This document shows, piece after piece, positions 1 through 64,000 of a stretch of 64,000 nt of DNA. Made by a program: the position numbers and the translations under genes. Positions within the stretch are counted from its first letter, which is position 1. Every line of letters begins with the position of its first letter. The stretch is taken from positions 1,479,704 through 1,543,703 of the forward strand of contig CP012158.1 of the NCBI GenBank assembly GCA_001189275.1. The letters are read 5' to 3'. The DNA is from Pyrobaculum sp. WP30. GTDB taxonomy: Archaea; Thermoproteota; Thermoprotei; Thermoproteales; Thermoproteaceae. Below the pieces are notes generated by a model, which ran no database searches, was not told the DNA's origin, and saw nothing but the letters and a program-made list of their open reading frames with translations.

Positions 1-594
1 GCGCGGGAAGCTGCAAACAGCCAGCCCTACAGCCATGTACACAAGCCCGGGTCCGGCGTGGGCGGAAACTGCATTCCTGTGTACCCGTACTTCCTCATGT
101 GGGCGGCGGCTAAATACGGCGTTGAGCTACCGCTTACGCGTCTGGCTAGGCTTATCAACGAGCGGCAACCGGAGGAGGTGGCCTTTGCGGTGGTTCGCGC
201 CATGTTGAAACACGGCGTAAATCCCTCCACGGCGAAAATAGCGGTGCTGGGGCTAGCGTTTAGAGGCGATGTGGATGACACGCGGGAGAGCCCGACGTAC
301 GGCATAGTCTCAACCCTTCTAAGACTCGGAATTAGGCCGGAGCAAATCGTGGTGCATGACCCCTATGTTAAACAAGACCGGCAACTGGCCAGGTGGGGTG
401 TGGCGCTTCTGCAGGACTTGGAGGCCTCGGTGAAGAACGCCGATGTTGCTGTGGTGTCCACGGACCACTCGGCGTATCGCATCGAGGTTGCTAAAATAAC
501 CGCGCACATGCGGACGCCTCTTGTAATAGATGCCAGAGGCGTGGTAAAGCCAGACCCAGCCACCTACTCGATAGACCTAGGCAGATGGCCTTAA
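1..594 (+). CDS. nucleotide-sugar (UDP-sugar) dehydrogenase, C-terminal part
   Basis: The gene is cut by the left window edge; the frame is open from base 1 and ends at the TAA before 595. The visible part begins with the family's active-site loop, GSGVGGNCIP, whose catalytic cysteine codon is at 70-72. The rest is the helical central part and the C-terminal NAD-enzyme domain (motifs VLGLAFRGDVDDTRESP and VVSTDHSAY). Such enzymes oxidise a UDP- or GDP-hexose twice to a uronic acid used in glycan synthesis. UDP-ManNAc or UDP-glucose are the likeliest substrates; the missing N-terminal half prevents a choice. The 3' end overlaps the convergent porG-like gene by 18 bp. Confidence 0.9.
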   Translation, partial: AREAANSQPYSHVHKPGSGVGGNCIPVYPYFLMWAAAKYGVELPLTRLARLINERQPEEVAFAVVRAMLKHGVNPSTAKIAVLGLAFRGDVDDTRESPTYGIVSTLLRLGIRPEQIVVHDPYVKQDRQLARWGVALLQDLEASVKNADVAVVSTDHSAYRIEVAKITAHMRTPLVIDARGVVKPDPATYSIDLGRWP

Positions 595-1125
595 CACGCC
601 CTGGATCTTCTTCGCGGCCTCGTAAGCCTCAACAACGGCGTTGATGTTAGCCTCTATGTATCTCTTCGGCACGTACTCAGGCACGGCCTTGACGATGCTT
701 TCCAGCGAGATAAGCCCGCTGACCGCCGCAAAGGCGGCTGCCATTATTAAGTTTACCACAGGCCATCCTGCCACCATCAAGCCGTATTTCAGCGCGATTG
801 ATGTGGCGTCTATTGCTATGTACCAATCGGCAGATGTCCTCGTGTTTACTATATATACTGCGCCGGGCTTGCCGTACTGCCTTACGTCCGTCTGTTCTAA
901 TATACGCCCATCTAGAACCACGACGTAGTCCGCCTTCTTAACCGAGGAGTGGAGGAGGGTTTCGCCGATTCTGAGATACGCCCTTACTATGGCGCCTCTC
1001 CTCTCTGCGCCGAACTCCGGCAGGGCCTGCGCCTTTTTGCCCTCGAGCGCCGCGGCGTATGCCAATAGCTGGGCGGCGGTGACCGCGCCTTGACCGCCCC
1101 TCCCTAGGAAGACCACCTCGTACAT
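577..1125 (-). CDS. porG: 2-oxoacid:ferredoxin oxidoreductase, gamma subunit
   Basis: A 182-aa protein with the gamma-subunit signature near its start (FLGRGGQGAV, then AERRGAIVRAYLRI). It is the small structural partner of the pyruvate/2-ketoisovalerate ferredoxin oxidoreductase family, which converts 2-oxoacids, CoA and ferredoxin to acyl-CoA and CO2. The start at 1125 is preferred over an in-frame start at 1137 because a TATA box (minus strand, about 1148-1157) lies 25 bp upstream of it. It is transcribed divergently from the delta-alpha-beta genes, so the four subunits of one enzyme come from two promoters. The substrate (pyruvate or branched 2-oxoacid) cannot be told from sequence. Confidence 0.9.
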   Translation of the reverse strand: MYEVVFLGRGGQGAVTAAQLLAYAAALEGKKAQALPEFGAERRGAIVRAYLRIGETLLHSSVKKADYVVVLDGRILEQTDVRQYGKPGAVYIVNTRTSADWYIAIDATSIALKYGLMVAGWPVVNLIMAAAFAAVSGLISLESIVKAVPEYVPKRYIEANINAVVEAYEAAKKIQGVLRPSA

Positions 1126-1251
1126 GATACCCACCAACTACATATGTTTATAACTTTTTCTAATTAGTTTAACTGTAGCCTTCAGAGGGTGTGTTTTTAA
1201 GGGCTGTATTTTATACCAATCATCTTCATTTACTGCGGTTCTATATACCAC

Positions 1252-1266
1252 TATAAAATATATAAA
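1252..1266 (+). promoter_or_regulatory. TATA box of the porDAB unit
   Basis: An A/T-only stretch (TATAAAATATATAAA) centred about 26 bp before the GTG at 1286. The spacing implies a leaderless transcript and supports that GTG over the in-frame ATG at 1325. Confidence 0.7.
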
Positions 1267-1285
1267 TGGGAAACACAAACACAAC

Positions 1286-1537
1286 GTGCTTCCTCTATCA
1301 AGACCTGCGCCGGCGTCTGCCGGCATGACCGGCACCTGGCGTACCTATAAGCCTGTCGTTAACCTGCAGAAATGTATAGACTGCGGGCTGTGCTGGCTGT
1401 ATTGCCCTGAGTCTGTGATAGACTGGGAGAAGGGATACAAGATACAGATAGACTACACGTACTGCAAAGGTTGCGGGATCTGTGCAGATGTATGTCCTGT
1501 AAAAGCAATCAACATGACGCCTGAAGAGGGGATATGA
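1286..1537 (+). CDS. porD: 2-oxoacid:ferredoxin oxidoreductase, delta (ferredoxin) subunit
   Basis: An 83-aa protein with two complete [4Fe-4S] motifs, [12 protein letters not shown] and [12 protein letters not shown], as in the electron-transfer delta subunit of POR/VOR enzymes. GTG 1286 is taken as start because the TATA box sits at leaderless distance; ATG 1325 would give a 70-aa protein that keeps both clusters. Its TGA overlaps the alpha-subunit ATG by 4 bp (ATGA), which indicates translational coupling in a D-A-B operon. Confidence 0.92.
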
Positions 1538-2688
1538 AAACTTTAACCATACAAAAAACGGCCTTGACGGGGAACTACGCGGTGGCCTACGCTACTAAGA
1601 TGGCAAAGCCGCATGTAATCGCGGCTTATCCCATCACGCCGCAGACCTCCATCGTGGAGAAGCTGGCTGAGTTCGTCGAGAAGGGCGAGTTAAACACAAG
1701 TTTCGTCAACGTGGAGTCCGAATTCGCCGCTATGTCTGTGGTATATGGGGCGGCTATGGCGGGGGCCAGGGCCTTCACCGCCACCTCTTCCCATGGGCTC
1801 TTGTATATGTACGAAGCTACTTGGTGGACTGCGCTTAGCAGAGCCCCGGTGGTAATGGCGGTGGTGACGCGCACAATTGGGCCGCCTTGGAATATTCATG
1901 TGGAGCATAACGATATTCTTACGTTGAGAGATGCCGGCTGGATAATAGCCATGGCGGAGACCGTGCAAGAAACCTTCGACTTGACGCTACAGGCCTTTAG
2001 AATAGCCGAATCCGCCGCCCTCCCCACGGCGGTCGGAGTAGATGGGTTTGTGCTTAGCCACTCCACAGAGCCCGTGGAGATGCCTCCGCAGGAGGTTGTA
2101 GATAAATACCTACCCCCACGCAGACCCGACGTGCCCATGTTGCTCCGCCCTGGGGAACCCGTCACGTTTGGCAACTTGCCTTCCGACAACAAAATCCATG
2201 CAAGACACAAGGTGGCCGCGGTCTACGAGGCGCAACAAGAAGCCAAGAAGGTAATAAGTCAAGCTGACGAGGAATACGGAAGGCTGACGGGTAGACGTTA
2301 CGGGGGGCTCGTGGAGTGGTATAGAGCAGGCGACGCCAAACATATAGTGGTATGCGCAGGTGCTTGGTGTAGCGACGCTAAACATGCCGTAGATTACCTG
2401 AGAGCTCGCGGGGTTCCCGTGGGTCTTATGAGGATTCGCTTCGTGAGGCCGTTTCCAAGAGAAGAGGTGGCTAAACTAGATCAGTACGAGACGGCGGTGG
2501 TCTACGACAGAGACATCACGCCCATGGGCGGCATCTTAGGCCTTGAAGTAAAAGCCGCCCTATCCCGCGCTAGAGTTGTAAATATTGTCGCCGGCATAGC
2601 AGGCGTAGATTTCGACAGCCGCCATTTTTATGAGACGATACAAAACGCCATAGATGGGGGATACAGAGATCTGGTGTTTGTGGTATGA
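1534..2688 (+). CDS. porA: 2-oxoacid:ferredoxin oxidoreductase, alpha subunit
   Basis: A 384-aa alpha subunit of the separate-subunit POR/VOR type. The N-terminal pyrimidine-binding domain has the family signature [14 protein letters not shown] and [10 protein letters not shown]; the C-terminal transketolase-like domain follows from about residue 260. It provides the pyrimidine side of the thiamine-diphosphate site together with the beta subunit. It overlaps delta by 4 bp upstream and beta by 4 bp downstream, consistent with equal expression of the subunits. Confidence 0.95.
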
Positions 2689-3593
2689 GCTTCCGTATAG
2701 ACCAGCTACCAAAGAAGAAATACGTGGTGCCAGGTAACGCCGCATGTGCTGGTTGCGGCATGATGATTGGGTTGAAAATACTCGGCATGGCGCTGGGCGA
2801 GGAGGCTGTATTGTCAATACCGGCCAGCTGCGCCGCCGTTGTACAGGGCTTAACACCAAAATCCGGCGTCGCTATGCCGATTTTGAACGTGCCGTTTGCC
2901 TCAGCGGCGGCCGTCGCGACGGGCATAGCTGAGGCGTATAGGATGCTTGGCGTGAAGGGCCATGCGGTTGTGTGGGCGGGCGACGGCGGCACGGCAGATA
3001 TAGGCTTTGGCACTGTGAGCGGCGCAGCTGAGAGAAACAGCAACATCATCTACGTGATGTACGACAACGAGGCGTATATGAACACCGGCATACAGCGTAG
3101 TAGCTCTACGCCGCGCGCCGCCTGGACCACCACAACTCCTACGGGTAAACATGAGAGGAAGAAAGACGTGGCGCTCCTAATGGCCATGCACGGCGTTCCA
3201 TACGTCGCCACAGCCAGCATAGCCTACCCGCAGGACTTCTACAGAAAACTAAAGAGGGCCTCCGAGATACAGGGGTTCAAGTTCATCCACCTCCACGCCC
3301 CGTGTCCGCCTGGCTGGAGATATGACCCGGCGAAAACGGTGGAAATTGCAAAACTCGCGGTTGAGACAGGGGCTTGGATACTTTGGGAGTACGACAACGG
3401 ACAACTTAAGCTGAATCCGCCCAGCACGGTGTATGTAGATAGGGCGAAGAGAAAGCCTTTGAAGGAGTACCTAAAGCTACAGGGGAGGTTTGCCCACTTA
3501 ACCGACAACGATGTGAAGATGTTAGAGGAGGAGATAGAGGCCAAGTGGCAGACCGTGCTGGCGCTGGCTAAGGCGTTTCCGCAACGTCTATAG
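2685..3593 (+). CDS. porB: 2-oxoacid:ferredoxin oxidoreductase, beta subunit
   Basis: A 302-aa thiamine-diphosphate-binding subunit. The cofactor motif is visible as WAGDGGTADIGFG followed by YDNEAYMNTG, and CAGCG near residue 21 supplies two cysteines for the third [4Fe-4S] cluster of the enzyme. It is the last gene of the D-A-B operon; the next gene, the thermosome, has its own TATA box. Together with the gamma and delta subunits this completes a four-subunit, oxygen-sensitive 2-oxoacid oxidoreductase of central carbon metabolism. Confidence 0.95.
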   Translation: MSFRIDQLPKKKYVVPGNAACAGCGMMIGLKILGMALGEEAVLSIPASCAAVVQGLTPKSGVAMPILNVPFASAAAVATGIAEAYRMLGVKGHAVVWAGDGGTADIGFGTVSGAAERNSNIIYVMYDNEAYMNTGIQRSSSTPRAAWTTTTPTGKHERKKDVALLMAMHGVPYVATASIAYPQDFYRKLKRASEIQGFKFIHLHAPCPPGWRYDPAKTVEIAKLAVETGAWILWEYDNGQLKLNPPSTVYVDRAKRKPLKEYLKLQGRFAHLTDNDVKMLEEEIEAKWQTVLALAKAFPQRL

Positions 3594-3665
3594 GCGTTTT
3601 CACCCGGCGAATTCGCCCCGGTGGGATCTGAGAAAAGTTTTTATATACGCAATTTATGTCAAGCC

Positions 3666-5327
3666 ATGGCACAGCAGGCAGCACCCCGAACTGGAGTGCC
3701 TGTAATGATATTAAAAGAGGGAAGCCAAAGGACCACCGGCGTCGACGCGCGTCGCTCTAACATACAAGCCGCAAAAGTAATTGCAGAAATCCTAGCAACA
3801 TCGCTTGGGCCGCGCGGGATGGACAAGATGCTCATCGACGCCTTCGGCGACGTCACAATAACCGGCGACGGCGCCACTATCCTAAAAGAGATGGAGGTAC
3901 AGCACCCAGCCGCGAAGTTGCTGATCGAAGTTGCCAAGGCCCAAGACGCCGAGGTGGGCGACGGCACCACCACCGTCGTGGTTCTTGCCGGTAAGCTCCT
4001 AGAGCTAGGCGAGGAGTTGCTTGAGGAGGGCATACATCCCACCATAGTGATAGAGGGCTACAAGAAGGCGTCTGACCTTGCCCTCAAAATCGCCGAAGAG
4101 GTGGCGAGACCCATCGACCTCACGAAGGAGCAGTTGCTTAAGGTGGTTTCAAGCGCCCTCTCCTCCAAAGTAGTTGCCGAGACGAGAGACTACCTAGCCA
4201 GTCTGGTTGTGGAAGCCGCTCTACAAGCCGTGGAGATGAGAGATGGGAAGCCGTATCTAGACCTAGACTGGATTAAGATCGAGAAGAAGAAGGGCAAGTC
4301 CATCTACGAGACCCAGCTGGTCAGGGGCATAGTGCTGGACAAGGAGGTGGTTCACCCAGGCATGCCTAAGCGCGTGACCAACGCAAAAATCGCGATTCTC
4401 GACGCGCCGCTTGAGATAGAGAAGCCCGAGTGGACAACCAAGATATCTGTAACCAGCCCAGACCAGATCAAGGCCTTCCTAGACCAGGAGGCGCAGATCC
4501 TGAAGGCCTACGTAGACCACCTGGCCTCCATAGGCGCCAACGTCGTAATTACGCAGAAGGGCATCGACGAGGTGGCACAGCACTTCCTAGCGAAGAGGGG
4601 CATCATGGCAATTAGGAGAGTTAAGCGTAGCGACATCGAGAAGCTGGCGAGGGCGACCGGCGCTAAGATAATCACTTCGATTAAAGACGCCAGGCCTGAG
4701 GACCTCGGCACTGCCGGCCTCGTCGAGGAGAGGAAGGTCGGCGAGGAGAAGATGGTGTTTGTAGAGGACATACCGAACCCGAGGGCAGTTACAATTCTAG
4801 TCCGCGGCGGTAGCGACAGAATACTAGACGAGGTGGAGAGGTCGCTACAAGACGCGTTGCACGTATCCCGCGACCTCTTCAGAGAGCCGAAGATAGTCCC
4901 CGGCGGAGGCGCCTTCGAGGTAGAAATGGCAAGAAAGGTGAGGGAGTACGCCAGGAAGCTACCCGGCAAAGAACAGCTGGCCGCCTTAAAGTTCGCCGAT
5001 GCGCTTGAGTACATACCCACCATACTGGCGCTCACCGCAGGCCTAGACCCCGTAGACGCCATAGCCGAGCTCAGACGCAGACACGACAACGGCGAGTTGA
5101 CAGCCGGCGTTGACGTACACGGAGGCAAAATCGCCGACGTGGCAACCCTCAACGTCTGGGACCCCCTCATCGTTAAGAAGCAAGTCATCAAGTCCGCGGT
5201 GGAGGCGGCCATAATGATACTCCGCATAGACGACATAATCGCGGCGGGCGCCCCCAAGAAGGAGGAGAAGAAGGGCAAGAAGGGCGGCGAAGAGGGCGAG
5301 GAGAAGGGCGAGACTAAATTCGACTAG
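3666..5327 (+). CDS. thsA: thermosome (group II chaperonin) subunit
   Basis: A 553-aa group II chaperonin subunit. It shows the ATPase motifs [18 protein letters not shown] and [12 protein letters not shown] in the equatorial domain and [10 protein letters not shown] near the C-terminus. The charged lysine/glutamate tail is typical of thermosomes. A longer reading from 3621 is open, but the TATA box at 3640-3648 lies about 22 bp before ATG 3666, so the leaderless ATG is preferred. The protein forms a double-ring folding chamber in the cytosol. Group II chaperonins are usually hetero-oligomeric; no second subunit gene lies in this window. Confidence 0.95.
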
Positions 5328-5390
5328 TTTTTCCCCAACTCTTCCTTCTCGGCTATAAATGTTATATACACGTTTTATCGCCCTCTTGCC

Positions 5391-5720
5391 GTGGAGACGG
5401 TGTCTACAGCAGAGCTTTTAGAACGCGTAAACAAACTAGCGGAACTCCTAGAAAAGGCATTAGCAAAAAGAGAACTCTACCCCCCACGCCTCACCAAGTA
5501 CGAAGTCGCCCGCATAGTGGGCGCCAGAGCCACGCAACTGGCGATGGGGGCCCAGCCACTTGTGGATATCCATGAAATAGGCACCACAGACCCCGTGCTG
5601 ATAGCAATGGAGGAGCTAAAGCGGGGGTTGCTCGACTTCGTAATCGTAAGAGAGCTCCCAGACGGGAAGACTATGAAAATTAGGCTGAAGGACCTTCTTG
5701 AGCTCGAGAAGTCTGTTTAA
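5391..5720 (+). CDS. rpoK: DNA-directed RNA polymerase subunit K (Rpb6-like)
   Basis: A 109-aa homologue of archaeal RpoK/eukaryotic Rpb6. The conserved core covers the C-terminal two thirds: YEVARIVGARATQLAMGAQP, then IAMEELKRGLLDFVI. The roughly 40-residue N-terminal extension is rich in leucine and lysine. The subunit clamps the largest polymerase subunit and helps assembly. GTG 5391 follows an A/T-rich TATA region (about 5362-5370) at leaderless spacing. Its end overlaps a small convergent gene. Confidence 0.93.
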   Translation: METVSTAELLERVNKLAELLEKALAKRELYPPRLTKYEVARIVGARATQLAMGAQPLVDIHEIGTTDPVLIAMEELKRGLLDFVIVRELPDGKTMKIRLKDLLELEKSV

Positions 5721-5880
5721 CCGGCTTTATCACTACCACGTTGCCGAAGAAGTAAAACTCGTGTCCGCCCCTGACAAACTTTTTTTCAGGAGAACCCCCA
5801 ACCTCCACGTCGTCCATCAGGTAGTAGATGGTATATTTCCTAGTCCGGAAGACCTTATACTTCCCCTGCGGCAACTCCAC
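5680..5880 (-). CDS. small hypothetical protein
   Basis: A 66-aa protein I do not recognise. It is basic at the start (GKYKVFRTRKYTIYYL) with alternating hydrophobic residues that suggest a small beta-rich fold. A TATA-like CTTAAA lies about 24 bp upstream of the GTG at 5880, which supports it as a real leaderless gene. It overlaps the end of rpoK by 41 bp on the opposite strand. No motif indicates a function. Confidence 0.55.
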   Translation of the reverse strand: MELPQGKYKVFRTRKYTIYYLMDDVEVGGSPEKKFVRGGHEFYFFGNVVVIKPVKQTSRAQEGPSA

Positions 5881-5909
5881 ACAGCCGTTTTCAGTCCACC
5901 TTTTAAGGT

Positions 5910-6638
5910 TTAGTGCCCTAGGAACAAGGTGGCGAGCTGGGCCTCATCGAGGGCCTTGGCGCTTCCGCTGAATTTCATCCTGCCGGTGACCAAGACATAA
6001 GCCTTGTCGCCTATCTCAAGCGCCTTCTTGGCGTTTTGCTCCACCAGCAGTATGGAGATCCCGAGTTTGTCCCTTATGTCGCGAATAGCCATGAAGAAGT
6101 CGCTCACCAGCTTAGGGGCCAGGCCGGCGGTGGGCTCGTCGAGAAGAAGAAGCTTGGGGTTCTTCATGAGGCCCATGCCGATGGCGAGCATCTGCCTCTC
6201 GCCGCCTGAGAGGAACTTGCTCTTTCTATCTCGTAGCTCCCTCAACTTGGGGAATATGCCGTATACGTTTTCAATCCTCCGGGAAACCTCCTCCCTAGGC
6301 ACCCCTGCAGAAGCCGCTATCAAGTTTTCATAGACCGTAAGCTCCCCGAAGATGTTGGGAGTGCCGAAGTTGTTAGGCGACTGCATGACGTAAGCCACGC
6401 CGAGTTTCATAACTTCGTGGGGCGGCTTCCCCGCGATGTCACGCCCCATCAAAACCACCCGCCCAGAGTACACATCCGCCATCCCCACTATGCTGTTTAG
6501 CAGAGTAGACTTCCCGGCGCCGTTTGGGCCCAGCAGAACAACTATCTCCCCCGCATTAACCAGAAGATCCACCCCAAACAAGACATGAAACCTCCCGTAC
6601 CCAGCCTCAAGCTTCTCGATCCTCAAAACCTCAGCCAT
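5910..6638 (-). CDS. livF: ABC transporter ATP-binding protein, LivF type
   Basis: A 242-aa single ABC ATPase. Visible motifs are Walker A (GPNGAGKST, near residue 37), signature LSGGERQ, Walker B LLLLDEPTAGL and the switch histidine region LLVEQNAKKAL. The closing features (AYVLVTGRM, then a short tail) match the LivF branch of branched-chain amino-acid/urea importers. It is divergent from the LivJ-like binding protein at 6707, and the two share a 68-bp promoter region. The matching permeases (LivH/LivM) and second ATPase (LivG) are not in this window. Confidence 0.88.
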   Translation of the reverse strand: MAEVLRIEKLEAGYGRFHVLFGVDLLVNAGEIVVLLGPNGAGKSTLLNSIVGMADVYSGRVVLMGRDIAGKPPHEVMKLGVAYVMQSPNNFGTPNIFGELTVYENLIAASAGVPREEVSRRIENVYGIFPKLRELRDRKSKFLSGGERQMLAIGMGLMKNPKLLLLDEPTAGLAPKLVSDFFMAIRDIRDKLGISILLVEQNAKKALEIGDKAYVLVTGRMKFSGSAKALDEAQLATLFLGH

Positions 6639-6706
6639 ATGGCGTAAATAGCCCCCCTTAATAAGCCTTAAAGAGAAATGTTAAAAAGAGAAAAATACCA
6701 TATCCT

Positions 6707-8008
6707 ATGACGTCCAAAACTCTATATCTAATAGGAATAGTTGTACTGCTAGCTATAGTTGGGATCTTGTTAACGACGACAAGCCAGACGCCCCAGGCTA
6801 CGCCCACAACACAGCCAACCACCACCGCAACGCCAACGCAGAAGGTGTTTAAGCTGGGCGCCCTCCTTCCGCTCACCGGAGGCTTCAGTAGCTACGCCAA
6901 GCTGGCGCAATGCGCTGCAAATCTCGCAATAGACGACCTCAACGCCGAGTATGCCAATAAGGGCTATAGATTTGAGCTGTACGTCGAAGACACGCAACTA
7001 GACCCCAACGTGGCGCTCCAGAAGCTACAGACACTATACGCAAAGGGGGTAAGGGCTGTACACGCCGGCTTGACGAGCAAAGAGGCCTCCGGCGAAAAGC
7101 CCTTCGCAGACCAGAACAAGGTGATCCTCTTCAGCGCCTGGTCCACCTCCTCCCTTCTGGCTATACCCGACGACTGGCTTTATAGAATCGTAGGCACAGA
7201 CGCCAAACAGATAAGAGCCATTGGCGCCATACTCAAAGAACTCGGTGTGAAAAACGTCGCGCTTATCTACAGGAAAGATACCTACGGAGAAGGCCTCTAC
7301 CTAGAGCTTCAGAAGGAAGCCGCCAACCGCGGCTTTAAGCTGGTGTCTGTCGCGTCGTATGACCCAGATCCGAAGGCCTTTCCGCAAGCCGCCCCGGAGG
7401 CTGTGAGGAAGATCTCCGGAGAAGTTAAAGACTTGGTGGGGCCCGACTTCGCAGTGGTGATTGTCTCCTTCGAAGACGACGGCTCTGTCGTGTTGAAGAC
7501 GATAGGTCAAGACCCAGTCCTCTCAAAGGCTAGGCTCATAGGCACCGAGGGGATGGCGTTCTCCCCAATCTTGCTACAGGAGGGAGGAGATGTAATGGCC
7601 AAGGGCAAGATAGTAGGCACGGCAAACTGGGCTCTGCCCACCACGCCGGAGTATCAAGAGTTCTACAAGAAGTTTAAGGCGAAGTGTGGAGCGGAGCCAA
7701 TAACCCCTGCCCCGCAGTCTTACGACATAATTAAGATGCTTGGAGAAATTATGGCCACCGTAGGCACAGACAGCGATCCAGACAAGCTACGCGCCGCGCT
7801 TGAGCAGTGGGGCAAAGAGGGACGCTACAAAGGAGCCACAGGCGTAGTGTTACTAGATCAAAACGGCGACAGAGCGAACCCCAACTTCGTGCTGTGGGGC
7901 GTCGCTATCAAGGACGGCAAACCGACATACATAGAAGTCGGCTACTACGACTACGACAAAGACAAGATAGAGCTCACCACAGAGGGCAAACAGTTCTTCT
8001 ACGGGTGA
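6707..8008 (+). CDS. livJ: branched-chain amino-acid-type ABC substrate-binding protein
   Basis: A 433-aa extracellular binding protein of the LivJ/Leu-Ile-Val receptor family. Residues 5-22 form a membrane anchor or signal segment (LYLIGIVVLLAIVGILL). A Thr/Pro/Gln-rich linker follows, as is common in archaeal anchored binding proteins, and then the type I periplasmic-binding fold starting KLGALLPLTGGFSSYAK. No lipobox cysteine is evident. A TATA box near 6679-6687 sets a leaderless start. The ligand could be an amino acid, amide or urea; the fold alone does not decide. Confidence 0.88.
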   Translation: MTSKTLYLIGIVVLLAIVGILLTTTSQTPQATPTTQPTTTATPTQKVFKLGALLPLTGGFSSYAKLAQCAANLAIDDLNAEYANKGYRFELYVEDTQLDPNVALQKLQTLYAKGVRAVHAGLTSKEASGEKPFADQNKVILFSAWSTSSLLAIPDDWLYRIVGTDAKQIRAIGAILKELGVKNVALIYRKDTYGEGLYLELQKEAANRGFKLVSVASYDPDPKAFPQAAPEAVRKISGEVKDLVGPDFAVVIVSFEDDGSVVLKTIGQDPVLSKARLIGTEGMAFSPILLQEGGDVMAKGKIVGTANWALPTTPEYQEFYKKFKAKCGAEPITPAPQSYDIIKMLGEIMATVGTDSDPDKLRAALEQWGKEGRYKGATGVVLLDQNGDRANPNFVLWGVAIKDGKPTYIEVGYYDYDKDKIELTTEGKQFFYG

Positions 8009-8040
8009 AAATTTAAAACCTCTTTTTCTAGTTACACCAA

Positions 8041-8131
8041 GCGGCGGTAGTCTAGCCTGGTTTAGGATGGCGGCCTCCCACGCTCCAGCGAAGACAGCCG
8101 TTGATCCCGGGTTCGAATCCCGGCCGCCGCA
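8041..8131 (+). tRNA. tRNA-Gly(CCC) with a 15-nt anticodon-loop intron
   Basis: The acceptor GCGGCGG pairs with CCGCCGC at 8124-8130, and the T-arm is CCGGG-TTCGAAT-CCCGG. The anticodon CCC is at 8077-8079. The anticodon stem GCGGC (8070-8074) pairs with GCCGT only if about 15 nt (8081-8095) between positions 37 and 38 are removed, leaving a 76-nt tRNA. The CCA end is not encoded. A TTTAAAA element about 25 bp upstream is the likely promoter. Confidence 0.93.
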
Positions 8132-8196
8132 TTTATCTTTCAAGCCAGCAACACCTGCGAAAAGTTTAAAACCTTGAGGGGAGGGTTTGGACGGGG

Positions 8197-8308
8197 CGGG
8201 GGTGCCCGAGCCAGGTCAAAGGGGCGGGTGGTTGCCCACCCGGCTAGAGGGGCAGGGCTTAAGACCCTGTGGCGTAGGCCTGCGTGGGTTCGAATCCCAC
8301 CCCCCGCA
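8197..8308 (+). tRNA. tRNA-Leu(TAA) with a D-arm-side non-canonical intron
   Basis: The acceptor GCGGGGG pairs with CCCCCGC (8301-8307). The anticodon stem CAGGG/CCCTG encloses CTTAAGA with anticodon TAA at 8260-8262; a long variable arm and the T-arm GTGGG-TTCGAAT-CCCAC follow. The gene is 112 nt, about 27 nt too long. The excess lies between the D arm and anticodon stem (about 8221-8252) and contains a 7-bp hairpin, CGGGTGG/CCACCCG. Removing 27 nt leaves a normal 85-nt tRNA-Leu. The G-rich junction leaves the exact splice points ambiguous by a few bases. Confidence 0.9.
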
Positions 8309-8347
8309 TTCGTTCAAACCTTTTAAAGGGGGTTTGTGGTATTGATG

Positions 8348-8803
8348 ATGTCTAGGGAGCTTATTGTTAGCAAGATCGAGCATGGGACTGTCATAGACCA
8401 CATACCGGCGGGGAGGGCTCTCGCCGTGCTTAGGGTCTTGGGCATAACTGGGAGGGAGGGCGTGCGCGTGGCACTTGTTATGAACGTCGAGTCTGGCAAG
8501 CTGGGTAAGAAGGATATTGTTAAGATCGAGGGGCGTGAGCTGACTCCTGAGGAGGTGAACATAATTTCCGCGGTGGCGCCTACGGCGACTATCAACATCG
8601 TGAGGAGTTTTGAGGTGGTAAAGAAGTTTAAGGTGTCGCCTCCGGAGGTCGTCAGGGGTAGGTTTAAGTGTAAAAACCCAACCTGTGTGACCAATGCTCC
8701 TAGGGAGCCTGTGGAGCCTGCGTTTTACTTGGTGCGGAAGGAGCCGCCGCTGTTTGTCTGCGCTTACTGCGGCCGGTACCACGAGCTTGGCGACTTGTTA
8801 TGA
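8348..8803 (+). CDS. pyrI: aspartate carbamoyltransferase regulatory chain
   Basis: A 151-aa PyrI. The N-terminal nucleotide-binding allosteric domain has [13 protein letters not shown]. The C-terminal zinc domain has four cysteines in the pattern C-x4-C...C-x2-C (CKNPTC and CAYCGRYH). It binds CTP/ATP and tunes the catalytic PyrB trimer, the first committed step of pyrimidine synthesis. The TATA box at 8321-8327 favours ATG 8348; ATG 8345 is equally possible. PyrB itself is not in the window. The gene overlaps pyrE by 4 bp (ATGA). Confidence 0.95.
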
Positions 8804-9381
8804 TTGAGAAGTTTGTAGAACGTGGGATTTTGAAGTTCGGTAGGTTTAAGCTTTCCAGCGGTCTGGAGAGCCCTTTTTATGTTGATCTCCGCGGCGTGTT
8901 GGGGGAGGCGGATTTGTTTAGGTGGGTTGTGGAGAGGTACCGCGAGGCGGCGGCTGGGCTGGACTTCGACGTCGTCGTCGGCGTGGCGACGGGCGGCATA
9001 CCCTACGCCTCTGTGTTGGGCTACCTAATGGGCAAGCCCATCGGCTATGTGCGTCCGGAGGCTAAGGGGTACGGAACTGGGCGCCAAGTGGAGGGCGCAG
9101 ACGTCACAGGCAGGAGGGTTTTAGTTGTAGACGACGTGTTGACCACGGGCAGAAGCGTCTCCGGGGCTCTCCACGCCGTGAGATCCGCCGGCGGCGTGGC
9201 TGCGGGGGTGCTTGTTTTCCTAGATAGAGAGCAGTGCGGGGCCGCAAAGGTCAAGGCCGAAGCGGGGGTTGAGGTCTACAGCGTGTATAAGATGAGGGAC
9301 GTGCTGGAGGTCGTCAAGCCTCATATCGCCGAGGAGCACTACCGGTCGGCTGTCGAGTACCTTGCCCAATGGCGTTGTTGA
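8800..9381 (+). CDS. pyrE: orotate phosphoribosyltransferase
   Basis: A 193-aa phosphoribosyltransferase that makes OMP from orotate and PRPP. The PRPP-binding loop [15 protein letters not shown] is clear, and the N-terminal orotate-side motif reads [18 protein letters not shown]. It is translationally coupled to pyrI before it, and its end overlaps the pyrD-like gene by 13 bp, giving a compact pyrI-pyrE-pyrD pyrimidine operon. Confidence 0.94.
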
Positions 9382-10259
9382 CGCTTATAGGCCGCGTCCT
9401 GCATAACATACACCCGGAGATAACCTATAGACTCGGCTCCATCCTCTTCTCGTTGCCGCTTCCGCCTTGCCGTTGCGAGACGCGTTGGGAGGTAGGGGGA
9501 GTTAAGACGTGTGGACCTGTAGGCGTCGCGGCTGGGCTGGACAAGACTGGGGCCTACGCCAGGTTCCTGTCGTTTTTTTGCCCCGGCTTTTTAGTCGTCG
9601 GCTCCACGCTACCCCGCAGGCGGCAGGGGAACGCGCCGCCCCGGGTCGCCAGGGTGCGTCCGTACTCTTTGGTTAACGCCATGGGGCTCAACAGCCCTGG
9701 CATCGCGGAGGTGGTGTCTAGGCTGGCGGGCTTGGGATACCCAGTGTTTATAAGCGTCGCTGGGTTCAGCGCCGAGGACTTTTTCACGCAACTGATCTAC
9801 CTCCAGAGACACTACAGGCCGGCCGCCGTCGAGGTCAACATATCCAGCCCCACTTATAGAGGCCTCTGGCGTGACCTGCCGAGGCTCGTCGACGTGGATC
9901 TCCCCATCTTCATCAAGATAGGGCCTGGGACAAACATGCCGTTGGTGGTTAAAGCGGCAAGGAGGATGGGGTGGGGCCTGGTGGTGACCAACACCTTCCC
10001 GGTGGAGGACCGCCGCATCAGCGTGGGGAGGGGCGGCCTCAGCGGGCTTTTGGTCTACAAATACGGCGTTAGGATGCTGGGAAGAATAAGGGGGCTTGTG
10101 GGGCCCGACACTCCTATTATATACAGCGGCGGCCTCTTCACCTGTAGCCAGCTCAGGGAGGTGCTGAAGCTGGCCAACGCGGCCGAGGCGCTGACCTCCA
10201 TACTGTACTTCACGCCCTTCGTGCTCAAACTGCTCAACCAATGCCCCGACATTGTATGA
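9369..10259 (+). CDS. pyrD: dihydroorotate dehydrogenase (class 2-like)
   Basis: A 296-aa FMN TIM-barrel protein. The N-terminus ([17 protein letters not shown]) resembles the helical extension of quinone-linked class 2 enzymes. Family motifs are [22 protein letters not shown] and [13 protein letters not shown], then KIGPG and GGLSG near the flavin phosphate site. It oxidises dihydroorotate to orotate, the substrate of the enzyme encoded just upstream. It is somewhat shorter than the usual class 2 protein (about 335 residues). It converges on the Mut7-C gene with a 26-bp overlap. Confidence 0.88.
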
Positions 10260-10722
10260 CCGTCTTCTCAGCGTCCTGCACCAGCTGTAGCAACCTGCGC
10301 CAGTGGGACCCCACCCAGTAGTAGCGGCCGCAGGATGAGCACCGCCAGCACACGTGGCTCAACACCCTGTGCCCCACGGCTTTCTCCGCCTCTGTGCAGG
10401 GAACCTCAAGAAGCTGACCACCGCACAGGGGACATGCGGATTTCTCAAACGGCTTTAAACCAAGCCGGAGGAACGCGGCTATCCACTTAACGTGGTCCTC
10501 TGTTGCGAGAAGGATTGTGGGCCCCCTTCTGCGTCTGAAGAGCTCCCTATCGCGTGTAATCACTAGACACTCTGTAGTGACGAGCTCCGAGTCTTCCAGC
10601 TCCGTCTTGTACACGGCGGATATGCCGAAGAGTATCCGCAACATGCGGGCCAGCCACCCCAGCATCGCGTCGACGTATACACAGTCCACGCGAAGTGGGC
10701 CTTTGACTTCGCAGTCTACCAC
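10234..10722 (-). CDS. Mut7-C RNase-domain / zinc-ribbon protein
   Basis: A 162-aa protein with the Mut7-C pattern: an acidic start (VYVDAMLGWLARMLRILF), the middle motif CLVITRDREL, then a C-terminal zinc ribbon with CPLCGG and CWRCSSCGRYYW. The family is a PIN-fold-like nuclease domain followed by a Zn ribbon. GTG 10722 is chosen because it overlaps the NFACT stop by 7 bp, implying coupling; ATG 10668 is an alternative. Pairing with an NFACT gene suggests a role in RNA or ribosome quality control, which is inference from context. Confidence 0.8.
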   Translation of the reverse strand: MVDCEVKGPLRVDCVYVDAMLGWLARMLRILFGISAVYKTELEDSELVTTECLVITRDRELFRRRRGPTILLATEDHVKWIAAFLRLGLKPFEKSACPLCGGQLLEVPCTEAEKAVGHRVLSHVCWRCSSCGRYYWVGSHWRRLLQLVQDAEKTVIQCRGIG

Positions 10723-12557
10723 GTGGCAAATATCTGCTCCACCTCCTCCCAGGGGATTGGGGAGCCGCGTCCCTCTTCTGAAATCCTTGACGGGCCCGGG
10801 AGGACTGCCATGATGTCGTCTATGGAGCATTTACCCAGCTTGGCGATTTCTTTAGCCAGCTTGTTCTTCTCCACGTTGCCGGGCGTCACGACGACGTATT
10901 TCTCAGCGAGCAGAGGTGCGGATCTCGGTGGCGCAACCACGGCTCTGTAGACGTCGCCGTCTCTCCTGCAACCTATCGCCAGCTCGAGGCGGATGTTCCT
11001 GACATATTCCCTCTTGCCGTAGACCATGAAGGATCCCTTGGCCAGGTACTGCCCAGAGGGCGGTTGTTTAGACACCTGCTCGCCGCGGACGTAGTAGACG
11101 TCTATGGCGTGTATGCCTATCTTCCACGCCCTGCTGTAGGCTGCGGCGAACTGCGCCACTTGGTACACCTCAAGCAAGTCGTCCATAGGCGGAGTCACGA
11201 CGACAGAGGCGCCTGGAATGTCTGCGTGGAAAAAGAGGTAGTGGTCTTTTAGATACTTCCTGACGATTGTCTCGTTCTGCGACGCGTCTCTCCCCCCTAT
11301 CACCGGTTTCCTGCCAGTGGTGAGGGTCCAGTGGAATCTCTCAAACCAGCTCCTCCTCGCCACGGCCTTAACCGACGTCTTCACCTCCTCCTCGGACCTG
11401 CGCTGTTTCTCCTCCACCTCTGCAAGCTCCTTCTTGAGCCTCTCCAACACCTGAACCGCCTTAGATGCCTTTTCCTCGAGCTCCTTCGCCTCGTCGAAAA
11501 GCTTCGTGATGTAGCGGCCCAGCGATGTGTCTCTAGATACCTCCACCACATCGCCCTCCGGAAGTTCTATCTTCACCTTAGATCTGTCTACGTGTAGTAT
11601 ATGTATACTGCTTTCGCCTCCTCTCAACGCCTCCTCTATCTCGTTTTTATACATGAGGAGCTTGTGAGCGAGACTTTTGAGTCTCGTAGCCTCTTCTCTA
11701 TATTCAGGAATCTTCTTCTCCAGCTCAGCCACCGTGGCCTCAAGCTTCTTACGCCTTGCCGCCAGCTCTTGAGTCTTTTGGACAGCCATCGCCGCCAGCT
11801 CCATGGGCGTGAAGTAGTAGTCTAACGCAACCCAGAAGGTGTTGAACAGCTTAACCTCGTCGCATTGCATAGACACAGGCCTAATAGGCATGACAGTAAC
11901 GGGGGCGCCTCCCTTGATGCATACGGCGGGTTCTAACCTACCCGCGCGGATTTGATCGATCAACGTTTTCAACATCTCGGCCAATGCCCTCGGGGAGGCG
12001 CCGACTCGGGCGATGAGCTCGTCCGCCAGCTCAGGCCCCGTGCCCAGCCGCCTGATTAAGCTTCTCCTCACGTCGCTTGGGTCTATGGCCTTCTCTATCG
12101 CGTCGACATCGGCGGTTAATACGTCTATAAAAACCGCAGGCGGGTACGCGTAGGGCAGACCAGACCTAACTTCGCGGTCTTTGCCTCTGTAGCTGTGTAG
12201 AAGCCACACCACCTTTCCCTCTCTCACGGCGATTACGTTGAAAGGCTCGAGTAGCTCCACCACAAGTCTGCCGGAGCTGAACGCCAGCTCTACTATCCGG
12301 TCAAAACGAGGCATGGAAACAGCTGTAAGCCTCTCGTCGCGGAAAAGGCCCCTAAGAGTCTCGGCGCCTTCGTGGCTCTTCTCAGGGATGACGCCTGTGA
12401 GGGAGACCCTATGCCGAGTCGCAACTAAATAGGCAGAGGAAAGCTTAAAGAGAAACCCGACTTCGGTCCTGTATATGTTTTCCACCTTGCTACCAACTAC
12501 GCCGCCCATCTCTGCCACAGACGCGAGTAGGTCAAACGCCGTCATCACTCTCTTCAC
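10716..12557 (-). CDS. rqcH: NFACT (Rqc2/RqcH/Tae2-like) ribosome quality-control protein
   Basis: A 613-aa protein with NFACT architecture: N-terminal FpG-like domain (MTAFDLLASVAEMGGVVGSKV), a helix-hairpin-helix region near residues 160-200, long charged coiled coils (about 260-310 and 370-410), then the NFACT-R (DUF814) domain with HWTLTTGRKPVIGGRDASQN and HADIPGASVVV. Homologues bind stalled large ribosomal subunits and tRNA to add C-terminal tails. GTG 12557 lies at leaderless distance from a TATA box shared with the divergent ATP-cone gene. Confidence 0.9.
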   Translation of the reverse strand: MKRVMTAFDLLASVAEMGGVVGSKVENIYRTEVGFLFKLSSAYLVATRHRVSLTGVIPEKSHEGAETLRGLFRDERLTAVSMPRFDRIVELAFSSGRLVVELLEPFNVIAVREGKVVWLLHSYRGKDREVRSGLPYAYPPAVFIDVLTADVDAIEKAIDPSDVRRSLIRRLGTGPELADELIARVGASPRALAEMLKTLIDQIRAGRLEPAVCIKGGAPVTVMPIRPVSMQCDEVKLFNTFWVALDYYFTPMELAAMAVQKTQELAARRKKLEATVAELEKKIPEYREEATRLKSLAHKLLMYKNEIEEALRGGESSIHILHVDRSKVKIELPEGDVVEVSRDTSLGRYITKLFDEAKELEEKASKAVQVLERLKKELAEVEEKQRRSEEEVKTSVKAVARRSWFERFHWTLTTGRKPVIGGRDASQNETIVRKYLKDHYLFFHADIPGASVVVTPPMDDLLEVYQVAQFAAAYSRAWKIGIHAIDVYYVRGEQVSKQPPSGQYLAKGSFMVYGKREYVRNIRLELAIGCRRDGDVYRAVVAPPRSAPLLAEKYVVVTPGNVEKNKLAKEIAKLGKCSIDDIMAVLPGPSRISEEGRGSPIPWEEVEQIFATW

Positions 12558-12574
12558 AACAGCCTCATCAAGCT

Positions 12575-12586
12575 AAATTTAAAAAA
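12575..12586. promoter_or_regulatory. shared divergent TATA element
   Basis: AAATTTAAAAAA contains a self-complementary TTTAAA centred at 12580.5, which is 23.5 bp from GTG 12557 on the minus strand and 24.5 bp from ATG 12605 on the plus strand. One near-symmetric box can therefore serve two leaderless divergent genes. Confidence 0.65.
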
Positions 12587-12604
12587 TCCCTCCTCGGCAG
12601 ATGC

Positions 12605-13168
12605 ATGGTCAAGGTGGTGAAGAGATCTGGCGTTGAGGAGGAGTACCTCAGCGACAAGGTGTATAAGGCATTGCGCGACGCCGGCGCCTCCGAGGAGGTG
12701 GCTCGGGAGATTGTAAAAGAGCTAGACGAGTGGGTGAAGAAGAGTCACAAAATATCCACAGACCAAATCCGGCGGTTTGTCTTAACCAGGTTAAGAAGGC
12801 TAGAGCCTGAGGCGGCAGACGCCTGGCAGTTCTACGACAGAGTGTTTAAAGGCAGGCTTACTTTCGACGATGGGAAGTTGCTGGTGGTGGAGAAGGGCCG
12901 CCTCTACCTTGGGAGGAAGGTCAAGGACATCGGCAACAAGGGGCTTACATCTGCTGAAGAGGTTAGGGAGATACTTGAAGAGCTGAGGGAAGATATGGAG
13001 TATGGCATATCGCCTAAGGTGATAAACGCGAGGCTCTACGCCCTCTTCATGGGCGTGTTGAAGAAGAAAGACATGCCGAGGGAGGAGAAGATCAAGTCGA
13101 TAGAGCTGATAAACAAGTTCAGGGAGGAGCTTGGGTGGAAGCCTTACGAGCTTAAGCAACCGCTTTAG
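12605..13168 (+). CDS. stand-alone ATP-cone domain protein
   Basis: A 187-aa protein. Residues 1-90 match an ATP-cone, the nucleotide-sensing module of ribonucleotide reductases and NrdR: VKVVKRSGVEEEYLSDKVYKAL, then HKISTDQIRRFVLTRL and AWQFYDRVFK. The C-terminal half is a charged helical region I do not recognise. It lacks the N-terminal zinc ribbon of NrdR. The class II reductase at 25755 is in the same window but not adjacent. It could be a nucleotide-dependent regulator; that is inference. Confidence 0.75.
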   Translation: MVKVVKRSGVEEEYLSDKVYKALRDAGASEEVAREIVKELDEWVKKSHKISTDQIRRFVLTRLRRLEPEAADAWQFYDRVFKGRLTFDDGKLLVVEKGRLYLGRKVKDIGNKGLTSAEEVREILEELREDMEYGISPKVINARLYALFMGVLKKKDMPREEKIKSIELINKFREELGWKPYELKQPL

Positions 13169-13992
13169 GCGAGGAAGACGCCTTGCTCCTCAAGCATCTG
13201 CTTCATAAGAAGAGCATCTTTCTCTAAAAGCGGCGACTCGCATATCAACGTAATAGTGATGTCGCGTTTTGCAAGCTCCTTAGCCAGGGGCTCAAAGGGC
13301 GGCATCTCTCGCTCGATTGGCTCATGTTCATCTACAAACTTCCCATTGCGGTAGCGCACTGAGGTGAAGTGGGTGTGCATGTGCCGGTCGCCGAACTCCC
13401 TCTGCCACAAGTCCAGCATTTCTCCGTAGTTTATCACGCCCCCGTTCCGCGCGAATAAATGCCCCCAGTCCACGACAGGCGTGACGAAGGGAAGCTCCTT
13501 GGCCAGTTTAAACGTCTCTTCCACGCTCCCAAATTGGTTAGTCCGCGCGGTCACCTCTACGCCTATGTAAACCCCGGCCCCTACGCCGGACTCCTTATAC
13601 GCCCGCTCCAACTCCTCCTTAACCTTCTCGTAGCACCTCTCCGGACCCAGCTTCCCGTAGTATGCGGCATGTACCACCACGACCCAAGCCTCCATGTGGT
13701 ACGCCCTGTCGAGGGAATCAACAACCCTCCGCCGCGACTTCTCCACCTTCTCCGCCTCCTCGGAGCACAGGTTTATGAAATAGGGAGCGTGCACCGAGAG
13801 TCTCACGCGGTAGTCCCTAGCCGCCTTCCCCACCTGCTTAGCCAACTCCCTAGACATGCGAACCCCCTGCACAAACTCCACCTCCATGGCGTTGAGGCCC
13901 AGCTCCCTCACCGCCTTCACTGCATCAAGCGTGGACTTAGCCCTGACGACATATTGGGGGATACCCGCAGGCCCTAGGTATACATTTGCCAT
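13165..13992 (-). CDS. endonuclease IV/xylose-isomerase-type TIM-barrel protein
   Basis: A 275-aa AP-endonuclease-2-superfamily protein. Recognisable metal-site segments are LSVHAPYFINL, VVVVHAAYYG, GVEVTAR, PVVDWGHL, HMHTHF and LICESPLL, in the order seen in endonuclease IV (Nfo). Archaeal members of this branch are annotated as deoxyribonuclease IV-like, cutting abasic sites, though sugar isomerases share the fold. ATG 13992 fits the shared TATA box at 14012-14020 better than ATG 13998. The gene's end overlaps the ATP-cone gene by 4 bp, convergently. Confidence 0.75.
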   Translation of the reverse strand: MANVYLGPAGIPQYVVRAKSTLDAVKAVRELGLNAMEVEFVQGVRMSRELAKQVGKAARDYRVRLSVHAPYFINLCSEEAEKVEKSRRRVVDSLDRAYHMEAWVVVVHAAYYGKLGPERCYEKVKEELERAYKESGVGAGVYIGVEVTARTNQFGSVEETFKLAKELPFVTPVVDWGHLFARNGGVINYGEMLDLWQREFGDRHMHTHFTSVRYRNGKFVDEHEPIEREMPPFEPLAKELAKRDITITLICESPLLEKDALLMKQMLEEQGVFLA

Positions 13993-14011
13993 CGCCATGT
14001 GCGGATTTCTA

Positions 14012-14020
14012 CTTTTTAAG
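14012..14020. promoter_or_regulatory. shared divergent TATA element (endonuclease IV-like / truD)
   Basis: CTTTTTAAG, centred near 14017, is about 22 bp from GTG 14039 (truD) and about 25 bp from ATG 13992 on the other strand. It is a second case of one TATA element between two leaderless divergent genes. Confidence 0.55.
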
Positions 14021-14038
14021 TAGCTTGTATGCTGTATC

Positions 14039-15280
14039 GTGATTCAAGCCCCGCCTTTCGACAAGGAGCTCGGCATGTGGTATTACGTCACCGCCACCTG
14101 CCCCTCGGGCGGCGTGATTAAGGCGAGTCCGGAGGACTTCGTGGTGGAGGAGGTGCTGGCAGATGGTACAGTCGTCGCCGTGGGCGGGGTCTCTCTCCAG
14201 CCGAGGGTAGGCAACTGGACGTGGATCCACGTGGTTAAGCGCAACGTGGATAACCTGAAGCTCGTCATACGTCTCTCAAAGGCGCTTGGGTTGAGCCCTA
14301 GGGACGTCTCCATAGGCGGGATAAAGGACACCAGGGCGGTGACGTCGCAGATAATCTCGGTAAGAGGCGACGCGGCTAATCTGCCCAAGATCCCCAACGT
14401 GGAGTTTCTAGGTCTTTGGCCCATGGACAGGCCCATAACGCCCTCTATGATCTACGGCAATAGGTTCACCGTAGTGATCCGCTCGGTGGAAAAGATGGAA
14501 TGTGCGGAGGAGGCGCTGAAGATGATACACGCGGTCGCCCCGCCCAACTACTACGGCTACCAACGCTTCGGCACGATCAGGCCGGTCAGCCACCTCCTGG
14601 GCAAGGCGCTTCTGAGGAAAGACGCCGAGGCCTTCCTCGACATCATGTTCTGCAGAATTTTCCCCCACGAGTCCGACTCTGCGAAGAAGGCCAGGGAGCT
14701 TGCGTGTAGGGGGGAGTACCAAAAGGCGCTGGAGGCGTTCCCCAAGAAGTTTATCGAGGAGAGGGCGGTGCTCAGAAGACTGTCAAGCGGCGTGGATCTG
14801 TGGAACGCCGTAATGTCCATACCGGTCCAGATACTCAGGATATACGTGGAGGCCGCCCAGTCCTACGTGTTCAACGTCTTCCTCTCTAGGCGGATGGAGC
14901 TGGGTCCCCTCGAGAAGCCTGTTGAGGGAGATTTAGTGGAGCTAAACGGCCAGGTGGTCTACTACGTGGAGGGCCTCGGCGGCGAGGTGGTCATGCCCGT
15001 CGTAGGTCCTGGCGCCCGGATGCCGCGGGGTAAGGTGGGGGAGGCGTTGCTCCGCGTGTTGAAGGAAGAGGGTCTGGAGATGGGGTCCTTCCTAAAAATG
15101 CCCAGGGGGCTTAGGGCATATGGAGGCTACAGGAAGGCCCGGCTGGAGGCGAGGGATTTTCGCTGGCGTGTTGCAGGGAAAGACGTGGAGCTCCGTTTTA
15201 CGTTGCCGAGGGGTAGCTACGCAACGGTGCTCCTTAGGGAGTTGGTGAAACCCACGGAGCCACATCGGCACGGGTTCTAG
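14039..15280 (+). CDS. truD: tRNA pseudouridine synthase TruD
   Basis: A 413-aa TruD-family enzyme, which makes pseudouridine at position 13 of tRNAs. The catalytic motif GGIKDTRAVTSQ contains the active-site aspartate. Other family blocks are SPEDFVVEEVLADG, NYYGYQRFGTIRPVSH with HLLGKALL, and the C-terminal FTLPRGSYATVLLREL. The length is normal for archaeal TruD. The start is a GTG placed by the TATA box. Confidence 0.95.
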   Translation: MIQAPPFDKELGMWYYVTATCPSGGVIKASPEDFVVEEVLADGTVVAVGGVSLQPRVGNWTWIHVVKRNVDNLKLVIRLSKALGLSPRDVSIGGIKDTRAVTSQIISVRGDAANLPKIPNVEFLGLWPMDRPITPSMIYGNRFTVVIRSVEKMECAEEALKMIHAVAPPNYYGYQRFGTIRPVSHLLGKALLRKDAEAFLDIMFCRIFPHESDSAKKARELACRGEYQKALEAFPKKFIEERAVLRRLSSGVDLWNAVMSIPVQILRIYVEAAQSYVFNVFLSRRMELGPLEKPVEGDLVELNGQVVYYVEGLGGEVVMPVVGPGARMPRGKVGEALLRVLKEEGLEMGSFLKMPRGLRAYGGYRKARLEARDFRWRVAGKDVELRFTLPRGSYATVLLRELVKPTEPHRHGF

Positions 15281-15314
15281 TAACAAATTTATTTCTAGGC
15301 ATATTATTACCGAC

Positions 15315-16112
15315 GTGGTTGAGGCGTATCCGGCAGATGAGGAGTTGTCAATACCGAGAAAAGACGCCTTGCTCGTCCTTGCGGTACATAGTTATATCCC
15401 GTCGCAAGCGAACCCCCGCACGGAGCTTGTAGAGGCTGTTCTGCAGAGTCTCCAGGGTAGGGACGTGGCGATTACCTTCTCCATGCCCAAGTCGTATTTC
15501 GAGAAGGCCGTGAAGATCATGGGCTTGGAGAAGCTCGCCGGCAAATACGGCGCTAGGATTCTGCCGCCGCATCAACACGCCGACTACAAGCTGGAGCTGG
15601 AGACGCTGAGAGGGACCAAGATCTCGGTCAGGTCGCTTAGGGCCGCTTTTGATGAGTCTCTTGTGAAGATCGTAATCGCCATACCGGTGAGCCACCCACA
15701 GACAATACTGTACCTCACCACGCCCACCGCGGCTCTGCAGATCTTGGAGCCGAAGGAGTCGCAGAACCTCTACGAAGGCTTCAGGGCTTTGTATAAATAC
15801 ATCGCCGACATATACAAGATGCAGAGAAACACCTACTGCATAGCAGACGGCAAGTTTGTAATAGAAGGCGACGGCCCCATAAAAGGCTTCCAGCGGTACT
15901 GGGGCGTGTTGGTGACCGGCGAGAACTGCGCCGAAGTAGACTACACCACGGCGCAGGCACTCGGCGTGGACCCCGGAGACTTGGGCTACCTCTATTTCTA
16001 CTACGGCGGCGCATGGCCCAAGCTCAAGCTACCGCCGCTCCTAGAGAAAAATAGGGTCCAGATAAAGCTAACAAGCAACGTGGGGATCCTCCTCAGCTGG
16101 AAAAAAGGATAA
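15315..16112 (+). CDS. DUF362-like conserved protein
   Basis: A 265-aa protein. The C-terminal half (ADGKFVIEGDGPIKGFQRYW, then AEVDYTTAQALGVDPGDLGY) resembles the end of DUF362 proteins, a family of unknown function often associated with iron-sulfur proteins. No CxxCxxC ferredoxin motif is present here. The hydrophobic middle segment KIVIAIPVSHPQTILYLTTP is conserved in style with that family. GTG 15315 follows an AAATTTATT box. I assign no function. Confidence 0.6.
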   Translation: MVEAYPADEELSIPRKDALLVLAVHSYIPSQANPRTELVEAVLQSLQGRDVAITFSMPKSYFEKAVKIMGLEKLAGKYGARILPPHQHADYKLELETLRGTKISVRSLRAAFDESLVKIVIAIPVSHPQTILYLTTPTAALQILEPKESQNLYEGFRALYKYIADIYKMQRNTYCIADGKFVIEGDGPIKGFQRYWGVLVTGENCAEVDYTTAQALGVDPGDLGYLYFYYGGAWPKLKLPPLLEKNRVQIKLTSNVGILLSWKKG

Positions 16113-16132
16113 TAGCCCCCGCACCTAGAACC

Positions 16133-16188
16133 CTCGGTGATGAATGCGTTGGTGGACGAGTGGTGATCTGCGACGGACGGGCTGAGCA
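16133..16188 (+). ncRNA. candidate C/D-box guide sRNA
   Basis: A C box GTGATGA (16137-16143) and D box CTGA (16182-16185) enclose about 38 nt. A weaker C'-like GTGATCT is at 16163-16169, and a D'-like ACGA precedes it by a few bases. Size and box order fit archaeal methylation-guide sRNAs. It lies between the DUF362-like gene and the HTH-cupin gene. The internal boxes are degenerate, so it is a candidate only. Confidence 0.5.
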
Positions 16189-16196
16189 AATTTTTA

Positions 16197-16214
16197 AGTT
16201 CTAAACATAGAACT
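16197..16214. promoter_or_regulatory. perfect inverted repeat between TATA box and start: probable operator
   Basis: AGTTCTA-AACA-TAGAACT has two perfect 7-bp arms with a 4-bp spacer. The TATA element AATTTTTAAG (16189-16198) overlaps its left edge, and the GTG start at 16218 lies 3 bp past its right edge. A dimer bound here would block transcription start. The adjacent gene encodes an HTH protein, so autoregulation is the simplest reading. Confidence 0.75.
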
Positions 16215-16217
16215 GAT

Positions 16218-17756
16218 GTGGAGGTAGCCGTTGGGAAAAGGATTGCGGAGCTCAGAGAAAAGAGGGGCCTCACCTTGTCTCAACTAGCTAAGTTGGTGGG
16301 GATGTCTAAATCGGCATTGTGGGCCGTTGAGCAGGGGAGGGTAAGCCCCACTATTTCTACTCTGTGGAAAATCGCCAACGCCTTAGGCGTCACATTCGGC
16401 GAACTTGTGGAACCGAGTTTGTTCGTTGCTGAAAACGGTGTTGATGTTCGTTTAATAGAACGGAGAAACGGCAAGGAGGTATATATCATGCGGCTGGGGG
16501 CTGGGGCGGTGCGCTACGCGGAGCCTCATGAAAACTCGCCGCTTGAAGTTGTTCACGTAATCGAAGGCGCTATGATAGTGGGGCCCCTCGACGCGCCTAA
16601 ATACATCTGGGAGGGGGAGACGGCCAAATTCTACGGCGGGGAGCCCCACTTTTACATGACGGTGGGCGGCGGCGCTGTTGCTGTCGTGTCTATGTTTTAC
16701 CGCTCGCAGATAAGGTCTGTCAAGAGGTGGTACCTCAACGCAATGCCGCCAGCTCCGGAGGGGGTTAGGGATTTGCTTGAGCCAAACGTGGACGACGAGG
16801 TTCTCGCCTACGCGATTTCTGTGGTAAACAAGAGGCAGCCACCGGAGAGGTATTTAGATCTACTGCTTTTCGACGTTCTCTCTGCCGAATACAACACGTT
16901 GGCTGGCAGGCCGACGTTGCCTAAAGCCGTTGTGGAGGCAAGAAGCGCAAGTCCCCCACACGTAAGAGCGACGTCATTTGAGCAGAACTTCGACGTGTAT
17001 GAATACTTCATCTACGAACCCCTGCATCCTGGCTACGCCGAGCAGGCCGTATACGTCGCGTATGAGCTCTATAGGCGCGGAGTTGCAGAAATAGTCAGCG
17101 TGGCGTGCAGCCCTGCCTATCACGAGAAAATGCTGGCCGAGCTTCTTCCTGGCATGAAAATATCTTGTGTAGAATCTTCGCCGTTTTTCAGAAAGTTGAG
17201 TCCGTTCCCGGTGCTAGACGACGTGCCTGCCGGCGCCTCCGCCGTGGTTTCGTTTGGGGCCTCGCATCATATTGATAATTTCCTTAAATGGATGTCGTCG
17301 AGGATAAGAGCCGGCGGTCTGCTCATAGTCGCTGGCGAATTTATAGCGGACTACGACAGCGAGCTGGAGAGGCGGAGAAACGTAATAACGCATCATTTGC
17401 GCTATCTCCTAGACATCCCGCTGAACAAGTTCCGCGTGGAGCTTCTATCTGCGCATCATGCCGCCAGGGAGGGGAGGGTAAGATTAGCCTTAGACATCCT
17501 AGCGAAGACGTACCACGACATATCCAAAGAGCTTGGTGGAGGCGGAGACGACGTGGAGAAGGCTTTTCTCCACTTCTACCGGCTTGAGCTGACGTCGCTT
17601 CTGCTTGGGGCGGCTTACATAGAGGAGAGGAAGACGTCGGTGGAGAAGTTCGTAGGCGCGGCGTCTGCGTTTGGCTTGAAGCTAATGGCGCAGTATAGGG
17701 TGTATCCCACGGGAAGGGAGTCGGGCACTTACGTGTTGGTTTTTCGCAAGTTGTGA
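16218..17756 (+). CDS. HTH-cupin regulator fused to a methyltransferase-like domain
   Basis: A 512-aa three-part protein. Residues 1-65 are an XRE-type helix-turn-helix (GLTLSQLAKLVGMSKSALWA, then SPTISTLWKIANALGVTF). Residues about 75-160 form a cupin beta barrel, a common effector domain (ENSPLEVVHVIEGAMIVGPL, PHFYMTVGGGAVAV). From about 180 onward is a Rossmann-like domain with class I SAM-methyltransferase features: VSVACSPAYH, ISCVESS, SAVVSFGASHHIDNFLKWM and RAGGLLIVAGEF. HTH-cupin regulators are common; this C-terminal extension is not. It is followed after 1 bp by an EamA transporter. The palindrome at 16197-16214 probably mediates its control. Confidence 0.8.
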   Translation: MEVAVGKRIAELREKRGLTLSQLAKLVGMSKSALWAVEQGRVSPTISTLWKIANALGVTFGELVEPSLFVAENGVDVRLIERRNGKEVYIMRLGAGAVRYAEPHENSPLEVVHVIEGAMIVGPLDAPKYIWEGETAKFYGGEPHFYMTVGGGAVAVVSMFYRSQIRSVKRWYLNAMPPAPEGVRDLLEPNVDDEVLAYAISVVNKRQPPERYLDLLLFDVLSAEYNTLAGRPTLPKAVVEARSASPPHVRATSFEQNFDVYEYFIYEPLHPGYAEQAVYVAYELYRRGVAEIVSVACSPAYHEKMLAELLPGMKISCVESSPFFRKLSPFPVLDDVPAGASAVVSFGASHHIDNFLKWMSSRIRAGGLLIVAGEFIADYDSELERRRNVITHHLRYLLDIPLNKFRVELLSAHHAAREGRVRLALDILAKTYHDISKELGGGGDDVEKAFLHFYRLELTSLLLGAAYIEERKTSVEKFVGAASAFGLKLMAQYRVYPTGRESGTYVLVFRKL

Positions 17757-17757
17757 C

Positions 17758-18603
17758 ATGAGGAGTCAAGTCGCAGTCGGCATATTTGAAATGTTGACGG
17801 TGACGGCTATTTGGGGTAGCGTGCCTGTAATATTCAAGCTTTCTGGACTTCCTTCGCCCGTGTTTGTCTTCTTCAGGGTGGCAATTACCGCCGTCTTGCT
17901 GGCCGTAGCTCTACGCCGCTTCGCATGTGGCGGCTTAACTGCGGTTTTGTCTGGCGTCTTCCTTGCGCTTAACTGGATCTTCCTCTTCTACGCCACAACC
18001 CTAATGCCGGTGTCCACCGCCGTTATGATCTACTATGCAGGCCCTATAATGGCCAGCGCCTACATGCACTTCCTTGGCGAGAAAACGCAGAGGCCAAAGT
18101 TGGTAGCCCTATTGATCTCGTTCGTGGGCGTAGCCTTGCTAGTGGGGTTTGCTGGCTACGTTACGCCTCTGGGCGTCTTGTTCGCAGTGTTTAGCGCCGC
18201 GTTTTACGCGGCGCTTATAGTTACCAGCAAGCTCTCCACAATCCGTATGGCGCCTATCTACTTGGTCCTATGCCAGACGTCCGTGGCGACGTTTTTCACA
18301 GTGCCTTTCTTGGCGTTGTATGAGTTTGAGGCGACCCCCTCCGCCTTGGTCGCGGCGTTTACAGCCGCTACGGTGAACACCTTGTTGGCGTTGTTTCTGT
18401 GGTACGACGCGTTGCGCCGAATCACGGTACAGTTGGCGTCGGCGCTCAGCTATCTAGATCCAGTTTATGCGTCTGTCTTTGCCTTCCTGTTTCTGGGCCA
18501 GGCACCGTCCCAGTGGACCGCCGTCGGCGGAGCTCTAGTGATTTTGGGGGGCATAGTGTCGATTTATGCAGAGACCCAGGCGAATAAATATATAAATCGA
18601 TAA
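17758..18603 (+). CDS. EamA/DMT-family transporter
   Basis: A 281-aa integral membrane protein with about ten hydrophobic helices in two repeated halves, as in drug/metabolite (EamA) transporters. Typical features are an N-terminal [14 protein letters not shown], the charged end of helix 2, and [20 protein letters not shown] near the end. The substrate is unknown; relatives move amino acids, nucleobases or sugars. It starts 1 bp after the HTH-cupin-methyltransferase gene and is very likely co-transcribed and regulated by it. Confidence 0.88.
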
Positions 18604-18616
18604 AAAGCTGGCGTCT

Positions 18617-19051
18617 ATGGCAAAGCGCGGTGGCAAAAGAACAGTAGGCGTGCCGTATAGATTCCACGTAACGCCGGGGATATTCATGAACAGCTTAGTC
18701 CCCGTCGCTGACAACTCCGGCGCTAAGCTCGTCCGCGTTATAGGCGTCGTGGGTCACTACTCTAGGACTGTACACAGGAGGATTCCAGGCGCCGGCGTCG
18801 GCGATATGGTGGTCGTCGTAGTGAGGGAGGGGAAGCCCGAGCTTAGGAAGCAGGTGTTTAGGGCCATAGTGGTGAGGCAGAGGAGGCCGTTTAGGAGGCC
18901 CGACGGCACGTGGGTCGCCTTTGAGGACAACGCCGTGGTGATAGTAACGCCGGAGGGCGACCCCAAGGGTTCTGAGATACACGGCCCCGTGGCCATGGAG
19001 GCCACCCTCCGCTGGCCCACCATCGCGAACCTGGCCTCCATAATAGTGTAG
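18617..19051 (+). CDS. rpl14: 50S ribosomal protein L14 (uL14)
   Basis: A 144-aa L14 with [37 protein letters not shown] and the C-terminal [16 protein letters not shown]. It binds 23S rRNA at the subunit interface near where aIF6 docks; the aIF6 gene is at 50705. A strong TATA box (ATATATAAAT, 18587-18596) overlaps the end of the EamA gene and sets the leaderless ATG. The gene stands outside a large ribosomal-protein operon. Confidence 0.96.
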
Positions 19052-19118
19052 TTTCGGGAGACCCTCCCCCGTCTCTTTATTAACTACTGAACTTTTATTA
19101 CGTTGCACGTACCACTAC

Positions 19119-19445
19119 GTGGCCGCGGCAGAGCTTGAGGTGTTGATACCTAAGTTAACTAGACTGCCACCGCTTAAAAAGGCGGCGGCGCTTTACAAGC
19201 TGCGCTCCGTCTTAGACGAGGAGAGCTTTAGACATATAGCCGCGTTGCTGGCGGTGGACTTGAGCAGGGGGGAGAACCCCAAGAGGTGGGCTCCTCTAGA
19301 CTCTGTGGAGGAGGTCCCGGCTGAACGGTGGGTCTCCCTGGAGGAGCACCTAGAGGTGGGCGAAGACGCGTTGGAGGTGCTAGAAGACGACGAGTACGTA
19401 GGCAGAAAGATGGTGGAGAGGCTATGGAGGTCGAGTACATTATAG
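19119..19445 (+). CDS. hypothetical protein, helical
   Basis: A 108-aa protein I do not recognise. The N-terminal half is leucine-rich and helical (LIPKLTRLPPLKKAAALYKL); the C-terminal half is acidic. A CTTTTATTA box about 24 bp upstream supports the GTG at 19119. The next gene starts 22 bp before its stop, so the two are probably expressed together. No function is assigned. Confidence 0.6.
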   Translation: MAAAELEVLIPKLTRLPPLKKAAALYKLRSVLDEESFRHIAALLAVDLSRGENPKRWAPLDSVEEVPAERWVSLEEHLEVGEDALEVLEDDEYVGRKMVERLWRSSTL

Positions 19446-19819
19446 AAAAGCTCGGCGAGTACCTCGGCGGTATAGACGTGGAGAAGGTGAAGAAGGCGCT
19501 TGGGAATAGACCTACAGGCGTCGAGAGGATACTCGGGATAGTTGCCGAAGAGGAGGAGGGCCTAGAAAGGCTTGAGTGCATGAGAATTAAGACGTTTATC
19601 GATGCGTATAAAGAGGAGGAGAGGAGACTTGTTGCCCTCTATAGAGAGCTCAAGACAAGCGGGGTGGCGCCAAGCGACATGGCGTCTCTGAAGAGGAAGA
19701 TAAAACACGTCAAGAGACAGATCCGTATATATAGAGAGATGGGGAAGAGGTGCCAGACGCATCAGGGCAGGTCAGTGACATCACGGGGTCAGACCCCAGA
19801 GTTCACATCACAGCAGTAG
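19424..19819 (+). CDS. hypothetical coiled-coil protein
   Basis: A 131-aa protein beginning MEVEYIIEKLGEYLGG. It contains long charged helices (residues about 40-110), including a basic segment ASLKRKIKHVKRQIRIYREM, and has a polar tail. The ATG at 19424 is preferred over an open upstream reading because it overlaps the previous gene by 22 bp and the upstream part is a low-quality arginine/glycine-rich reading. Basic coiled coil suggests nucleic-acid or ribosome contact, but this is speculation. Confidence 0.55.
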   Translation: MEVEYIIEKLGEYLGGIDVEKVKKALGNRPTGVERILGIVAEEEEGLERLECMRIKTFIDAYKEEERRLVALYRELKTSGVAPSDMASLKRKIKHVKRQIRIYREMGKRCQTHQGRSVTSRGQTPEFTSQQ

Positions 19820-19839
19820 ACGCGTGGAGGGATAAAAAC

Positions 19840-21156
19840 TTAGGTGCCCAACTCCCACGAGGTTATGTAGCGTCTCTGCTCCTCGCTCAGCTCCTCTATT
19901 TCGATGCCCATGGTCCTAAGCTTCAGCCTGGCCACCTCGCGGTCGAGCTCGTCTGGCAACTTGTACACGTCAACTGCCAGCTTGTTCTTCACGAGGTGCT
20001 CAGCGGCGAGGGCTTGGTTTGCGAAGGAGAGGTCCATGACCTCCGACGGGTGGCCCTCGGCGGCTACTAGGTTTACTAGGCGTCCCTCGCCTATTAGATA
20101 CGCCCGCCTGCCGTTGGGCAACGTGTACTCCTCAAGGTTAGGCCTGATGGTCTTCTTAGCCACCGCCACGCGTTCAAGACCTGCCACGTCTATCTCCACG
20201 TTGAAGTGCCCCGCGTTGGCGAGGACGGCGCCGTCTTTCATCTTAAAGATGTGGCCTAGGTTTATCGCCCTTATGTTCCCCGTCGCGGTTATGAACACGT
20301 CGCCTATCTTAGCCGCCTCATCCATGGGCATGACCTCGAAGCCGTCAAAAACGGCTTCTAGAGCCCGGACGGGGTCCGCCTCCACCACAATCACCCTCCT
20401 CGCGCCAAGCCCCCTCGCTCTGATGGCTATCCCTCTGCCGACCCAGCCGTAGCCCGCCACGACGACGTTTTTGCCGGCGATGAGCAGGTTTGTAGCCCGC
20501 ATCACGCCGTCCCACGTCGATTGCCCTGTGCCGTATCTGTTGTCAAACAGGTGTTTTGTATATGACTCGTTCACGGCGATGATGGGATACAGGAGCTTGC
20601 CCGCGTTTTTCAAGGCGCGGAGCCTTATCACGCCTGTGGTGGTCTCCTCGGTGCCTCCGCGTAGCCCGGCGAGGAGCCTCCCGACATCTATTGAGCCGGC
20701 TGTTTCAAGCACGTAGTTAATAGTCTGGTCTCTAATTCCGTGGCCCAGCTTGTGTATGGTGGCGGTTAAGTCGGCCCCGTCGTCAAGAGTGATGGTGGGG
20801 TAAAAAGATAGCGCGAACCCTATCGCGTTGTAGTACTCCCTTTCCGTCATGCCGCGCCAGGCATAAACGTGAATACCTTCCTGCGCCAACGCGGCGGCGA
20901 CGTCGTCTTGCGTAGAGAGCGGGTTCGAGGGTATGAGCACCACCTTGGCCCCGCCGGCAGCCAGAGTCCGCACGAGGACGCCGGTCTCCTTTGTGACGTG
21001 TAGACATGCGGCGACGGTCTGGCCCGCCAGAGGCTTCTCCTTCTCGAACCTCCTCCTGATCTCCAGAAGTACTGGCATGTTTCTCTCGGCCCAGTACAGT
21101 TGCTCTCCGCCCCTGTCGGCTAGAGAGGGGTCTTTCACGAGCGACTCGCGGCTCAT
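19840..21156 (-). CDS. sahH: adenosylhomocysteinase (SAH hydrolase)
   Basis: A 438-aa enzyme that splits S-adenosylhomocysteine to adenosine and homocysteine and so relieves product inhibition of methyltransferases. Visible are [13 protein letters not shown], the NAD-binding loop [25 protein letters not shown]-like [12 protein letters not shown] and the C-terminal helix region. A TATA box at about 21174-21184 (minus strand) lies 23 bp before ATG 21156, so this start is chosen over an upstream ATG at 21222. Confidence 0.95.
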
Positions 21157-21246
21157 CAAGCTTGAAAAGTCAAGACTTATAAAAGCATTGGGCCGGGTCT
21201 CTGAAATGAGCCATAAATCCATTTAACCTCCTCTCAATTCCCCCTC

Positions 21247-21915
21247 ATGGTTGTGACGGTGGTGAACGAGGCAGGAGAGCTGGGCGTGTTCGTTGCATAT
21301 GACGTGGTTCTTGGGGTTGACAACACGAGGTACACCGCTGAGCTGGAGGAGGAGATAAGCCTGGCGGTTGCGGAGGTTAGGCAGACGCTTTCGTTAGAGA
21401 CTTTGAAAGACCACCCAGTCGTTAGGGCGTACCGCGACTTCTACTGGAGGGTCCTCGGGATAGACCCAACTAAGCAGAGGCCCGCCCAGGAGGCTCTCCT
21501 GAGAAGAGTGTTGAGGGGGGAGCCCCTGCCTAGGATAAGCCCCGTAGTGGACGCGGGAAACGCCGCGTCGGTAAAATACATGGTCCCCATAGGGCTTTAC
21601 GACTTGGCCAAGATACGCGGCGGCGTGTTGCGCATAAGGATGTCGAGGAAGGGGGAGGTGTTCCGGCCAATAGGAGGCTCGCCCTATGAGCTTGACAACC
21701 AAATTGTCTTGGCCTCCGACAGCCAGATACTTCATGTCTATCCCTACAGAGACAGCGTAGAGACCAAGATCGATCCCTCCACGAGAGACGTGTTGGTGGT
21801 TGTGGCCGGGGTTCGGGGCGTGGAGGAGGAGCGGCTGGTAAAAACAGCGTATTACCTCCGGAAGCTTCTCTCCCTGCTGGGCGGCGCGGCTCCCGGCGAG
21901 GTTAGGCTTGTCTAG
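21247..21915 (+). CDS. B3/B4 tRNA-synthetase-like domain protein
   Basis: A 222-aa stand-alone B3/B4 domain, the editing module of phenylalanyl-tRNA synthetase beta subunits. Characteristic segments are HPVVRAYRDFYWRVLGIDPT, QRPAQEALLRRVLRGEPLP, and the domain core DAGNAASVKYMVPIGLYDL. Free-standing copies are found in many archaea and bacteria and are proposed to edit or bind tRNA. It converges on the cDPG-synthetase-like gene with a 4-bp overlap. Confidence 0.85.
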   Translation: MVVTVVNEAGELGVFVAYDVVLGVDNTRYTAELEEEISLAVAEVRQTLSLETLKDHPVVRAYRDFYWRVLGIDPTKQRPAQEALLRRVLRGEPLPRISPVVDAGNAASVKYMVPIGLYDLAKIRGGVLRIRMSRKGEVFRPIGGSPYELDNQIVLASDSQILHVYPYRDSVETKIDPSTRDVLVVVAGVRGVEEERLVKTAYYLRKLLSLLGGAAPGEVRLV

Positions 21916-23210
21916 AGACGCTCCAGGAACGTATCTACCAACTCTTTTACGGAGGGCCCTTCAAGCACCTTCAGCCTCCAGCTGACTCTCACAGTGGGTT
22001 TGTCTATCTTCACAACTCTCTCGATTTTAGCCGGCGTGGCCAACAAGACTACGTCAGCATCCACCCGCCTAATGGTCTCCTCGAGGTCTCTCTTCTGCTC
22101 GGGCGTGTATCCCAGGCTGGGGAGGACAGGCCCGGTGCCGTACTCCTCATACACCTTTTTGATTACGCCCACGGCGTAGGGCCTGGGGTCCACCACCACC
22201 GCGCCGTATTTCACAGCGGCTATGTAGCCAGCCGCGTGGGGCAAGCCGCCGTGCGTCACGGTCGGGGCGTCCTCTATCACCAAGACGCGTCTCCCCGCAA
22301 TGTCTCTGTCGACGTACACCTCCAAATCCGCCTTGGTGATGATCGCCTTGGGGTTCACCCTCTTTACATTAGCAACAACTCTCTCGGCGTTTTCCCTCCC
22401 GGCGTCGCTGACCTTTGTGATTATGACGGCGTCGGCTAGGCGCAGGTTGACCTCGCCAGGGAAGGACCCCACCTCGTGGCCCGCCCTCCTCGCGTCTGCA
22501 ACCACTATCATGAAGTTAGGCCTGAAGAACGGGAAGTCGTTGTTGCCGCCGTCCCACAGCACCACGTCGCCGTGGCGCTCCGCCTCCCTCAACACCTGGC
22601 CGTAGTCCACGCCGGCCAGCACGGGGATTCCCATGTCCACATACTGCTCGTACTCCTCCCGCTCCTCGAAGGTGAGCTTGTCCAAGTCCTCCGGCTTTCT
22701 GAAAACCTCAACGACGCTTTCCTCAAGCTCCCGGTAAGGCATTGGGTGCCTGACGGCGACCACCTTAAGGCCTCTCGACGTGAGTTCGCGCGCCACCTCC
22801 CTAGACACTGAGGACTTACCCGCGCCTGTCCTCGTCGCGGTTACTGCGACAACAGGCTTGATGGAGTCGAGGTAGGTGTCGTTGGGGCCGTGTATCTTGA
22901 AGGTGGCCCCGCTGGCGAGCACAGCGGAGATTATATGACCCACCTCCTCGTACAACAAGTCGCTGTAGGCAAGAACCGCCTCGTCCACCCTCAACTCCTT
23001 CAGGTAGCGGGTCAGCTCCTCGTAGCTCCTCCAAGTATATATGGGGATGCCCTCTGGGACGCCGGACAGCGAGGGCGGGTAGCGTCGGTTTGGTATAGGT
23101 ATCTGCGTCATGAGAAACGCCACCAACTTGTGCTCCCTAGACCCTCTGTACACCGTGTTGAACACGTGGAAGTCCCTCCCCGCAGCCCCGATTATTGCGA
23201 CTCTTCGCAT
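21912..23210 (-). CDS. cpgS: cyclic 2,3-diphosphoglycerate synthetase-like P-loop protein
   Basis: A 432-aa protein starting with a Rossmann-like RRVAIIGAAGRDFHVFNT, followed by a P-loop TATRTGAGKSS near residue 130 and motifs VVLWDGGNNDFPFF and DAVIITKVSDAG. This order is that of cyclic 2,3-diphosphoglycerate synthetase from methanogens and its wider archaeal family. The product is a thermoprotectant in some methanogens; whether this protein makes it is uncertain, and a GTPase-like role remains possible. A TATATATAT box 25 bp upstream fixes ATG 23210. Confidence 0.75.
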   Translation of the reverse strand: MRRVAIIGAAGRDFHVFNTVYRGSREHKLVAFLMTQIPIPNRRYPPSLSGVPEGIPIYTWRSYEELTRYLKELRVDEAVLAYSDLLYEEVGHIISAVLASGATFKIHGPNDTYLDSIKPVVAVTATRTGAGKSSVSREVARELTSRGLKVVAVRHPMPYRELEESVVEVFRKPEDLDKLTFEEREEYEQYVDMGIPVLAGVDYGQVLREAERHGDVVLWDGGNNDFPFFRPNFMIVVADARRAGHEVGSFPGEVNLRLADAVIITKVSDAGRENAERVVANVKRVNPKAIITKADLEVYVDRDIAGRRVLVIEDAPTVTHGGLPHAAGYIAAVKYGAVVVDPRPYAVGVIKKVYEEYGTGPVLPSLGYTPEQKRDLEETIRRVDADVVLLATPAKIERVVKIDKPTVRVSWRLKVLEGPSVKELVDTFLERL

Positions 23211-23285
23211 GGAGGGCAGAACCTACTTCTATATATATATTGCTAAATAGGTCGCATTTTTAAAAACCACGGCGGGCCATGCATC

Positions 23286-23873
23286 GTGTTTGTCTTCAGC
23301 GACGTCCACATCGGCTCCCCGAGCTCCAGGTTGCAGGAACTGCGGAGTTGCCTAAAGAGGCTAAGCCCGGACGAGGTCGTCATAGCGGGGGACCTTTTCG
23401 ACGACCAACACAGGAAGGTAAGCCGCGACGAGGCGGTGCGCCTAATAAAGAAGGCGATGGAGATCTTGCAGATACAGCCGCAGAGGCTCTACATCGCCTT
23501 CAGCAGCTCCTCGCACGACCCCCAGCTCCCCGGCCCCCTCACTGAGAGGATAAACGGGACGGAGGTCGTGGCGTACAACGGGGAGATATTAATAGACGGC
23601 GCCTTAAAGGCGGTAGCGACCCACGGCGACAGGCTTATTAGAAGCGGCGTGGTCGCCTATCTCGTCGACCTCGCGAGGAGGGGGCAGATAGGCAGATGGC
23701 TAAGGAGGAGGCTGGCGCTCGGAGACGACGTCTGGCTTATATACGGCCACAGCCACGTGCCCCATGTAGACGTGGCGCTGAAAATACTCAACCCAGGCCC
23801 GTGGAAGATCTACGGCGTGAGGAGGATAAGGGGCAACGTGTACAGTCTACCTTCTGCCGAGCCTCTCTGCTAG
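23286..23873 (+). CDS. calcineurin-like metallophosphoesterase
   Basis: A 195-aa phosphoesterase. Metal-binding motifs in order are SDVHIGS, VIAGDLFDD, ATHGDR and the C-terminal GHSHVPH. The usual GNH(D/E) box is replaced by a SSSSHDPQL-like segment. The family includes YfcE- and LpxH-like enzymes that cleave phosphomono- or diesters; the substrate is unknown. GTG 23286 follows a TTTTTAAAAA box at leaderless spacing. Its end overlaps the convergent gene by 27 bp. Confidence 0.82.
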   Translation: MFVFSDVHIGSPSSRLQELRSCLKRLSPDEVVIAGDLFDDQHRKVSRDEAVRLIKKAMEILQIQPQRLYIAFSSSSHDPQLPGPLTERINGTEVVAYNGEILIDGALKAVATHGDRLIRSGVVAYLVDLARRGQIGRWLRRRLALGDDVWLIYGHSHVPHVDVALKILNPGPWKIYGVRRIRGNVYSLPSAEPLC

Positions 23874-24329
23874 CCAGACCTCAACCATGCCGAGAGCCTC
23901 CGGCAGACGCCCCAGGTTCACCACCTCCCTCTGATACGTCTCACCGCCTAGACACCTCTGCCACATAACGCGATAACTCACGTTTCCCTTGGCCACACGT
24001 CTCACGTTTTCTAAGGTGGGCTCCTCCTGATTCACCACAGCGCCGGGCCCCGCATATGCTAGGCGATGCGCGTAGCCGACGTAGAGGAGCTCGCCCCTGG
24101 CGTGGGACAGAACACGCACGATGGTCGCCCGCCTGCACGTGGGCATGTTCAGCACCCTGGCTCTGTAGCCCATTTTCGCAATGAGCGCGCCAAACACGGC
24201 GAATTGGTAGGAGGATCCCGGCGGAGGGGGCACCACGGTGACTTCTCCAAGCGGGTTTGGGATGTCGAAGAGAAGGTATGTGTAGAAGTCGTGCAGGACG
24301 TACCTCTCCGACGCCTCGCCTAGGATCAT
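23847..24329 (-). CDS. hypothetical protein
   Basis: A 160-aa protein I do not recognise. The N-terminus (RYVLHDFYTYLLFDIPNP) and the middle (YQFAVFGALIAKMGYRARVL) suggest a mixed alpha/beta fold; three cysteines are scattered. Its ATG overlaps the stop of the upstream thioredoxin-fold gene by 4 bp, so the two are translationally coupled and may act together. Confidence 0.6.
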   Translation of the reverse strand: MILGEASERYVLHDFYTYLLFDIPNPLGEVTVVPPPPGSSYQFAVFGALIAKMGYRARVLNMPTCRRATIVRVLSHARGELLYVGYAHRLAYAGPGAVVNQEEPTLENVRRVAKGNVSYRVMWQRCLGGETYQREVVNLGRLPEALGMVEVWLAERLGRR

Positions 24330-24826
24330 AGGGAAGAGATGGCCTCCAGAACCTCGCTGGGGGTCATGTAGCCGAAGTGGATATACCCCCTCCCCTTTGA
24401 GAAGCTGTAAAACAGGAGAGTCGGCGTCCCATACACGCCGACCTCCTCAGCGGCTTTTTCGCACTCACGCAGATTGCCCTCGGGGCAATCCCTCGCCTCG
24501 GTCTTTCTACTGCTGAACACCTCTCTTATGTACTGCAGTCTTTCTTTTTCTGAGACGCATCTCAGCGCTCTGTGGAGAGGCTCGGCATCTCTGTGCACGA
24601 CGTAGTCGCACATGGCGTAGGTTATCAAGCCCTTCTCAGCCATTTCCAAAAGCGTCTCGTCGATCTCTCTAAACAGCCTGGCGCAGAAGGGACATTTCAA
24701 GTCGAAAAACACTAAGACAGCTCTGTCGCCGTTGCCCAGCCTCACCGGCGCCAGCTCCAGCAACCTCTTAACTGCATCTGTCTTGGTTATCGGGGTGAGC
24801 TTCGGCTTGGACCTCTTGAATATCAC
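24326..24826 (-). CDS. thioredoxin-fold (DsbA-like) thiol protein, cytosolic
   Basis: A 166-aa protein with the DsbA-family pattern: VLVFFDLKCPFCARLF, whose CPFC is the redox pair near residues 45-48, and the cis-proline segment VYGTPTLLFYSF. The first 35 residues are polar and basic with no signal peptide, so it probably acts inside the cell. Protein disulfides are common in Pyrobaculum cytosol, which fits a disulfide-handling role. A further cysteine pair (CPEG...CEKA) lies in the helical insert. It is first in a two-gene unit with the hypothetical at 23847. Confidence 0.8.
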   Translation of the reverse strand: MIFKRSKPKLTPITKTDAVKRLLELAPVRLGNGDRAVLVFFDLKCPFCARLFREIDETLLEMAEKGLITYAMCDYVVHRDAEPLHRALRCVSEKERLQYIREVFSSRKTEARDCPEGNLRECEKAAEEVGVYGTPTLLFYSFSKGRGYIHFGYMTPSEVLEAISSL

Positions 24827-24863
24827 GACGCTAAAAACAAAAACCCGTTAAAAACATTCTAAC

Positions 24864-24913
24864 GGTGGCGACATTGGTCTTAGCTGAGCGGTGACGAGGG
24901 GAACGATTGCCGA
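24864..24913 (+). ncRNA. weak candidate C/D-box guide sRNA
   Basis: D' box CTGA (24884-24887), a GCG spacer and C' box GTGACGA (24891-24897) match the same internal arrangement as the stronger candidate at 31820-31873. The outer boxes are degenerate: GTGGCGA for C and CCGA for D. It sits in the divergent gap between the thiol protein genes. Confidence 0.35.
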
Positions 24914-24946
24914 AAATCGATAAAAATGCCGCCGCTCCCCTCGGTT

Positions 24947-25684
24947 ATGATAAAGATAGTGCTGCACCACACGTGCAAGTCGTCCTACACTCTGTATAAG
25001 GCGTTAAGAGGAGTCCCCGGCGTTGAGTTCGAGATGGCCGGCGTCCCCTACTTCCCATACCTCAGACGATACGTGTTGAGCGTCCCGGCGGTCTTTAAAA
25101 ACGGGGAGCTCGTCTTGCTGGACCCGGTGGAGCCAGACGACGTGATTGCGTTGAGGGACGGAAAAACGCAGAAGGAGCTCGACATAGACGAGGCTGTGGA
25201 GAACTTCGTCAGGGGCATAATGGCGAGCCAGGCACTGCTTGCTACGGTGATGCTGTATAAGTCTGTGAAACCTGTCCTGGACCCAGACCTCGTCTCGGTC
25301 CTCTCAAGGGCTAGGTACCACCTACAGGAACGCAAGACGCCACGGATTTTAGAAAGAATAAGGGAAAAAGAAGGCGAGCTTCTGAGCGAGCACTGGGAGC
25401 ACCTGGTGAAACTGCTCACGTTTGGCCTTGTGAGGGAGATGTACTGGCTCGGCATCGACGTTGGGGATGTGGAGAAAAGCCACGTCAAGATGTGGATACT
25501 GGCCAAGGCAACCCTCGGCAGGCTCGGCCTGCCGCATCCAAAGCCCGCGGTACCCAACGAAGTTGCAGACGCCGTGTACACCACACTGAGGGAATCCGGC
25601 AGGAGATACTTGGACAAAGTAACAGAGGAGCAGAGCATAATCCTCGGCGACGCCGACTTCCTCTCACTAATACAGGCGTATTGA
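24947..25684 (+). CDS. thioredoxin/glutaredoxin-like N-domain protein
   Basis: A 245-aa protein. Residues 1-70 look like a thioredoxin-type fold (MIKIVLHHTCKSSYTLYKAL, and VPAVFKNGELVLLDPVEP) with a single cysteine where the redox pair would be. The remaining 170 residues are helical and unrecognised. ATG 24947 is chosen because GATAAAAATG lies 24 bp upstream; an upstream in-frame ATG would put the TATA box inside the gene. It is divergent from the DsbA-like gene, so a related thiol function is plausible. Confidence 0.65.
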   Translation: MIKIVLHHTCKSSYTLYKALRGVPGVEFEMAGVPYFPYLRRYVLSVPAVFKNGELVLLDPVEPDDVIALRDGKTQKELDIDEAVENFVRGIMASQALLATVMLYKSVKPVLDPDLVSVLSRARYHLQERKTPRILERIREKEGELLSEHWEHLVKLLTFGLVREMYWLGIDVGDVEKSHVKMWILAKATLGRLGLPHPKPAVPNEVADAVYTTLRESGRRYLDKVTEEQSIILGDADFLSLIQAY

Positions 25685-25754
25685 AAACTTACAGAGAGCT
25701 CCCCCCAACTGTTTTTAGCTGTAGCATATTTATGAAAAAACGGAGAATTAGGCG

Positions 25755-28700
25755 ATGTACACAGTCGCTAAGCTCAACGGCTCATCGGAATCTTTCTCGC
25801 CACAGAAGCTCAAACTATCGATCATACGCGCCGCGCAGGATATGGGAATCGACGTAAACGGCGAGGTCGACCTCGCCGTAAACAGAAACGTGGGGTCTTG
25901 GGAGCTGGCCGACATGGTTCAGCTCGAGCTCCTTAAAAAGGCTATAGACAAGCCCCAGCTCGCCGATGTGGCCAAGGCCCACCTCATGGGCAGGATATAC
26001 AAGGAAGCCTTCGGCAAAGACTTCCTCAAGACTAAGACAGGATACGGCGAACGCGCAGCGGCGCGGTTCAGGCAACTCGTGGAGGCAGGTCTCCTCAAGC
26101 CCGAGGCGTCGGAGCTCCTGGGGCTTTTCGAGCCTAAGCCGGAGTTCGACAAGTCGCTTTCTTACAACGCGCTCCGCCTCTTCACCAACGGCAACTACGC
26201 CCTCCGCGACTCCGGCTTCAAGCTGGCGGAGACCCCCAGCATGGCGGCTTGGCGCGTGGCGACGGCGGTGGCGCGGAGCTTGGAAGTTGCCAGGCGCTAC
26301 TACGACGCCATAACTGCGCAGAAGATAGTGCCTGCGTCTCCCTTCTGGTTCAACGCCTGGACTAAGAAGGAGATGTTCGCCTCCTGCTTCACCCTTGAGG
26401 TGGAGGACTGCCTCTCCTCCATCACGCACCCCGGCAGGTACTGCATATACGACGCCCTAGCCTACTCGGGTATAATCCAGCAACTGGGCGGAGGCGTGGG
26501 GTACGACTTCTCCTTGCTGAGGCCCGAGGGAGACGTGGTGAGGGGGTCTGTGGGCGTCGCCAGCGGGCCCATATCTTTCATGAAGCTGTTCGACACAAAC
26601 GTAGACGTCATCAAGCAGGGCGGCAAGAGGCGCGGAGCCCAGATGGGGACCCTCCACGTGTGGCACCCCGACGTCAAGAAGTTCATCAAGGCGAAGACCG
26701 GCGAACTGAAAGACGCCCATCTGCAGAACTTCAACATATCGGTGTTTGTAGACGACACCTTCATGGAGAAGGCGCTGGGCATAGACAAAGACCCGAACTA
26801 CCACCTCATCAACCCCAGGATGTTCCTGGACAAAACCGGCGCCAAGCCCGTGGAATACGCAGACCTCCACAGAGAGGCGCCCAAGGAGGCTACGTGGGGC
26901 GAGGTAGACGCCCGCGACCTCTTCCGCGAAATAGCCGAAGGCGCCTGGGACTCAGGAGACCCCGGCCTCATATACAAGGCGAATCTCAACGCCCCAAACC
27001 CCCTCCTCGGCGTCGAAATTGAGATCGCTGGATATAAGTTTAGATACATATGGAGGTCCGTCAACCCATGCGTCACCGGCGACACGAGAGTGCTCACTAG
27101 ACACGGCTACGTGCCCATAGCTGAGGTATACAGAAGAGCCAAAGAGCAGGGCGAGGTGGTTCTGCTGACCGAAGGCGTTGAGAAAGACGGCGACCCCAGA
27201 GGCTTCGCCGTGGAGGTCTTAGTGCCCCATGTGGCGTTAACAGTAGATGGGAAGACAAAAGTGGAATACGGCGTAGTGAAGTCAGGCGTCATAATGGTGG
27301 GGACTAAGGACGTGTATAGAGTTGTAACCAAGGAAGGCTTCGAGATAAAGGCAACGCCGGACCACAGACTACTTGTCATCAAAGGTACTAGGGACAGACC
27401 CACGAGTTATGAATGGAAGCGTGTGGACGAGCTGAAGCCTGGCGACCTCCTGGTCGTCGCGCCGGTGGAAGCCCCCGAGGACGTAGGCGAGGATGCCATG
27501 CCGCTCAGCGTAGCCTACTTGCTGGGCAGAACAGTCGGCGACGGCTCCATAACTGTGGACAAACACAACAGACCACGCATCTTTGTCTACTTCGCCAAAG
27601 ACGAGCTCGACGAGGCAGTAGCCCTGGTGGATATGTTGAAGACGGAGTTCGGCTCAGACGTCAGCTACTCGCTAAGCGAAACCAAGACGGAGATCAAGCT
27701 GGAGTTTTCTGGCGCCTTCGCCAGAGCGGTTGCCTCCATGGTGCCCGAGTTGATACACTCCGACAGCAAGACGCGCAGAGTGCCCGAGGCTGTGTTCAGA
27801 AGCAAGCCCAGGATCATAGCGGCGTTCCTCAGGGGTCTCTTCGACGCAGACGGCACAGTCGACGCAGACAGCGCCATCCGTCTCACCTCAAGCTCCAGAG
27901 AGCTGTTGCGCGACGTGCAACAGCTTCTGTTGCTCTTCGGCATATACTCCGTGGTATATGAACGCAGGAGGAAGGCAACGGCGTTTAGTTACATGACGAA
28001 AGACGGCATTGAGAAGACCTACACAAGTGGGGAGACCTACTACGAGCTGGTGATTAAGAACGAGTCTAGGTGCAGGTTCGTGGAAAAGATAGGGCTTGCG
28101 CCGAGGAAGGCGGCTAGAGTCAGCCTCAAGAAGTGCAAGAGGGAGAAGCCCTTTGCCACTGTGGAGAAGGTGGAGTACCTAGGCAGGGAGGTGGTGTATG
28201 ACTTCGGCGTGCCTAAGTACCACCGCTACATCGCCGAGGGAATTGTAAGCCACAACTGCGCCGAAACGGTTCAGAATCCATTCGAAGTTTGTAACTTGAC
28301 TCATATAAATTTAGTAAAGTTTGTGAAGCCGAACTGTACAGGCAAGACGTTTGAGGAGAGGCTGGGATGTATCGACTGGGAGGGGCTGGCGCAGGCGGCG
28401 CGCATCGGCACCCGCTTCCTGGAGGACGCCATTGAGAGGAGCCGCACTGGCATTAAAGTGATAGACGAGATGAACGCGGCCACGCGGAAGAACGGCCTGG
28501 GCATAATGGGCTTCGCCGAGTTGTTGCTCAAGCTGGGCGTCCCGTACGCCTCGTGGGAGGCGGTGGAGCTCATAAACCGCATCATGGGGTGGATATACGT
28601 CCACGCCCTCGACGAGTCCGCCAACCTGGCGCGAGAGAGGGGGCCCTTCAAGTTCTTCGAGAAGTCGGTGTATGCAAGGGGCGAACTCCCCGTCCTCAAG

Positions 28701-29486
28701 TACCAAGACTTCGTCTGGGGCAGGTGGGAGAAGGTGAAGCACGTCTACCCCAGGGAGCTACAGGAGGCCGGCGACAGGCTGAGGGAGATCACCACGAGGA
28801 CTAGGGAGTGGCTGAGGCCGCATCTTGAGCAGTTGCGGGAGAAGGTGAAGGGGGGCGTGAGGAACTCCGTGGTGCTGTCTATCGCGCCGACGGGCAGGAC
28901 GTCTATACTGGCGGGCACCACCAGCGGGGTTGAGCCTATCTTCGCCCTCGCCTTCGTACGCAACGTCACGGTGGGGACTCTCATTGAGTACTACGAGCCG
29001 GGGATAGAGCTGTTGAAGGCTAGGGGGTTGTGGACGCCGCAGGTGCGCCGCGTCGTGGAGGAGACTGGGATGCTGAGGGATGCGCCGGTTCCAGACGATG
29101 TCAAGCACCTCCTGGCCACCGCCATGGAGATCGGGTGGCTGTGGCACGTGTTGATGCAGGCCAGCGCCCAGCAGTGGGTTGACCAAGGCATCTCCAAGAC
29201 GATAAACATGCCCGCCAATGCGCCTAAAGAAGATGTATACTGGGCCTTCGCCTTCGCGTGGGCCGTGGGGGTGAAGGGCATCACGGTGTATCGCGACAGG
29301 AGCAAAAGCGTGCAGGTGATATACACCGGGCTGAAGCAGGAGATAAAGAAGAAGCTGGCCGACACCAAGATCCTGATAAAACCCACGGCGCTGGAGGCCT
29401 CCATAGAGGAGGCGGCGGAGAAGGTCAAGCTCAAGGCGTTGGAGGAGGGGAAAGACCCCTACTGCAAAACCGGCGAGTGCGGATAA
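25755..29486 (+). CDS. nrdJ: ribonucleoside-diphosphate reductase, class II type, with intein
   Basis: A 1243-codon gene, of which 847 codons are the reductase and 396 an intein (27069-28256). An N-terminal ATP-cone-like region (KLNGSSESFSPQKLKLSIIR) is followed by the ten-stranded barrel. After splicing the active-site motif reads NPCAETVQNPFEVCNL, with the thiyl-radical cysteine as the first residue after the intein. SIAPTGRTSILAGTTSGVEP is the conserved loop-type block. The C-terminal CKTGECG supplies the mobile redox pair. No small radical subunit gene is adjacent, which fits the adenosylcobalamin-dependent class. The TATA box at about 25725-25734 sets ATG 25755. Confidence 0.93.
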   Translation: MYTVAKLNGSSESFSPQKLKLSIIRAAQDMGIDVNGEVDLAVNRNVGSWELADMVQLELLKKAIDKPQLADVAKAHLMGRIYKEAFGKDFLKTKTGYGERAAARFRQLVEAGLLKPEASELLGLFEPKPEFDKSLSYNALRLFTNGNYALRDSGFKLAETPSMAAWRVATAVARSLEVARRYYDAITAQKIVPASPFWFNAWTKKEMFASCFTLEVEDCLSSITHPGRYCIYDALAYSGIIQQLGGGVGYDFSLLRPEGDVVRGSVGVASGPISFMKLFDTNVDVIKQGGKRRGAQMGTLHVWHPDVKKFIKAKTGELKDAHLQNFNISVFVDDTFMEKALGIDKDPNYHLINPRMFLDKTGAKPVEYADLHREAPKEATWGEVDARDLFREIAEGAWDSGDPGLIYKANLNAPNPLLGVEIEIAGYKFRYIWRSVNPCVTGDTRVLTRHGYVPIAEVYRRAKEQGEVVLLTEGVEKDGDPRGFAVEVLVPHVALTVDGKTKVEYGVVKSGVIMVGTKDVYRVVTKEGFEIKATPDHRLLVIKGTRDRPTSYEWKRVDELKPGDLLVVAPVEAPEDVGEDAMPLSVAYLLGRTVGDGSITVDKHNRPRIFVYFAKDELDEAVALVDMLKTEFGSDVSYSLSETKTEIKLEFSGAFARAVASMVPELIHSDSKTRRVPEAVFRSKPRIIAAFLRGLFDADGTVDADSAIRLTSSSRELLRDVQQLLLLFGIYSVVYERRRKATAFSYMTKDGIEKTYTSGETYYELVIKNESRCRFVEKIGLAPRKAARVSLKKCKREKPFATVEKVEYLGREVVYDFGVPKYHRYIAEGIVSHNCAETVQNPFEVCNLTHINLVKFVKPNCTGKTFEERLGCIDWEGLAQAARIGTRFLEDAIERSRTGIKVIDEMNAATRKNGLGIMGFAELLLKLGVPYASWEAVELINRIMGWIYVHALDESANLARERGPFKFFEKSVYARGELPVLKYQDFVWGRWEKVKHVYPRELQEAGDRLREITTRTREWLRPHLEQLREKVKGGVRNSVVLSIAPTGRTSILAGTTSGVEPIFALAFVRNVTVGTLIEYYEPGIELLKARGLWTPQVRRVVEETGMLRDAPVPDDVKHLLATAMEIGWLWHVLMQASAQQWVDQGISKTINMPANAPKEDVYWAFAFAWAVGVKGITVYRDRSKSVQVIYTGLKQEIKKKLADTKILIKPTALEASIEEAAEKVKLKALEEGKDPYCKTGECG
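27069..28256 (+). mobile_element. intein with LAGLIDADG homing-endonuclease domain
   Basis: Codons 439-834 of nrdJ. It starts with Cys in CVTGDTRVLTRHG (splicing block A), has the block B TPDHRLLV, two dodecapeptide motifs LLGRTVGDGSI and FLRGLFDADGTV spaced about 95 residues apart, and ends VVYDFGVPKYHRYIAEGIVS plus His-Asn before extein Cys. All residues needed for protein splicing and both endonuclease acidic motifs are present, so it looks active as a self-splicing, potentially homing element. Confidence 0.95.
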
Positions 29487-29674
29487 CCCTTGTTAAAAAC
29501 AAGCCTCCATAGACTTCCATCAAAGCCTGCCACACCGCTGTTTTTACTGCGCAAGGCCCGCGGCGTTGATCCATCTACCATCTACTCTGCTTAGAGCAGT
29601 TAGGCGCTCGTAGTAGCGGCGAGGTTTGATGCTGTTTATGCGTTGTCTTAATAAATAGGGGTGTTGCGGTTTTT

Positions 29675-30148
29675 ATGCTTGATGTGATTTCGAGATCTGT
29701 AAGAATAGGGCTTGTCTTTGTTATTTTCAGCGTGCTCTACACACTGTTTAACGTCTGGTGGGCCGGCGTGTTGGACGTGTACCCGCTCCTCGTGGGGGTG
29801 TACCTCATGACGTTTGTGTCCGTGGTTCCCTACATCGTCGTTAACGTGGCCTCCGCAGTTAGGAACAGGGGGGACGGGAGGTGGCTCATCACGGTGGGGC
29901 TTTCCTTGGCGTTGTTCGCATCTCTGGTGGCCGCCATGATGAAGCTGGGTCACCTGAGGAGCGTGGTCACGCCTTATTCGCTGATGCAACTTAGGTTCGA
30001 CAGCACGCTTGCTCTTTCTCTGGCGTTGCTGGGCCTCTCGGCTCTGGTGTACCTAGGCAGTATTACGCCTGAGGGCAAAAAACTTGTACGCATCGTGTAC
30101 TTCAGCTTAGTTGAGGGCGACAGAGACGATGGGGTTGAGACCATCTAA
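29675..30148 (+). CDS. membrane protein of unknown function
   Basis: A 157-aa protein with about four hydrophobic helices (GLVFVIFSVLYTLF, LLVGVYLMTFVSVVPYIVVN, WLITVGLSLALFASLVAAMM, STLALSLALLGLSALVYLG) and a short charged tail. An AATAAAT element about 24 bp upstream supports the ATG at 29675. The 188 bp between nrdJ and this gene hold no gene I can support. Function unknown. Confidence 0.65.
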   Translation: MLDVISRSVRIGLVFVIFSVLYTLFNVWWAGVLDVYPLLVGVYLMTFVSVVPYIVVNVASAVRNRGDGRWLITVGLSLALFASLVAAMMKLGHLRSVVTPYSLMQLRFDSTLALSLALLGLSALVYLGSITPEGKKLVRIVYFSLVEGDRDDGVETI

Positions 30149-30175
30149 GATATAAAGCCGCAGGTGAGTAGATGC

Positions 30176-30445
30176 GTGGAGAGCGTTCTGCTGATCAGAG
30201 AGCTTGAGAAGGAGCCGGTTTACGAGCTGGTGGAGGTTCTGCGGTTTGAACGGGGCCGGCGGTATGTGTATAGGCTCTCTGCAGGTGACAGGGAGTACTT
30301 CGTACATATAGTAACGCTGAGGGGGACCGTGTATGTGGAGTTCTGGCATCCGGGGTACGCCGTGCCGCTCCTTGTGTTTCGCGTTACTAGCGAGGAGGAG
30401 CTCTCCAGAATCCTGGTTCTTTTGAGGTCTCTGGTGGGCAGGTAA
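30176..30445 (+). CDS. small hypothetical protein
   Basis: An 89-aa protein with predicted alternating beta strands and helices (VYELVEVLRFERGRRYVYRL). I do not recognise a family. The GTG at 30176 is preferred over an earlier GTG at 30164 because the box ATATAAAG (30150-30156) lies about 24 bp before it. It is followed by serS, which has its own TATA box. Confidence 0.5.
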   Translation: MESVLLIRELEKEPVYELVEVLRFERGRRYVYRLSAGDREYFVHIVTLRGTVYVEFWHPGYAVPLLVFRVTSEEELSRILVLLRSLVGR

Positions 30446-30475
30446 AAGTTTTATAGAGGGGCACCCCCTCTACTT

Positions 30476-31822
30476 ATGTCTTACAGCGTACTGGAGGCGC
30501 TTAGGAGCAACCCTGACCACGTGAGGAAGGTTTTGACGGCGCGGAGGCTGGATGTCTCTCTTGTGGACAAGTTTCTGGAGGTAGACGCGAGGTGGAGACA
30601 ACTGAGGAGGGAGGTGGACGAGCTTAGGCATACATACAACCAACTGTCGCGGGAGGGGGCAAAGGCCCAACCTGAGAGGAGGAGGGAGATAGTGGAAAAG
30701 GCGCGGGAGCTGGCGGCTAGGCTGGAAAGGGTCGAGAAGGAGCTGGAGGAGGCCGAACGCCTGAGGGAGGAGGTTCTCTGGAGCATGCCGAACTTGATCC
30801 ACGAGTCGGTGCCCATATGTCCCGAGGGCGTGGACTCCGTCCCGGTCAGGAGCTGGGGCGTGGTAAAGGCCGCCGGGGATGTCGCCGCCTCCCTCAAAGG
30901 CGTGGAGTATGTAGTTGTGGAGAAGCCGCCTGTGGGCCACGCCGACATGGCCGAGGTGGTTCTAAAGATGGCTGATACCCTCAAGGCCGGCGAGGTCGCA
31001 GGGAGCCGCTTCTACTACCTATTCGACGACTTGGTGTGGCTAGACTTCGCCCTGGCCATATACGCGCTTGACCGTCTGACGCAGAGGGGGTTTAGGCCGG
31101 TGATACCTCCCTACATGCTCAAGTTCGACGTGATTAGGAGGGTTCTCGACTTCGACACCTTCAAAGACGCCATCTACAAGATAGAGGGGGAGGACCTCTA
31201 CCTAATCGCAACTGCGGAGCACGGAATAGCGGCTTACCTATACAGGAGGGACCTGGTGGAGGAGGAACTGCCCCAGCTCTACGTTGGCTGGTCGCCGTGT
31301 TTCAGGAAGGAGGCGGGGGCCGGCAACAGGGATCTAAAGGGCATATTCAGAGTGCACATATTCCACAAAGTGGAGCAGTTCGTCTACTCGCTCCCAGAGG
31401 AGTCGTGGAGGTGGCACGAGGAGATCACTAAAAACACAGAGGAGCTCATAAGGGATCTGGGCCTGCCTTACAGGGTGGTGAACATCTGCGCGCACGACTT
31501 GGGGGCGCCGGCCGCCAAGAAGTACGACATCGAGATATGGTACCCCGCCCAGGGCATGTATAGGGAGCTCGCCAGTTGTTCCAACGTCACCGACTGGCAG
31601 GCCTACAGGCTCGGCATAAGAGTGACGAGGAAAGGCATGAAGCGCGAGTTCGTACACACGCTTAACTGCACAGGCCTCGCCACGACGCGTACAATTACGG
31701 CAATTCTGGAGAACTTCCAGCGGGAAGACGGCGTTGTGGAGATACCGAAGGCACTGCGGCCATACCTAGAGCCTCTTAAGGCGGCTCCCAAGGACTACAT
31801 ATACCCAAGGAAAAGGGGGTGA
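30476..31822 (+). CDS. serS: seryl-tRNA synthetase
   Basis: A 448-aa class II synthetase of the standard (not methanogenic) type. The N-terminal coiled coil that grips the long tRNA-Ser variable arm spans about residues 30-110. Catalytic motifs are FRPVIPPYMLKFDVI (motif 1), LYVGWSPCFRKEAGAGNRD with IFRVHIFHKVEQF (motif 2) and TLNCTGLATTRTITAILEN (motif 3). GTTTTATAG at about 30449 sets a leaderless ATG. A guide sRNA candidate overlaps its stop on the other strand. Confidence 0.96.
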   Translation: MSYSVLEALRSNPDHVRKVLTARRLDVSLVDKFLEVDARWRQLRREVDELRHTYNQLSREGAKAQPERRREIVEKARELAARLERVEKELEEAERLREEVLWSMPNLIHESVPICPEGVDSVPVRSWGVVKAAGDVAASLKGVEYVVVEKPPVGHADMAEVVLKMADTLKAGEVAGSRFYYLFDDLVWLDFALAIYALDRLTQRGFRPVIPPYMLKFDVIRRVLDFDTFKDAIYKIEGEDLYLIATAEHGIAAYLYRRDLVEEELPQLYVGWSPCFRKEAGAGNRDLKGIFRVHIFHKVEQFVYSLPEESWRWHEEITKNTEELIRDLGLPYRVVNICAHDLGAPAAKKYDIEIWYPAQGMYRELASCSNVTDWQAYRLGIRVTRKGMKREFVHTLNCTGLATTRTITAILENFQREDGVVEIPKALRPYLEPLKAAPKDYIYPRKRG

Positions 31823-31873
31823 TCAGAGTTTAGATCCTTCTTCACCGCTCAGCTAGCCTGGACTCGTCACCTA
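31820..31873 (-). ncRNA. C/D-box guide sRNA
   Basis: On the minus strand: C box GTGACGA (31870-31864), guide of 11 nt, D' CTGA (31852-31849), GCG, C' GTGAAGA (31845-31839), guide of 12 nt, D box CTGA (31826-31823). All four boxes, spacing and size fit an archaeal dual-guide methylation sRNA. A TATA-like TTTATATGG (about 31890-31898) lies 25 bp upstream. The D box touches the serS stop codon. Targets could be found by pairing the guides to rRNA and tRNA. Confidence 0.8.
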
Positions 31874-31932
31874 CACATATCGACGTCGTCCATATAAATC
31901 TTGGGCCAACCTTTATAACCCCTTGGCGTCTC

Positions 31933-32460
31933 ATGCATGTGTCTGCACACGACGTGGTGACAGGAATCATCGCAGACGCCGTGGTTGACTTCATAAAAAG
32001 GGTCTGCGAGTGCGAGAGGCTTAAAGAAGTCCATGTGAGAGATCTGGAGTTGGCGAAGATCGCCGAGGAGGTGACGAGGGCTATTTCCGAGGGGCGCGAG
32101 GGCGAGTTCGGCCCAGTTGTGATAAAGGTCCAGAAGAAGTTTCTGGGCCGTAGGGAGGTTAAGGCGTTTCTGTTCAGCAAGGAGGTCGACGTAGACACGT
32201 TACTCGGCGAGCTCTCTAAGGCGCGGTCGCGGGCGGCGTGGATATCCAGCGACTGCTCAGACCACGCACTTATCGAGCCTCTCTACAAGTACGAGGACAG
32301 ACATCTGATAGAGGTTGTGCAGAGAAACTTTGAAAAGTTTAGGCTGGTCTGTCGCGGCCAAAACCCTGAGATAGATTTCGACGACGCCCCCGCCCACGTG
32401 GTAGACGGCGTGAAGAAGGGACTTGCATCGTATCTCGCCAGTCATGGCGCTGGTAATTAA
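31933..32460 (+). CDS. conserved hypothetical protein upstream of UMP kinase
   Basis: A 175-aa protein I cannot assign to a family. It has mixed alpha/beta composition with several cysteines (RVCECERL, SSDCSDHAL, RLVCRG). The box CTTTATAAC about 20 bp upstream supports ATG 31933. It overlaps the UMP kinase gene by 17 bp, so the two are coupled; a role linked to nucleotide metabolism is possible but unsupported by motifs. Confidence 0.65.
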   Translation: MHVSAHDVVTGIIADAVVDFIKRVCECERLKEVHVRDLELAKIAEEVTRAISEGREGEFGPVVIKVQKKFLGRREVKAFLFSKEVDVDTLLGELSKARSRAAWISSDCSDHALIEPLYKYEDRHLIEVVQRNFEKFRLVCRGQNPEIDFDDAPAHVVDGVKKGLASYLASHGAGN

Positions 32461-33097
32461 GCTGTCGGGGCGGATATTCGACGACGAAGAGCTGGTTTTG
32501 CGCTACGCCCAAATTATCAAGACGCGTAAAGACAAGGTCGGGGTCGTCGCGGGGGGCGGGGAGGTCGCCCGGAGGTACATATCAGCGGCCAGGAGGGGAG
32601 GGGCCTCCAACACCCTCCAAGATCTTCTGGGGATATACGCCAGCCGCCTCAACGCGTTGCTCCTAATCTCCCTCCTGGACAACGCATACCCCCGGGTACC
32701 CACGAACATAGAGGAGTTTCTGGAGGCGTGGCGGACCCACCAGGTGGTGGTTTCCGGCGGCTTCCAGCCCGGCCAGTCCACGGCGACTGTGGCGGCGCTG
32801 GTGGCCGAGGCCGTGGGCGCCTCCGCTCTGCTCAACGCGGCTAACATAGACGCGGTCTACAGCGACGACCCCAGGAAAAACCCCGACGCCAAGAGGATAC
32901 CCGAGTTGACGTATGACGAGTTTGAGAAGATCCTGCGCTCGTCTTCGTTGCCTGGCGGCTACGAGCTTATGGATGTTTGGAGCCTCTCAATCCTAAAGAG
33001 AAACTGCATCACCACCCACATCTTCGACGGGAGGAGACCCGAACATATAGAGGCGATAGCCAGGGGGGAGAACCCCGGAAGCAAGATCACGTGTTGA
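32444..33097 (+). CDS. pyrH: uridylate (UMP) kinase, archaeal type
   Basis: A 217-aa amino-acid-kinase-fold enzyme that phosphorylates UMP to UDP. Motifs are ALVIKLSGRIFDD at the N-terminus, VGVVAGGGEVARRYI, VVVSGGFQPGQSTATVAALV and LNAANIDAVYSDDPRKNPDA. The ATG at 32444 aligns with the family start (an upstream in-frame start would add residues without similarity). It complements the pyrIED genes in supplying pyrimidine nucleotides. Confidence 0.94.
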   Translation: MALVIKLSGRIFDDEELVLRYAQIIKTRKDKVGVVAGGGEVARRYISAARRGGASNTLQDLLGIYASRLNALLLISLLDNAYPRVPTNIEEFLEAWRTHQVVVSGGFQPGQSTATVAALVAEAVGASALLNAANIDAVYSDDPRKNPDAKRIPELTYDEFEKILRSSSLPGGYELMDVWSLSILKRNCITTHIFDGRRPEHIEAIARGENPGSKITC

Positions 33098-33215
33098 GGC
33101 GGTGTGTGTACCCCGCGGCAGGGAGCCTTTTCACAGCCGCCCCGTCGGGCCTCTCTAGACTCCCCACCCGTTTAGGCGTTATCTACTGTTTTAAATGTCT
33201 TCTTCTCCAAGGCTC

Positions 33216-33629
33216 ATGGACTGCATATTCTGCAGGATAGTAAAAGGCGAGGCGCCGGCGTGGAGGATTTACGAGGACGAGGACTTCGTCGTTATTCTAG
33301 ACAAATACCCAGCGTCGCACGGGCATTTGTTAGTGGTCTCGAAGGAGCACTTCGTAAATATATTAGACGCGCCGCTGGAGAAATCGGCGAAGGGCTTCGA
33401 GATAGCCACTAGGCTTGCGAAGGCCTGGGCGAGGCTGGGGGCCCCGGCGGTGAACGTTGTGACTAACGCCGGCCGCGAGGCTGGGCAAGTGGTGTTCCAC
33501 ATGCATATCCACGTGATACCGCGGTGGGGAGACAAGTTGCTCTGGCACGGGAGGGAGGAGATCAAAGAGGAGGAGGCTAGGGAGGTTGTGGAGAAGCTTA
33601 GAAGCGTATTACCGGAATATTTCAAATAA
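33216..33629 (+). CDS. HIT-family nucleotide hydrolase
   Basis: A 137-aa histidine-triad protein. The N-terminal CIFCRIVKGEAPAW, the middle DKYPASHGHLLVVSKEHF and the catalytic triad FHMHIHVIPRW (HxHxH) are plain. Such enzymes hydrolyse AMP-lysine-type or dinucleoside polyphosphate substrates. The box TTTTAAAT (33188-33195) places the leaderless start at ATG 33216 rather than at an ATG 21 bp upstream. Confidence 0.92.
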   Translation: MDCIFCRIVKGEAPAWRIYEDEDFVVILDKYPASHGHLLVVSKEHFVNILDAPLEKSAKGFEIATRLAKAWARLGAPAVNVVTNAGREAGQVVFHMHIHVIPRWGDKLLWHGREEIKEEEAREVVEKLRSVLPEYFK

Positions 33630-33653
33630 CGGCTATTATTAAATGCGCCCGTT

Positions 33654-34133
33654 ATGTCGGTGAGACTTACTGAGACCGAGCGGAGGGTTGCCGAGATGTA
33701 TTCGCGTGGGCTAAGGCCTAGGGAGATAGCCGAGAAGCTCGGCATCTCCATAAACACGGTGTACAAAGCCCTTTCGAAGGCGCGTAGATACATGGAGGTG
33801 GTCGACGCGCCGAGCGCGGGGACTTCTCACTACTACGCCCTCAACGCCTCTGTATATACATATCCCACAGGGCCTGTGGCTTCCCCCATGTCTGTGGTGG
33901 TGGATAAGGCAGTGGTGGTCCAGGACTTATACGGCGTGGTTTTGAGGAAACTCGACGAGATACTTTCCCTCCTCAAAGAGGAGAGACGGAACGGAGACGC
34001 CAAAAAGGGGGCCCCCGGGGCGGCTCAGCAGATCGACGCTGGTGCTCCGCCTAAGGAGGACCACGACGGCCACATGCCCGAGGCGCTGAAGAAAAACGTG
34101 TGGATATCTCTGCTCCGCAGTAAAGTCACCTAG
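33654..34133 (+). CDS. HTH (sigma-70 region 4/LuxR-like) DNA-binding protein
   Basis: A 159-aa protein. Residues 1-48 form a helix-turn-helix of the sigma-70 region 4/LuxR type (LTETERRVAEMYSRGLRPRE, IAEKLGISINTVYKALSKAR). The middle contains a hydrophobic stretch and a short leucine-rich helix (VVLRKLDEILSLLKEER); the tail is polar. It may be a transcription factor or a DNA-binding adaptor with an oligomerising helix. It overlaps the convergent GTPase gene by 8 bp. Confidence 0.75.
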   Translation: MSVRLTETERRVAEMYSRGLRPREIAEKLGISINTVYKALSKARRYMEVVDAPSAGTSHYYALNASVYTYPTGPVASPMSVVVDKAVVVQDLYGVVLRKLDEILSLLKEERRNGDAKKGAPGAAQQIDAGAPPKEDHDGHMPEALKKNVWISLLRSKVT

Positions 34134-35331
34134 CCAGTATCTTCAGGATGAGCCCGTGGCGGACCGGCTCGTCTGAGGCTAACCTCCTGCCCGTCTTAGC
34201 GTCTATGGCGGAAACGAACCTCTCCCCGAGCTCCGTGTGTATGGCGTAGGCGACGTCTCTGGCGGTGGAGGTGTGCGGCACCAGCAGGAGGTCGGGGAGC
34301 ACGTTGCCGTTTTTGTCGCTTAGCCTCTTCTCGTCTTCAACGGGGTACACCGCCACGTATCTAAGCGCGTCGAACACGGCGGAGTTTATGGCCTTCACCA
34401 CGCCGGTGCTTCCCCACTTCTTTGTCAAATCTCCTATTTTGTCCAAGACCGCCTTCTGCTGAGGTGTCAGCTCGCCGAGTACCTCAAAGCCGGGGTCGCC
34501 GGGCTTGTATTTAATAAGCCCCTTGGCGGCCGCGCGGCGGAGGGCTAGTTCGGCCTCGGCAGACGTGGGCACGATTATGCGGTCGGGGAATGCTTGTTTC
34601 AGCCTCTTGTAGCCCTCCTCGCCCTCCGGCAGGTCTATCTTGTTCGCAGCTATCACTATCGGCTTGCTGTAGGCCCTAGCCAGGTGGCTAAATCTGTAGA
34701 GGTCGTCGTCTGTCCACCTGCTGGGGGGCTTCTTGGCGAGGTCTGCGTCTGCAAGCGCCTTCTCCACCTGCGTCCGCCCCATGCCCAGCCCCGCCAACTT
34801 CTCCATCAACACCTCCACCACATCTCTCTTGCTAAACTCCACAAACCTAACCACTTTGTCCCAGTCTTTACGCAGAATCGAGGTTATCCACATGTCGACC
34901 TCCCTCTCTAGGAACTGGACGTCGACGACCGGGTCGTGGCTTCCCGGCTTCACCAGCCTGCCTTCCTCATCCGTGGACCCCGACGCGTCCACCACATGTA
35001 TCAAAACCGGCGCCCTCCTGAGGTGGTCGAGAAACTGGTTGCCAAGCCCCCGCCCCTGCCACGCGCCCGGGACGAGCCCCGCCACGTCTATGAGCTCCAC
35101 GGGGGCGAAGCAGACGCCGTCGACGACAACGTAGCTCCTCGGGTTGCACTTGACCTGGGCGCAGGGGCAGCCGTCGGTCCGCGCATATCCCATGCCCACG
35201 TTGGGGTCTATGGTCGTAAACGGCGTGGGCGATATCTTGACGTCTTTGAGCGTTGCAGCCGCGAAGAAGGTGGATTTACCCGCGTTGGGCTTACCAACAA
35301 CTCCTATCTGCACCCTGCTCTGAGTTACCAC
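34126..35331 (-). CDS. YchF/Obg-type GTP-binding protein
   Basis: A 401-aa GTPase. G1 GVVGKPNAGKSTFFAA begins at residue 9; G2-G3 are PFTTIDPNVGMGYAR and ELIDVAGLVPGAWQGRGLG; G4 is ANKIDLPEG. An inserted helical domain follows and a TGS-like C-terminus. It matches the archaeal YchF-related branch, ribosome-associated GTPases. GTG 35331 is only 29 bp from the divergent ATG at 35361. Confidence 0.9.
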   Translation of the reverse strand: MVTQSRVQIGVVGKPNAGKSTFFAAATLKDVKISPTPFTTIDPNVGMGYARTDGCPCAQVKCNPRSYVVVDGVCFAPVELIDVAGLVPGAWQGRGLGNQFLDHLRRAPVLIHVVDASGSTDEEGRLVKPGSHDPVVDVQFLEREVDMWITSILRKDWDKVVRFVEFSKRDVVEVLMEKLAGLGMGRTQVEKALADADLAKKPPSRWTDDDLYRFSHLARAYSKPIVIAANKIDLPEGEEGYKRLKQAFPDRIIVPTSAEAELALRRAAAKGLIKYKPGDPGFEVLGELTPQQKAVLDKIGDLTKKWGSTGVVKAINSAVFDALRYVAVYPVEDEKRLSDKNGNVLPDLLLVPHTSTARDVAYAIHTELGERFVSAIDAKTGRRLASDEPVRHGLILKILAR

Positions 35332-35360
35332 ACATATATTTCGGGGGTGTATTTTTAAAA
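35332..35360. promoter_or_regulatory. 29-bp interleaved divergent promoter
   Basis: Only 29 bp separate the divergent starts at 35331 (minus) and 35361 (plus). Each gene's TATA box (ACATATATTTC for the plus gene, TTTTTAAAAATA for the minus gene) lies within this gap close to the other gene's start, so the two pre-initiation complexes should exclude each other. Confidence 0.5.
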
Positions 35361-36572
35361 ATGCGGCGCGTTTTGACGGCGGCTCTCCTTGTGGCTGTTT
35401 TCATACTGAACCCGCCAGTGGGCGTGGTTGCGGCGTTTTTGTACCTATCTAGGCGCCACGTCGCCGCCTACGCGGCCCTCTGGCGGCGGCTCCTCAACTG
35501 TGAATTTACAACTCCCCTCATCACATTCGGCGGGTTTCTGGCCGGCATGTTATCGCCGTATAGCGGCGCGGCGAAGGCCCTCCTCATATCAATCGGCGCA
35601 GTATCCCTATACCTAGCTCCAGTCGCGCCGCGCACCTCCCGCGCGGCGTCGCTGGTTTTGATAGGCCTCGCGGTTGAGGCCCCGCTGAAGCCGCTGGTGG
35701 TCGCGGCGGCCGGCGCCGCGGCTGTCGCGGCGTATAGATTGTCTGCGTGTGGTTATATATGTCAAAAGGCATCTGCTCTGCCCCTTGGGGAGCTGGCGTA
35801 TATCCCGGCGGTCGGCGTGTTCTGCGTCTTTGAGAAGGGGGGCCGGGACCTCTGGTCTGTAACGCTCCAGATAGGCCGCAGATATGTGAAGTGCATCTAC
35901 GGCATATGTCGCTCTGTGGATAAGGAGGATTTCCAAAAGGCGGTGGGCACCGTTGACGGCTATCTGCCTGAGCCCTCCGCCGAGGACTTCAGGGGGGTTA
36001 TCCACGTGGCGGCGCCGCCGCAGGCGGCGGTTAAAATCTTGGGTAAGTACTTCGACGCCGTGGTCGTTGTGGGGGAGGTAGAGGCGCCGCAGAGCAGGCT
36101 TATGTCGGTAACCAAGGCGCGTCCCGAAGTAGCCGCCCAAGTGTTCGGCGCCGTGTTTAGATTATCCAGCGAGCAGGCGGCGCTTCTGAGGGAGCTACTG
36201 GCCCGCGGGTCTAGGGAGGAGGTCTTGGCTTGGACATTGAAATACCCGTGGCTGAGACCCGTGGCTGAGCTGTGGGAGGACGGGGGCGAGCCCATGGGCG
36301 TTGTGAAAAGCGCGTTGCCGGGTAGCCTAGGAGTCGTGGAGTCTCTGCTGTATGCACATGTTAAGAACGCACCTGTTTTAACCGACAGGGGCGACGTTGC
36401 CGCCCTTGCTGAGAGTCTGGGGCTGACGGCGTTCCTCCTCTCCGGCACGCCGAGGGGCAACTTCGTGGCGGTGGGGCCGGCCCATCTGGAGACGCCTGAG
36501 GGCGTGGTTGAGGTAGGCCCTGGCAGGTTTCTAGCACACCTAGGCGGTATGTACTTCTCTGGAGATGCCTGA
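35361..36572 (+). CDS. membrane-anchored protein of unknown function
   Basis: A 403-aa protein. The first 135 residues contain about five hydrophobic helices (ALLVAVFILNPPVGVVAAFL, FGGFLAGMLSPYSG, AASLVLIGLAVEAPLKPLVV); the rest is a soluble domain. I do not recognise the family. The C-terminal coding end (36486-36525) is repeated imperfectly at 36559-36598, just past a 73-bp offset that is not a multiple of three, and the stop codon (36570-36572) lies inside the second copy. The present C-terminus may therefore be rearranged. Confidence 0.65.
   Translation: MRRVLTAALLVAVFILNPPVGVVAAFLYLSRRHVAAYAALWRRLLNCEFTTPLITFGGFLAGMLSPYSGAAKALLISIGAVSLYLAPVAPRTSRAASLVLIGLAVEAPLKPLVVAAAGAAAVAAYRLSACGYICQKASALPLGELAYIPAVGVFCVFEKGGRDLWSVTLQIGRRYVKCIYGICRSVDKEDFQKAVGTVDGYLPEPSAEDFRGVIHVAAPPQAAVKILGKYFDAVVVVGEVEAPQSRLMSVTKARPEVAAQVFGAVFRLSSEQAALLRELLARGSREEVLAWTLKYPWLRPVAELWEDGGEPMGVVKSALPGSLGVVESLLYAHVKNAPVLTDRGDVAALAESLGLTAFLLSGTPRGNFVAVGPAHLETPEGVVEVGPGRFLAHLGGMYFSGDA
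36486..36525 (+). repeat. 40-bp direct repeat, copy 1
   Basis: Copy 1 lies in the coding end of the gene at 35361. It matches 36559-36598 at 38 of 40 positions. Confidence 0.9.
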
Positions 36573-36598
36573 GGGCGTGGTTGAGGTAGGCCCCGGCA
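36559..36598 (+). repeat. 40-bp direct repeat, copy 2
   Basis: Copy 2 is shifted 73 bp from copy 1. It ends exactly where the inverted CBS-gene fragment begins (36599), which makes position 36598/36599 a clear rearrangement junction. Confidence 0.9.
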
Positions 36599-36686
36599 CT
36601 ACCTTTGCGTCTAGCTTCCTGCTTTTGAGGAGCAACGCCGTGTGAGGATACACCACGCCGACTACCTCCTCCGAGAACACAGACTT
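36599..36686 (-). repeat. inverted 88-bp copy of an internal piece of the CBS-repeat gene
   Basis: Read on the minus strand this segment matches 40968-41055 on the plus strand at 86 of 88 positions. It keeps the coding frame, with one lysine-to-arginine change and one silent change. It lies between the 40-bp repeat and the stop of paREP2b. Confidence 0.95.
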
Positions 36687-36719
36687 GAAGACTTGTATCT
36701 TTCGAAAATTCCCTGGGGC

Positions 36720-39700
36720 TCACCGCCTCGTCTTCTTTAGCCACTCCTCTATGGCGCCTGCCAGTTCCTTATAGCGCCTAAAGCCTTCCAGGTGCTTCCT
36801 GGTACACTGTATCATCATAGTGCCGTCGCTCCTCTGGTACACCCCTGGCTCCTCGCCCGTCAGTGCCTTTACCACGGCGGCGAGTCTCCTGGCATCGGCC
36901 ACGCTGGCGTAAGCGTAGGCCACGGCTACGTTGTTTCTGCCATGCCTGACATAGGTAATCGTGTATTCGCCCCTCACGCCGTTCACCTCCGCCGTTATGG
37001 TGAGCCTCAGCAACTTCCCCTCAATCTTGGCACCTCCGCCTGTTACTGTCACCACATACTTTTCGCCTTCCGCCCCCAACTTTCTGTTTTTCACCTCCAC
37101 CTCGGCCCCCCTAATGTCCGTAAGACTCAAGGAGTTCCACTTCATGCCCTCCTCCACGATCTTTAAGACCTTGTTGTAAACATTGTCGCCAACATCCCCT
37201 GCCCTCTTGAGTATGTGCGCTATGAAGCTCTTCGCAAGCTCCTTCTGCTCCCCCTCGCCGTGTGCCGACAGCCAGGCGGCGTAGGCCAAACCTTCCCTAA
37301 GGATGTACACGTAGCCTGTCCCGCCACCCTTCGGCGTCTTCGCCGAGAAGTGCCTGCCCTCCTCAAGCCCCATCTCCCCAAGCCTCTGCGTCTCCTGCTG
37401 TATGCTGTTGGGGTTGGGGGCGTAGCCGTCGCGGCCCTCCTTTGGCCACGTAACCGTGAAGTGGTGCCCCTCCTTGAGGCCCATCCGCTCAAGCTTCTGC
37501 TTCACCTGCGCTATGCTACCAGATTTGGTGGAGCGGAATCTGATAACGAACCTGCCTTTATTATCATATTTCAGTACGGTAAACCTCTGCCAGTCCTCCG
37601 TCAGTGTGAGACCCTCCTCCGGCTTTTCCACCTTTACTTGGGTCTCCTCCACGAATTTCTTAAACTTGGGACTTAAGTGCCCTCCGCCAGCCAACGGCGC
37701 AGAGTCTGCAAGGAGGCGCATGAACCTTGCCGCGTTCTCGCCGTAGGCCTCTATGCTGTAAACGCCGCTCTTCATGTATACCCGCATATCGAACTTCAGC
37801 TCGTTGGGCAAGAGTTGGTTGATCAGATGCAGTGTGGCGAGACGCAGAAGCGTAGCCCCTCCGCCCAGCTCCCCGCCGACGGCTAGCTCTACTCTCTTCG
37901 ACCCCACGGAGCCGTCTCCCGCAATTGCGGTTGCATACATCTCGCCGAAGATGAGCTTGGCCCTTTCTCTGTCGAACTCGCCCCTCAACGCCTTGTCTAG
38001 CATAATTAATTCCAGGGCTGGGGCGACGAACTTCCTCACCACCGCATCCCTGGCGCAGTCTCTAGCCAAGCAGTACATATTGCTTAGGACGAAACCCACG
38101 ATGTCCCAAACCTCCTTACTAGAGACGCCGACCTCTCTAGCTAGGTTTTCGATGCGCTTCTTCACCGTTTCTGCACGGCTCTCGGCGTGGCGGATAATCA
38201 GCTTGGCCAGCGTATCTGCGTATTCGCCGCCTATCCTCCTGCCGCTCAGCGCCTCCACCGCCTTCGCCAGCCTCTTGGCTCTCTCCTCGCGCCATCTGCT
38301 GTCGTCCACGCCCCTCTTCGCCTCGGCGAAGTGGACAAGGAGAGCCAGCTCGCCAAGCATCCTCCTCACGTGCCCCTCCCTCTCTGCGTCGCCCATCTTC
38401 TTGGGGCCTACCCAAGGCTTCAACTCGTCGGCCAGCTCCTCGACCCTCTTCAAGACCCAGCTCCAGTCTATGGCGTCCACCAGCTCCCGCCAGCTGTTGA
38501 CAGCGGGTCCTTCGGCCTCTCTAGAACCGTCTCCTTGTTTAGAGACGGGACCTAAGAGGGGCTTCAGCTCATCTCCCTCCTTGGCGATGATGTCGTCTAA
38601 GCGCTCCCTACGCCACTGCATTAGGACGTTGGGCTTTACGCCCTCCTTAGTGACGTTGGTCCTACCGCTAATAGACTCCGGCTTGCCGAAGAGGGCGATG
38701 TGCCAAGCCGCCTGCCAAAGATGGACGGTGATGCCCCCTATCCATTTTCCGGTGAACGACACGTCGGTGGCAAGCCACTCCAGCGCATGCTGTATCTTCT
38801 TAATCCCTGAGAGGTTTAGCGCCAACCTCTTCGCCTCCTCCACGAAGCGGTTCCGCTCCTCTTCGCTGAGCGTAAAGTAAGCCGTCATCTTTACTATCCA
38901 CAGCTCGCCGACGAAGGTCTCGACGCCGCCGTAGGTCCTAAATACACCGAATCCCATCCTGTCGCCCTTCTCGATGCGCCCCTTTTCGCCGACCTTATTG
39001 ACGCGTTTAAACTTGAGGTTCTCTTCGCTAATTCCGCTCAAAAGTTGCAGAAGCGCAGAAGCGGCCCTATCCTCCAAGTCCGCCGCCCTCCTGCGCGAGT
39101 GGGCCCTGTTGTAGGCGGTTGCAGGCGCCGACAACACCAAATCCGCCAGAGCCCCCTTGCCTGCAAGCAACATGGCGACGTGTCCGTATATCCCGCCTCT
39201 GGCGACTGAAAGAAGGGCAACGTAGGCCTTAGTCCCCATGCTAGCGTCTGAATACTTGCTCAGCTCTTTGCTCCTCGCCTCAGCCAGCTCCTCCGCCGTG
39301 CCCCGGTCCACCTCCAGGTAGGGTCTGAGCTTTTCGTATAGGTCGCGGTTACGCTCTGCATACAATGTCAACGCATTGTTCAACTCTCTCCTCACCTCCT
39401 CCGCCGCCTCCTCAAGTCTCTTCTGCGCCTCGCGGAACTTTTTGATCTCGCTAGCTGTTACCGCGAACTCCTGCTTCTCGACCAGGCCCCTTGCCCAGTC
39501 GTACCACCCGGCCCACTCCCTATAAGCCCTGGCGTTGTTGACCAGCGCTTTGTAGAGCACAAGCGTTACGACCACTGCGGCGTCTCTCTCCGCCCCGTTT
39601 CCCACGCGCAACAGCGCTTTCTTCAGCCTCGCGAGAGGTAGCGGCAAATCTTTCCTAGACTTGGCCAGATTTTGAAATGCCTCGTACGGCCTCTTCCCCC

Positions 39701-40229
39701 TCAGAGGAGCCTTAAGGATCTCGTCAACGACGTTCGCGTCTATCTTCCACTTCTCGTACCTCTCAGCCACCGCCCTAAACCTCTCAGCCGCCCACCCGCC
39801 GGTATCCACCAGCCCAGCCACAAACGGCGCGCCCACGGCGGCATGCGCAAGCTTCTCCATCTCCACAAGACCCCACATATTCAACGCAACCGACAGCGCA
39901 ACCACCCCAGCCGCCACAGCCGCCATCAAGAAGAGATATGCCTTGTGTTCATCTACCCAAGCCAACACCCGCGCCACCGCCTCCACAAATAACTCCACGA
40001 GGCGCTGAACCGTCACCTTCACCTGCTCAAATACTTCTTTAGCCGCCTCATACAGCGCCTTCGCCGCTTTCTGCAGGTACTGGACAGCCTTCTTGAACTG
40101 CCCCGCCTCGGCGAGGGCGACAGCCGAGGTGATGGAGGAAACAACGGCCTCTGAATACAGCCCGTGATACACGGAGTACAGCGCTGCCGAGAGGCCGGCT
40201 GAGGCGGCTTCTCTATGTCTACGCCACAC
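36720..40229 (-). CDS. paREP2b family protein
   Basis: A 1169-aa protein of the Pyrobaculum-specific paREP2b family, recognised by its C-terminal layout and its divergent pairing with a paREP2a gene. It has an N-terminal helical region, a membrane segment near residue 95 (LFLMAAVAAGVVALSVALNM), long charged helices, a segment ATAIAGDGSVGSKRV near residue 765, two related repeats (minus strand about 37425-37515 and 37310-37400: ERMGLKEGHHFTV and GEMGLEEGRHFSA) and the tail AIEEWLKKTRR. Family members are often broken; this one is uninterrupted. Function is unknown. A TATA-like box lies only 15 bp before the GTG, so the start is uncertain. Confidence 0.85.
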   Translation of the reverse strand: MWRRHREAASAGLSAALYSVYHGLYSEAVVSSITSAVALAEAGQFKKAVQYLQKAAKALYEAAKEVFEQVKVTVQRLVELFVEAVARVLAWVDEHKAYLFLMAAVAAGVVALSVALNMWGLVEMEKLAHAAVGAPFVAGLVDTGGWAAERFRAVAERYEKWKIDANVVDEILKAPLRGKRPYEAFQNLAKSRKDLPLPLARLKKALLRVGNGAERDAAVVVTLVLYKALVNNARAYREWAGWYDWARGLVEKQEFAVTASEIKKFREAQKRLEEAAEEVRRELNNALTLYAERNRDLYEKLRPYLEVDRGTAEELAEARSKELSKYSDASMGTKAYVALLSVARGGIYGHVAMLLAGKGALADLVLSAPATAYNRAHSRRRAADLEDRAASALLQLLSGISEENLKFKRVNKVGEKGRIEKGDRMGFGVFRTYGGVETFVGELWIVKMTAYFTLSEEERNRFVEEAKRLALNLSGIKKIQHALEWLATDVSFTGKWIGGITVHLWQAAWHIALFGKPESISGRTNVTKEGVKPNVLMQWRRERLDDIIAKEGDELKPLLGPVSKQGDGSREAEGPAVNSWRELVDAIDWSWVLKRVEELADELKPWVGPKKMGDAEREGHVRRMLGELALLVHFAEAKRGVDDSRWREERAKRLAKAVEALSGRRIGGEYADTLAKLIIRHAESRAETVKKRIENLAREVGVSSKEVWDIVGFVLSNMYCLARDCARDAVVRKFVAPALELIMLDKALRGEFDRERAKLIFGEMYATAIAGDGSVGSKRVELAVGGELGGGATLLRLATLHLINQLLPNELKFDMRVYMKSGVYSIEAYGENAARFMRLLADSAPLAGGGHLSPKFKKFVEETQVKVEKPEEGLTLTEDWQRFTVLKYDNKGRFVIRFRSTKSGSIAQVKQKLERMGLKEGHHFTVTWPKEGRDGYAPNPNSIQQETQRLGEMGLEEGRHFSAKTPKGGGTGYVYILREGLAYAAWLSAHGEGEQKELAKSFIAHILKRAGDVGDNVYNKVLKIVEEGMKWNSLSLTDIRGAEVEVKNRKLGAEGEKYVVTVTGGGAKIEGKLLRLTITAEVNGVRGEYTITYVRHGRNNVAVAYAYASVADARRLAAVVKALTGEEPGVYQRSDGTMMIQCTRKHLEGFRRYKELAGAIEEWLKKTRR

Positions 40230-40303
40230 CTCATGCGCCGGTTTAAAAACAACTGCGCCAAAGAAAAAAGGCTGAGGATTAGAAGAGAGACGAGGTAGAG
40301 AGG

Positions 40304-40726
40304 ATGAAAGAGCCGCCTAAGCCTCCGCCCGACCCTGCGGAGGAGCTTCTAAAGGAGTGTCCGGAGCTGAGCGCCTTCGGCGTAGAGTGGGTTAGGAAGT
40401 GGCTGGATCTTAGGGAGAGGTTAATCGAAATCGCCAAGGTTATGCGTAAATTCCCGTGGATGGTTGATGCGGTGAGGCAGAGACCGGTGGATATCCTCCA
40501 CCCCTACACGGTGGAGGTGTATGTGGCGGTGGACGGATCGGAGGCGTGTATCTCGCTGAACCCGCCGAAGGCCTTCTGCGCCCAAAACGGAGCGGCGAAG
40601 GGGGTGCGGCTGGAGCTGGCGTTCAGCCGGTACGAGACATACGAGGATAAGATGAGGGAGGTGTACAGACCCAAGGGGTTACTGGCATTCGCCGTAGCGG
40701 CAAGGGAATACGTGAGGATACTCTAA
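40304..40726 (+). CDS. paREP2a family protein
   Basis: A 140-aa protein of the paREP2a family, divergent from paREP2b with a 74-bp gap. It has a proline-rich start (EPPKPPPDPAEELLK), then LIEIAKVMRKFPWMVDAVRQ, VEVYVAVDGSEACISLNPPK and the end REYVRIL. A second, 5'-truncated copy lies at 46705. Function unknown; constant pairing with paREP2b suggests they act or move together. Confidence 0.85.
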   Translation: MKEPPKPPPDPAEELLKECPELSAFGVEWVRKWLDLRERLIEIAKVMRKFPWMVDAVRQRPVDILHPYTVEVYVAVDGSEACISLNPPKAFCAQNGAAKGVRLELAFSRYETYEDKMREVYRPKGLLAFAVAAREYVRIL

Positions 40727-40805
40727 CGCTGTGTTAAACTGCATCTTTTTTCCAATTTCTGCCACGCTTAAGAGAATTTTTAAAAAGTGGTGGTCAATAC
40801 GTTGC

Positions 40806-45027
<4,222 letters not shown>

Positions 45028-45057
45028 GTTTAAATAGCAAAAAGGTATATTCTGCAC

Positions 45058-45585
45058 ATGTCTATTTTCGACGAGTTCGAGCGATTCATGAGGAGATGGC
45101 AGAAGTTCTTCGAGGAGATCGAGCGTCAAGTAGAGGAGGACCTGAGGAGGTTCGCCGCGCAACCCGAGGCCGGCGGGGGGAAGCCCCGGTATTACTACTA
45201 CGGGTTTGAAATAACTATGGGACCCGACGGCAAGCCCGTGGTGAGGGAATTCGGCAACGTCAGGCAGAGACCCGACGTCGAGAGGGTGGAGATCATGGAC
45301 GAAATAGACCCCCTGACAGACATAGTGGAGGAGAACGACAAGATTAAGGTTGTCATCGACATGCCCGGCGTGGAGAAGGAGGACATAAAGGTGTACGTAA
45401 GCGAGGACGGCAAGACGCTTACTATCGACGCCAAGGGGAAAGACCGAAAGTACCACAAGGAGATTAGGCTACCAGCCGCCGTGGATCCAAACAAGGCGAA
45501 GGCGACGTATAAAAACGGCGTGCTCTCTGTAGAGCTTGAAAAAGTCGAGAAGAAAAAAAGGGGGTTTGAAATTAGGATCGACTAA
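45058..45585 (+). CDS. hsp20: small heat-shock protein Hsp20
   Basis: A 175-aa alpha-crystallin-domain protein. The N-terminal arm (FERFMRRWQKFFEEIERQVE) is helical; the core runs from about residue 85, with VVIDMPGVEKEDIKVYVSED and the strand KNGVLSVELEKVEKKKR. It prevents aggregation of unfolded proteins. A TTTAAATAG box sets the leaderless ATG. It lies directly after cdc48, an apt protein-quality-control pairing. A shorter Hsp20 is at 58701. Confidence 0.93.
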   Translation: MSIFDEFERFMRRWQKFFEEIERQVEEDLRRFAAQPEAGGGKPRYYYYGFEITMGPDGKPVVREFGNVRQRPDVERVEIMDEIDPLTDIVEENDKIKVVIDMPGVEKEDIKVYVSEDGKTLTIDAKGKDRKYHKEIRLPAAVDPNKAKATYKNGVLSVELEKVEKKKRGFEIRID

Positions 45586-45665
45586 GACAACTTTTTAAGG
45601 CTGTTTTTTAAGGCTGTGAAGGTACTGAGGAATTGGGGCCCGGCGCTGAAAGAAAACATCTGCAT

Positions 45666-45830
45666 CTATTGCCCCCCGCGGCGTTGGTTGATCCACTCCT
45701 CTATCGCTTCTCTAAGCTCTTCGTAGCGGGCCAGGGCGTCTAAGTTCCTGCCTGTGTCTCTGATACGAAACCCGCCGTTGGGCGTCGAGTAGGTTTTGAG
45801 CCTCTCGCCGGTTAGCACCTCTTAACTCGC
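45666..45830 (-). pseudogene. paREP2b C-terminal remnant
   Basis: On the minus strand, translation gives VLTGERLKTYS, then ARYEELREAIEEWINQRR before TAG. It aligns with the end of the intact paREP2b (ALTGEEPGVYQ, RRYKELAGAIEEWLKKTRR). An in-frame TAA stands immediately before the conserved VLTGE segment, and no upstream start remains. About 50 codons survive. Confidence 0.8.
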
Positions 45831-45854
45831 CCTCGCCGCCGCGTCCAAGCCACC

Positions 45855-46280
45855 TTAAGATTTGCAACACGCCTTGAACGAACCGGCCAAAATCTTCAGC
45901 ATATAGTTCTCGAGAATCCCGCCGGCTCTCTTCATCAACCTATCCGGGTCCCCCCGCTCCTTAGCCATGGGAGGCACCACGTAGGCCCTCCGCTGAACCA
46001 ACACAGCACCGCCGACAGACAGGTTGAACAACCCGGCGTTGAAAAACTCCCCCAGCAGACACCCCAGACATTCATAAAAACGACGAGGCAAATAAACCAC
46101 GATCTCGTCGTCGACACGGAACTCCACGCAGTCGTTGCACTCACCCCCCTCCCCACACTTCATAGCATACACAGCCCCGTTTTCCACAACCGCCACGTGG
46201 TAATCCCCAATAGACGACCCACACGTCACGTCCCCCCACCTCACCACAAATACCGACGACAAAACATCTAACACAGACAC
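45855..46280 (-). CDS. hypothetical cysteine-rich protein
   Basis: A 141-aa protein not recognised. It has cysteines at CGEGGECNDC and YECLGCLLG and a C-terminal KACCKS, suggesting metal binding. A TTTATTAAG box (minus strand, about 46298-46306) lies at leaderless distance from GTG 46280. It occupies the space between the paREP2b remnant and the tRNA genes, where an intact paREP2 unit would carry paREP2b. Confidence 0.55.
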   Translation of the reverse strand: MSVLDVLSSVFVVRWGDVTCGSSIGDYHVAVVENGAVYAMKCGEGGECNDCVEFRVDDEIVVYLPRRFYECLGCLLGEFFNAGLFNLSVGGAVLVQRRAYVVPPMAKERGDPDRLMKRAGGILENYMLKILAGSFKACCKS

Positions 46281-46317
46281 AACAACGTTTCTAGACCGCT
46301 TAATAAAGAAACAGCCC

Positions 46318-46436
46318 TGGTGGGCCCGCCGGGATTTCTAGGCGGGTTCCCCTGAACCCGGGATCACCCGCGCGTCAGGCAAATGCGGCCCCAGACGTCC
46401 TCGGGCCTGGGCATCCTACCGCTAGACTACGGGCCC
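46318..46436 (-). tRNA. tRNA-Pro(GGG) with three apparent introns
   Basis: The acceptor GGGCCCG (46436-46430) pairs with CGGGCCC (46328-46322); A and an encoded CCA follow. The cloverleaf closes only if three pieces are removed: 12 nt in the anticodon stem (about 46408-46397, after position 29), 16 nt at 37/38 (46388-46373) and 16 nt in the T-loop (about 46353-46338). This leaves 72 nt with anticodon stem CCCGT/GCGGG, loop CTGGGGC (anticodon GGG, 46392-46390) and T-arm CCGGG-TTCAAAT-CCCGG. The box AGTTTAAAAAG upstream is the likely promoter. Confidence 0.85.
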
Positions 46437-46505
46437 CGTTACGCTTACTTAGACGTCTTTTTAAACTTTTTTACCGTCACTGCATGTGTAGAGAAAGAGG
46501 AGACT

Positions 46506-46592
46506 TGGCGGGCCCGGTGGGATTCGTAGGCCGGCTCTCGCCGCGAACCCACGACCTACGGGTTAAGAGCCTCGGTACAGCGGTCCGCTGGG
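46506..46592 (-). tRNA. tRNA-Lys(CTT), 3' half, with T-loop intron and leader
   Basis: The exon 46570-46509 reads G-CTCTTAA-CCCGT (anticodon CTT at 46567-46565), then AGGTC, T-stem GTGGG, a T-loop interrupted by 19 nt (about 46543-46525) and CCCAC, then acceptor CGGGCCC, G and an encoded CCA (46508-46506). No acceptor, D arm or 5' anticodon stem precedes it. Instead there is a leader (46592-46571) whose first 15 bases are complementary to the trailer of the 5' half at 47091-47143. Its own TATA box is at 46612-46620. Confidence 0.88.
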
Positions 46593-46611
46593 CGTATCTT
46601 TGTTTTTGTGT

Positions 46612-46620
46612 GTTTTTAAG
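46612..46620 (-). promoter_or_regulatory. TATA box of the tRNA-Lys 3' half
   Basis: CTTAAAAAC on the minus strand lies about 25 bp before the start of the leader (about 46592). It allows independent transcription of the 3' half. Confidence 0.6.
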
Positions 46621-46704
46621 TTTTTGTTGAGTGTTTTGGGGGTGTTGGGGTTTTGCGTGAGTTTTTGGAGCAGTTGATGTGTTATAGGGCTTGGGCACCT
46701 CATG

Positions 46705-47020
46705 CGGGGAGAGGTTAATCGAAATCGCCAAGGTTATGCGGAGATTCCCGTGGATGGTTGATGCGGTGAGGCAGAGGCCCATAAGCATCTTCCACCCCTA
46801 CATGGTGGAGGTGTATGTGGCGGTGGACGGGTCGGAGGCGTGCCTCTCCCTCACCTCGTCGAAGACGTATTGCGCCCAAAACGGCTCGGTTAGGGAGGTA
46901 AAGCTGGAGCTGGAGTTTAAGCGATATGAAGTATACGAAAACAAGATTAGAGAGGTGTACCGCCCCAAGGGACTGCTGGCGTTCACCGCGGCGGCGAGAG
47001 AATACGTGAGGATGCTCTAG
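46705..47020 (+). pseudogene. 5'-truncated paREP2a copy
   Basis: From 46705 the sequence is identical to 40417-40448 of the intact paREP2a for 32 bp, then clearly homologous to its end (RFPWMVDAVRQRPISIFHPY; VEVYVAVDGSEACLSL; AAREYVRML). The first ~38 residues of the family are missing; upstream is GT-rich sequence and the promoter of the tRNA-Lys 3' half. It runs antisense between the two halves of tRNA-Lys. The frame is open from an ATG at 46691, so a shortened protein is possible. Confidence 0.8.
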
Positions 47021-47025
47021 CCCTC

Positions 47026-47037
47026 GGGGGGGGGGGG
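47026..47037 (+). repeat. G12 homopolymer tract
   Basis: Twelve consecutive G residues follow directly on the stop of the truncated paREP2a copy. Long G tracts of this kind are slippage-prone. Confidence 0.95.
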
Positions 47038-47083
47038 TCAGCGTCTCGTGTGGGCTATGTAAGAGCTGGAGATGAGATGTGTG

Positions 47084-47089
47084 AAAAAA
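47084..47089 (-). terminator. T6 terminator after the tRNA-Lys 5' half
   Basis: On the minus strand GTTTTTTC follows immediately on the trailer of the 5' tRNA half. Oligo-T tracts are efficient archaeal terminators, so the 5' half transcript probably ends here and does not continue into the 3' half. Confidence 0.6.
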
Positions 47090-47090
47090 C

Positions 47091-47143
47091 GGGCCCAGCG
47101 GACCCGCTCCTCCGCCGCTCTAACCAGGCTGAGCTACGGGCCC
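47091..47143 (-). tRNA. tRNA-Lys(CTT), 5' half with trailer
   Basis: The exon 47143-47112 reads GGGCCCG-TA-GCTC-AGCCTGGTTA-GAGC-G-GCGG, a complete acceptor strand, D arm and four bases of the anticodon stem for tRNA-Lys. It then departs into a trailer (47111-47091) ending GGGCCCG. The trailer segment AGCGGGTCCGCTGGGC pairs with GCCCAGCGGACCGCT of the 3' half with one bulged G. Joined after position 30 the halves give a 75-nt tRNA-Lys(CTT) with stem GCGGG/CCCGT. Confidence 0.88.
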
Positions 47144-47164
47144 TTCATAGCAGGGTTTTGCACG

Positions 47165-47175
47165 ATTTTAAAAAT
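47165..47175 (-). promoter_or_regulatory. TATA box of the tRNA-Lys 5' half
   Basis: TTTTTAAAATC on the minus strand is centred about 27 bp before the first acceptor base at 47143. Confidence 0.65.
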
Positions 47176-47181
47176 TTTTCA

Positions 47182-47256
47182 TCAGGCCGTGGGCCGCCGC
47201 CTCTCGGACTTCAATCATCCATATGTGGTGCTCGACATGGCCGCGGCACTCATCAC
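47182..47256 (-). ncRNA. weak candidate C/D-box sRNA
   Basis: On the minus strand a C box GTGATGA (47256-47250) lies about 25 bp below a GCTATAAGC box, and CTGA (47185-47182) could be the D box. At 75 nt it is long, and no convincing D' box is visible. Confidence 0.25.
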
Positions 47257-47318
47257 TTATCGGCATTGTCGGCTTATAGCCCAGACAAAGGTTTATATAG
47301 TGGGTCTCATTGTTGCAG

Positions 47319-47558
47319 ATGGAACGAGGAACGAGAAGGGGGCCGCCTCATGGGCGGCGTGGCCTGTCTGGGCCTAAACCGGTAAAGGAGGGAGACGTGG
47401 TTGAGGTTGAGGTTGTGGAGAAGTCGAGGAGGGGAGACGGCGTTGCGAGGGTTGAGGGGTTTGTGGTGTTTGTCCCCGGCGCGGAGCCTGGGCAGAGGGT
47501 TAAGGTGCAGATTGAGAAGGTGGGCGACACCTACGCGATTGGTAGGGTTGTTACTTGA
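47319..47558 (+). CDS. TRAM-domain RNA-binding protein
   Basis: A 79-aa protein that is essentially one TRAM domain: VKEGDVVEVEVVEKSRRGDG, VARVEGFVVFVPGAEPGQRV and KVQIEKVGDTYAIGRV. Small archaeal TRAM proteins bind RNA and may act as cold-shock-like RNA chaperones. The first 24 residues are basic and glycine-rich. GTTTATATAG about 24 bp upstream sets ATG 47319. Confidence 0.9.
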   Translation: MERGTRRGPPHGRRGLSGPKPVKEGDVVEVEVVEKSRRGDGVARVEGFVVFVPGAEPGQRVKVQIEKVGDTYAIGRVVT

Positions 47559-48693
47559 GTTTGACGCTTATACGGTATTGATCCACGTTTCCGCGGGCTT
47601 TTTCTCTCTTCTCTTTGTGCTCCTTTAGGAATTTTGTTATTTTGTCGTAGAGCTTGAGCTTGCATTCGCCGCACAGCATCGCCCCGCTTCTGCAGTCCTG
47701 CCGGATCTTCTCCACCGATGCGTCGTCGGGGTCGAAGAGCATGTGGTAGTGGTAGACTGGGCATATGTCTGGGTCTCCGCCGTATTTGCGTTGCTCCTCT
47801 GCGGTGGGCTTTCCGCCGGTGAAGGCATTCATTATCTTTCTCTTGACGGCCTTCTCGTCGTCTTGTGTGTATATGGCGGAGTCAGGGTTGGAGGCGGACA
47901 TCTTGCTTTCGCCCGTCAGCGCCATGATGAACTTGGAGTACAGAGTGGTGGGCTTGGGGTAGCCGAGCGTGTCGGCTATGTCTCTCGCCAAACGGAAGTA
48001 GGGGTCTTGGTCTATGGCGCAGGGTATGAGGACCGGCGTCGCTTCGCGGCGGAGTTCGGTGGGGAGGAAGGCCACGGCTATCTGGAGGGATGGGTAGAAT
48101 ATGAGGCCAATGTTTGTGGAGTCGGTGAAGCCGAAGGTGGCCTTCACGGTGTTCCACGTGAGCTTCTTGGCCGCCTTAACCGCTATGGGGTACAGCGGTC
48201 TTATGTCCTTGGTGTCGACGATTAGGTGGAGCTTGTCCGGCGTGAAGCCGAGGGCTATCACGTCGAGGGCGTTTTCGTAGGCCCAGTTCGTGGCCTCCTC
48301 CAGCTTCATCTCGGGGTCGTCGAAGAACTTCTCGTCGTCGGTGAGCTGGAAGTAGACCTCCAGGTTGAACTTGTCTGAGAACCACTTGAGGAGGATCCAC
48401 GGCACCATGTGGCCTATGTGCACGGGGCCGCTGGGGCCTCTGCCCGTGTAGAGGGCCCACGGCTTCCCATCGCCGTGCCACCTCATTACGGCGTCGAAAT
48501 CTCTGTGTGCGTAGAAGAAGCCGCGCCGAATCAGGGGGTGCACCTCCCCTGCGTACTTCTCGAGGAGGGCTATCTCGTCCGCGGTGAGGGGCTTGGCCCC
48601 GAAGTGCCGGAGAAGCTTGTCGTAGTCAACTTTGCCCCTGACCTCCCACGGCGTGACCACGAACTCCTCCTCTTTCTTCACGGCGTCTTCCAC
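47551..48693 (-). CDS. trpS: tryptophanyl-tRNA synthetase
   Basis: A 380-aa class I synthetase of the archaeal/eukaryotic TrpRS type. The HIGH-like signature is GPSGPVHIGHMVPW and the KMSKS-like signature KMSASNPDSAIY; substrate-pocket segments are YFQLTDDEKFF and PVLIPCAIDQDPYFRLARD. GTG 48693 is chosen because the TATA box (TATTTAAAT, about 48720-48728) is 30 bp upstream and the region above has no homology. It overlaps the TRAM gene by 8 bp convergently. Confidence 0.95.
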   Translation of the reverse strand: MEDAVKKEEEFVVTPWEVRGKVDYDKLLRHFGAKPLTADEIALLEKYAGEVHPLIRRGFFYAHRDFDAVMRWHGDGKPWALYTGRGPSGPVHIGHMVPWILLKWFSDKFNLEVYFQLTDDEKFFDDPEMKLEEATNWAYENALDVIALGFTPDKLHLIVDTKDIRPLYPIAVKAAKKLTWNTVKATFGFTDSTNIGLIFYPSLQIAVAFLPTELRREATPVLIPCAIDQDPYFRLARDIADTLGYPKPTTLYSKFIMALTGESKMSASNPDSAIYTQDDEKAVKRKIMNAFTGGKPTAEEQRKYGGDPDICPVYHYHMLFDPDDASVEKIRQDCRSGAMLCGECKLKLYDKITKFLKEHKEKREKARGNVDQYRISVKLK

Positions 48694-48722
48694 CCCATGG
48701 GCTTTGTGCCTGCGGCCGGTAT

Positions 48723-49466
48723 TTAAATGAAGCCGCCGAGCACGCCCTTGTCTGCCAGGTAGGCGAGGGTCTGAACCCACCCGGCCAGCCTGCCCAGCTT
48801 CTCGGCGGCTTGTGCTCTTAGGCAACTGGCGGAGAGGGGGCATGAGCTACAGGCGTATCTCCTGCAGTAGGCGGGGTTGGGGGGGCTCCCGTCGAGCCCC
48901 AGCTTAGGTGCTGTCCTCATGAAGTGTTTGTCCACGGGCGCCGCAGTTGCGTCGCCGGTGAAGAGGAGGAACAAGTCAGCCACCTTGGGGCCGACTCCTG
49001 GGATGCGGAGGAGTTCCCTCCTCTCGCGGGGTCTGCCGAGCTCTATGTACGCCTTGAGTGCCTGCGGCAGTTTCTGGAGCTGGTAGCTCCTGCCGACTGA
49101 CGGGGCTGTCTCCGCCATTTCGGCGAGGTCCTCCGTCTTTGAGAAGATGGCTCGTGTCCACCTCAATACGTTGGTGTGGTAGTCTGTGTTCTGGGTGAGA
49201 AAGGCCACCGCGAAGAGGAGGTCCTCGTCGCCTGGGGAGATGGAGATGCCGATGCACCGGCTGAACCTCTCAGCCAGCGCATGTGTCTTGTCGCGGAGAC
49301 GCCCCGCGACGTCGTTTATATATCTCCAGGGGTCGTACCACCGGCCTGATATATACAGGTCGTCGCCTGCCCACACGCCCTTCTTCACGCCGAAGATCTT
49401 GATGAGCCTCTCGTCGAGAAGCGCCAGCGTTATGCTTGGGTAGAGAGTGAGCTGGAGGCAGTTCAT
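48723..49466 (-). CDS. HhH-GPD DNA glycosylase with [4Fe-4S] cluster
   Basis: A 247-aa endonuclease III-superfamily protein. The helix-hairpin-helix LLRIPGVGPKVADLFLLF contains the position of the catalytic lysine, followed by APVDKHFMRTA with the conserved aspartate. The C-terminal cluster motif is C-x6-C-x2-C-x5-C (CRRYACSSCPLSASC). It excises damaged or mismatched bases; the exact lesion is not evident. Its ATG overlaps the radical SAM stop by 4 bp (ATGA). Confidence 0.88.
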   Translation of the reverse strand: MNCLQLTLYPSITLALLDERLIKIFGVKKGVWAGDDLYISGRWYDPWRYINDVAGRLRDKTHALAERFSRCIGISISPGDEDLLFAVAFLTQNTDYHTNVLRWTRAIFSKTEDLAEMAETAPSVGRSYQLQKLPQALKAYIELGRPRERRELLRIPGVGPKVADLFLLFTGDATAAPVDKHFMRTAPKLGLDGSPPNPAYCRRYACSSCPLSASCLRAQAAEKLGRLAGWVQTLAYLADKGVLGGFI

Positions 49467-50227
49467 ACCATGAAGGCGGGTACTCCGTCCGGCCTCACTG
49501 CGCGTATAGGCGTGAGGCCGCGCGTCTTCATCAGCTTCACTACGTGGGGGTATAGGATTACGTATTCCACGTCTATGCACTGGGGGAGGACGGGGTGTAT
49601 GTCGGCTAGGGCCTTTTCCAGCTTTTTTATGTTTTCGTCAGTGGAGAAGCCCAACATGGCGGCTGGATACACATCGCGGCAGGGCTTCATGCCGCTTTCC
49701 ACCAAGTGGCGGATGGCGTCTAGTTGCTTGTGGAAGTAGGCGCTGGGCGACATTGTAATTTTTTCAAATTCCTCCGCCGTGGCTCCCTTCAGCGATATCC
49801 TCACCACCGCGTTGGGCCTCGCGGCTAGCTCCTTGGCGAGTTGCCGGTTTATCAAGATGCCGTTTGTCTCCACGACGAAGGTGTATTCCGCCGAGAGGTC
49901 TATGGCCTTGAGCAGATGCGCCGGGGCTATCAAGGGCTCGCCGCCGGACACCCTCACCTGCTCAAACCCCCTCCTCCTCGCTATGTCCCTTAGCCTGTCG
50001 GCGACCTCGCCCGGCGGAAGCCACTCGCCCGCCGTAAAGACGAAGGAGGTGTTTCTCCAAGCCCAGCACATGCCGCACCGTAGGTTGCAGCCAACCACGT
50101 CTGCGGTGGCGATGCCGCCGCACCACCTGTCCGCCCGGAACCTTGTGTAGCGCCTATACACCTCCCCGCCCTCTGTCTTTACTGCGTATCTCAGCACAAG
50201 CTCAAGTAGCCTCTCGGGGTCTATCAC
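49463..50227 (-). CDS. radical SAM protein
   Basis: A 254-aa radical S-adenosylmethionine enzyme. The cluster motif CNLRCGMCW is C-x3-C-x2-C, followed by a GGEP box (RVSGGEPLIAPAHLLKAI) and VVETNGILI. The composition resembles pyruvate formate-lyase-activating-like proteins, but the target is unknown. It is first in an operon with the Fe-S glycosylase. GTG 50227 is the assumed start. Confidence 0.88.
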   Translation of the reverse strand: MIDPERLLELVLRYAVKTEGGEVYRRYTRFRADRWCGGIATADVVGCNLRCGMCWAWRNTSFVFTAGEWLPPGEVADRLRDIARRRGFEQVRVSGGEPLIAPAHLLKAIDLSAEYTFVVETNGILINRQLAKELAARPNAVVRISLKGATAEEFEKITMSPSAYFHKQLDAIRHLVESGMKPCRDVYPAAMLGFSTDENIKKLEKALADIHPVLPQCIDVEYVILYPHVVKLMKTRGLTPIRAVRPDGVPAFMV

Positions 50228-50274
50228 AAGTAGAAGTGTATATTTATCTCTTTTACTTTGCTTGGAAAATTTAC

Positions 50275-50403
50275 ATGGAAACGTATATCAACAAGTCTAC
50301 AGATGGATACATGCTCAAGATGCGGCCTCCTAAGAGGCCCGTCCAAGGCGGCGTAGCAGAGGGACCGGGCGAGAAGAAAAGGCCGGAGCTTTACTGGGGC
50401 TAA
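50275..50403 (+). CDS. small basic protein
   Basis: A 42-aa basic protein (METYINKSTDGYMLKMRPPK and a GPGEKKRPELYWG end) directly upstream of the L31e gene. The ATG lies about 33 bp below a TATATTTA box. Upstream in-frame sequence overlaps the radical SAM promoter and is unlikely to be coding. Size and setting recall small ribosome-associated or leader-gene proteins, but no family was recognised. Confidence 0.5.
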   Translation: METYINKSTDGYMLKMRPPKRPVQGGVAEGPGEKKRPELYWG

Positions 50404-50432
50404 ATTTTATAACTTGACCTTTTTATGCGGTC

Positions 50433-50708
50433 GTGTCTGAGGAGAAGAAGGTGGTGCTCACGCGGGAGTATGTAATAAACCTGAGGAGGGCCTACGAAGC
50501 TTCGAGAAGCAAAAGGGCTAAATACGCCGTGGGGCTCATCAGGAGGTTTGTGGCAAGGCATCTCAAGGTGGAGCCCAGGTCGGTGAAGGTGGGCCAGAAG
50601 CTCAACATGGCGTTGTGGTCCCGCAGTATTGAGAAGCCGCCGAGGCGGGTGCGCGTCGCTGTGGAGAAATACAGCGACGGGTCAGTGGTTGTGGAGCTGA
50701 AGGAGTGA
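50433..50708 (+). CDS. rpl31e: 50S ribosomal protein L31e
   Basis: A 91-aa L31e: [33 protein letters not shown] and [20 protein letters not shown]. It sits near the nascent-chain exit of the large subunit. It starts with GTG and overlaps the aIF6 gene by 4 bp. This begins a long translation and secretion block that matches the archaeal gene order L31e-aIF6-LX-prefoldin-FtsY. Confidence 0.96.
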
Positions 50709-51370
50709 TGTTTGACGTAGCCCCCGTCAAGGTTTTCGGCACATCTTCCGTCGGCGTCTTCATAGCGTCTAACAACACCATAACTTTCCTCCCGCCCGAT
50801 GCCCCCGAGAAAATCGACGACGTGGTGCGGAGCACCCTCCGCACCTCTGTAGCCAGGTTCACCATTGCGAAGTCCCCCCTGCTGGGGGTGTTCACTGTAG
50901 TTAACGACAACGGCGTTCTTCTATCGCCGCTGGCGCTAGAGGATGAGGTCAAGCTCTTCAAGTCGCTGGGGCTCAACGTACAAGTGCTACAGACCAAATA
51001 CACCGCCGTCTCGAACCTCGTGCTTGCCAACAACAGAGTCGCGCTGGTCTCGCCCCTCTTGGAGCCGCAGTTGCGGAAGGTCGTGACTGACGTGCTCGGC
51101 GTTGAGGTGGTTGTGGACACCGTAGCCAACAACCCGCTCGTGGGGGCGCTGGCCGTGATAAACTCGAGGGGCCTCCTGGCGGCCCCCGAGGCCACCGACG
51201 AGGACCTCAAGAAGCTCGCCGACTACTTCAGGGTGAAGGTAGACGTGGGCACCGTCAACAAGGGGAAAAGCTTCCTCAGAGGCGGCATGGTGGTGAACGA
51301 CCACGGCGCCCTCGTCGGCGACGAGACAGCGGGCCCTGAGCTGATGCGCATAACTCAGGTGCTGGGATAG
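50705..51370 (+). CDS. eif6: translation initiation factor aIF6
   Basis: A 221-aa anti-association factor with the fivefold pseudosymmetric repeats of the family; recurrent blocks are [76 protein letters not shown] and [19 protein letters not shown]. It binds the large subunit at L14/L23 and blocks premature joining. It is coupled to L31e. Confidence 0.96.
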
Positions 51371-51442
51371 CGCCGCCCGCGGCGCCGAGATCCCCATCAG
51401 AGGTGGCGTTAAACTTTTTAAGGCTTGAGTTGAGAGCCCGAC

Positions 51443-51679
51443 ATGCCTAAGATTTACCGCGTAGTTGGAGACACCACCACCGGGATGAAGTTCAGGTTGG
51501 AGGTGACCGCCGAGAAGCCGCACGATGCCATTGAGAAGGCTTTTTCGCTTATTGGGAGTAGGCACAGGCTTAGGAGGGTGCAGATAAGGATAAGAGAGGT
51601 TTCGGTGGTGCCGCCCGAGGAGGCGCGGTCGGAGGAGGTCAAGCTCTTGATGGCGGTGGATAAGGTGATTAAGTATTGA
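51443..51679 (+). CDS. rplX: 50S ribosomal protein LX (L18Ae)
   Basis: A 78-aa LX protein: YRVVGDTTTGMKFRLEVTAE, AIEKAFSLIGSRHRLRRVQI. It has its own TATA box (ACTTTTTAAG near 51412) after a GC-rich gap containing a GCGCCGCCCGCGGCGC hairpin that may end the upstream transcript. It is followed after 1 bp by prefoldin alpha. Confidence 0.95.
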   Translation: MPKIYRVVGDTTTGMKFRLEVTAEKPHDAIEKAFSLIGSRHRLRRVQIRIREVSVVPPEEARSEEVKLLMAVDKVIKY

Positions 51680-51680
51680 C

Positions 51681-52085
51681 ATGTCTCGACAAGACGTCCA
51701 GAGGCTCCTGGAGGAGTACCAGCTGATTGGGGAGTTGCTGTCCAGTCTGCAGGCCCAGCACACGACCGTCGCCGAGCTTCTCGACGAGCTGACCACGGCA
51801 CTAGACGGCGTGAGGCTTCTGAAAGGCGGCGGGGATGGGCGGCTTGTTCACATCGGCGCTGGGCTTTTCGTAAGCGGCGCCTTTGATACAAGGGAGGTCC
51901 TCACGCCCATCGGCGCGGGCTACCATGCGTTTGTAGACCTCGACAACGCTGAGAGGATCCTCCGGGAGAGGATCGAGGAGTACTCCAGGCTGAAGACTTC
52001 GCTTGAGGAGAACCTCCAGAAGCTCGCCGAGAGGGCTGAGCAGATCCGCCAGGTCCTAGAGCGGCTGGGCGCCAGAAATGTTTGA
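51681..52085 (+). CDS. pfdA: prefoldin alpha subunit
   Basis: A 134-aa prefoldin alpha: two long coiled-coil helices (residues about 3-48 and 95-132) joined by a beta-hairpin segment (GGDGRLVHIGAGLFVSGAFD; VLTPIGAGYHAFVDL). Prefoldin holds unfolded chains and passes them to the thermosome, encoded at 3666. It overlaps ftsY by 8 bp. Confidence 0.94.
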   Translation: MSRQDVQRLLEEYQLIGELLSSLQAQHTTVAELLDELTTALDGVRLLKGGGDGRLVHIGAGLFVSGAFDTREVLTPIGAGYHAFVDLDNAERILRERIEEYSRLKTSLEENLQKLAERAEQIRQVLERLGARNV

Positions 52086-52995
52086 AAGGCTCAAGAAGAC
52101 TTTTTCGAAGTTTGTAGAGACCGTAGTCAGCGCGGTAAAGGAGGATACGCTAAACGAGAAGGAGGTTGAAGGTTTGGTCTCAGACCTCTACCTAGACCTT
52201 GTGGAGAGCGACGTCGCCGTGGACGTTGCCGACGCCGTTGTTGAGGAGCTCAAGAGGAGGCTGGTGGGGGTTAAGGTGCCCAGGTTCGGGGAACGGGAGA
52301 CCGTCATAAAGAAGTCGGTTTTCGACTCCCTCCTTGCCGTTCTCAGCGACGTGCCTGACGTGGATTTCTACGAAGAGGGGAGGAAGACGCTTGAGAAGAC
52401 GAGGCCCGTAACCGTCATGTTTCTGGGGCCTAACGGCTACGGCAAGACCACGACCTTGGCAAAGCTGGCGTTTCAGCTACAGGAGATGGGGTTCAGGGTG
52501 GTCGCCGCCGCGGCGGACACCTTCAGGGCCGGGGCTAGGGAGCAGCTGGAGGAACACGGGAGGCGGGTGGGGTTTAGGGTTATAGGCGGCCCCTACGGCT
52601 CAGACCCAGCCGCCGTTGCGTACGACGCAACGCAACACGCCAAGTCTAGGGGGTACCACTTCGTGCTTATAGACACGGCGGGCCGCATGCACACAGACGC
52701 CAACTTGATGGACGAGCTCCGGAAGATCCAGCGCGTAGTCGAGCCCCAGTATTCCGTCTTCGTCTTCGACGCGCAACTGGGAAACGAGGCCCTGGAGATC
52801 GCCAAGTACTACTCCAAATACGTGAAGATAGACGGCATGATAGCCACCAAGGTAGACGCCTACCCCAAGGGCGGCTCCATACTGACTTTTATGTATACGT
52901 TGAAGCGCCCAGTGTACTTCCTGGGAGTCGGCCAGACCTACCGCGACCTCGTGAAATTCTCCAAGTCTGAATACATCAGCCAGCTTCTGGCCTAA
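52078..52995 (+). CDS. ftsY: signal recognition particle receptor FtsY
   Basis: A 305-aa SRP GTPase. The N domain (residues 1-90) is helical; the G domain has G1 GPNGYGKTTTLAKLA, DTFRAGAREQL, G3 DTAGRMHTDANLMDEL, and TKVDAYPKGG. The acidic A domain is absent, as usual in archaea. It docks ribosome-SRP complexes on the membrane next to the SecY channel, and the adjacent SecE gene fits this. Confidence 0.95.
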   Translation: MFERLKKTFSKFVETVVSAVKEDTLNEKEVEGLVSDLYLDLVESDVAVDVADAVVEELKRRLVGVKVPRFGERETVIKKSVFDSLLAVLSDVPDVDFYEEGRKTLEKTRPVTVMFLGPNGYGKTTTLAKLAFQLQEMGFRVVAAAADTFRAGAREQLEEHGRRVGFRVIGGPYGSDPAAVAYDATQHAKSRGYHFVLIDTAGRMHTDANLMDELRKIQRVVEPQYSVFVFDAQLGNEALEIAKYYSKYVKIDGMIATKVDAYPKGGSILTFMYTLKRPVYFLGVGQTYRDLVKFSKSEYISQLLA

Positions 52996-53024
52996 ACTTT
53001 TAATATACGTCCAACTTTTGACGC

Positions 53025-53324
53025 GTGGCATCCCTACAGGAGAGGTTGGCTAGCATGTGGCGGGACATCAAGTGGGTGGTGTCCACGGCGACGAGGCCGG
53101 ACGAGGAGGAGTTTAACCTAACGGCCAAGTTCCTCGTGCTTCTAGCGTTCATCGCGGGGGCGTTCCAGGTAGTTTTCCACCTAGCTGGCGTGTATATCAG
53201 GCACCTAGTATACGGAACCCCGGTCTATGCGCTGGGCGACCCGGTTAAGGAGACCGTGGCTGTGCTTGTGTCTATCACCGTTATTTTCGTAGGCCTGCTC
53301 TACCTCCTAGTTAAGATGAGGTAA
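53025..53324 (+). CDS. secE: SecE/Sec61-gamma-like translocase subunit
   Basis: A 99-aa protein in the standard archaeal place between ftsY and spt5. The amphipathic region and first membrane helix match SecE (TRPDEEEFNLTAKFLVLLAF, IAGAFQVVFHLAGVYI). Unlike the usual single-span archaeal SecE (about 60 aa) it has a second hydrophobic helix near the C-terminus (VAVLVSITVIFVGLLYLLV). The GTG start follows CTTTTAATATAC at leaderless distance. Identification rests on context plus the N-terminal half. Confidence 0.8.
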   Translation: MASLQERLASMWRDIKWVVSTATRPDEEEFNLTAKFLVLLAFIAGAFQVVFHLAGVYIRHLVYGTPVYALGDPVKETVAVLVSITVIFVGLLYLLVKMR

Positions 53325-53326
53325 AG

Positions 53327-53785
53327 ATGTCCCAGGAGCGTTGCCCTGTATACACAATAAGCGTGGTGTCGCGCCAGGAGTACAACGTGGTTATTGTTCT
53401 GAAGATGCGGGCGGAGTCCGGCAAGATACCAATATATTCCATAGTGGTACCTCCTGAGTCATTCGGCATATTGTTCGTGGAGGGGGAGTCCCTCCCCGCC
53501 GTGAACCGCGCTGTATACGGCGTAAAACACGTAAAGGGAGTCATGAAGGGGATTACAAACGCGGAGGAGGTCATGAAGGTTCTGAAGCCCGTCAAGCCGG
53601 CTGTGGACCTCGACGTAAACGACGAAGTGGAGATCGTGGCAGACGTCCTAAAGGGCAGCAGGGCGCGCGTTACTTTCGTGGATCGGGACAAGGGAGTCGT
53701 GCGGGTGGAGCTTCTTGACAGCGCGTTCCCCATGCCGCTCGACCTCAAGATCACAGAGGTCAAGCTGGTCCGAAAAGGACGCTAG
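53327..53785 (+). CDS. spt5: transcription elongation factor Spt5 (NusG)
   Basis: A 152-aa Spt5 with an NGN domain (YTISVVSRQEYNVVIVLKMR; VKHVKGVMKGITNAEEVMKV) and a KOW domain (NDEVEIVADVLKGSRARVTF). It clamps RNA polymerase over DNA during elongation. It starts 2 bp after secE and precedes L11, the conserved archaeal order. Confidence 0.95.
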   Translation: MSQERCPVYTISVVSRQEYNVVIVLKMRAESGKIPIYSIVVPPESFGILFVEGESLPAVNRAVYGVKHVKGVMKGITNAEEVMKVLKPVKPAVDLDVNDEVEIVADVLKGSRARVTFVDRDKGVVRVELLDSAFPMPLDLKITEVKLVRKGR

Positions 53786-53834
53786 CATTCTTGTCTAGGA
53801 AAACTTTTAATACTTACCCCTTTTAGTGGGGGCG

Positions 53835-54332
53835 ATGTCTAAGCGTGTCGTAGCTGTGCCTCTACAGGGGGGTAAGGTTGCGGTGAACCCGCAGTTCCAG
53901 GACTCGCTCAAGCAATTTGGCTTGGACCCTAACGCCGTTGTTCAGAGGGTGCAGGATGAGCTGAAGAAATACGGCAAATACCCCGTCCAGAAGGTGGAGT
54001 TGGAGGTTGCGTCGCCTTCTAGGTATGAGGTCAAGGTGCATCTCCCGCCTGTGGGGGATCTGTTACTTAAGCTGTTTGGCAAAGACACCGGCGTTCACGA
54101 CCCCACGAAAGAGACTTTAGGCAACTTGGCCTTTGAACAAGTTGTTGAGATTGCCTTGTTTAAGAAGGATGAGCTTAAGTCGAAAACTTTGAAAGCCGCC
54201 GTGAAGCAGCTTCTGAGCACGTGTAAGGCCATGGGCGTCACTGTCGACGGGAAGCCGGCGGAGGAGGTGATGAAGGAGCTAGATGGCGGTAGATACGCAG
54301 AAATTATTAATAAATTTGAAAAGTCGTGGTGA
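53835..54332 (+). CDS. rpl11: 50S ribosomal protein L11 (uL11)
   Basis: A 165-aa L11: [20 protein letters not shown] and [20 protein letters not shown], with the C-terminal rRNA-binding domain [20 protein letters not shown]. It forms the stalk base on 23S rRNA. The TATA box near 53799-53812 favours ATG 53835 over an ATG 9 bp upstream. L1 starts 1 bp after its stop. Confidence 0.95.
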
Positions 54333-54333
54333 C

Positions 54334-55002
54334 ATGAGCGCCGTAATCAACAAGGAAGTTTTGTTAACCAAGATTAAAGAGGCCTTAAAGGCCGGAAAAC
54401 CGAGGCGATTTAGGCAGAGCGTTGAATTGATTGTGGTGCTTAGAGGCGTGGATCTGAGCAAGCCGGAGAACCGCATCAACTTGCTCGTGGAGTTGCCCCA
54501 CCCGCCTAAGCCGAACAAGATAGGGGCTTTTGCACACGGCGCGTTTGAGGTCCAGGTTAAAAACGCCGGCGTCGATGGGGTAATCACGAGAGACCAGATA
54601 GAGGGTCTCGCTGGAAACAAGAGGGCAATCAGGAAGCTGTCGAATCAATACGACTTCTTCGTGGCGCCGCCCGACCTCATGCCTCTGCTGGGCAGGGTGG
54701 TGGGCCCCATATTCGGGCCGAGGGGGAAGATGCCCGAGGTGTCGCCTCCAAACGTCGACGTGAAGTCTGTGGTTGAGCGGCTGAGGAGGGCCGTTAGGGT
54801 TAGGATTAGGAACGAGCCTGTGATAAAGGTGCGGATAGGCTCCGAGACTCAGAAGCCTGAGGAGATCTTAGAGAACGCCCTCGCCGTGTTGGAGGAGGTA
54901 AACAGGAAGTTTGCCTTGAGGCAGTATCTGAAGGATATATACATAAAGAAGACGATGGGGCCTCCCGTAGAGGCCAGGGCTTTGGAGGTATTAGCACGCT
55001 AA
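54334..55002 (+). CDS. rpl1: 50S ribosomal protein L1 (uL1)
   Basis: A 222-aa L1: FRQSVELIVVLRGVDLSKPE, DFFVAPPDLMPLLGRVVGP, FGPRGKMPEVSPPNVDVKSV. The ATG at 54334, 1 bp after the L11 stop, is chosen; the in-frame ATG at 54283 would overlap L11 by 50 bp. L1 often represses its own operon by binding its mRNA; no such site was identified here. Confidence 0.95.
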   Translation: MSAVINKEVLLTKIKEALKAGKPRRFRQSVELIVVLRGVDLSKPENRINLLVELPHPPKPNKIGAFAHGAFEVQVKNAGVDGVITRDQIEGLAGNKRAIRKLSNQYDFFVAPPDLMPLLGRVVGPIFGPRGKMPEVSPPNVDVKSVVERLRRAVRVRIRNEPVIKVRIGSETQKPEEILENALAVLEEVNRKFALRQYLKDIYIKKTMGPPVEARALEVLAR

Positions 55003-55035
55003 AATTATTTAAATAGTCCTCAGTATCGCGTCTTG

Positions 55036-56067
55036 ATGCTCGTCTTGGGCAAGAGGCGATATGTAAGGGCTAAGTCGTATCCAGAGCGTAAGGTCAAAAT
55101 AGTGGAGGGGGCTGTTGATCTGTTGAAGAACTACCAGTACGTTTTCCTTTTCGATCTCCACGGGCTCTCTGACAGGGTTCTACACGAGTACAGATACAGA
55201 ATGAGACCTTATGGAGTTGTTAAGGTGATCAAGCCTACTCTGTTTAAAATCGCGTTTACGAAGGCATATGGCGGCGTCCCTGCGGAGGTGGCTGAAAGGG
55301 TGAGGGGCGAGGTTGGCTTCCTGTTTACCAATGTGAACCCCGCCGAGGTGGTCAAGATTGTGGCGGAAAACGCGGTGAGACGTGCGGCTCAGCCCGGGGA
55401 CAAGGCTCCGTTTGACATCGTGGTGCCGGCCGGCCCCACCAACGCATCGCCAGGCCCTATAATCTCTAAATTCGGCAAGCTGAAGATACCGACAAGGGTT
55501 CAGGAGGGCAAGATCTGGATTGCGAAAGACACTGTGGTTGCCAAAGCCGGGCAGGAGATCACGCCGGAGATCGCCGAAGTCCTAAGAGTGGTCGGCATAG
55601 AGCCCGTATTTGAGCAACTGAGGCTCCTCGGCGTTGTTTGGAAGGGCACGCGGTTTGTAGACATATCAGACCTGGTGATAGACGTGAGCAAGTACAGAGA
55701 GCTCTTCGAGGCCGCCGCCGCATATGCGAGGAACCTGGCGCTAAACGTGGTCTACCCGACAAAGGAGGTGTTGCAAGTGGTGATCCCCGCCGCCCACATG
55801 AGGGCCACGGCGCTGGCCGTGAAGCTCGGCGTGGTGACGAGGGAGACCTTGCCGATGCTAATAGGGAGGGCTGTGGCGGAGGCAAACGCCTTGGCCGCGG
55901 CGGTGGCCCACAAGGCCCCGGAGCTCGGCTTGTCTGTCGCAACGCCTCAAGCTCCGCAACAGCAAGTTGTCCAGCCCGCCGAGGAGGCTAAAGCCCAGGC
56001 GGAGGAGGAGAAGAAGGAGGGACTCAGCGACGAGGAGGTGGCAGGTTCTCTGGCCTCGCTCTTTTAA
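55036..56067 (+). CDS. rpl10: 50S ribosomal protein L10 (P0, uL10)
   Basis: A 343-aa P0-type stalk protein. The N-terminal rRNA-binding domain (KNYQYVFLFDLHGLSDRVLH) is followed by the archaeal insertion and helical L12-binding spine, and an Ala/Glu-rich flexible tail ending AGSLASLF. A TATA box ATTTAAATAG supports ATG 55036. L12/P1 does not follow; mevalonate kinase starts on the last base of its stop codon. Confidence 0.95.
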   Translation: MLVLGKRRYVRAKSYPERKVKIVEGAVDLLKNYQYVFLFDLHGLSDRVLHEYRYRMRPYGVVKVIKPTLFKIAFTKAYGGVPAEVAERVRGEVGFLFTNVNPAEVVKIVAENAVRRAAQPGDKAPFDIVVPAGPTNASPGPIISKFGKLKIPTRVQEGKIWIAKDTVVAKAGQEITPEIAEVLRVVGIEPVFEQLRLLGVVWKGTRFVDISDLVIDVSKYRELFEAAAAYARNLALNVVYPTKEVLQVVIPAAHMRATALAVKLGVVTRETLPMLIGRAVAEANALAAAVAHKAPELGLSVATPQAPQQQVVQPAEEAKAQAEEEKKEGLSDEEVAGSLASLF

Positions 56068-57011
56068 TGGCTAAAGTTTTCGCCCCGGGGGTCATTAAGC
56101 TTTTTGGGGAGCACGCCGTTGTCTACGGTAAACCTGCTATAGCAGTCACGATAAACAGAGGAGTCTATGTGGAGTGCGAGAGGGGGGATAAGCTTGTGGT
56201 GGAGACCGTTGGCGCTTCTGCGTCTCTTCGGTATTTCCCAGAGGAGAGGCGCATAGAGGCGTTTGGTTCTGAACGCTTCTTTTCATATGTAGACGCCGCG
56301 CTTAGGGTCGCGGAGGAGAGGTGGGGGGCTTTGAAGGCCAAGTTCGCGATTAGAAGCGATCTGCCGCCTAGCATCGGCGCCGCCACTTCCGCCGCGGTTT
56401 CTGTCGGCGTGTTGAAGGCATACTCGCGCTGTGTTGGTGTTGACGTGGGCGGGGAAGAACTTGCGAAGCTGGGCCACAGGGTTGAGCTGGAGGTTCAGGG
56501 CATAGCTTCGCCGATGGACACCGCCGCGGTGTCGCTGGGGGGGCTTCTGAAGATTTGGGCCAGCCCGTTCCGCGTGGAGAGGATAGACGCCTCTCTGCCT
56601 CCCTTTTATATAGCGGTGCTTCCCCGGAGGGGCACCACGGGGGAGATAGTTGCCGAGGTCAAGGCGCTTCTCGGAAGGCGGCGCTCCACCGCGGGCGTAG
56701 TTGAGGCAATCGGGAGCCTCGTGGAGGAGGCACACGCCTGCCTGGTAGGGGGAGATCTGGAGTGTCTTGGGGAGTTGATGTATGTGAACAACTGGCTCCT
56801 CGGCGCACTTGGCGTTGTGGAGGGGCGCGTGGTGAGTCTGCTGGAGATGGTCAGGCCGTTTATATACGGCGGGAAGATAAGCGGGGCGGGCAGAGGCGGC
56901 GCCGTCGTATTGTTGCCGCGGGACGAGGAACTGGTGGAGAGGGTATTGGCCGCGTTGGGACACACCTACTACAAGGTGTCTGTGACCCAGTCGGGAGTTT
57001 CGGCTTTATGA
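56067..57011 (+). CDS. mvk: mevalonate kinase
   Basis: A 314-aa GHMP kinase: KVFAPGVIKLFGEHAVVYGK at the N-terminus, ATP loop PPSIGAATSAAVSVG, and the C-terminal motif KISGAGRGGAVVLL. It phosphorylates mevalonate in archaeal isoprenoid lipid synthesis. TAATG couples it to L10, an unusual link between ribosome and lipid synthesis genes. The first base of its ATG is the last base of the L10 stop. Confidence 0.95.
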   Translation: MAKVFAPGVIKLFGEHAVVYGKPAIAVTINRGVYVECERGDKLVVETVGASASLRYFPEERRIEAFGSERFFSYVDAALRVAEERWGALKAKFAIRSDLPPSIGAATSAAVSVGVLKAYSRCVGVDVGGEELAKLGHRVELEVQGIASPMDTAAVSLGGLLKIWASPFRVERIDASLPPFYIAVLPRRGTTGEIVAEVKALLGRRRSTAGVVEAIGSLVEEAHACLVGGDLECLGELMYVNNWLLGALGVVEGRVVSLLEMVRPFIYGGKISGAGRGGAVVLLPRDEELVERVLAALGHTYYKVSVTQSGVSAL

Positions 57012-57250
57012 CGCAGATAATCGGGCTTCTGGGGCTTTTCTTGATCGTAGCTGCTTGGGCTGTAAACATCATCCGGAGGAGCCCCCCGCCCCCTACCGAC
57101 CTCATTGTCCTTTATTTCTTCGGAAGCGTGGCGCTGACCCTCTATGCCGTGTTGCTCGGCGACTGGGTCTTCACAGCTTTAAACGCCTTGTCCGCCGTGC
57201 TTTCTTTCATCAACCTCATGAGGGCATTACGTATTAAAACTAGGTTATAA
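57008..57250 (+). CDS. small membrane protein, three helices
   Basis: An 80-aa protein with three hydrophobic helices (IIGLLGLFLIVAAWAVNII; LIVLYFFGSVALTLYAVLL; VFTALNALSAVLSFINLM). The pattern resembles the lipid-A-biosynthesis N-terminal/PQ-loop-like small membrane domains, but the match is loose. Its ATG overlaps the mevalonate kinase stop by 4 bp, so the two are translationally coupled. Confidence 0.65.
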   Translation: MTQIIGLLGLFLIVAAWAVNIIRRSPPPPTDLIVLYFFGSVALTLYAVLLGDWVFTALNALSAVLSFINLMRALRIKTRL

Positions 57251-57258
57251 GGCTCGTC

Positions 57259-58044
57259 ATGGCCCAGAGACCTAAGGTGGGCGTCAAGGCGTATCACCTC
57301 CTACTCGCCCCGGGTGAGGCGCCGCGGTATGTGTTGCTACCGGGCGACCCCGGCCGGGTGCCTCTGATAGCTAAGCACTGGGCCGGGGCGAGGGAGGTGG
57401 CAAGAAACAGGGAGTTTGTCACGTGGGTCGGCTCGTATAAAGGCGTCGCCGTCGGCGCCACGTCGACAGGCATAGGCTCGGGCTCCACCGCAATTGCAGT
57501 GGAGGAGCTACTTTACGCCGGCACCGACACCTTCATAAGAGTGGGCACCACAGGCGCCTTGCGGAGGGAGGTGAGACTCGGCGATTTAATCATCGGCACA
57601 GCCGCCGTCCGCTTCGACGGGGCCTCAAGGTGGTACGCCCCGCCTGAGTACCCCGCCGCGGCCCACTGGCTGGTGGTGAGGGCGCTCGTCGAGGCGGCGG
57701 AGTCGCTGGGGGTTAGGCACCACGTCGGCGTGGTGGCATCTACAGACTCCTTCTACGTCGGCCAGGAGCGGCCTGGCTACGGAGGCTTCATGCCGCCGTG
57801 GAGCAAGGGCCTTATAGACACTCTACGAAGTCTAAGGGTGCTGTCTTTCGAGATGGAGAGTGCCACCATCTTCACCTTGGCGTCTATATACGGCGCGAGG
57901 GCCGGCGGCGTATATGCGGCTATTGCCAACAGGGAGACCGACGAGTTCGCGCCGGAGGTCGGCGTGGAAGACGCCGTAAGGGTCGCCAACGAGGCTGTGA
58001 AGATTCTGGCTGAGTATGATCGTAAAGGTGGCGCAGGTCCGTGA
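57259..58044 (+). CDS. udp: nucleoside phosphorylase (uridine phosphorylase/PNP family)
   Basis: A 261-aa phosphorylase: VLLPGDPGRVPLIAKHW (phosphate site), GVAVGATSTGIGSGSTAIAV, FIRVGTTGALRREVRLGDLI and the substrate motif LSFEMESATIFTLASIYG. It cleaves a nucleoside with phosphate to a base and ribose-1-phosphate; uridine or purine specificity is not clear. It lies close to the BMP nucleoside importer operon (59077-63666), suggesting a salvage route. Confidence 0.92.
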   Translation: MAQRPKVGVKAYHLLLAPGEAPRYVLLPGDPGRVPLIAKHWAGAREVARNREFVTWVGSYKGVAVGATSTGIGSGSTAIAVEELLYAGTDTFIRVGTTGALRREVRLGDLIIGTAAVRFDGASRWYAPPEYPAAAHWLVVRALVEAAESLGVRHHVGVVASTDSFYVGQERPGYGGFMPPWSKGLIDTLRSLRVLSFEMESATIFTLASIYGARAGGVYAAIANRETDEFAPEVGVEDAVRVANEAVKILAEYDRKGGAGP

Positions 58045-58252
58045 CGTCGCCATAATAGAGGTTGACCTAAAGCCCTGTGCGGACGTATTTATCTTCAGGG
58101 TTCGCGGCCGGGAGCTGGAGCTCTGCGGGAAGACCCTTGTGTTGAGCGAGGAGATTGGGGAGTTCAGGAAGGGACTTCTCGTAATGGCCAAGACGCCGTT
58201 TTTCGTCGAGTGCGAAGCAGGGGACTGCTTGGCGGCAAAGGCGCAAGTATAA
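58016..58252 (+). CDS. small hypothetical protein
   Basis: A 78-aa protein, beta-rich, with four cysteines (KPCADVF, ELCGKTL, VECEAGDCL). The ATG at 58016 lies inside the phosphorylase gene with a 29-bp overlap. No family recognised; the overlap and cysteine pairs suggest a small accessory protein. Confidence 0.55.
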   Translation: MIVKVAQVRDVAIIEVDLKPCADVFIFRVRGRELELCGKTLVLSEEIGEFRKGLLVMAKTPFFVECEAGDCLAAKAQV

Positions 58253-58275
58253 AAACGGCAGCGTTCTGCACCGTC

Positions 58276-58704
58276 ATGGAGCTGGTAGTTGCCGTCTACA
58301 ACATAAGCTCAGTGCCCAAGATGCTGGAGCTTGCGAAGATCACGTACGGCTTCGGCGTGAGGCGGCTCGCGTTGGTGAAGGTGTTCGGGGCCGCCGCGCA
58401 ACAGATCGGTGATTTGTTCAAGCTGGCCTTCAAAATGGGGGGAGAGGTCCTCGTCTTTAACGACATAAACGACGCCGTGGAGGTGCTGAAGCCGGACGTG
58501 ATATATGCCATTGGGAGGCCCGACAAGGACACCAAGCCCGTCGAGAAGGTGGACAAAAAAGTGATGTTGTTAATACACGGCGCAGACCTGGCCTTCTCGC
58601 CTAGGGAACTCCCCCCCGGCGCGGTTTTAAGCCACGCGGTACACAGAGATATAGGGTCAGCCGGCCAGCTGGCGGTGGCGCTTTATAAGCTACTGGAGTC
58701 TTAG
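58276..58704 (+). CDS. conserved archaeal protein, SPOUT-like (COG4080-like)
   Basis: A 142-aa protein: MELVVAVYNISSVPKMLELA, YGFGVRRLALVKVFGAAAQQ, KPDVIYAIGRPDK and PPGAVLSHAVHRDIGSAGQL. It resembles a small archaeal family variously called RecB-like nuclease or SpoU-like methylase; activity is unproven. GTATAAAAAC at about 58246-58255 places ATG 58276. It converges on the Hsp20 gene with a 4-bp overlap. Confidence 0.7.
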   Translation: MELVVAVYNISSVPKMLELAKITYGFGVRRLALVKVFGAAAQQIGDLFKLAFKMGGEVLVFNDINDAVEVLKPDVIYAIGRPDKDTKPVEKVDKKVMLLIHGADLAFSPRELPPGAVLSHAVHRDIGSAGQLAVALYKLLES

Positions 58705-59048
58705 CCGCGTACCGGCACTCTAATCTCCTCTTCCTTCACCTTCTTAGCTGTTACTATCAATACGCCGTTTCTATACAGCGCAGACACGGTGGAGGGGTCT
58801 ACCTTAAGCGGCAGACGGATGTATTTGGAGTATTTCCTCTCCCCGCGGGCGCCCTCGGCCCTTACGGCGGTGCCGTCTTTCGTGACGGAGAGAGCTATGT
58901 CGGCGGGCTCCAGGCCGGGCATGTCTATCTCAATCCTAACCTCGTCTCCCTCTTCCACGAGTCGGTAGTCCTTTTTCTCTTTTAGATCCTCCACCATCCT
59001 CTGGAGGGATTTGCTGATCTCCTCCATTGCCTTCTTGAAATCCTCCAT
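58701..59048 (-). CDS. hsp20: small heat-shock protein Hsp20 (short)
   Basis: A 115-aa alpha-crystallin protein with a short helical arm (MEDFKKAMEEISKSLQRMVE), core IEIDMPGLEPADIALSVTKD, and LYRNGVLIVTAKKVKEEEI. It is shorter than the Hsp20 at 45058 and lacks the usual IxI tail motif, though IRVPV at the end may serve. It has no obvious operon partner. Confidence 0.92.
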   Translation of the reverse strand: MEDFKKAMEEISKSLQRMVEDLKEKKDYRLVEEGDEVRIEIDMPGLEPADIALSVTKDGTAVRAEGARGERKYSKYIRLPLKVDPSTVSALYRNGVLIVTAKKVKEEEIRVPVRG

Positions 59049-59076
59049 AGAGTTTATGCTATACTCAGTTTATATC

Positions 59077-59976
59077 CTATTCTCTCCTGAACGCCTTGCC
59101 TACGGCCTTTGGCGGCTTCGCTCTGCCGATCACGCCCGCCACTATTAACAACGTGGCTATGTAGGGGATCATCCGCGTGATTTCGTATCTGGCTAGGTTC
59201 AGCGTTTGGAGCCAGTAGGAAAGCGCGTCGAAGAAGCCGAATATGAAGGCGCCGGCGACTGCCAGTGCTGGGTTCCAGTTTGCAAAAACTACGTTGGCCA
59301 GTGCTATGAAGCCTCTGCCGGCTGAGAGCTCCTTGGTGACTACGGAGAGGTAGGCAATGCTGAGGTAGGCGCCTGCCAGCGCGGCTAATGCTGCGCCGAT
59401 CACGGTGGCGAGCAGTCTTACCTTGTTTACGTCGACGCCCATGTTAAATGCGGATTCTGGGTCTTCTCCGCATGCTCTGATGATTATGCCGAGTCTGGAC
59501 TTGAAGAGTATGTACCACATGACGCCGGCAACCACGAAGGCGAACACGGCGACCCAGGTGGGGTCTGTCTTCGCCCACTCTGGTACCTGTTTATACCCAG
59601 CCACGCCCCAGTAGGCTTGTATTCCGTAGGCAACCGCGCCCGCGGCGAAGAGATTTATGGCTACTCCGCTGATTATCTGGTCGCCCGCCAGATACGCCGA
59701 GATGTAGCCGTGGAGGAGCCCTATCAAGGCGCCGGTGAGCGCCGCGGCTAGCATGGCCACAAGAGGCCACCAGGTGTCTGGAAGGTGGAGACCGGCTCTG
59801 TTGTGGAGGTAGTCCACCGCCAGCGGCCCCATCAACGCGCCGAGTAGCATTATGCCCTCCAGCCCTATGTTGACGACGCCGCTTCTCTCCGTCAAGATCT
59901 CACCAAGCGAGGCCAGCAGTATGGGCACAGCGGCGAGGAGCGCCTGCGTCAACAGAAGCGGCAAGATGTCTATCAT
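59077..59976 (-). CDS. nupC: nucleoside ABC transporter permease (second)
   Basis: A 299-aa BPD_transp_2-family permease with about 8-9 membrane helices. Family marks are LASLGEILTERSGVVNIGLE and the repeated helical core with FNMGVDVNKVRLLATVIGAA. It pairs with the permease at 59973, overlapping by 4 bp. Together with the BMP binding protein and the double ATPase it completes a nucleoside importer of the NupABC/YufNOPQ type. Confidence 0.88.
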   Translation of the reverse strand: MIDILPLLLTQALLAAVPILLASLGEILTERSGVVNIGLEGIMLLGALMGPLAVDYLHNRAGLHLPDTWWPLVAMLAAALTGALIGLLHGYISAYLAGDQIISGVAINLFAAGAVAYGIQAYWGVAGYKQVPEWAKTDPTWVAVFAFVVAGVMWYILFKSRLGIIIRACGEDPESAFNMGVDVNKVRLLATVIGAALAALAGAYLSIAYLSVVTKELSAGRGFIALANVVFANWNPALAVAGAFIFGFFDALSYWLQTLNLARYEITRMIPYIATLLIVAGVIGRAKPPKAVGKAFRRE

Positions 59977-60980
59977 ATCTTCCTCAGCATCTGGAGCGCT
60001 AGGAAGAGTATTAGCAGACCCTGTATCACTCTTATGAACTCAAAGGGAGTGCCTACCTCTATCTGCATATGGCGTGCGCCTTCCTGCAGTATTCCGAGGA
60101 ACACCGAGGCGAGGAGCACGCCTATTGGGTGTCCCCTGCCTAACATGGCGGCCGTGATGCCGTCGAAGCCGAGGCCGTAGACATTGGCTAGGTTCCTGGC
60201 AAGGCTGTAGGAGGGCGGCCTAGCAACCACCTGCAACACGCCTGCGAGGCCGGCCGTGAGGGCGCCTATTCCAAATGCCACCAAGACCGCTTGTTCAGGC
60301 CTTATGCCGTATGCCTTGGCCACTGTGGGGTTTTGCCCGCTTATTGATATCCTGTAGCCCCAAACGCTGTATCTGAGGAAGACGTAGATCAACACAGCGG
60401 TTAGATACGCCAGCGGCACAGCCAACGTGAGGTCTGTCCCAGCAACCAGCGGAGTGAGACGAGCTGCCTCTGGCATCTTTACCGACTCCTCTGGTTGCGA
60501 CGGATTTGCAAAAATTGTAGAAACAGCCATTATCACCAACCAATACGCAACCCAGTTCATCATTATCGTGCCCACGACCTCGTTTACCCCCCTCCAGATC
60601 TTCAACAACGCCGGGATCGCTGACCAAGCCACAGCAAAGGCTACTCCAAGAAATGCCGCAAGCGGCAAAGCCGAGACGTCTCTAGTCAAGTAGGCAGCCG
60701 CAACGGCGCCTAGGGCGCCCATATAAGTCTGTCCCTCGGCGCCTATGTTGAAAAGGCCGGCCTTGAGACCTACTGCGAAGGTTAGGCCGGTCAAGAGTAT
60801 CGGCGCCGAGAAGGCAAGCGCCGAGAAGAGATAAGTCAAGTCCGACAAAGGCGTTAACAACATGGATTTATAGGATAAGAGCGGGTCGTAGCCTGAGATC
60901 CACATGGCGATTGCTCCCAGCACAAAAGCCAGAAACAAAGCTAGGCCTGTGTTTAACAGAGAGAGAGCGAGCCTCCTCAT
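59973..60980 (-). CDS. nupB: nucleoside ABC transporter permease (first)
   Basis: A 335-aa BPD_transp_2 permease with about ten membrane helices; the family block is LKAGLFNIGAEGQTYMGALG, and AKAYGIRPEQAVLVAFGIGA follows. It forms a heterodimeric channel with the 59077 product. Four-base overlaps on both sides show coupled translation in the operon. Confidence 0.88.
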   Translation of the reverse strand: MRRLALSLLNTGLALFLAFVLGAIAMWISGYDPLLSYKSMLLTPLSDLTYLFSALAFSAPILLTGLTFAVGLKAGLFNIGAEGQTYMGALGAVAAAYLTRDVSALPLAAFLGVAFAVAWSAIPALLKIWRGVNEVVGTIMMNWVAYWLVIMAVSTIFANPSQPEESVKMPEAARLTPLVAGTDLTLAVPLAYLTAVLIYVFLRYSVWGYRISISGQNPTVAKAYGIRPEQAVLVAFGIGALTAGLAGVLQVVARPPSYSLARNLANVYGLGFDGITAAMLGRGHPIGVLLASVFLGILQEGARHMQIEVGTPFEFIRVIQGLLILFLALQMLRKI

Positions 60981-62416
60981 AACCCGGCCATCTTTTTACC
61001 CACAAGCTCTATCCCCATCTCCTCCACGGGGCCGTAGGCGACGATCTTTCCTCTGTACATTACTGCTATCGTGTCGGCTATTTTATAAGCCTCGTCTAGG
61101 TCGCTTGTCACTAACAACACTCCAACACCTGCGTTTCTAGTCTTTATGAGTAGTGTCTGTACATACTCGGTGGTGGCAACGTCGAGGCCGCGGGTGGGTT
61201 GATGCGCCACTATGAGCTTGGCGCCTCTACTCAACTCACGCCCCACCACAAGCTTCTGCTGGTTTCCGCCGGAGAGCTGCCGCGCCGACGACCAAGGGCC
61301 TGGCGCCACTATTCCGAACTCCTCTATCAACTTCGCCGTAAAACGCTCGGCCTGTTGCCAAGAGATTAAGCCACGTTTGGCGAACTCATTCTCCTTGCCT
61401 ATAATTGCGTTTTCTACGAGAGACATCTCAAGCACCAACGCCTTTTTCTGCCGGTCGTCGGGTATATAGGCGTAGCCCCCATATATCTTAATCATGCCTC
61501 TACTCCTCTTCCTAACCCCAACTATAGTCTCCACCAAATGCTCTTGTCCATTGCCTTCCACCCCAACTATCGCCAAGATCTCCCGCTCTCTGACAACGAG
61601 GTCTACCCCCTGTACTACCGCCCTATCGCCGTCGTAGACCCATAGATCTTTCACCTCTAGGACAGGCCTCTCGCCAGGCTTGCCCAGCCTCTCCACAGCC
61701 TCCGTCTTCACCTCACCTACCATAGCCTCCACCAGCCTCTTGGCGTCGTAGGGCGGCGAGAACTCTGCAGACTTAAGCCCTCTTCTCAACACGACGACGC
61801 GATCCGCAATCTCCATGACCTCCGGTATCTTATGCGTAATGTAAACCACAGACCGGCCTTGTTCTTTCAACCTCTTGACCACTTGAAACAACGACTTCAC
61901 CTCAGGAGGCGACAAAACAGTCGTCGGCTCGTCTAGTATAAGAAGTTGCGCCCCCCAGTACAAGGCCTTAACGATCTCCACCCTCTGCCTCATGCCCAGC
62001 GGCAACTCCTCCACATCTCTATCCCACTCAATCTCAAACCCAAGCTCTTCAGCTATCTTCTCCACCCTCCGCCTCAGCTCTGTGGACACCGGCGAGAGAG
62101 ATGCGCCCTCCAACACGGCGACGTTCTCCAACGCGGTGAGACCTGGAATCAGTGAAAGGTGTTGATGCACCATGGCGATCCCGAGCTTGAGGGCGTCTCT
62201 TGCGTTCTTCGGCTTGACTCTCCTGCCGTCTACGTAAATCTCGCCGGAGGTCGGCCGGTATATCCCAGAGAGTATTTTCATAAGCGTGGTCTTCCCAGCT
62301 CCGTTTTCGCCAAGGAGGGCGAGCACCTCGCCGGGAAAAACATCGAGAGAGACGCCCCTCAGGGCGTGGGTTCCGTCTGAAAAAACCTTGCGGATTTCGC
62401 GGAGAGAGACCTTCAT
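60977..62416 (-). CDS. nupA: nucleoside ABC transporter ATPase (two ABC modules)
   Basis: A 479-aa tandem ABC ATPase. Module 1 has Walker A GENGAGKTTLMKIL, a signature LPLGMRQRVEIVKAL and Walker B LLILDEPTTVL. Module 2 has a degenerate Walker A (GVEGNGQEHLVE), signature LSGGNQQKLVVGREL and the end of Walker B (LIVAHQPTRGLDVAT, His in place of Glu). This asymmetry is normal for RbsA/NupA-type ATPases. It overlaps its neighbours by 1-4 bp. Confidence 0.92.
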   Translation of the reverse strand: MKVSLREIRKVFSDGTHALRGVSLDVFPGEVLALLGENGAGKTTLMKILSGIYRPTSGEIYVDGRRVKPKNARDALKLGIAMVHQHLSLIPGLTALENVAVLEGASLSPVSTELRRRVEKIAEELGFEIEWDRDVEELPLGMRQRVEIVKALYWGAQLLILDEPTTVLSPPEVKSLFQVVKRLKEQGRSVVYITHKIPEVMEIADRVVVLRRGLKSAEFSPPYDAKRLVEAMVGEVKTEAVERLGKPGERPVLEVKDLWVYDGDRAVVQGVDLVVREREILAIVGVEGNGQEHLVETIVGVRKRSRGMIKIYGGYAYIPDDRQKKALVLEMSLVENAIIGKENEFAKRGLISWQQAERFTAKLIEEFGIVAPGPWSSARQLSGGNQQKLVVGRELSRGAKLIVAHQPTRGLDVATTEYVQTLLIKTRNAGVGVLLVTSDLDEAYKIADTIAVMYRGKIVAYGPVEEMGIELVGKKMAGL

Positions 62417-63666
62417 CAGCCGACTGTGCCTAGACCCAGCTCCTTCCTAAGCTGAACCACCTGGTCCTGCGTGGTGGGCAGGGGGACCTTCTCCGCGCCG
62501 GATACTATATCTTGCTTAAACTTATCCACCGCCTCCCATATCCACGTCGGTATCTTAGACCTCATCTCCTTCACCGTGTTTATGATGTTTTGGGCATCGG
62601 ACTCCTTCACGGCGCCTGCCCTGATGCCTATCTCGAGGAACTGGGACAAATCATCCAGCGTGCTGACCGAGATGCCGCCCTCCTTAATGCCGAGCTCCAA
62701 CACGCCGCCTTTGAAGCTCCCCTCGACCGCCATCTTGGCTGCTGTGTAGACGCCGACGTCTACTCTCTTCATCATGGAGGCGAGTATGAAGCCGGGTTTT
62801 ATGTAGTCCTGATCGGCGTCTACGCCGATGGCGAAGGGCGGACCCATTGTCCTTCCGGCTTTCTTGCCGGCTTCCGCCACTGCTTCAAACACGCCGAGAC
62901 CTGTGGCGCCCGCGGCTTGATATATTACACACACGCCCTGCGCCAGCATCACCTCAGCCGCCTGTTTGCCCTTTGCTGGGTCATTAAAAGATCCTGTGTA
63001 TACATAGAGTATGTCGAACTTCACATCCTTGCCGAACTTCTGCTTGATGAAACGCTCCGCCCACCTCACGCCGTAGGCGTAGCCGATTTCGAACTTCCAG
63101 AGCACAGGTATCTCCATGCCTAGCACTATGCCGACCTTGGTGCAGTTGTAGTAATACGCGGTGAGGGCAGCCAATGCCCCAACCAACGCCGAGCCTTCGT
63201 TCTCTCTAAAGAGAACAGACATAACGTTGGGGCGGTCTGGTATATATCCGTCGATGATGGCGAACTTCACGTTGGGGAACTCCTGCGACACCTGCTTAAC
63301 GGCGTCTGTCATTAGGAAGCCGACTGCCACAGCGATAACCGCGTCGCCGGACTTCGCCGCAGCTCTGAGGTTGGGCACGTAGTCGTCCTGCGTCTTGCTC
63401 TGGACCTCCTTGAGCCCAAGCCCGAAGTCCTTGGCGGCCCTCGACGCGCCTAGATACGCCATGTCGTTAAACGACAGATCCCCCCTCCCGCCTATGTCGT
63501 ATATCACGTAGATGTTGCCCTTGGGCTTTGTGGTCTGGGTGATGGGCACAGTGGCGGTCTTCGGGGTGGTCGTCTGCGCTGGGGGTTGCTGTTGGAACGC
63601 CAGAAATGCGCCTATTACAGCAATTATTACGACTACGGCTATTGCCAGCCAGAGTTTTGAGTTCAT
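62416..63666 (-). CDS. nupN: BMP-family nucleoside-binding protein
   Basis: A 416-aa basic-membrane-protein (PnrA/BMP) family receptor. N-terminal hydrophobic anchor (LAIAVVVIIAVIGAFLAF), a Thr/Pro-rich linker, then NIYVIYDIGGRGDLSFNDMA, the family start. YQAAGATGLGVFEAVAEAGK and AIGVDADQDYIKPGFILASM form the ligand pocket. Lipobox cysteine is absent, so it is held by the N-terminal helix. It leads the importer operon, with its TATA box at about 63686-63693. Confidence 0.9.
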   Translation of the reverse strand: MNSKLWLAIAVVVIIAVIGAFLAFQQQPPAQTTTPKTATVPITQTTKPKGNIYVIYDIGGRGDLSFNDMAYLGASRAAKDFGLGLKEVQSKTQDDYVPNLRAAAKSGDAVIAVAVGFLMTDAVKQVSQEFPNVKFAIIDGYIPDRPNVMSVLFRENEGSALVGALAALTAYYYNCTKVGIVLGMEIPVLWKFEIGYAYGVRWAERFIKQKFGKDVKFDILYVYTGSFNDPAKGKQAAEVMLAQGVCVIYQAAGATGLGVFEAVAEAGKKAGRTMGPPFAIGVDADQDYIKPGFILASMMKRVDVGVYTAAKMAVEGSFKGGVLELGIKEGGISVSTLDDLSQFLEIGIRAGAVKESDAQNIINTVKEMRSKIPTWIWEAVDKFKQDIVSGAEKVPLPTTQDQVVQLRKELGLGTVG

Positions 63667-63688
63667 GTAGCGTAGAACGGGCTATTTT

Positions 63689-64000
63689 TTATCTATTAGC
63701 GTCTTGGACGCAGGAAATATCCCGCGACGCCCCCAGGACGAAGAAGAGGAGCCGTAGCGCTACCCAGAGAGTCGCGATGAGGGGGAATACGGAGAGATAG
63801 CGGCTCAGCCTAACAGCGTCAACGGCGACGTAGTAGAGGAGGACGGCTGCTACAGGCACCAAGGCGGCCGGCGGCGACAGAGCCACGCCGCGTCTCCTCT
63901 CCGTGAAGTATCCGTATATCAACCCGCCGAGTAGCGGCAACAAGGCGGCGTTGAGCACGTGGAGCGGCGAGGCGGCTCCCGCCAATGGGGTCAAAAGACC
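63689..64000 (-). CDS. membrane protein, partial
   Basis: The frame is open to the right window edge; the visible 103 codons end at TAA 63689. It contains about three to four hydrophobic helices (LHVLNAALLPLLGGLIYGYF; VPVAAVLLYYVAVDAVRL; FPLIATLWVALRLLFFVLG). No family recognised. Its stop overlaps the TATA box of the nucleoside-binding protein gene. Start and full length are unknown. Confidence 0.5.
   Translation of the reverse strand, partial: GLLTPLAGAASPLHVLNAALLPLLGGLIYGYFTERRRGVALSPPAALVPVAAVLLYYVAVDAVRLSRYLSVFPLIATLWVALRLLFFVLGASRDISCVQDANR

Follow-up and report, generated by a model that had tools for sequence, protein, structure and literature searches.

The gene for tRNA-Lys(CUU) in Pyrobaculum sp. 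WP30 lies in two pieces, and we consider it very probable that it is a functional split gene, divided by a mobile element of a repeat family at a 30/31 intron site. The splitting of tRNA genes in this genome is well supported. We infer two-transcript expression followed by trans-splicing and, from the copies of the element, its mobility and mode of movement. The window analyzed here is a stretch of 64,000 nucleotides, taken from a genome (G000) that consists of one contig of 1,993,257 bases and is 99.84% complete.

A preliminary description of the window had placed two tRNA-Lys halves on the same strand and proposed that, joined after position 30, they give the full tRNA. Both halves can be read directly (Table 1): they lie on the − strand with a gap of 541 nt and a junction at 30/31, and the joined exons form a complete tRNA-Lys(CUU) sequence. 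The 5′ exon agrees with that of its relatives save for the length of the D-loop. The 3′ half holds a T-loop intron of ~19 nt (~46543-46525), and its encoded CCA ends at 46506. A promoter for each half, a leader before the 3′ half and a T6 stop signal after the trailer, all claimed in the same description, are present as well. The 5′-half promoter motif AAATTTTTAAAA lies 34 nt from the mature 5′ end, and the region of the 3′-half promoter AAACTTAAAAAC is homologous to the last codons of the large ORF of the element described below. Neither ARAGORN nor Rfam called tRNA-Lys(CUU) in the window, as expected for a split gene. Both programs also miss a tRNA-Val(GAC) with introns that lies directly downstream (window 46436-46318, −). 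Between the T6 terminator and the repeat-family remnant there is a run of ~13 C (window 47040-47026), possibly a site of length variation or a sequencing error.

Table 1. Features of the split tRNA-Lys(CUU) locus (window coordinates) and positions of the other split tRNA genes (genome coordinates).
Feature	Location	Strand	Basis or remark
Promoter of 5′ half, TFB/TATA motif AAATTTTTAAAA	47166..47177	−	14.3 bits
tRNA-Lys(CUU) 5′ half, positions 1-30, GGGCCCGTAGCTCAGCCTGGTTAGAGCGGCGG	47112..47143	−	Sequence and relatives
3′ trailer AGGAGCGGGTCCGCTGGGCCCG	47090..47111	−	Leader pairing and covariation across five loci
T6 terminator of 5′ half	47084..47089	−	Sequence; T5/T6 in the same place in 5/5 loci
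Repeat-family ORF remnant, 109 aa, N-terminally truncated	46691..47020	+	77% identity to 140-aa ORF
Promoter motif of 3′ half AAACTTAAAAAC	46612..46623	−	17.2 bits; 53 nt before exon 2
5′ leader of 3′ half	46571..46592	−	Promoter spacing; complementary to trailer
tRNA-Lys(CUU) 3′ half from position 31, begins GCTCTTAACCCGTAGG	46506..46570	−	Exon parts 100% identical to relatives
Arg(CCG) split gene	G000:C1, 5′ half from ~1562166, 3′ half from ~1561400		Insert 735 nt
Asn(GUU) split gene	G000:C1, 866744 / 862958		Insert 3,754 nt
Trp(CCA) split gene	G000:C1, 1556310 / 1555340		Insert 939 nt
Thr(GGU) split gene	G000:C1, ~1603021 / ~1602240		Insert 749 nt

The pairing of trailer and leader noticed earlier is borne out by a duplex energy of −33.5 kcal/mol and by covariation across five loci. 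At the Lys junction, the bulge-helix-bulge is relaxed and near-canonical: a central helix of positions 25-28 with leader positions −6 to −3 forms three of its four base pairs, and a G-G mismatch is kept in the inner helix. This corrects the remark that there is no textbook bulge-helix-bulge. A 3x3 internal loop at the junction, put forward at that stage, was dropped for the 25-28/−6 to −3 helix, which covaries.

Four further tRNAs of the same genome are split at 30/31: Arg(CCG), Asn(GUU), Trp(CCA) and Thr(GGU). In all five loci the halves stand in order on one strand and flank a repeat-family ORF, the trailer is followed by T5 or T6, and trailers, 3′-half promoters and leaders are homologous from locus to locus. 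Because of this homology, the shared promoters and terminators do not count as five independent observations. Two side observations concern the tRNA complement of this genome. In Arg(GCG), Arg(CCG) and Arg(UCG) (L040, L042, L043), position 1 seems to be T or C and faces C72, an apparent mismatch of the first pair in each. A tRNA-Glu 3′ fragment at G000:C1 ~570520 (L307 ~2860, −) lies 2.4 kb from an intact tRNA-Glu and is possibly the attachment site of an integrated element.

The repeat-family ORF (~140 aa) has ~25 DNA copies in the genome. Its remnant between the Lys halves, on the opposite strand, is 77% identical to a 140-aa ORF at window 40304-40726 (+), which forms a free pair of repeat ORFs with 36720-40229 (−). 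The preliminary description had named the intervening copy paREP2a; it is a repeat-family ORF, but the name finds no confirmation, as neither the element's ORFs nor the window's free copy matched PaRep2a or PaRep2b in Pfam. The Asn insert holds an intact ORF of 1,043 aa on the tRNA strand. The 3′-half promoter sits in the last codons of this ORF (..KTLNEKLKNTQKQ..), whose frame stays open across the leader and ends at a stop within the tRNA. At the other four loci, the C-terminal stretch alone is kept of the large ORF.

The N-terminal ~160 residues of the 1,043-aa ORF are common to the free repeat copies, and residues ~360-770 resemble stand-alone ORFs of ~440-510 aa in other Pyrobaculum, with invariant LGWxASDE and LGDG motifs throughout this family. 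Six such stand-alone ORFs (L238, L239, L242, L240, L245, L252) each converge on a tRNA gene and end 7-80 nt from its 3′ end; they perhaps make up a tRNA-associated mobile gene family. One stand-alone relative matched PaRep2b at E 0.002, below the cut-off, and one of 17 family members matched LAGLIDADG_3 (E 7e-4). The LGWxASDE/LGDG protein had no match in the PDB, the element ORF matched no integrase family, and viral contigs held no relative of the ORF domain. An AlphaFold2 model built from two sequences was unusable (pLDDT 42). Restored copies of Lys, Trp or Asn, as sought for an integrated element of the SSV or pNOB8 type, were not found.

When 45 genomes of the order were searched, the C-terminus of the large ORF appeared in the source genome and in Thermoproteus sp. 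CP80, at seven places, all directly upstream of a tRNA 3′ half; one additional weak match, in G006, is of another kind. Close homologues of the 1,043-aa ORF (76-78%) were found in CP80 only, on two contigs. Both ORFs are long and open and run into tRNA 3′ halves, one of Thr(GGU), as in Pyrobaculum, the other probably of Tyr(GUA). CP80 also has the matching 5′ half of Thr, followed by trailer and T6 (L254), and DNA homology between the Thr genes of the two organisms covers tRNA and insert and stops at the tRNA ends. Copies of the ORF are about equally distant within CP80 and between the genera (dS 0.36-0.38, dN/dS ~0.3), which suggests recent horizontal movement of the element and selection on its protein. 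The Tyr(GUA)-like 3′ half (L236:2690-2820) seems to begin at position 22, not 31, and is interrupted by an intron at 39/40; no 5′ half was found for it. A trailer match in G008:C91 was rejected, as it resembles coding sequence rather than tRNA.

Relatives preserve the corresponding sites in other states. The syntenic Lys site, which adjoins TrpRS, has no 30/31 intron in G005 and G002 and a 23-nt one in G004. The Trp gene of G009, whose upstream neighbor matches, has no 30/31 intron either. The short introns that relatives have at 30/31 in Asn and Arg start AGGA or TGGA and have CCGA-like ends, and the ends of the split genes are alike. The empty and short-intron sites, together with the shared intron ends, are consistent with an element that entered a short intron and then spread.

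A second lineage, the Pyrobaculum draft genome G007, holds split genes of its own. The halves of its tRNA-Lys(UUU) lie on opposite strands (G007:C81:550-750, L300) and diverge from a palindromic promoter region, in which a long perfect palindrome, AGCTTTTCTCCTGGCTGGCGCGCGCCAGCCAGGAGAAAAGCT, adjoins both promoters; trailer and leader form a duplex of −37.2 kcal/mol. Since the halves are on opposite strands, the interruption cannot be a cis intron and trans-splicing is required, which provides an independent precedent for a trans-split tRNA in the genus. The halves of Arg(UCU) are on different contigs (5′, G007:C89:28993-28961, −; 3′, G007:C13 ~7310-7391, +), with a trailer/leader duplex of −36.2 kcal/mol. 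The same draft has Asn-like (G007:C20, −) and Trp-like (G007:C46:7391-7361, −) 5′ halves that have no adjacent 3′ half and whose partners were not found. In its tRNA-Lys(CUU) (G007:C31:1-470, −), the gap at 30/31 measures ~205 nt and contains a TATA-like motif, with an arm pairing of −42 kcal/mol; the gene could be either split or interrupted by a long intron.

Because the 30/31 split tRNAs of G007 carry no element, and many short 30/31 introns with similar ends exist in the genus, it could be argued that the genes were split and working in trans before the repeat elements, which did not cause the split, came in. We regard this order of events as unlikely. All five inserts have one common structure, it is the end of the element's ORF that forms the 3′-half promoter, and the cis 30/31 introns of the same genome lack a promoter of this type.

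A 12-base promoter motif model was learned from 19 uninterrupted (cis) tRNA genes of the genome, which score 10.4-17.2 bits. The five 3′-half promoters score 16.1-17.2 bits, 53-54 nt before exon 2, and that of Lys equals the best of the 19 cis promoters; in the background, motifs of 12 bits or more occur at 0.10 per kb per strand. The usual 32-nt spacing from the promoter would place the start ~21 nt before exon 2, where complementarity begins; the Lys 3′-half transcript is predicted to start at ~46591. By this sequence motif, each half has a putative promoter of its own. The motif keeps 11-12 of its 12 bases, while the remains of ORFs in other parts of the inserts are broken by stops. The 3′-half promoters share descent, but their retention where the ORF remnants have decayed suggests that it is not simply that.

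These signals weigh against a reading in which the tRNAs contain giant cis introns, that is, the genes are transcribed whole and an intron of 541-3,754 nt is excised by the same bulge-helix-bulge. The order of the halves on one strand in 5/5 loci would suit it, and trailer and leader can pair in cis within one long transcript. However, such a transcript would run through T5-T6 right after each trailer and contain a top-strength tRNA promoter before each 3′ exon and, in Asn, the 1,043-aa ORF. Archaeal tRNA introns are short, and one of the rare cases longer than 100 nt, from Aeropyrum, turned out to be a split gene (PMC3218864). With trans-splicing required for Lys(UUU) of G007 as well, we hold giant introns to be improbable, slightly more so than a late arrival of the elements.

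The weightiest arguments for splitting are the covariation and the failure to find other copies. The pairing model consists of the central helix 25-28/−6 to −3, bulges at 29-30-i1 and at −2, −1 and 31, and the trailer/leader stem; the covariation set comprises six sequences, two of them the Thr genes of two species, with arms arranged by hand with a linker before alignment. Under this model of junction and arms, 94% of cells pair, and 8 pairs are changed on both sides, a number that 0 of 500 shuffles reached. When the partner was slid by 1-3 columns as a control, pairing fell to 34-52%. One of the 8 two-sided changes lies within the bulge-helix-bulge (G27-C to A27-U in Thr). The central helix has 4/4 bp in Arg, Asn and Thr and 3/4 in Lys, and the outer helix is weak (72% of cells paired over all loci). 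In each row and column the cognate trailer/leader duplex has the highest stability, and of 120 assignments the cognate one is the best.

The tRNA inventory comprises BLAST searches and selected stretches of the genome; a D-arm pattern search was uninformative (921 forward and 846 reverse matches). The search for second copies took in Lys, Trp and Asn. BLAST of the joined tRNA against its own genome found no second Lys(CUU), the other matches listed being Lys(UUU), Arg, Cys and other tRNAs, so that the intact copy that would have spoken against a split gene did not appear. No second Trp or Asn gene was found by genome BLAST either: joined-tRNA queries gave full-identity, tRNA-covering matches only at the halves. 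To our knowledge, Trp and Asn are each read by a single tRNA species in archaea. With no other copy found, the split Trp and Asn genes must therefore work, if the assembly is right. That mobile elements destroyed these genes and left the halves as relics is very improbable, even with the repeat-family ORFs between the halves mostly decayed, given that no other copy of the indispensable tRNA-Trp or tRNA-Asn was found, the arms covary, the exons give complete tRNA sequences and CP80 has the same split Thr gene. The preference of the preliminary description for a split gene over a giant cis intron or a dead gene is strengthened by the four further split genes and the compensatory arm changes.

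If the Lys gene was split by the element, a repeat-family mobile element would have settled in a small 30/31 intron site, giving the 5′ exon a trailer that ends in a T-run and the 3′ exon a promoter, from the last codons of its large ORF, and a leader. Two short Lys transcripts, one per promoter, would pair by trailer and leader. Cleavage of the bulge-helix-bulge at 30/31 would fall to the archaeal splicing endonuclease, stated to be heterotetrameric in crenarchaea (PMC3218864), and joining of the halves to a ligase, with the T-loop intron removed in cis. The same kind of element may have split five tRNA genes here and one or more in Thermoproteus sp. CP80; most copies would later have decayed to the ends that the tRNA needs. 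It is tempting to speculate that the element spreads specifically into tRNA genes at 30/31, survives by leaving a working trans tRNA and may home to GAGCGRCGG; we give this proposal an even chance. The case for homing to intact GAGCGGCGG tRNA sites by a LAGLIDADG-like protein is weak.

Were this proposal true, the element would actively generate split tRNA genes and could be transferred. Whether split tRNAs are relics of early tRNAs or late products of mobile DNA is debated. The present case retains intermediates: in relatives the sites are empty or hold short introns, the element in tRNA-Asn is nearly full and those in four other genes have decayed, and in a second lineage the halves are fully separated. 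This makes a late, element-driven origin directly testable. A question of fidelity also arises, in that five paralogous pairs of halves must each find the right partner in one cell.

The preliminary description knew of no split tRNA in Pyrobaculum, in agreement with Chan 2011 (PMC3218864), who reported a single split gene for each Desulfurococcales genome but none for five species of Pyrobaculum; we found no later report for the genus in the literature outside subscription papers. The split tRNA-Lys(CUU) of Nanoarchaeum equitans, Staphylothermus marinus and S. hellenicus (PMC3218864) is the same tRNA, ligated at the same site 30/31, and likewise has GC-rich pairing arms, a promoter per half and a bulge-helix-bulge. 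However, the halves in Nanoarchaeum and Staphylothermus are separated by ~4.5 kb or more and do not have an intervening element in common. A known split tRNA with adjacent halves resembles the Pyrobaculum loci in having both on one strand and a strong promoter inside an apparent long intron, but it is a single gene, split at 37/38 across a short gap, with no repeat element identified inside.

Caldivirga maquilingensis likewise has several split tRNAs, including tri-split ones, in one Thermoproteales genome (Fujishima 2009, cited in PMC4033280), though as described in that citing account no mobile element lies between the halves. Transposition of tRNA introns in Thermoproteales (Fujishima 2010, cited in PMC4033280) similarly leaves like introns in different tRNA genes; these, as the citing account presents them, are short cis introns, whereas the spreading unit in Pyrobaculum splits the gene. 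For the heterogeneity of tRNA-Thr(GGU) in Caldiarchaeum (PMC3293823), a mobile element has also been proposed to explain how introns were gained and the tRNA fragmented. That element is of the integrase type and leaves an intact gene and a fragment, whereas the one in Pyrobaculum sits between two halves that are both needed and provides them with a promoter and a terminator.
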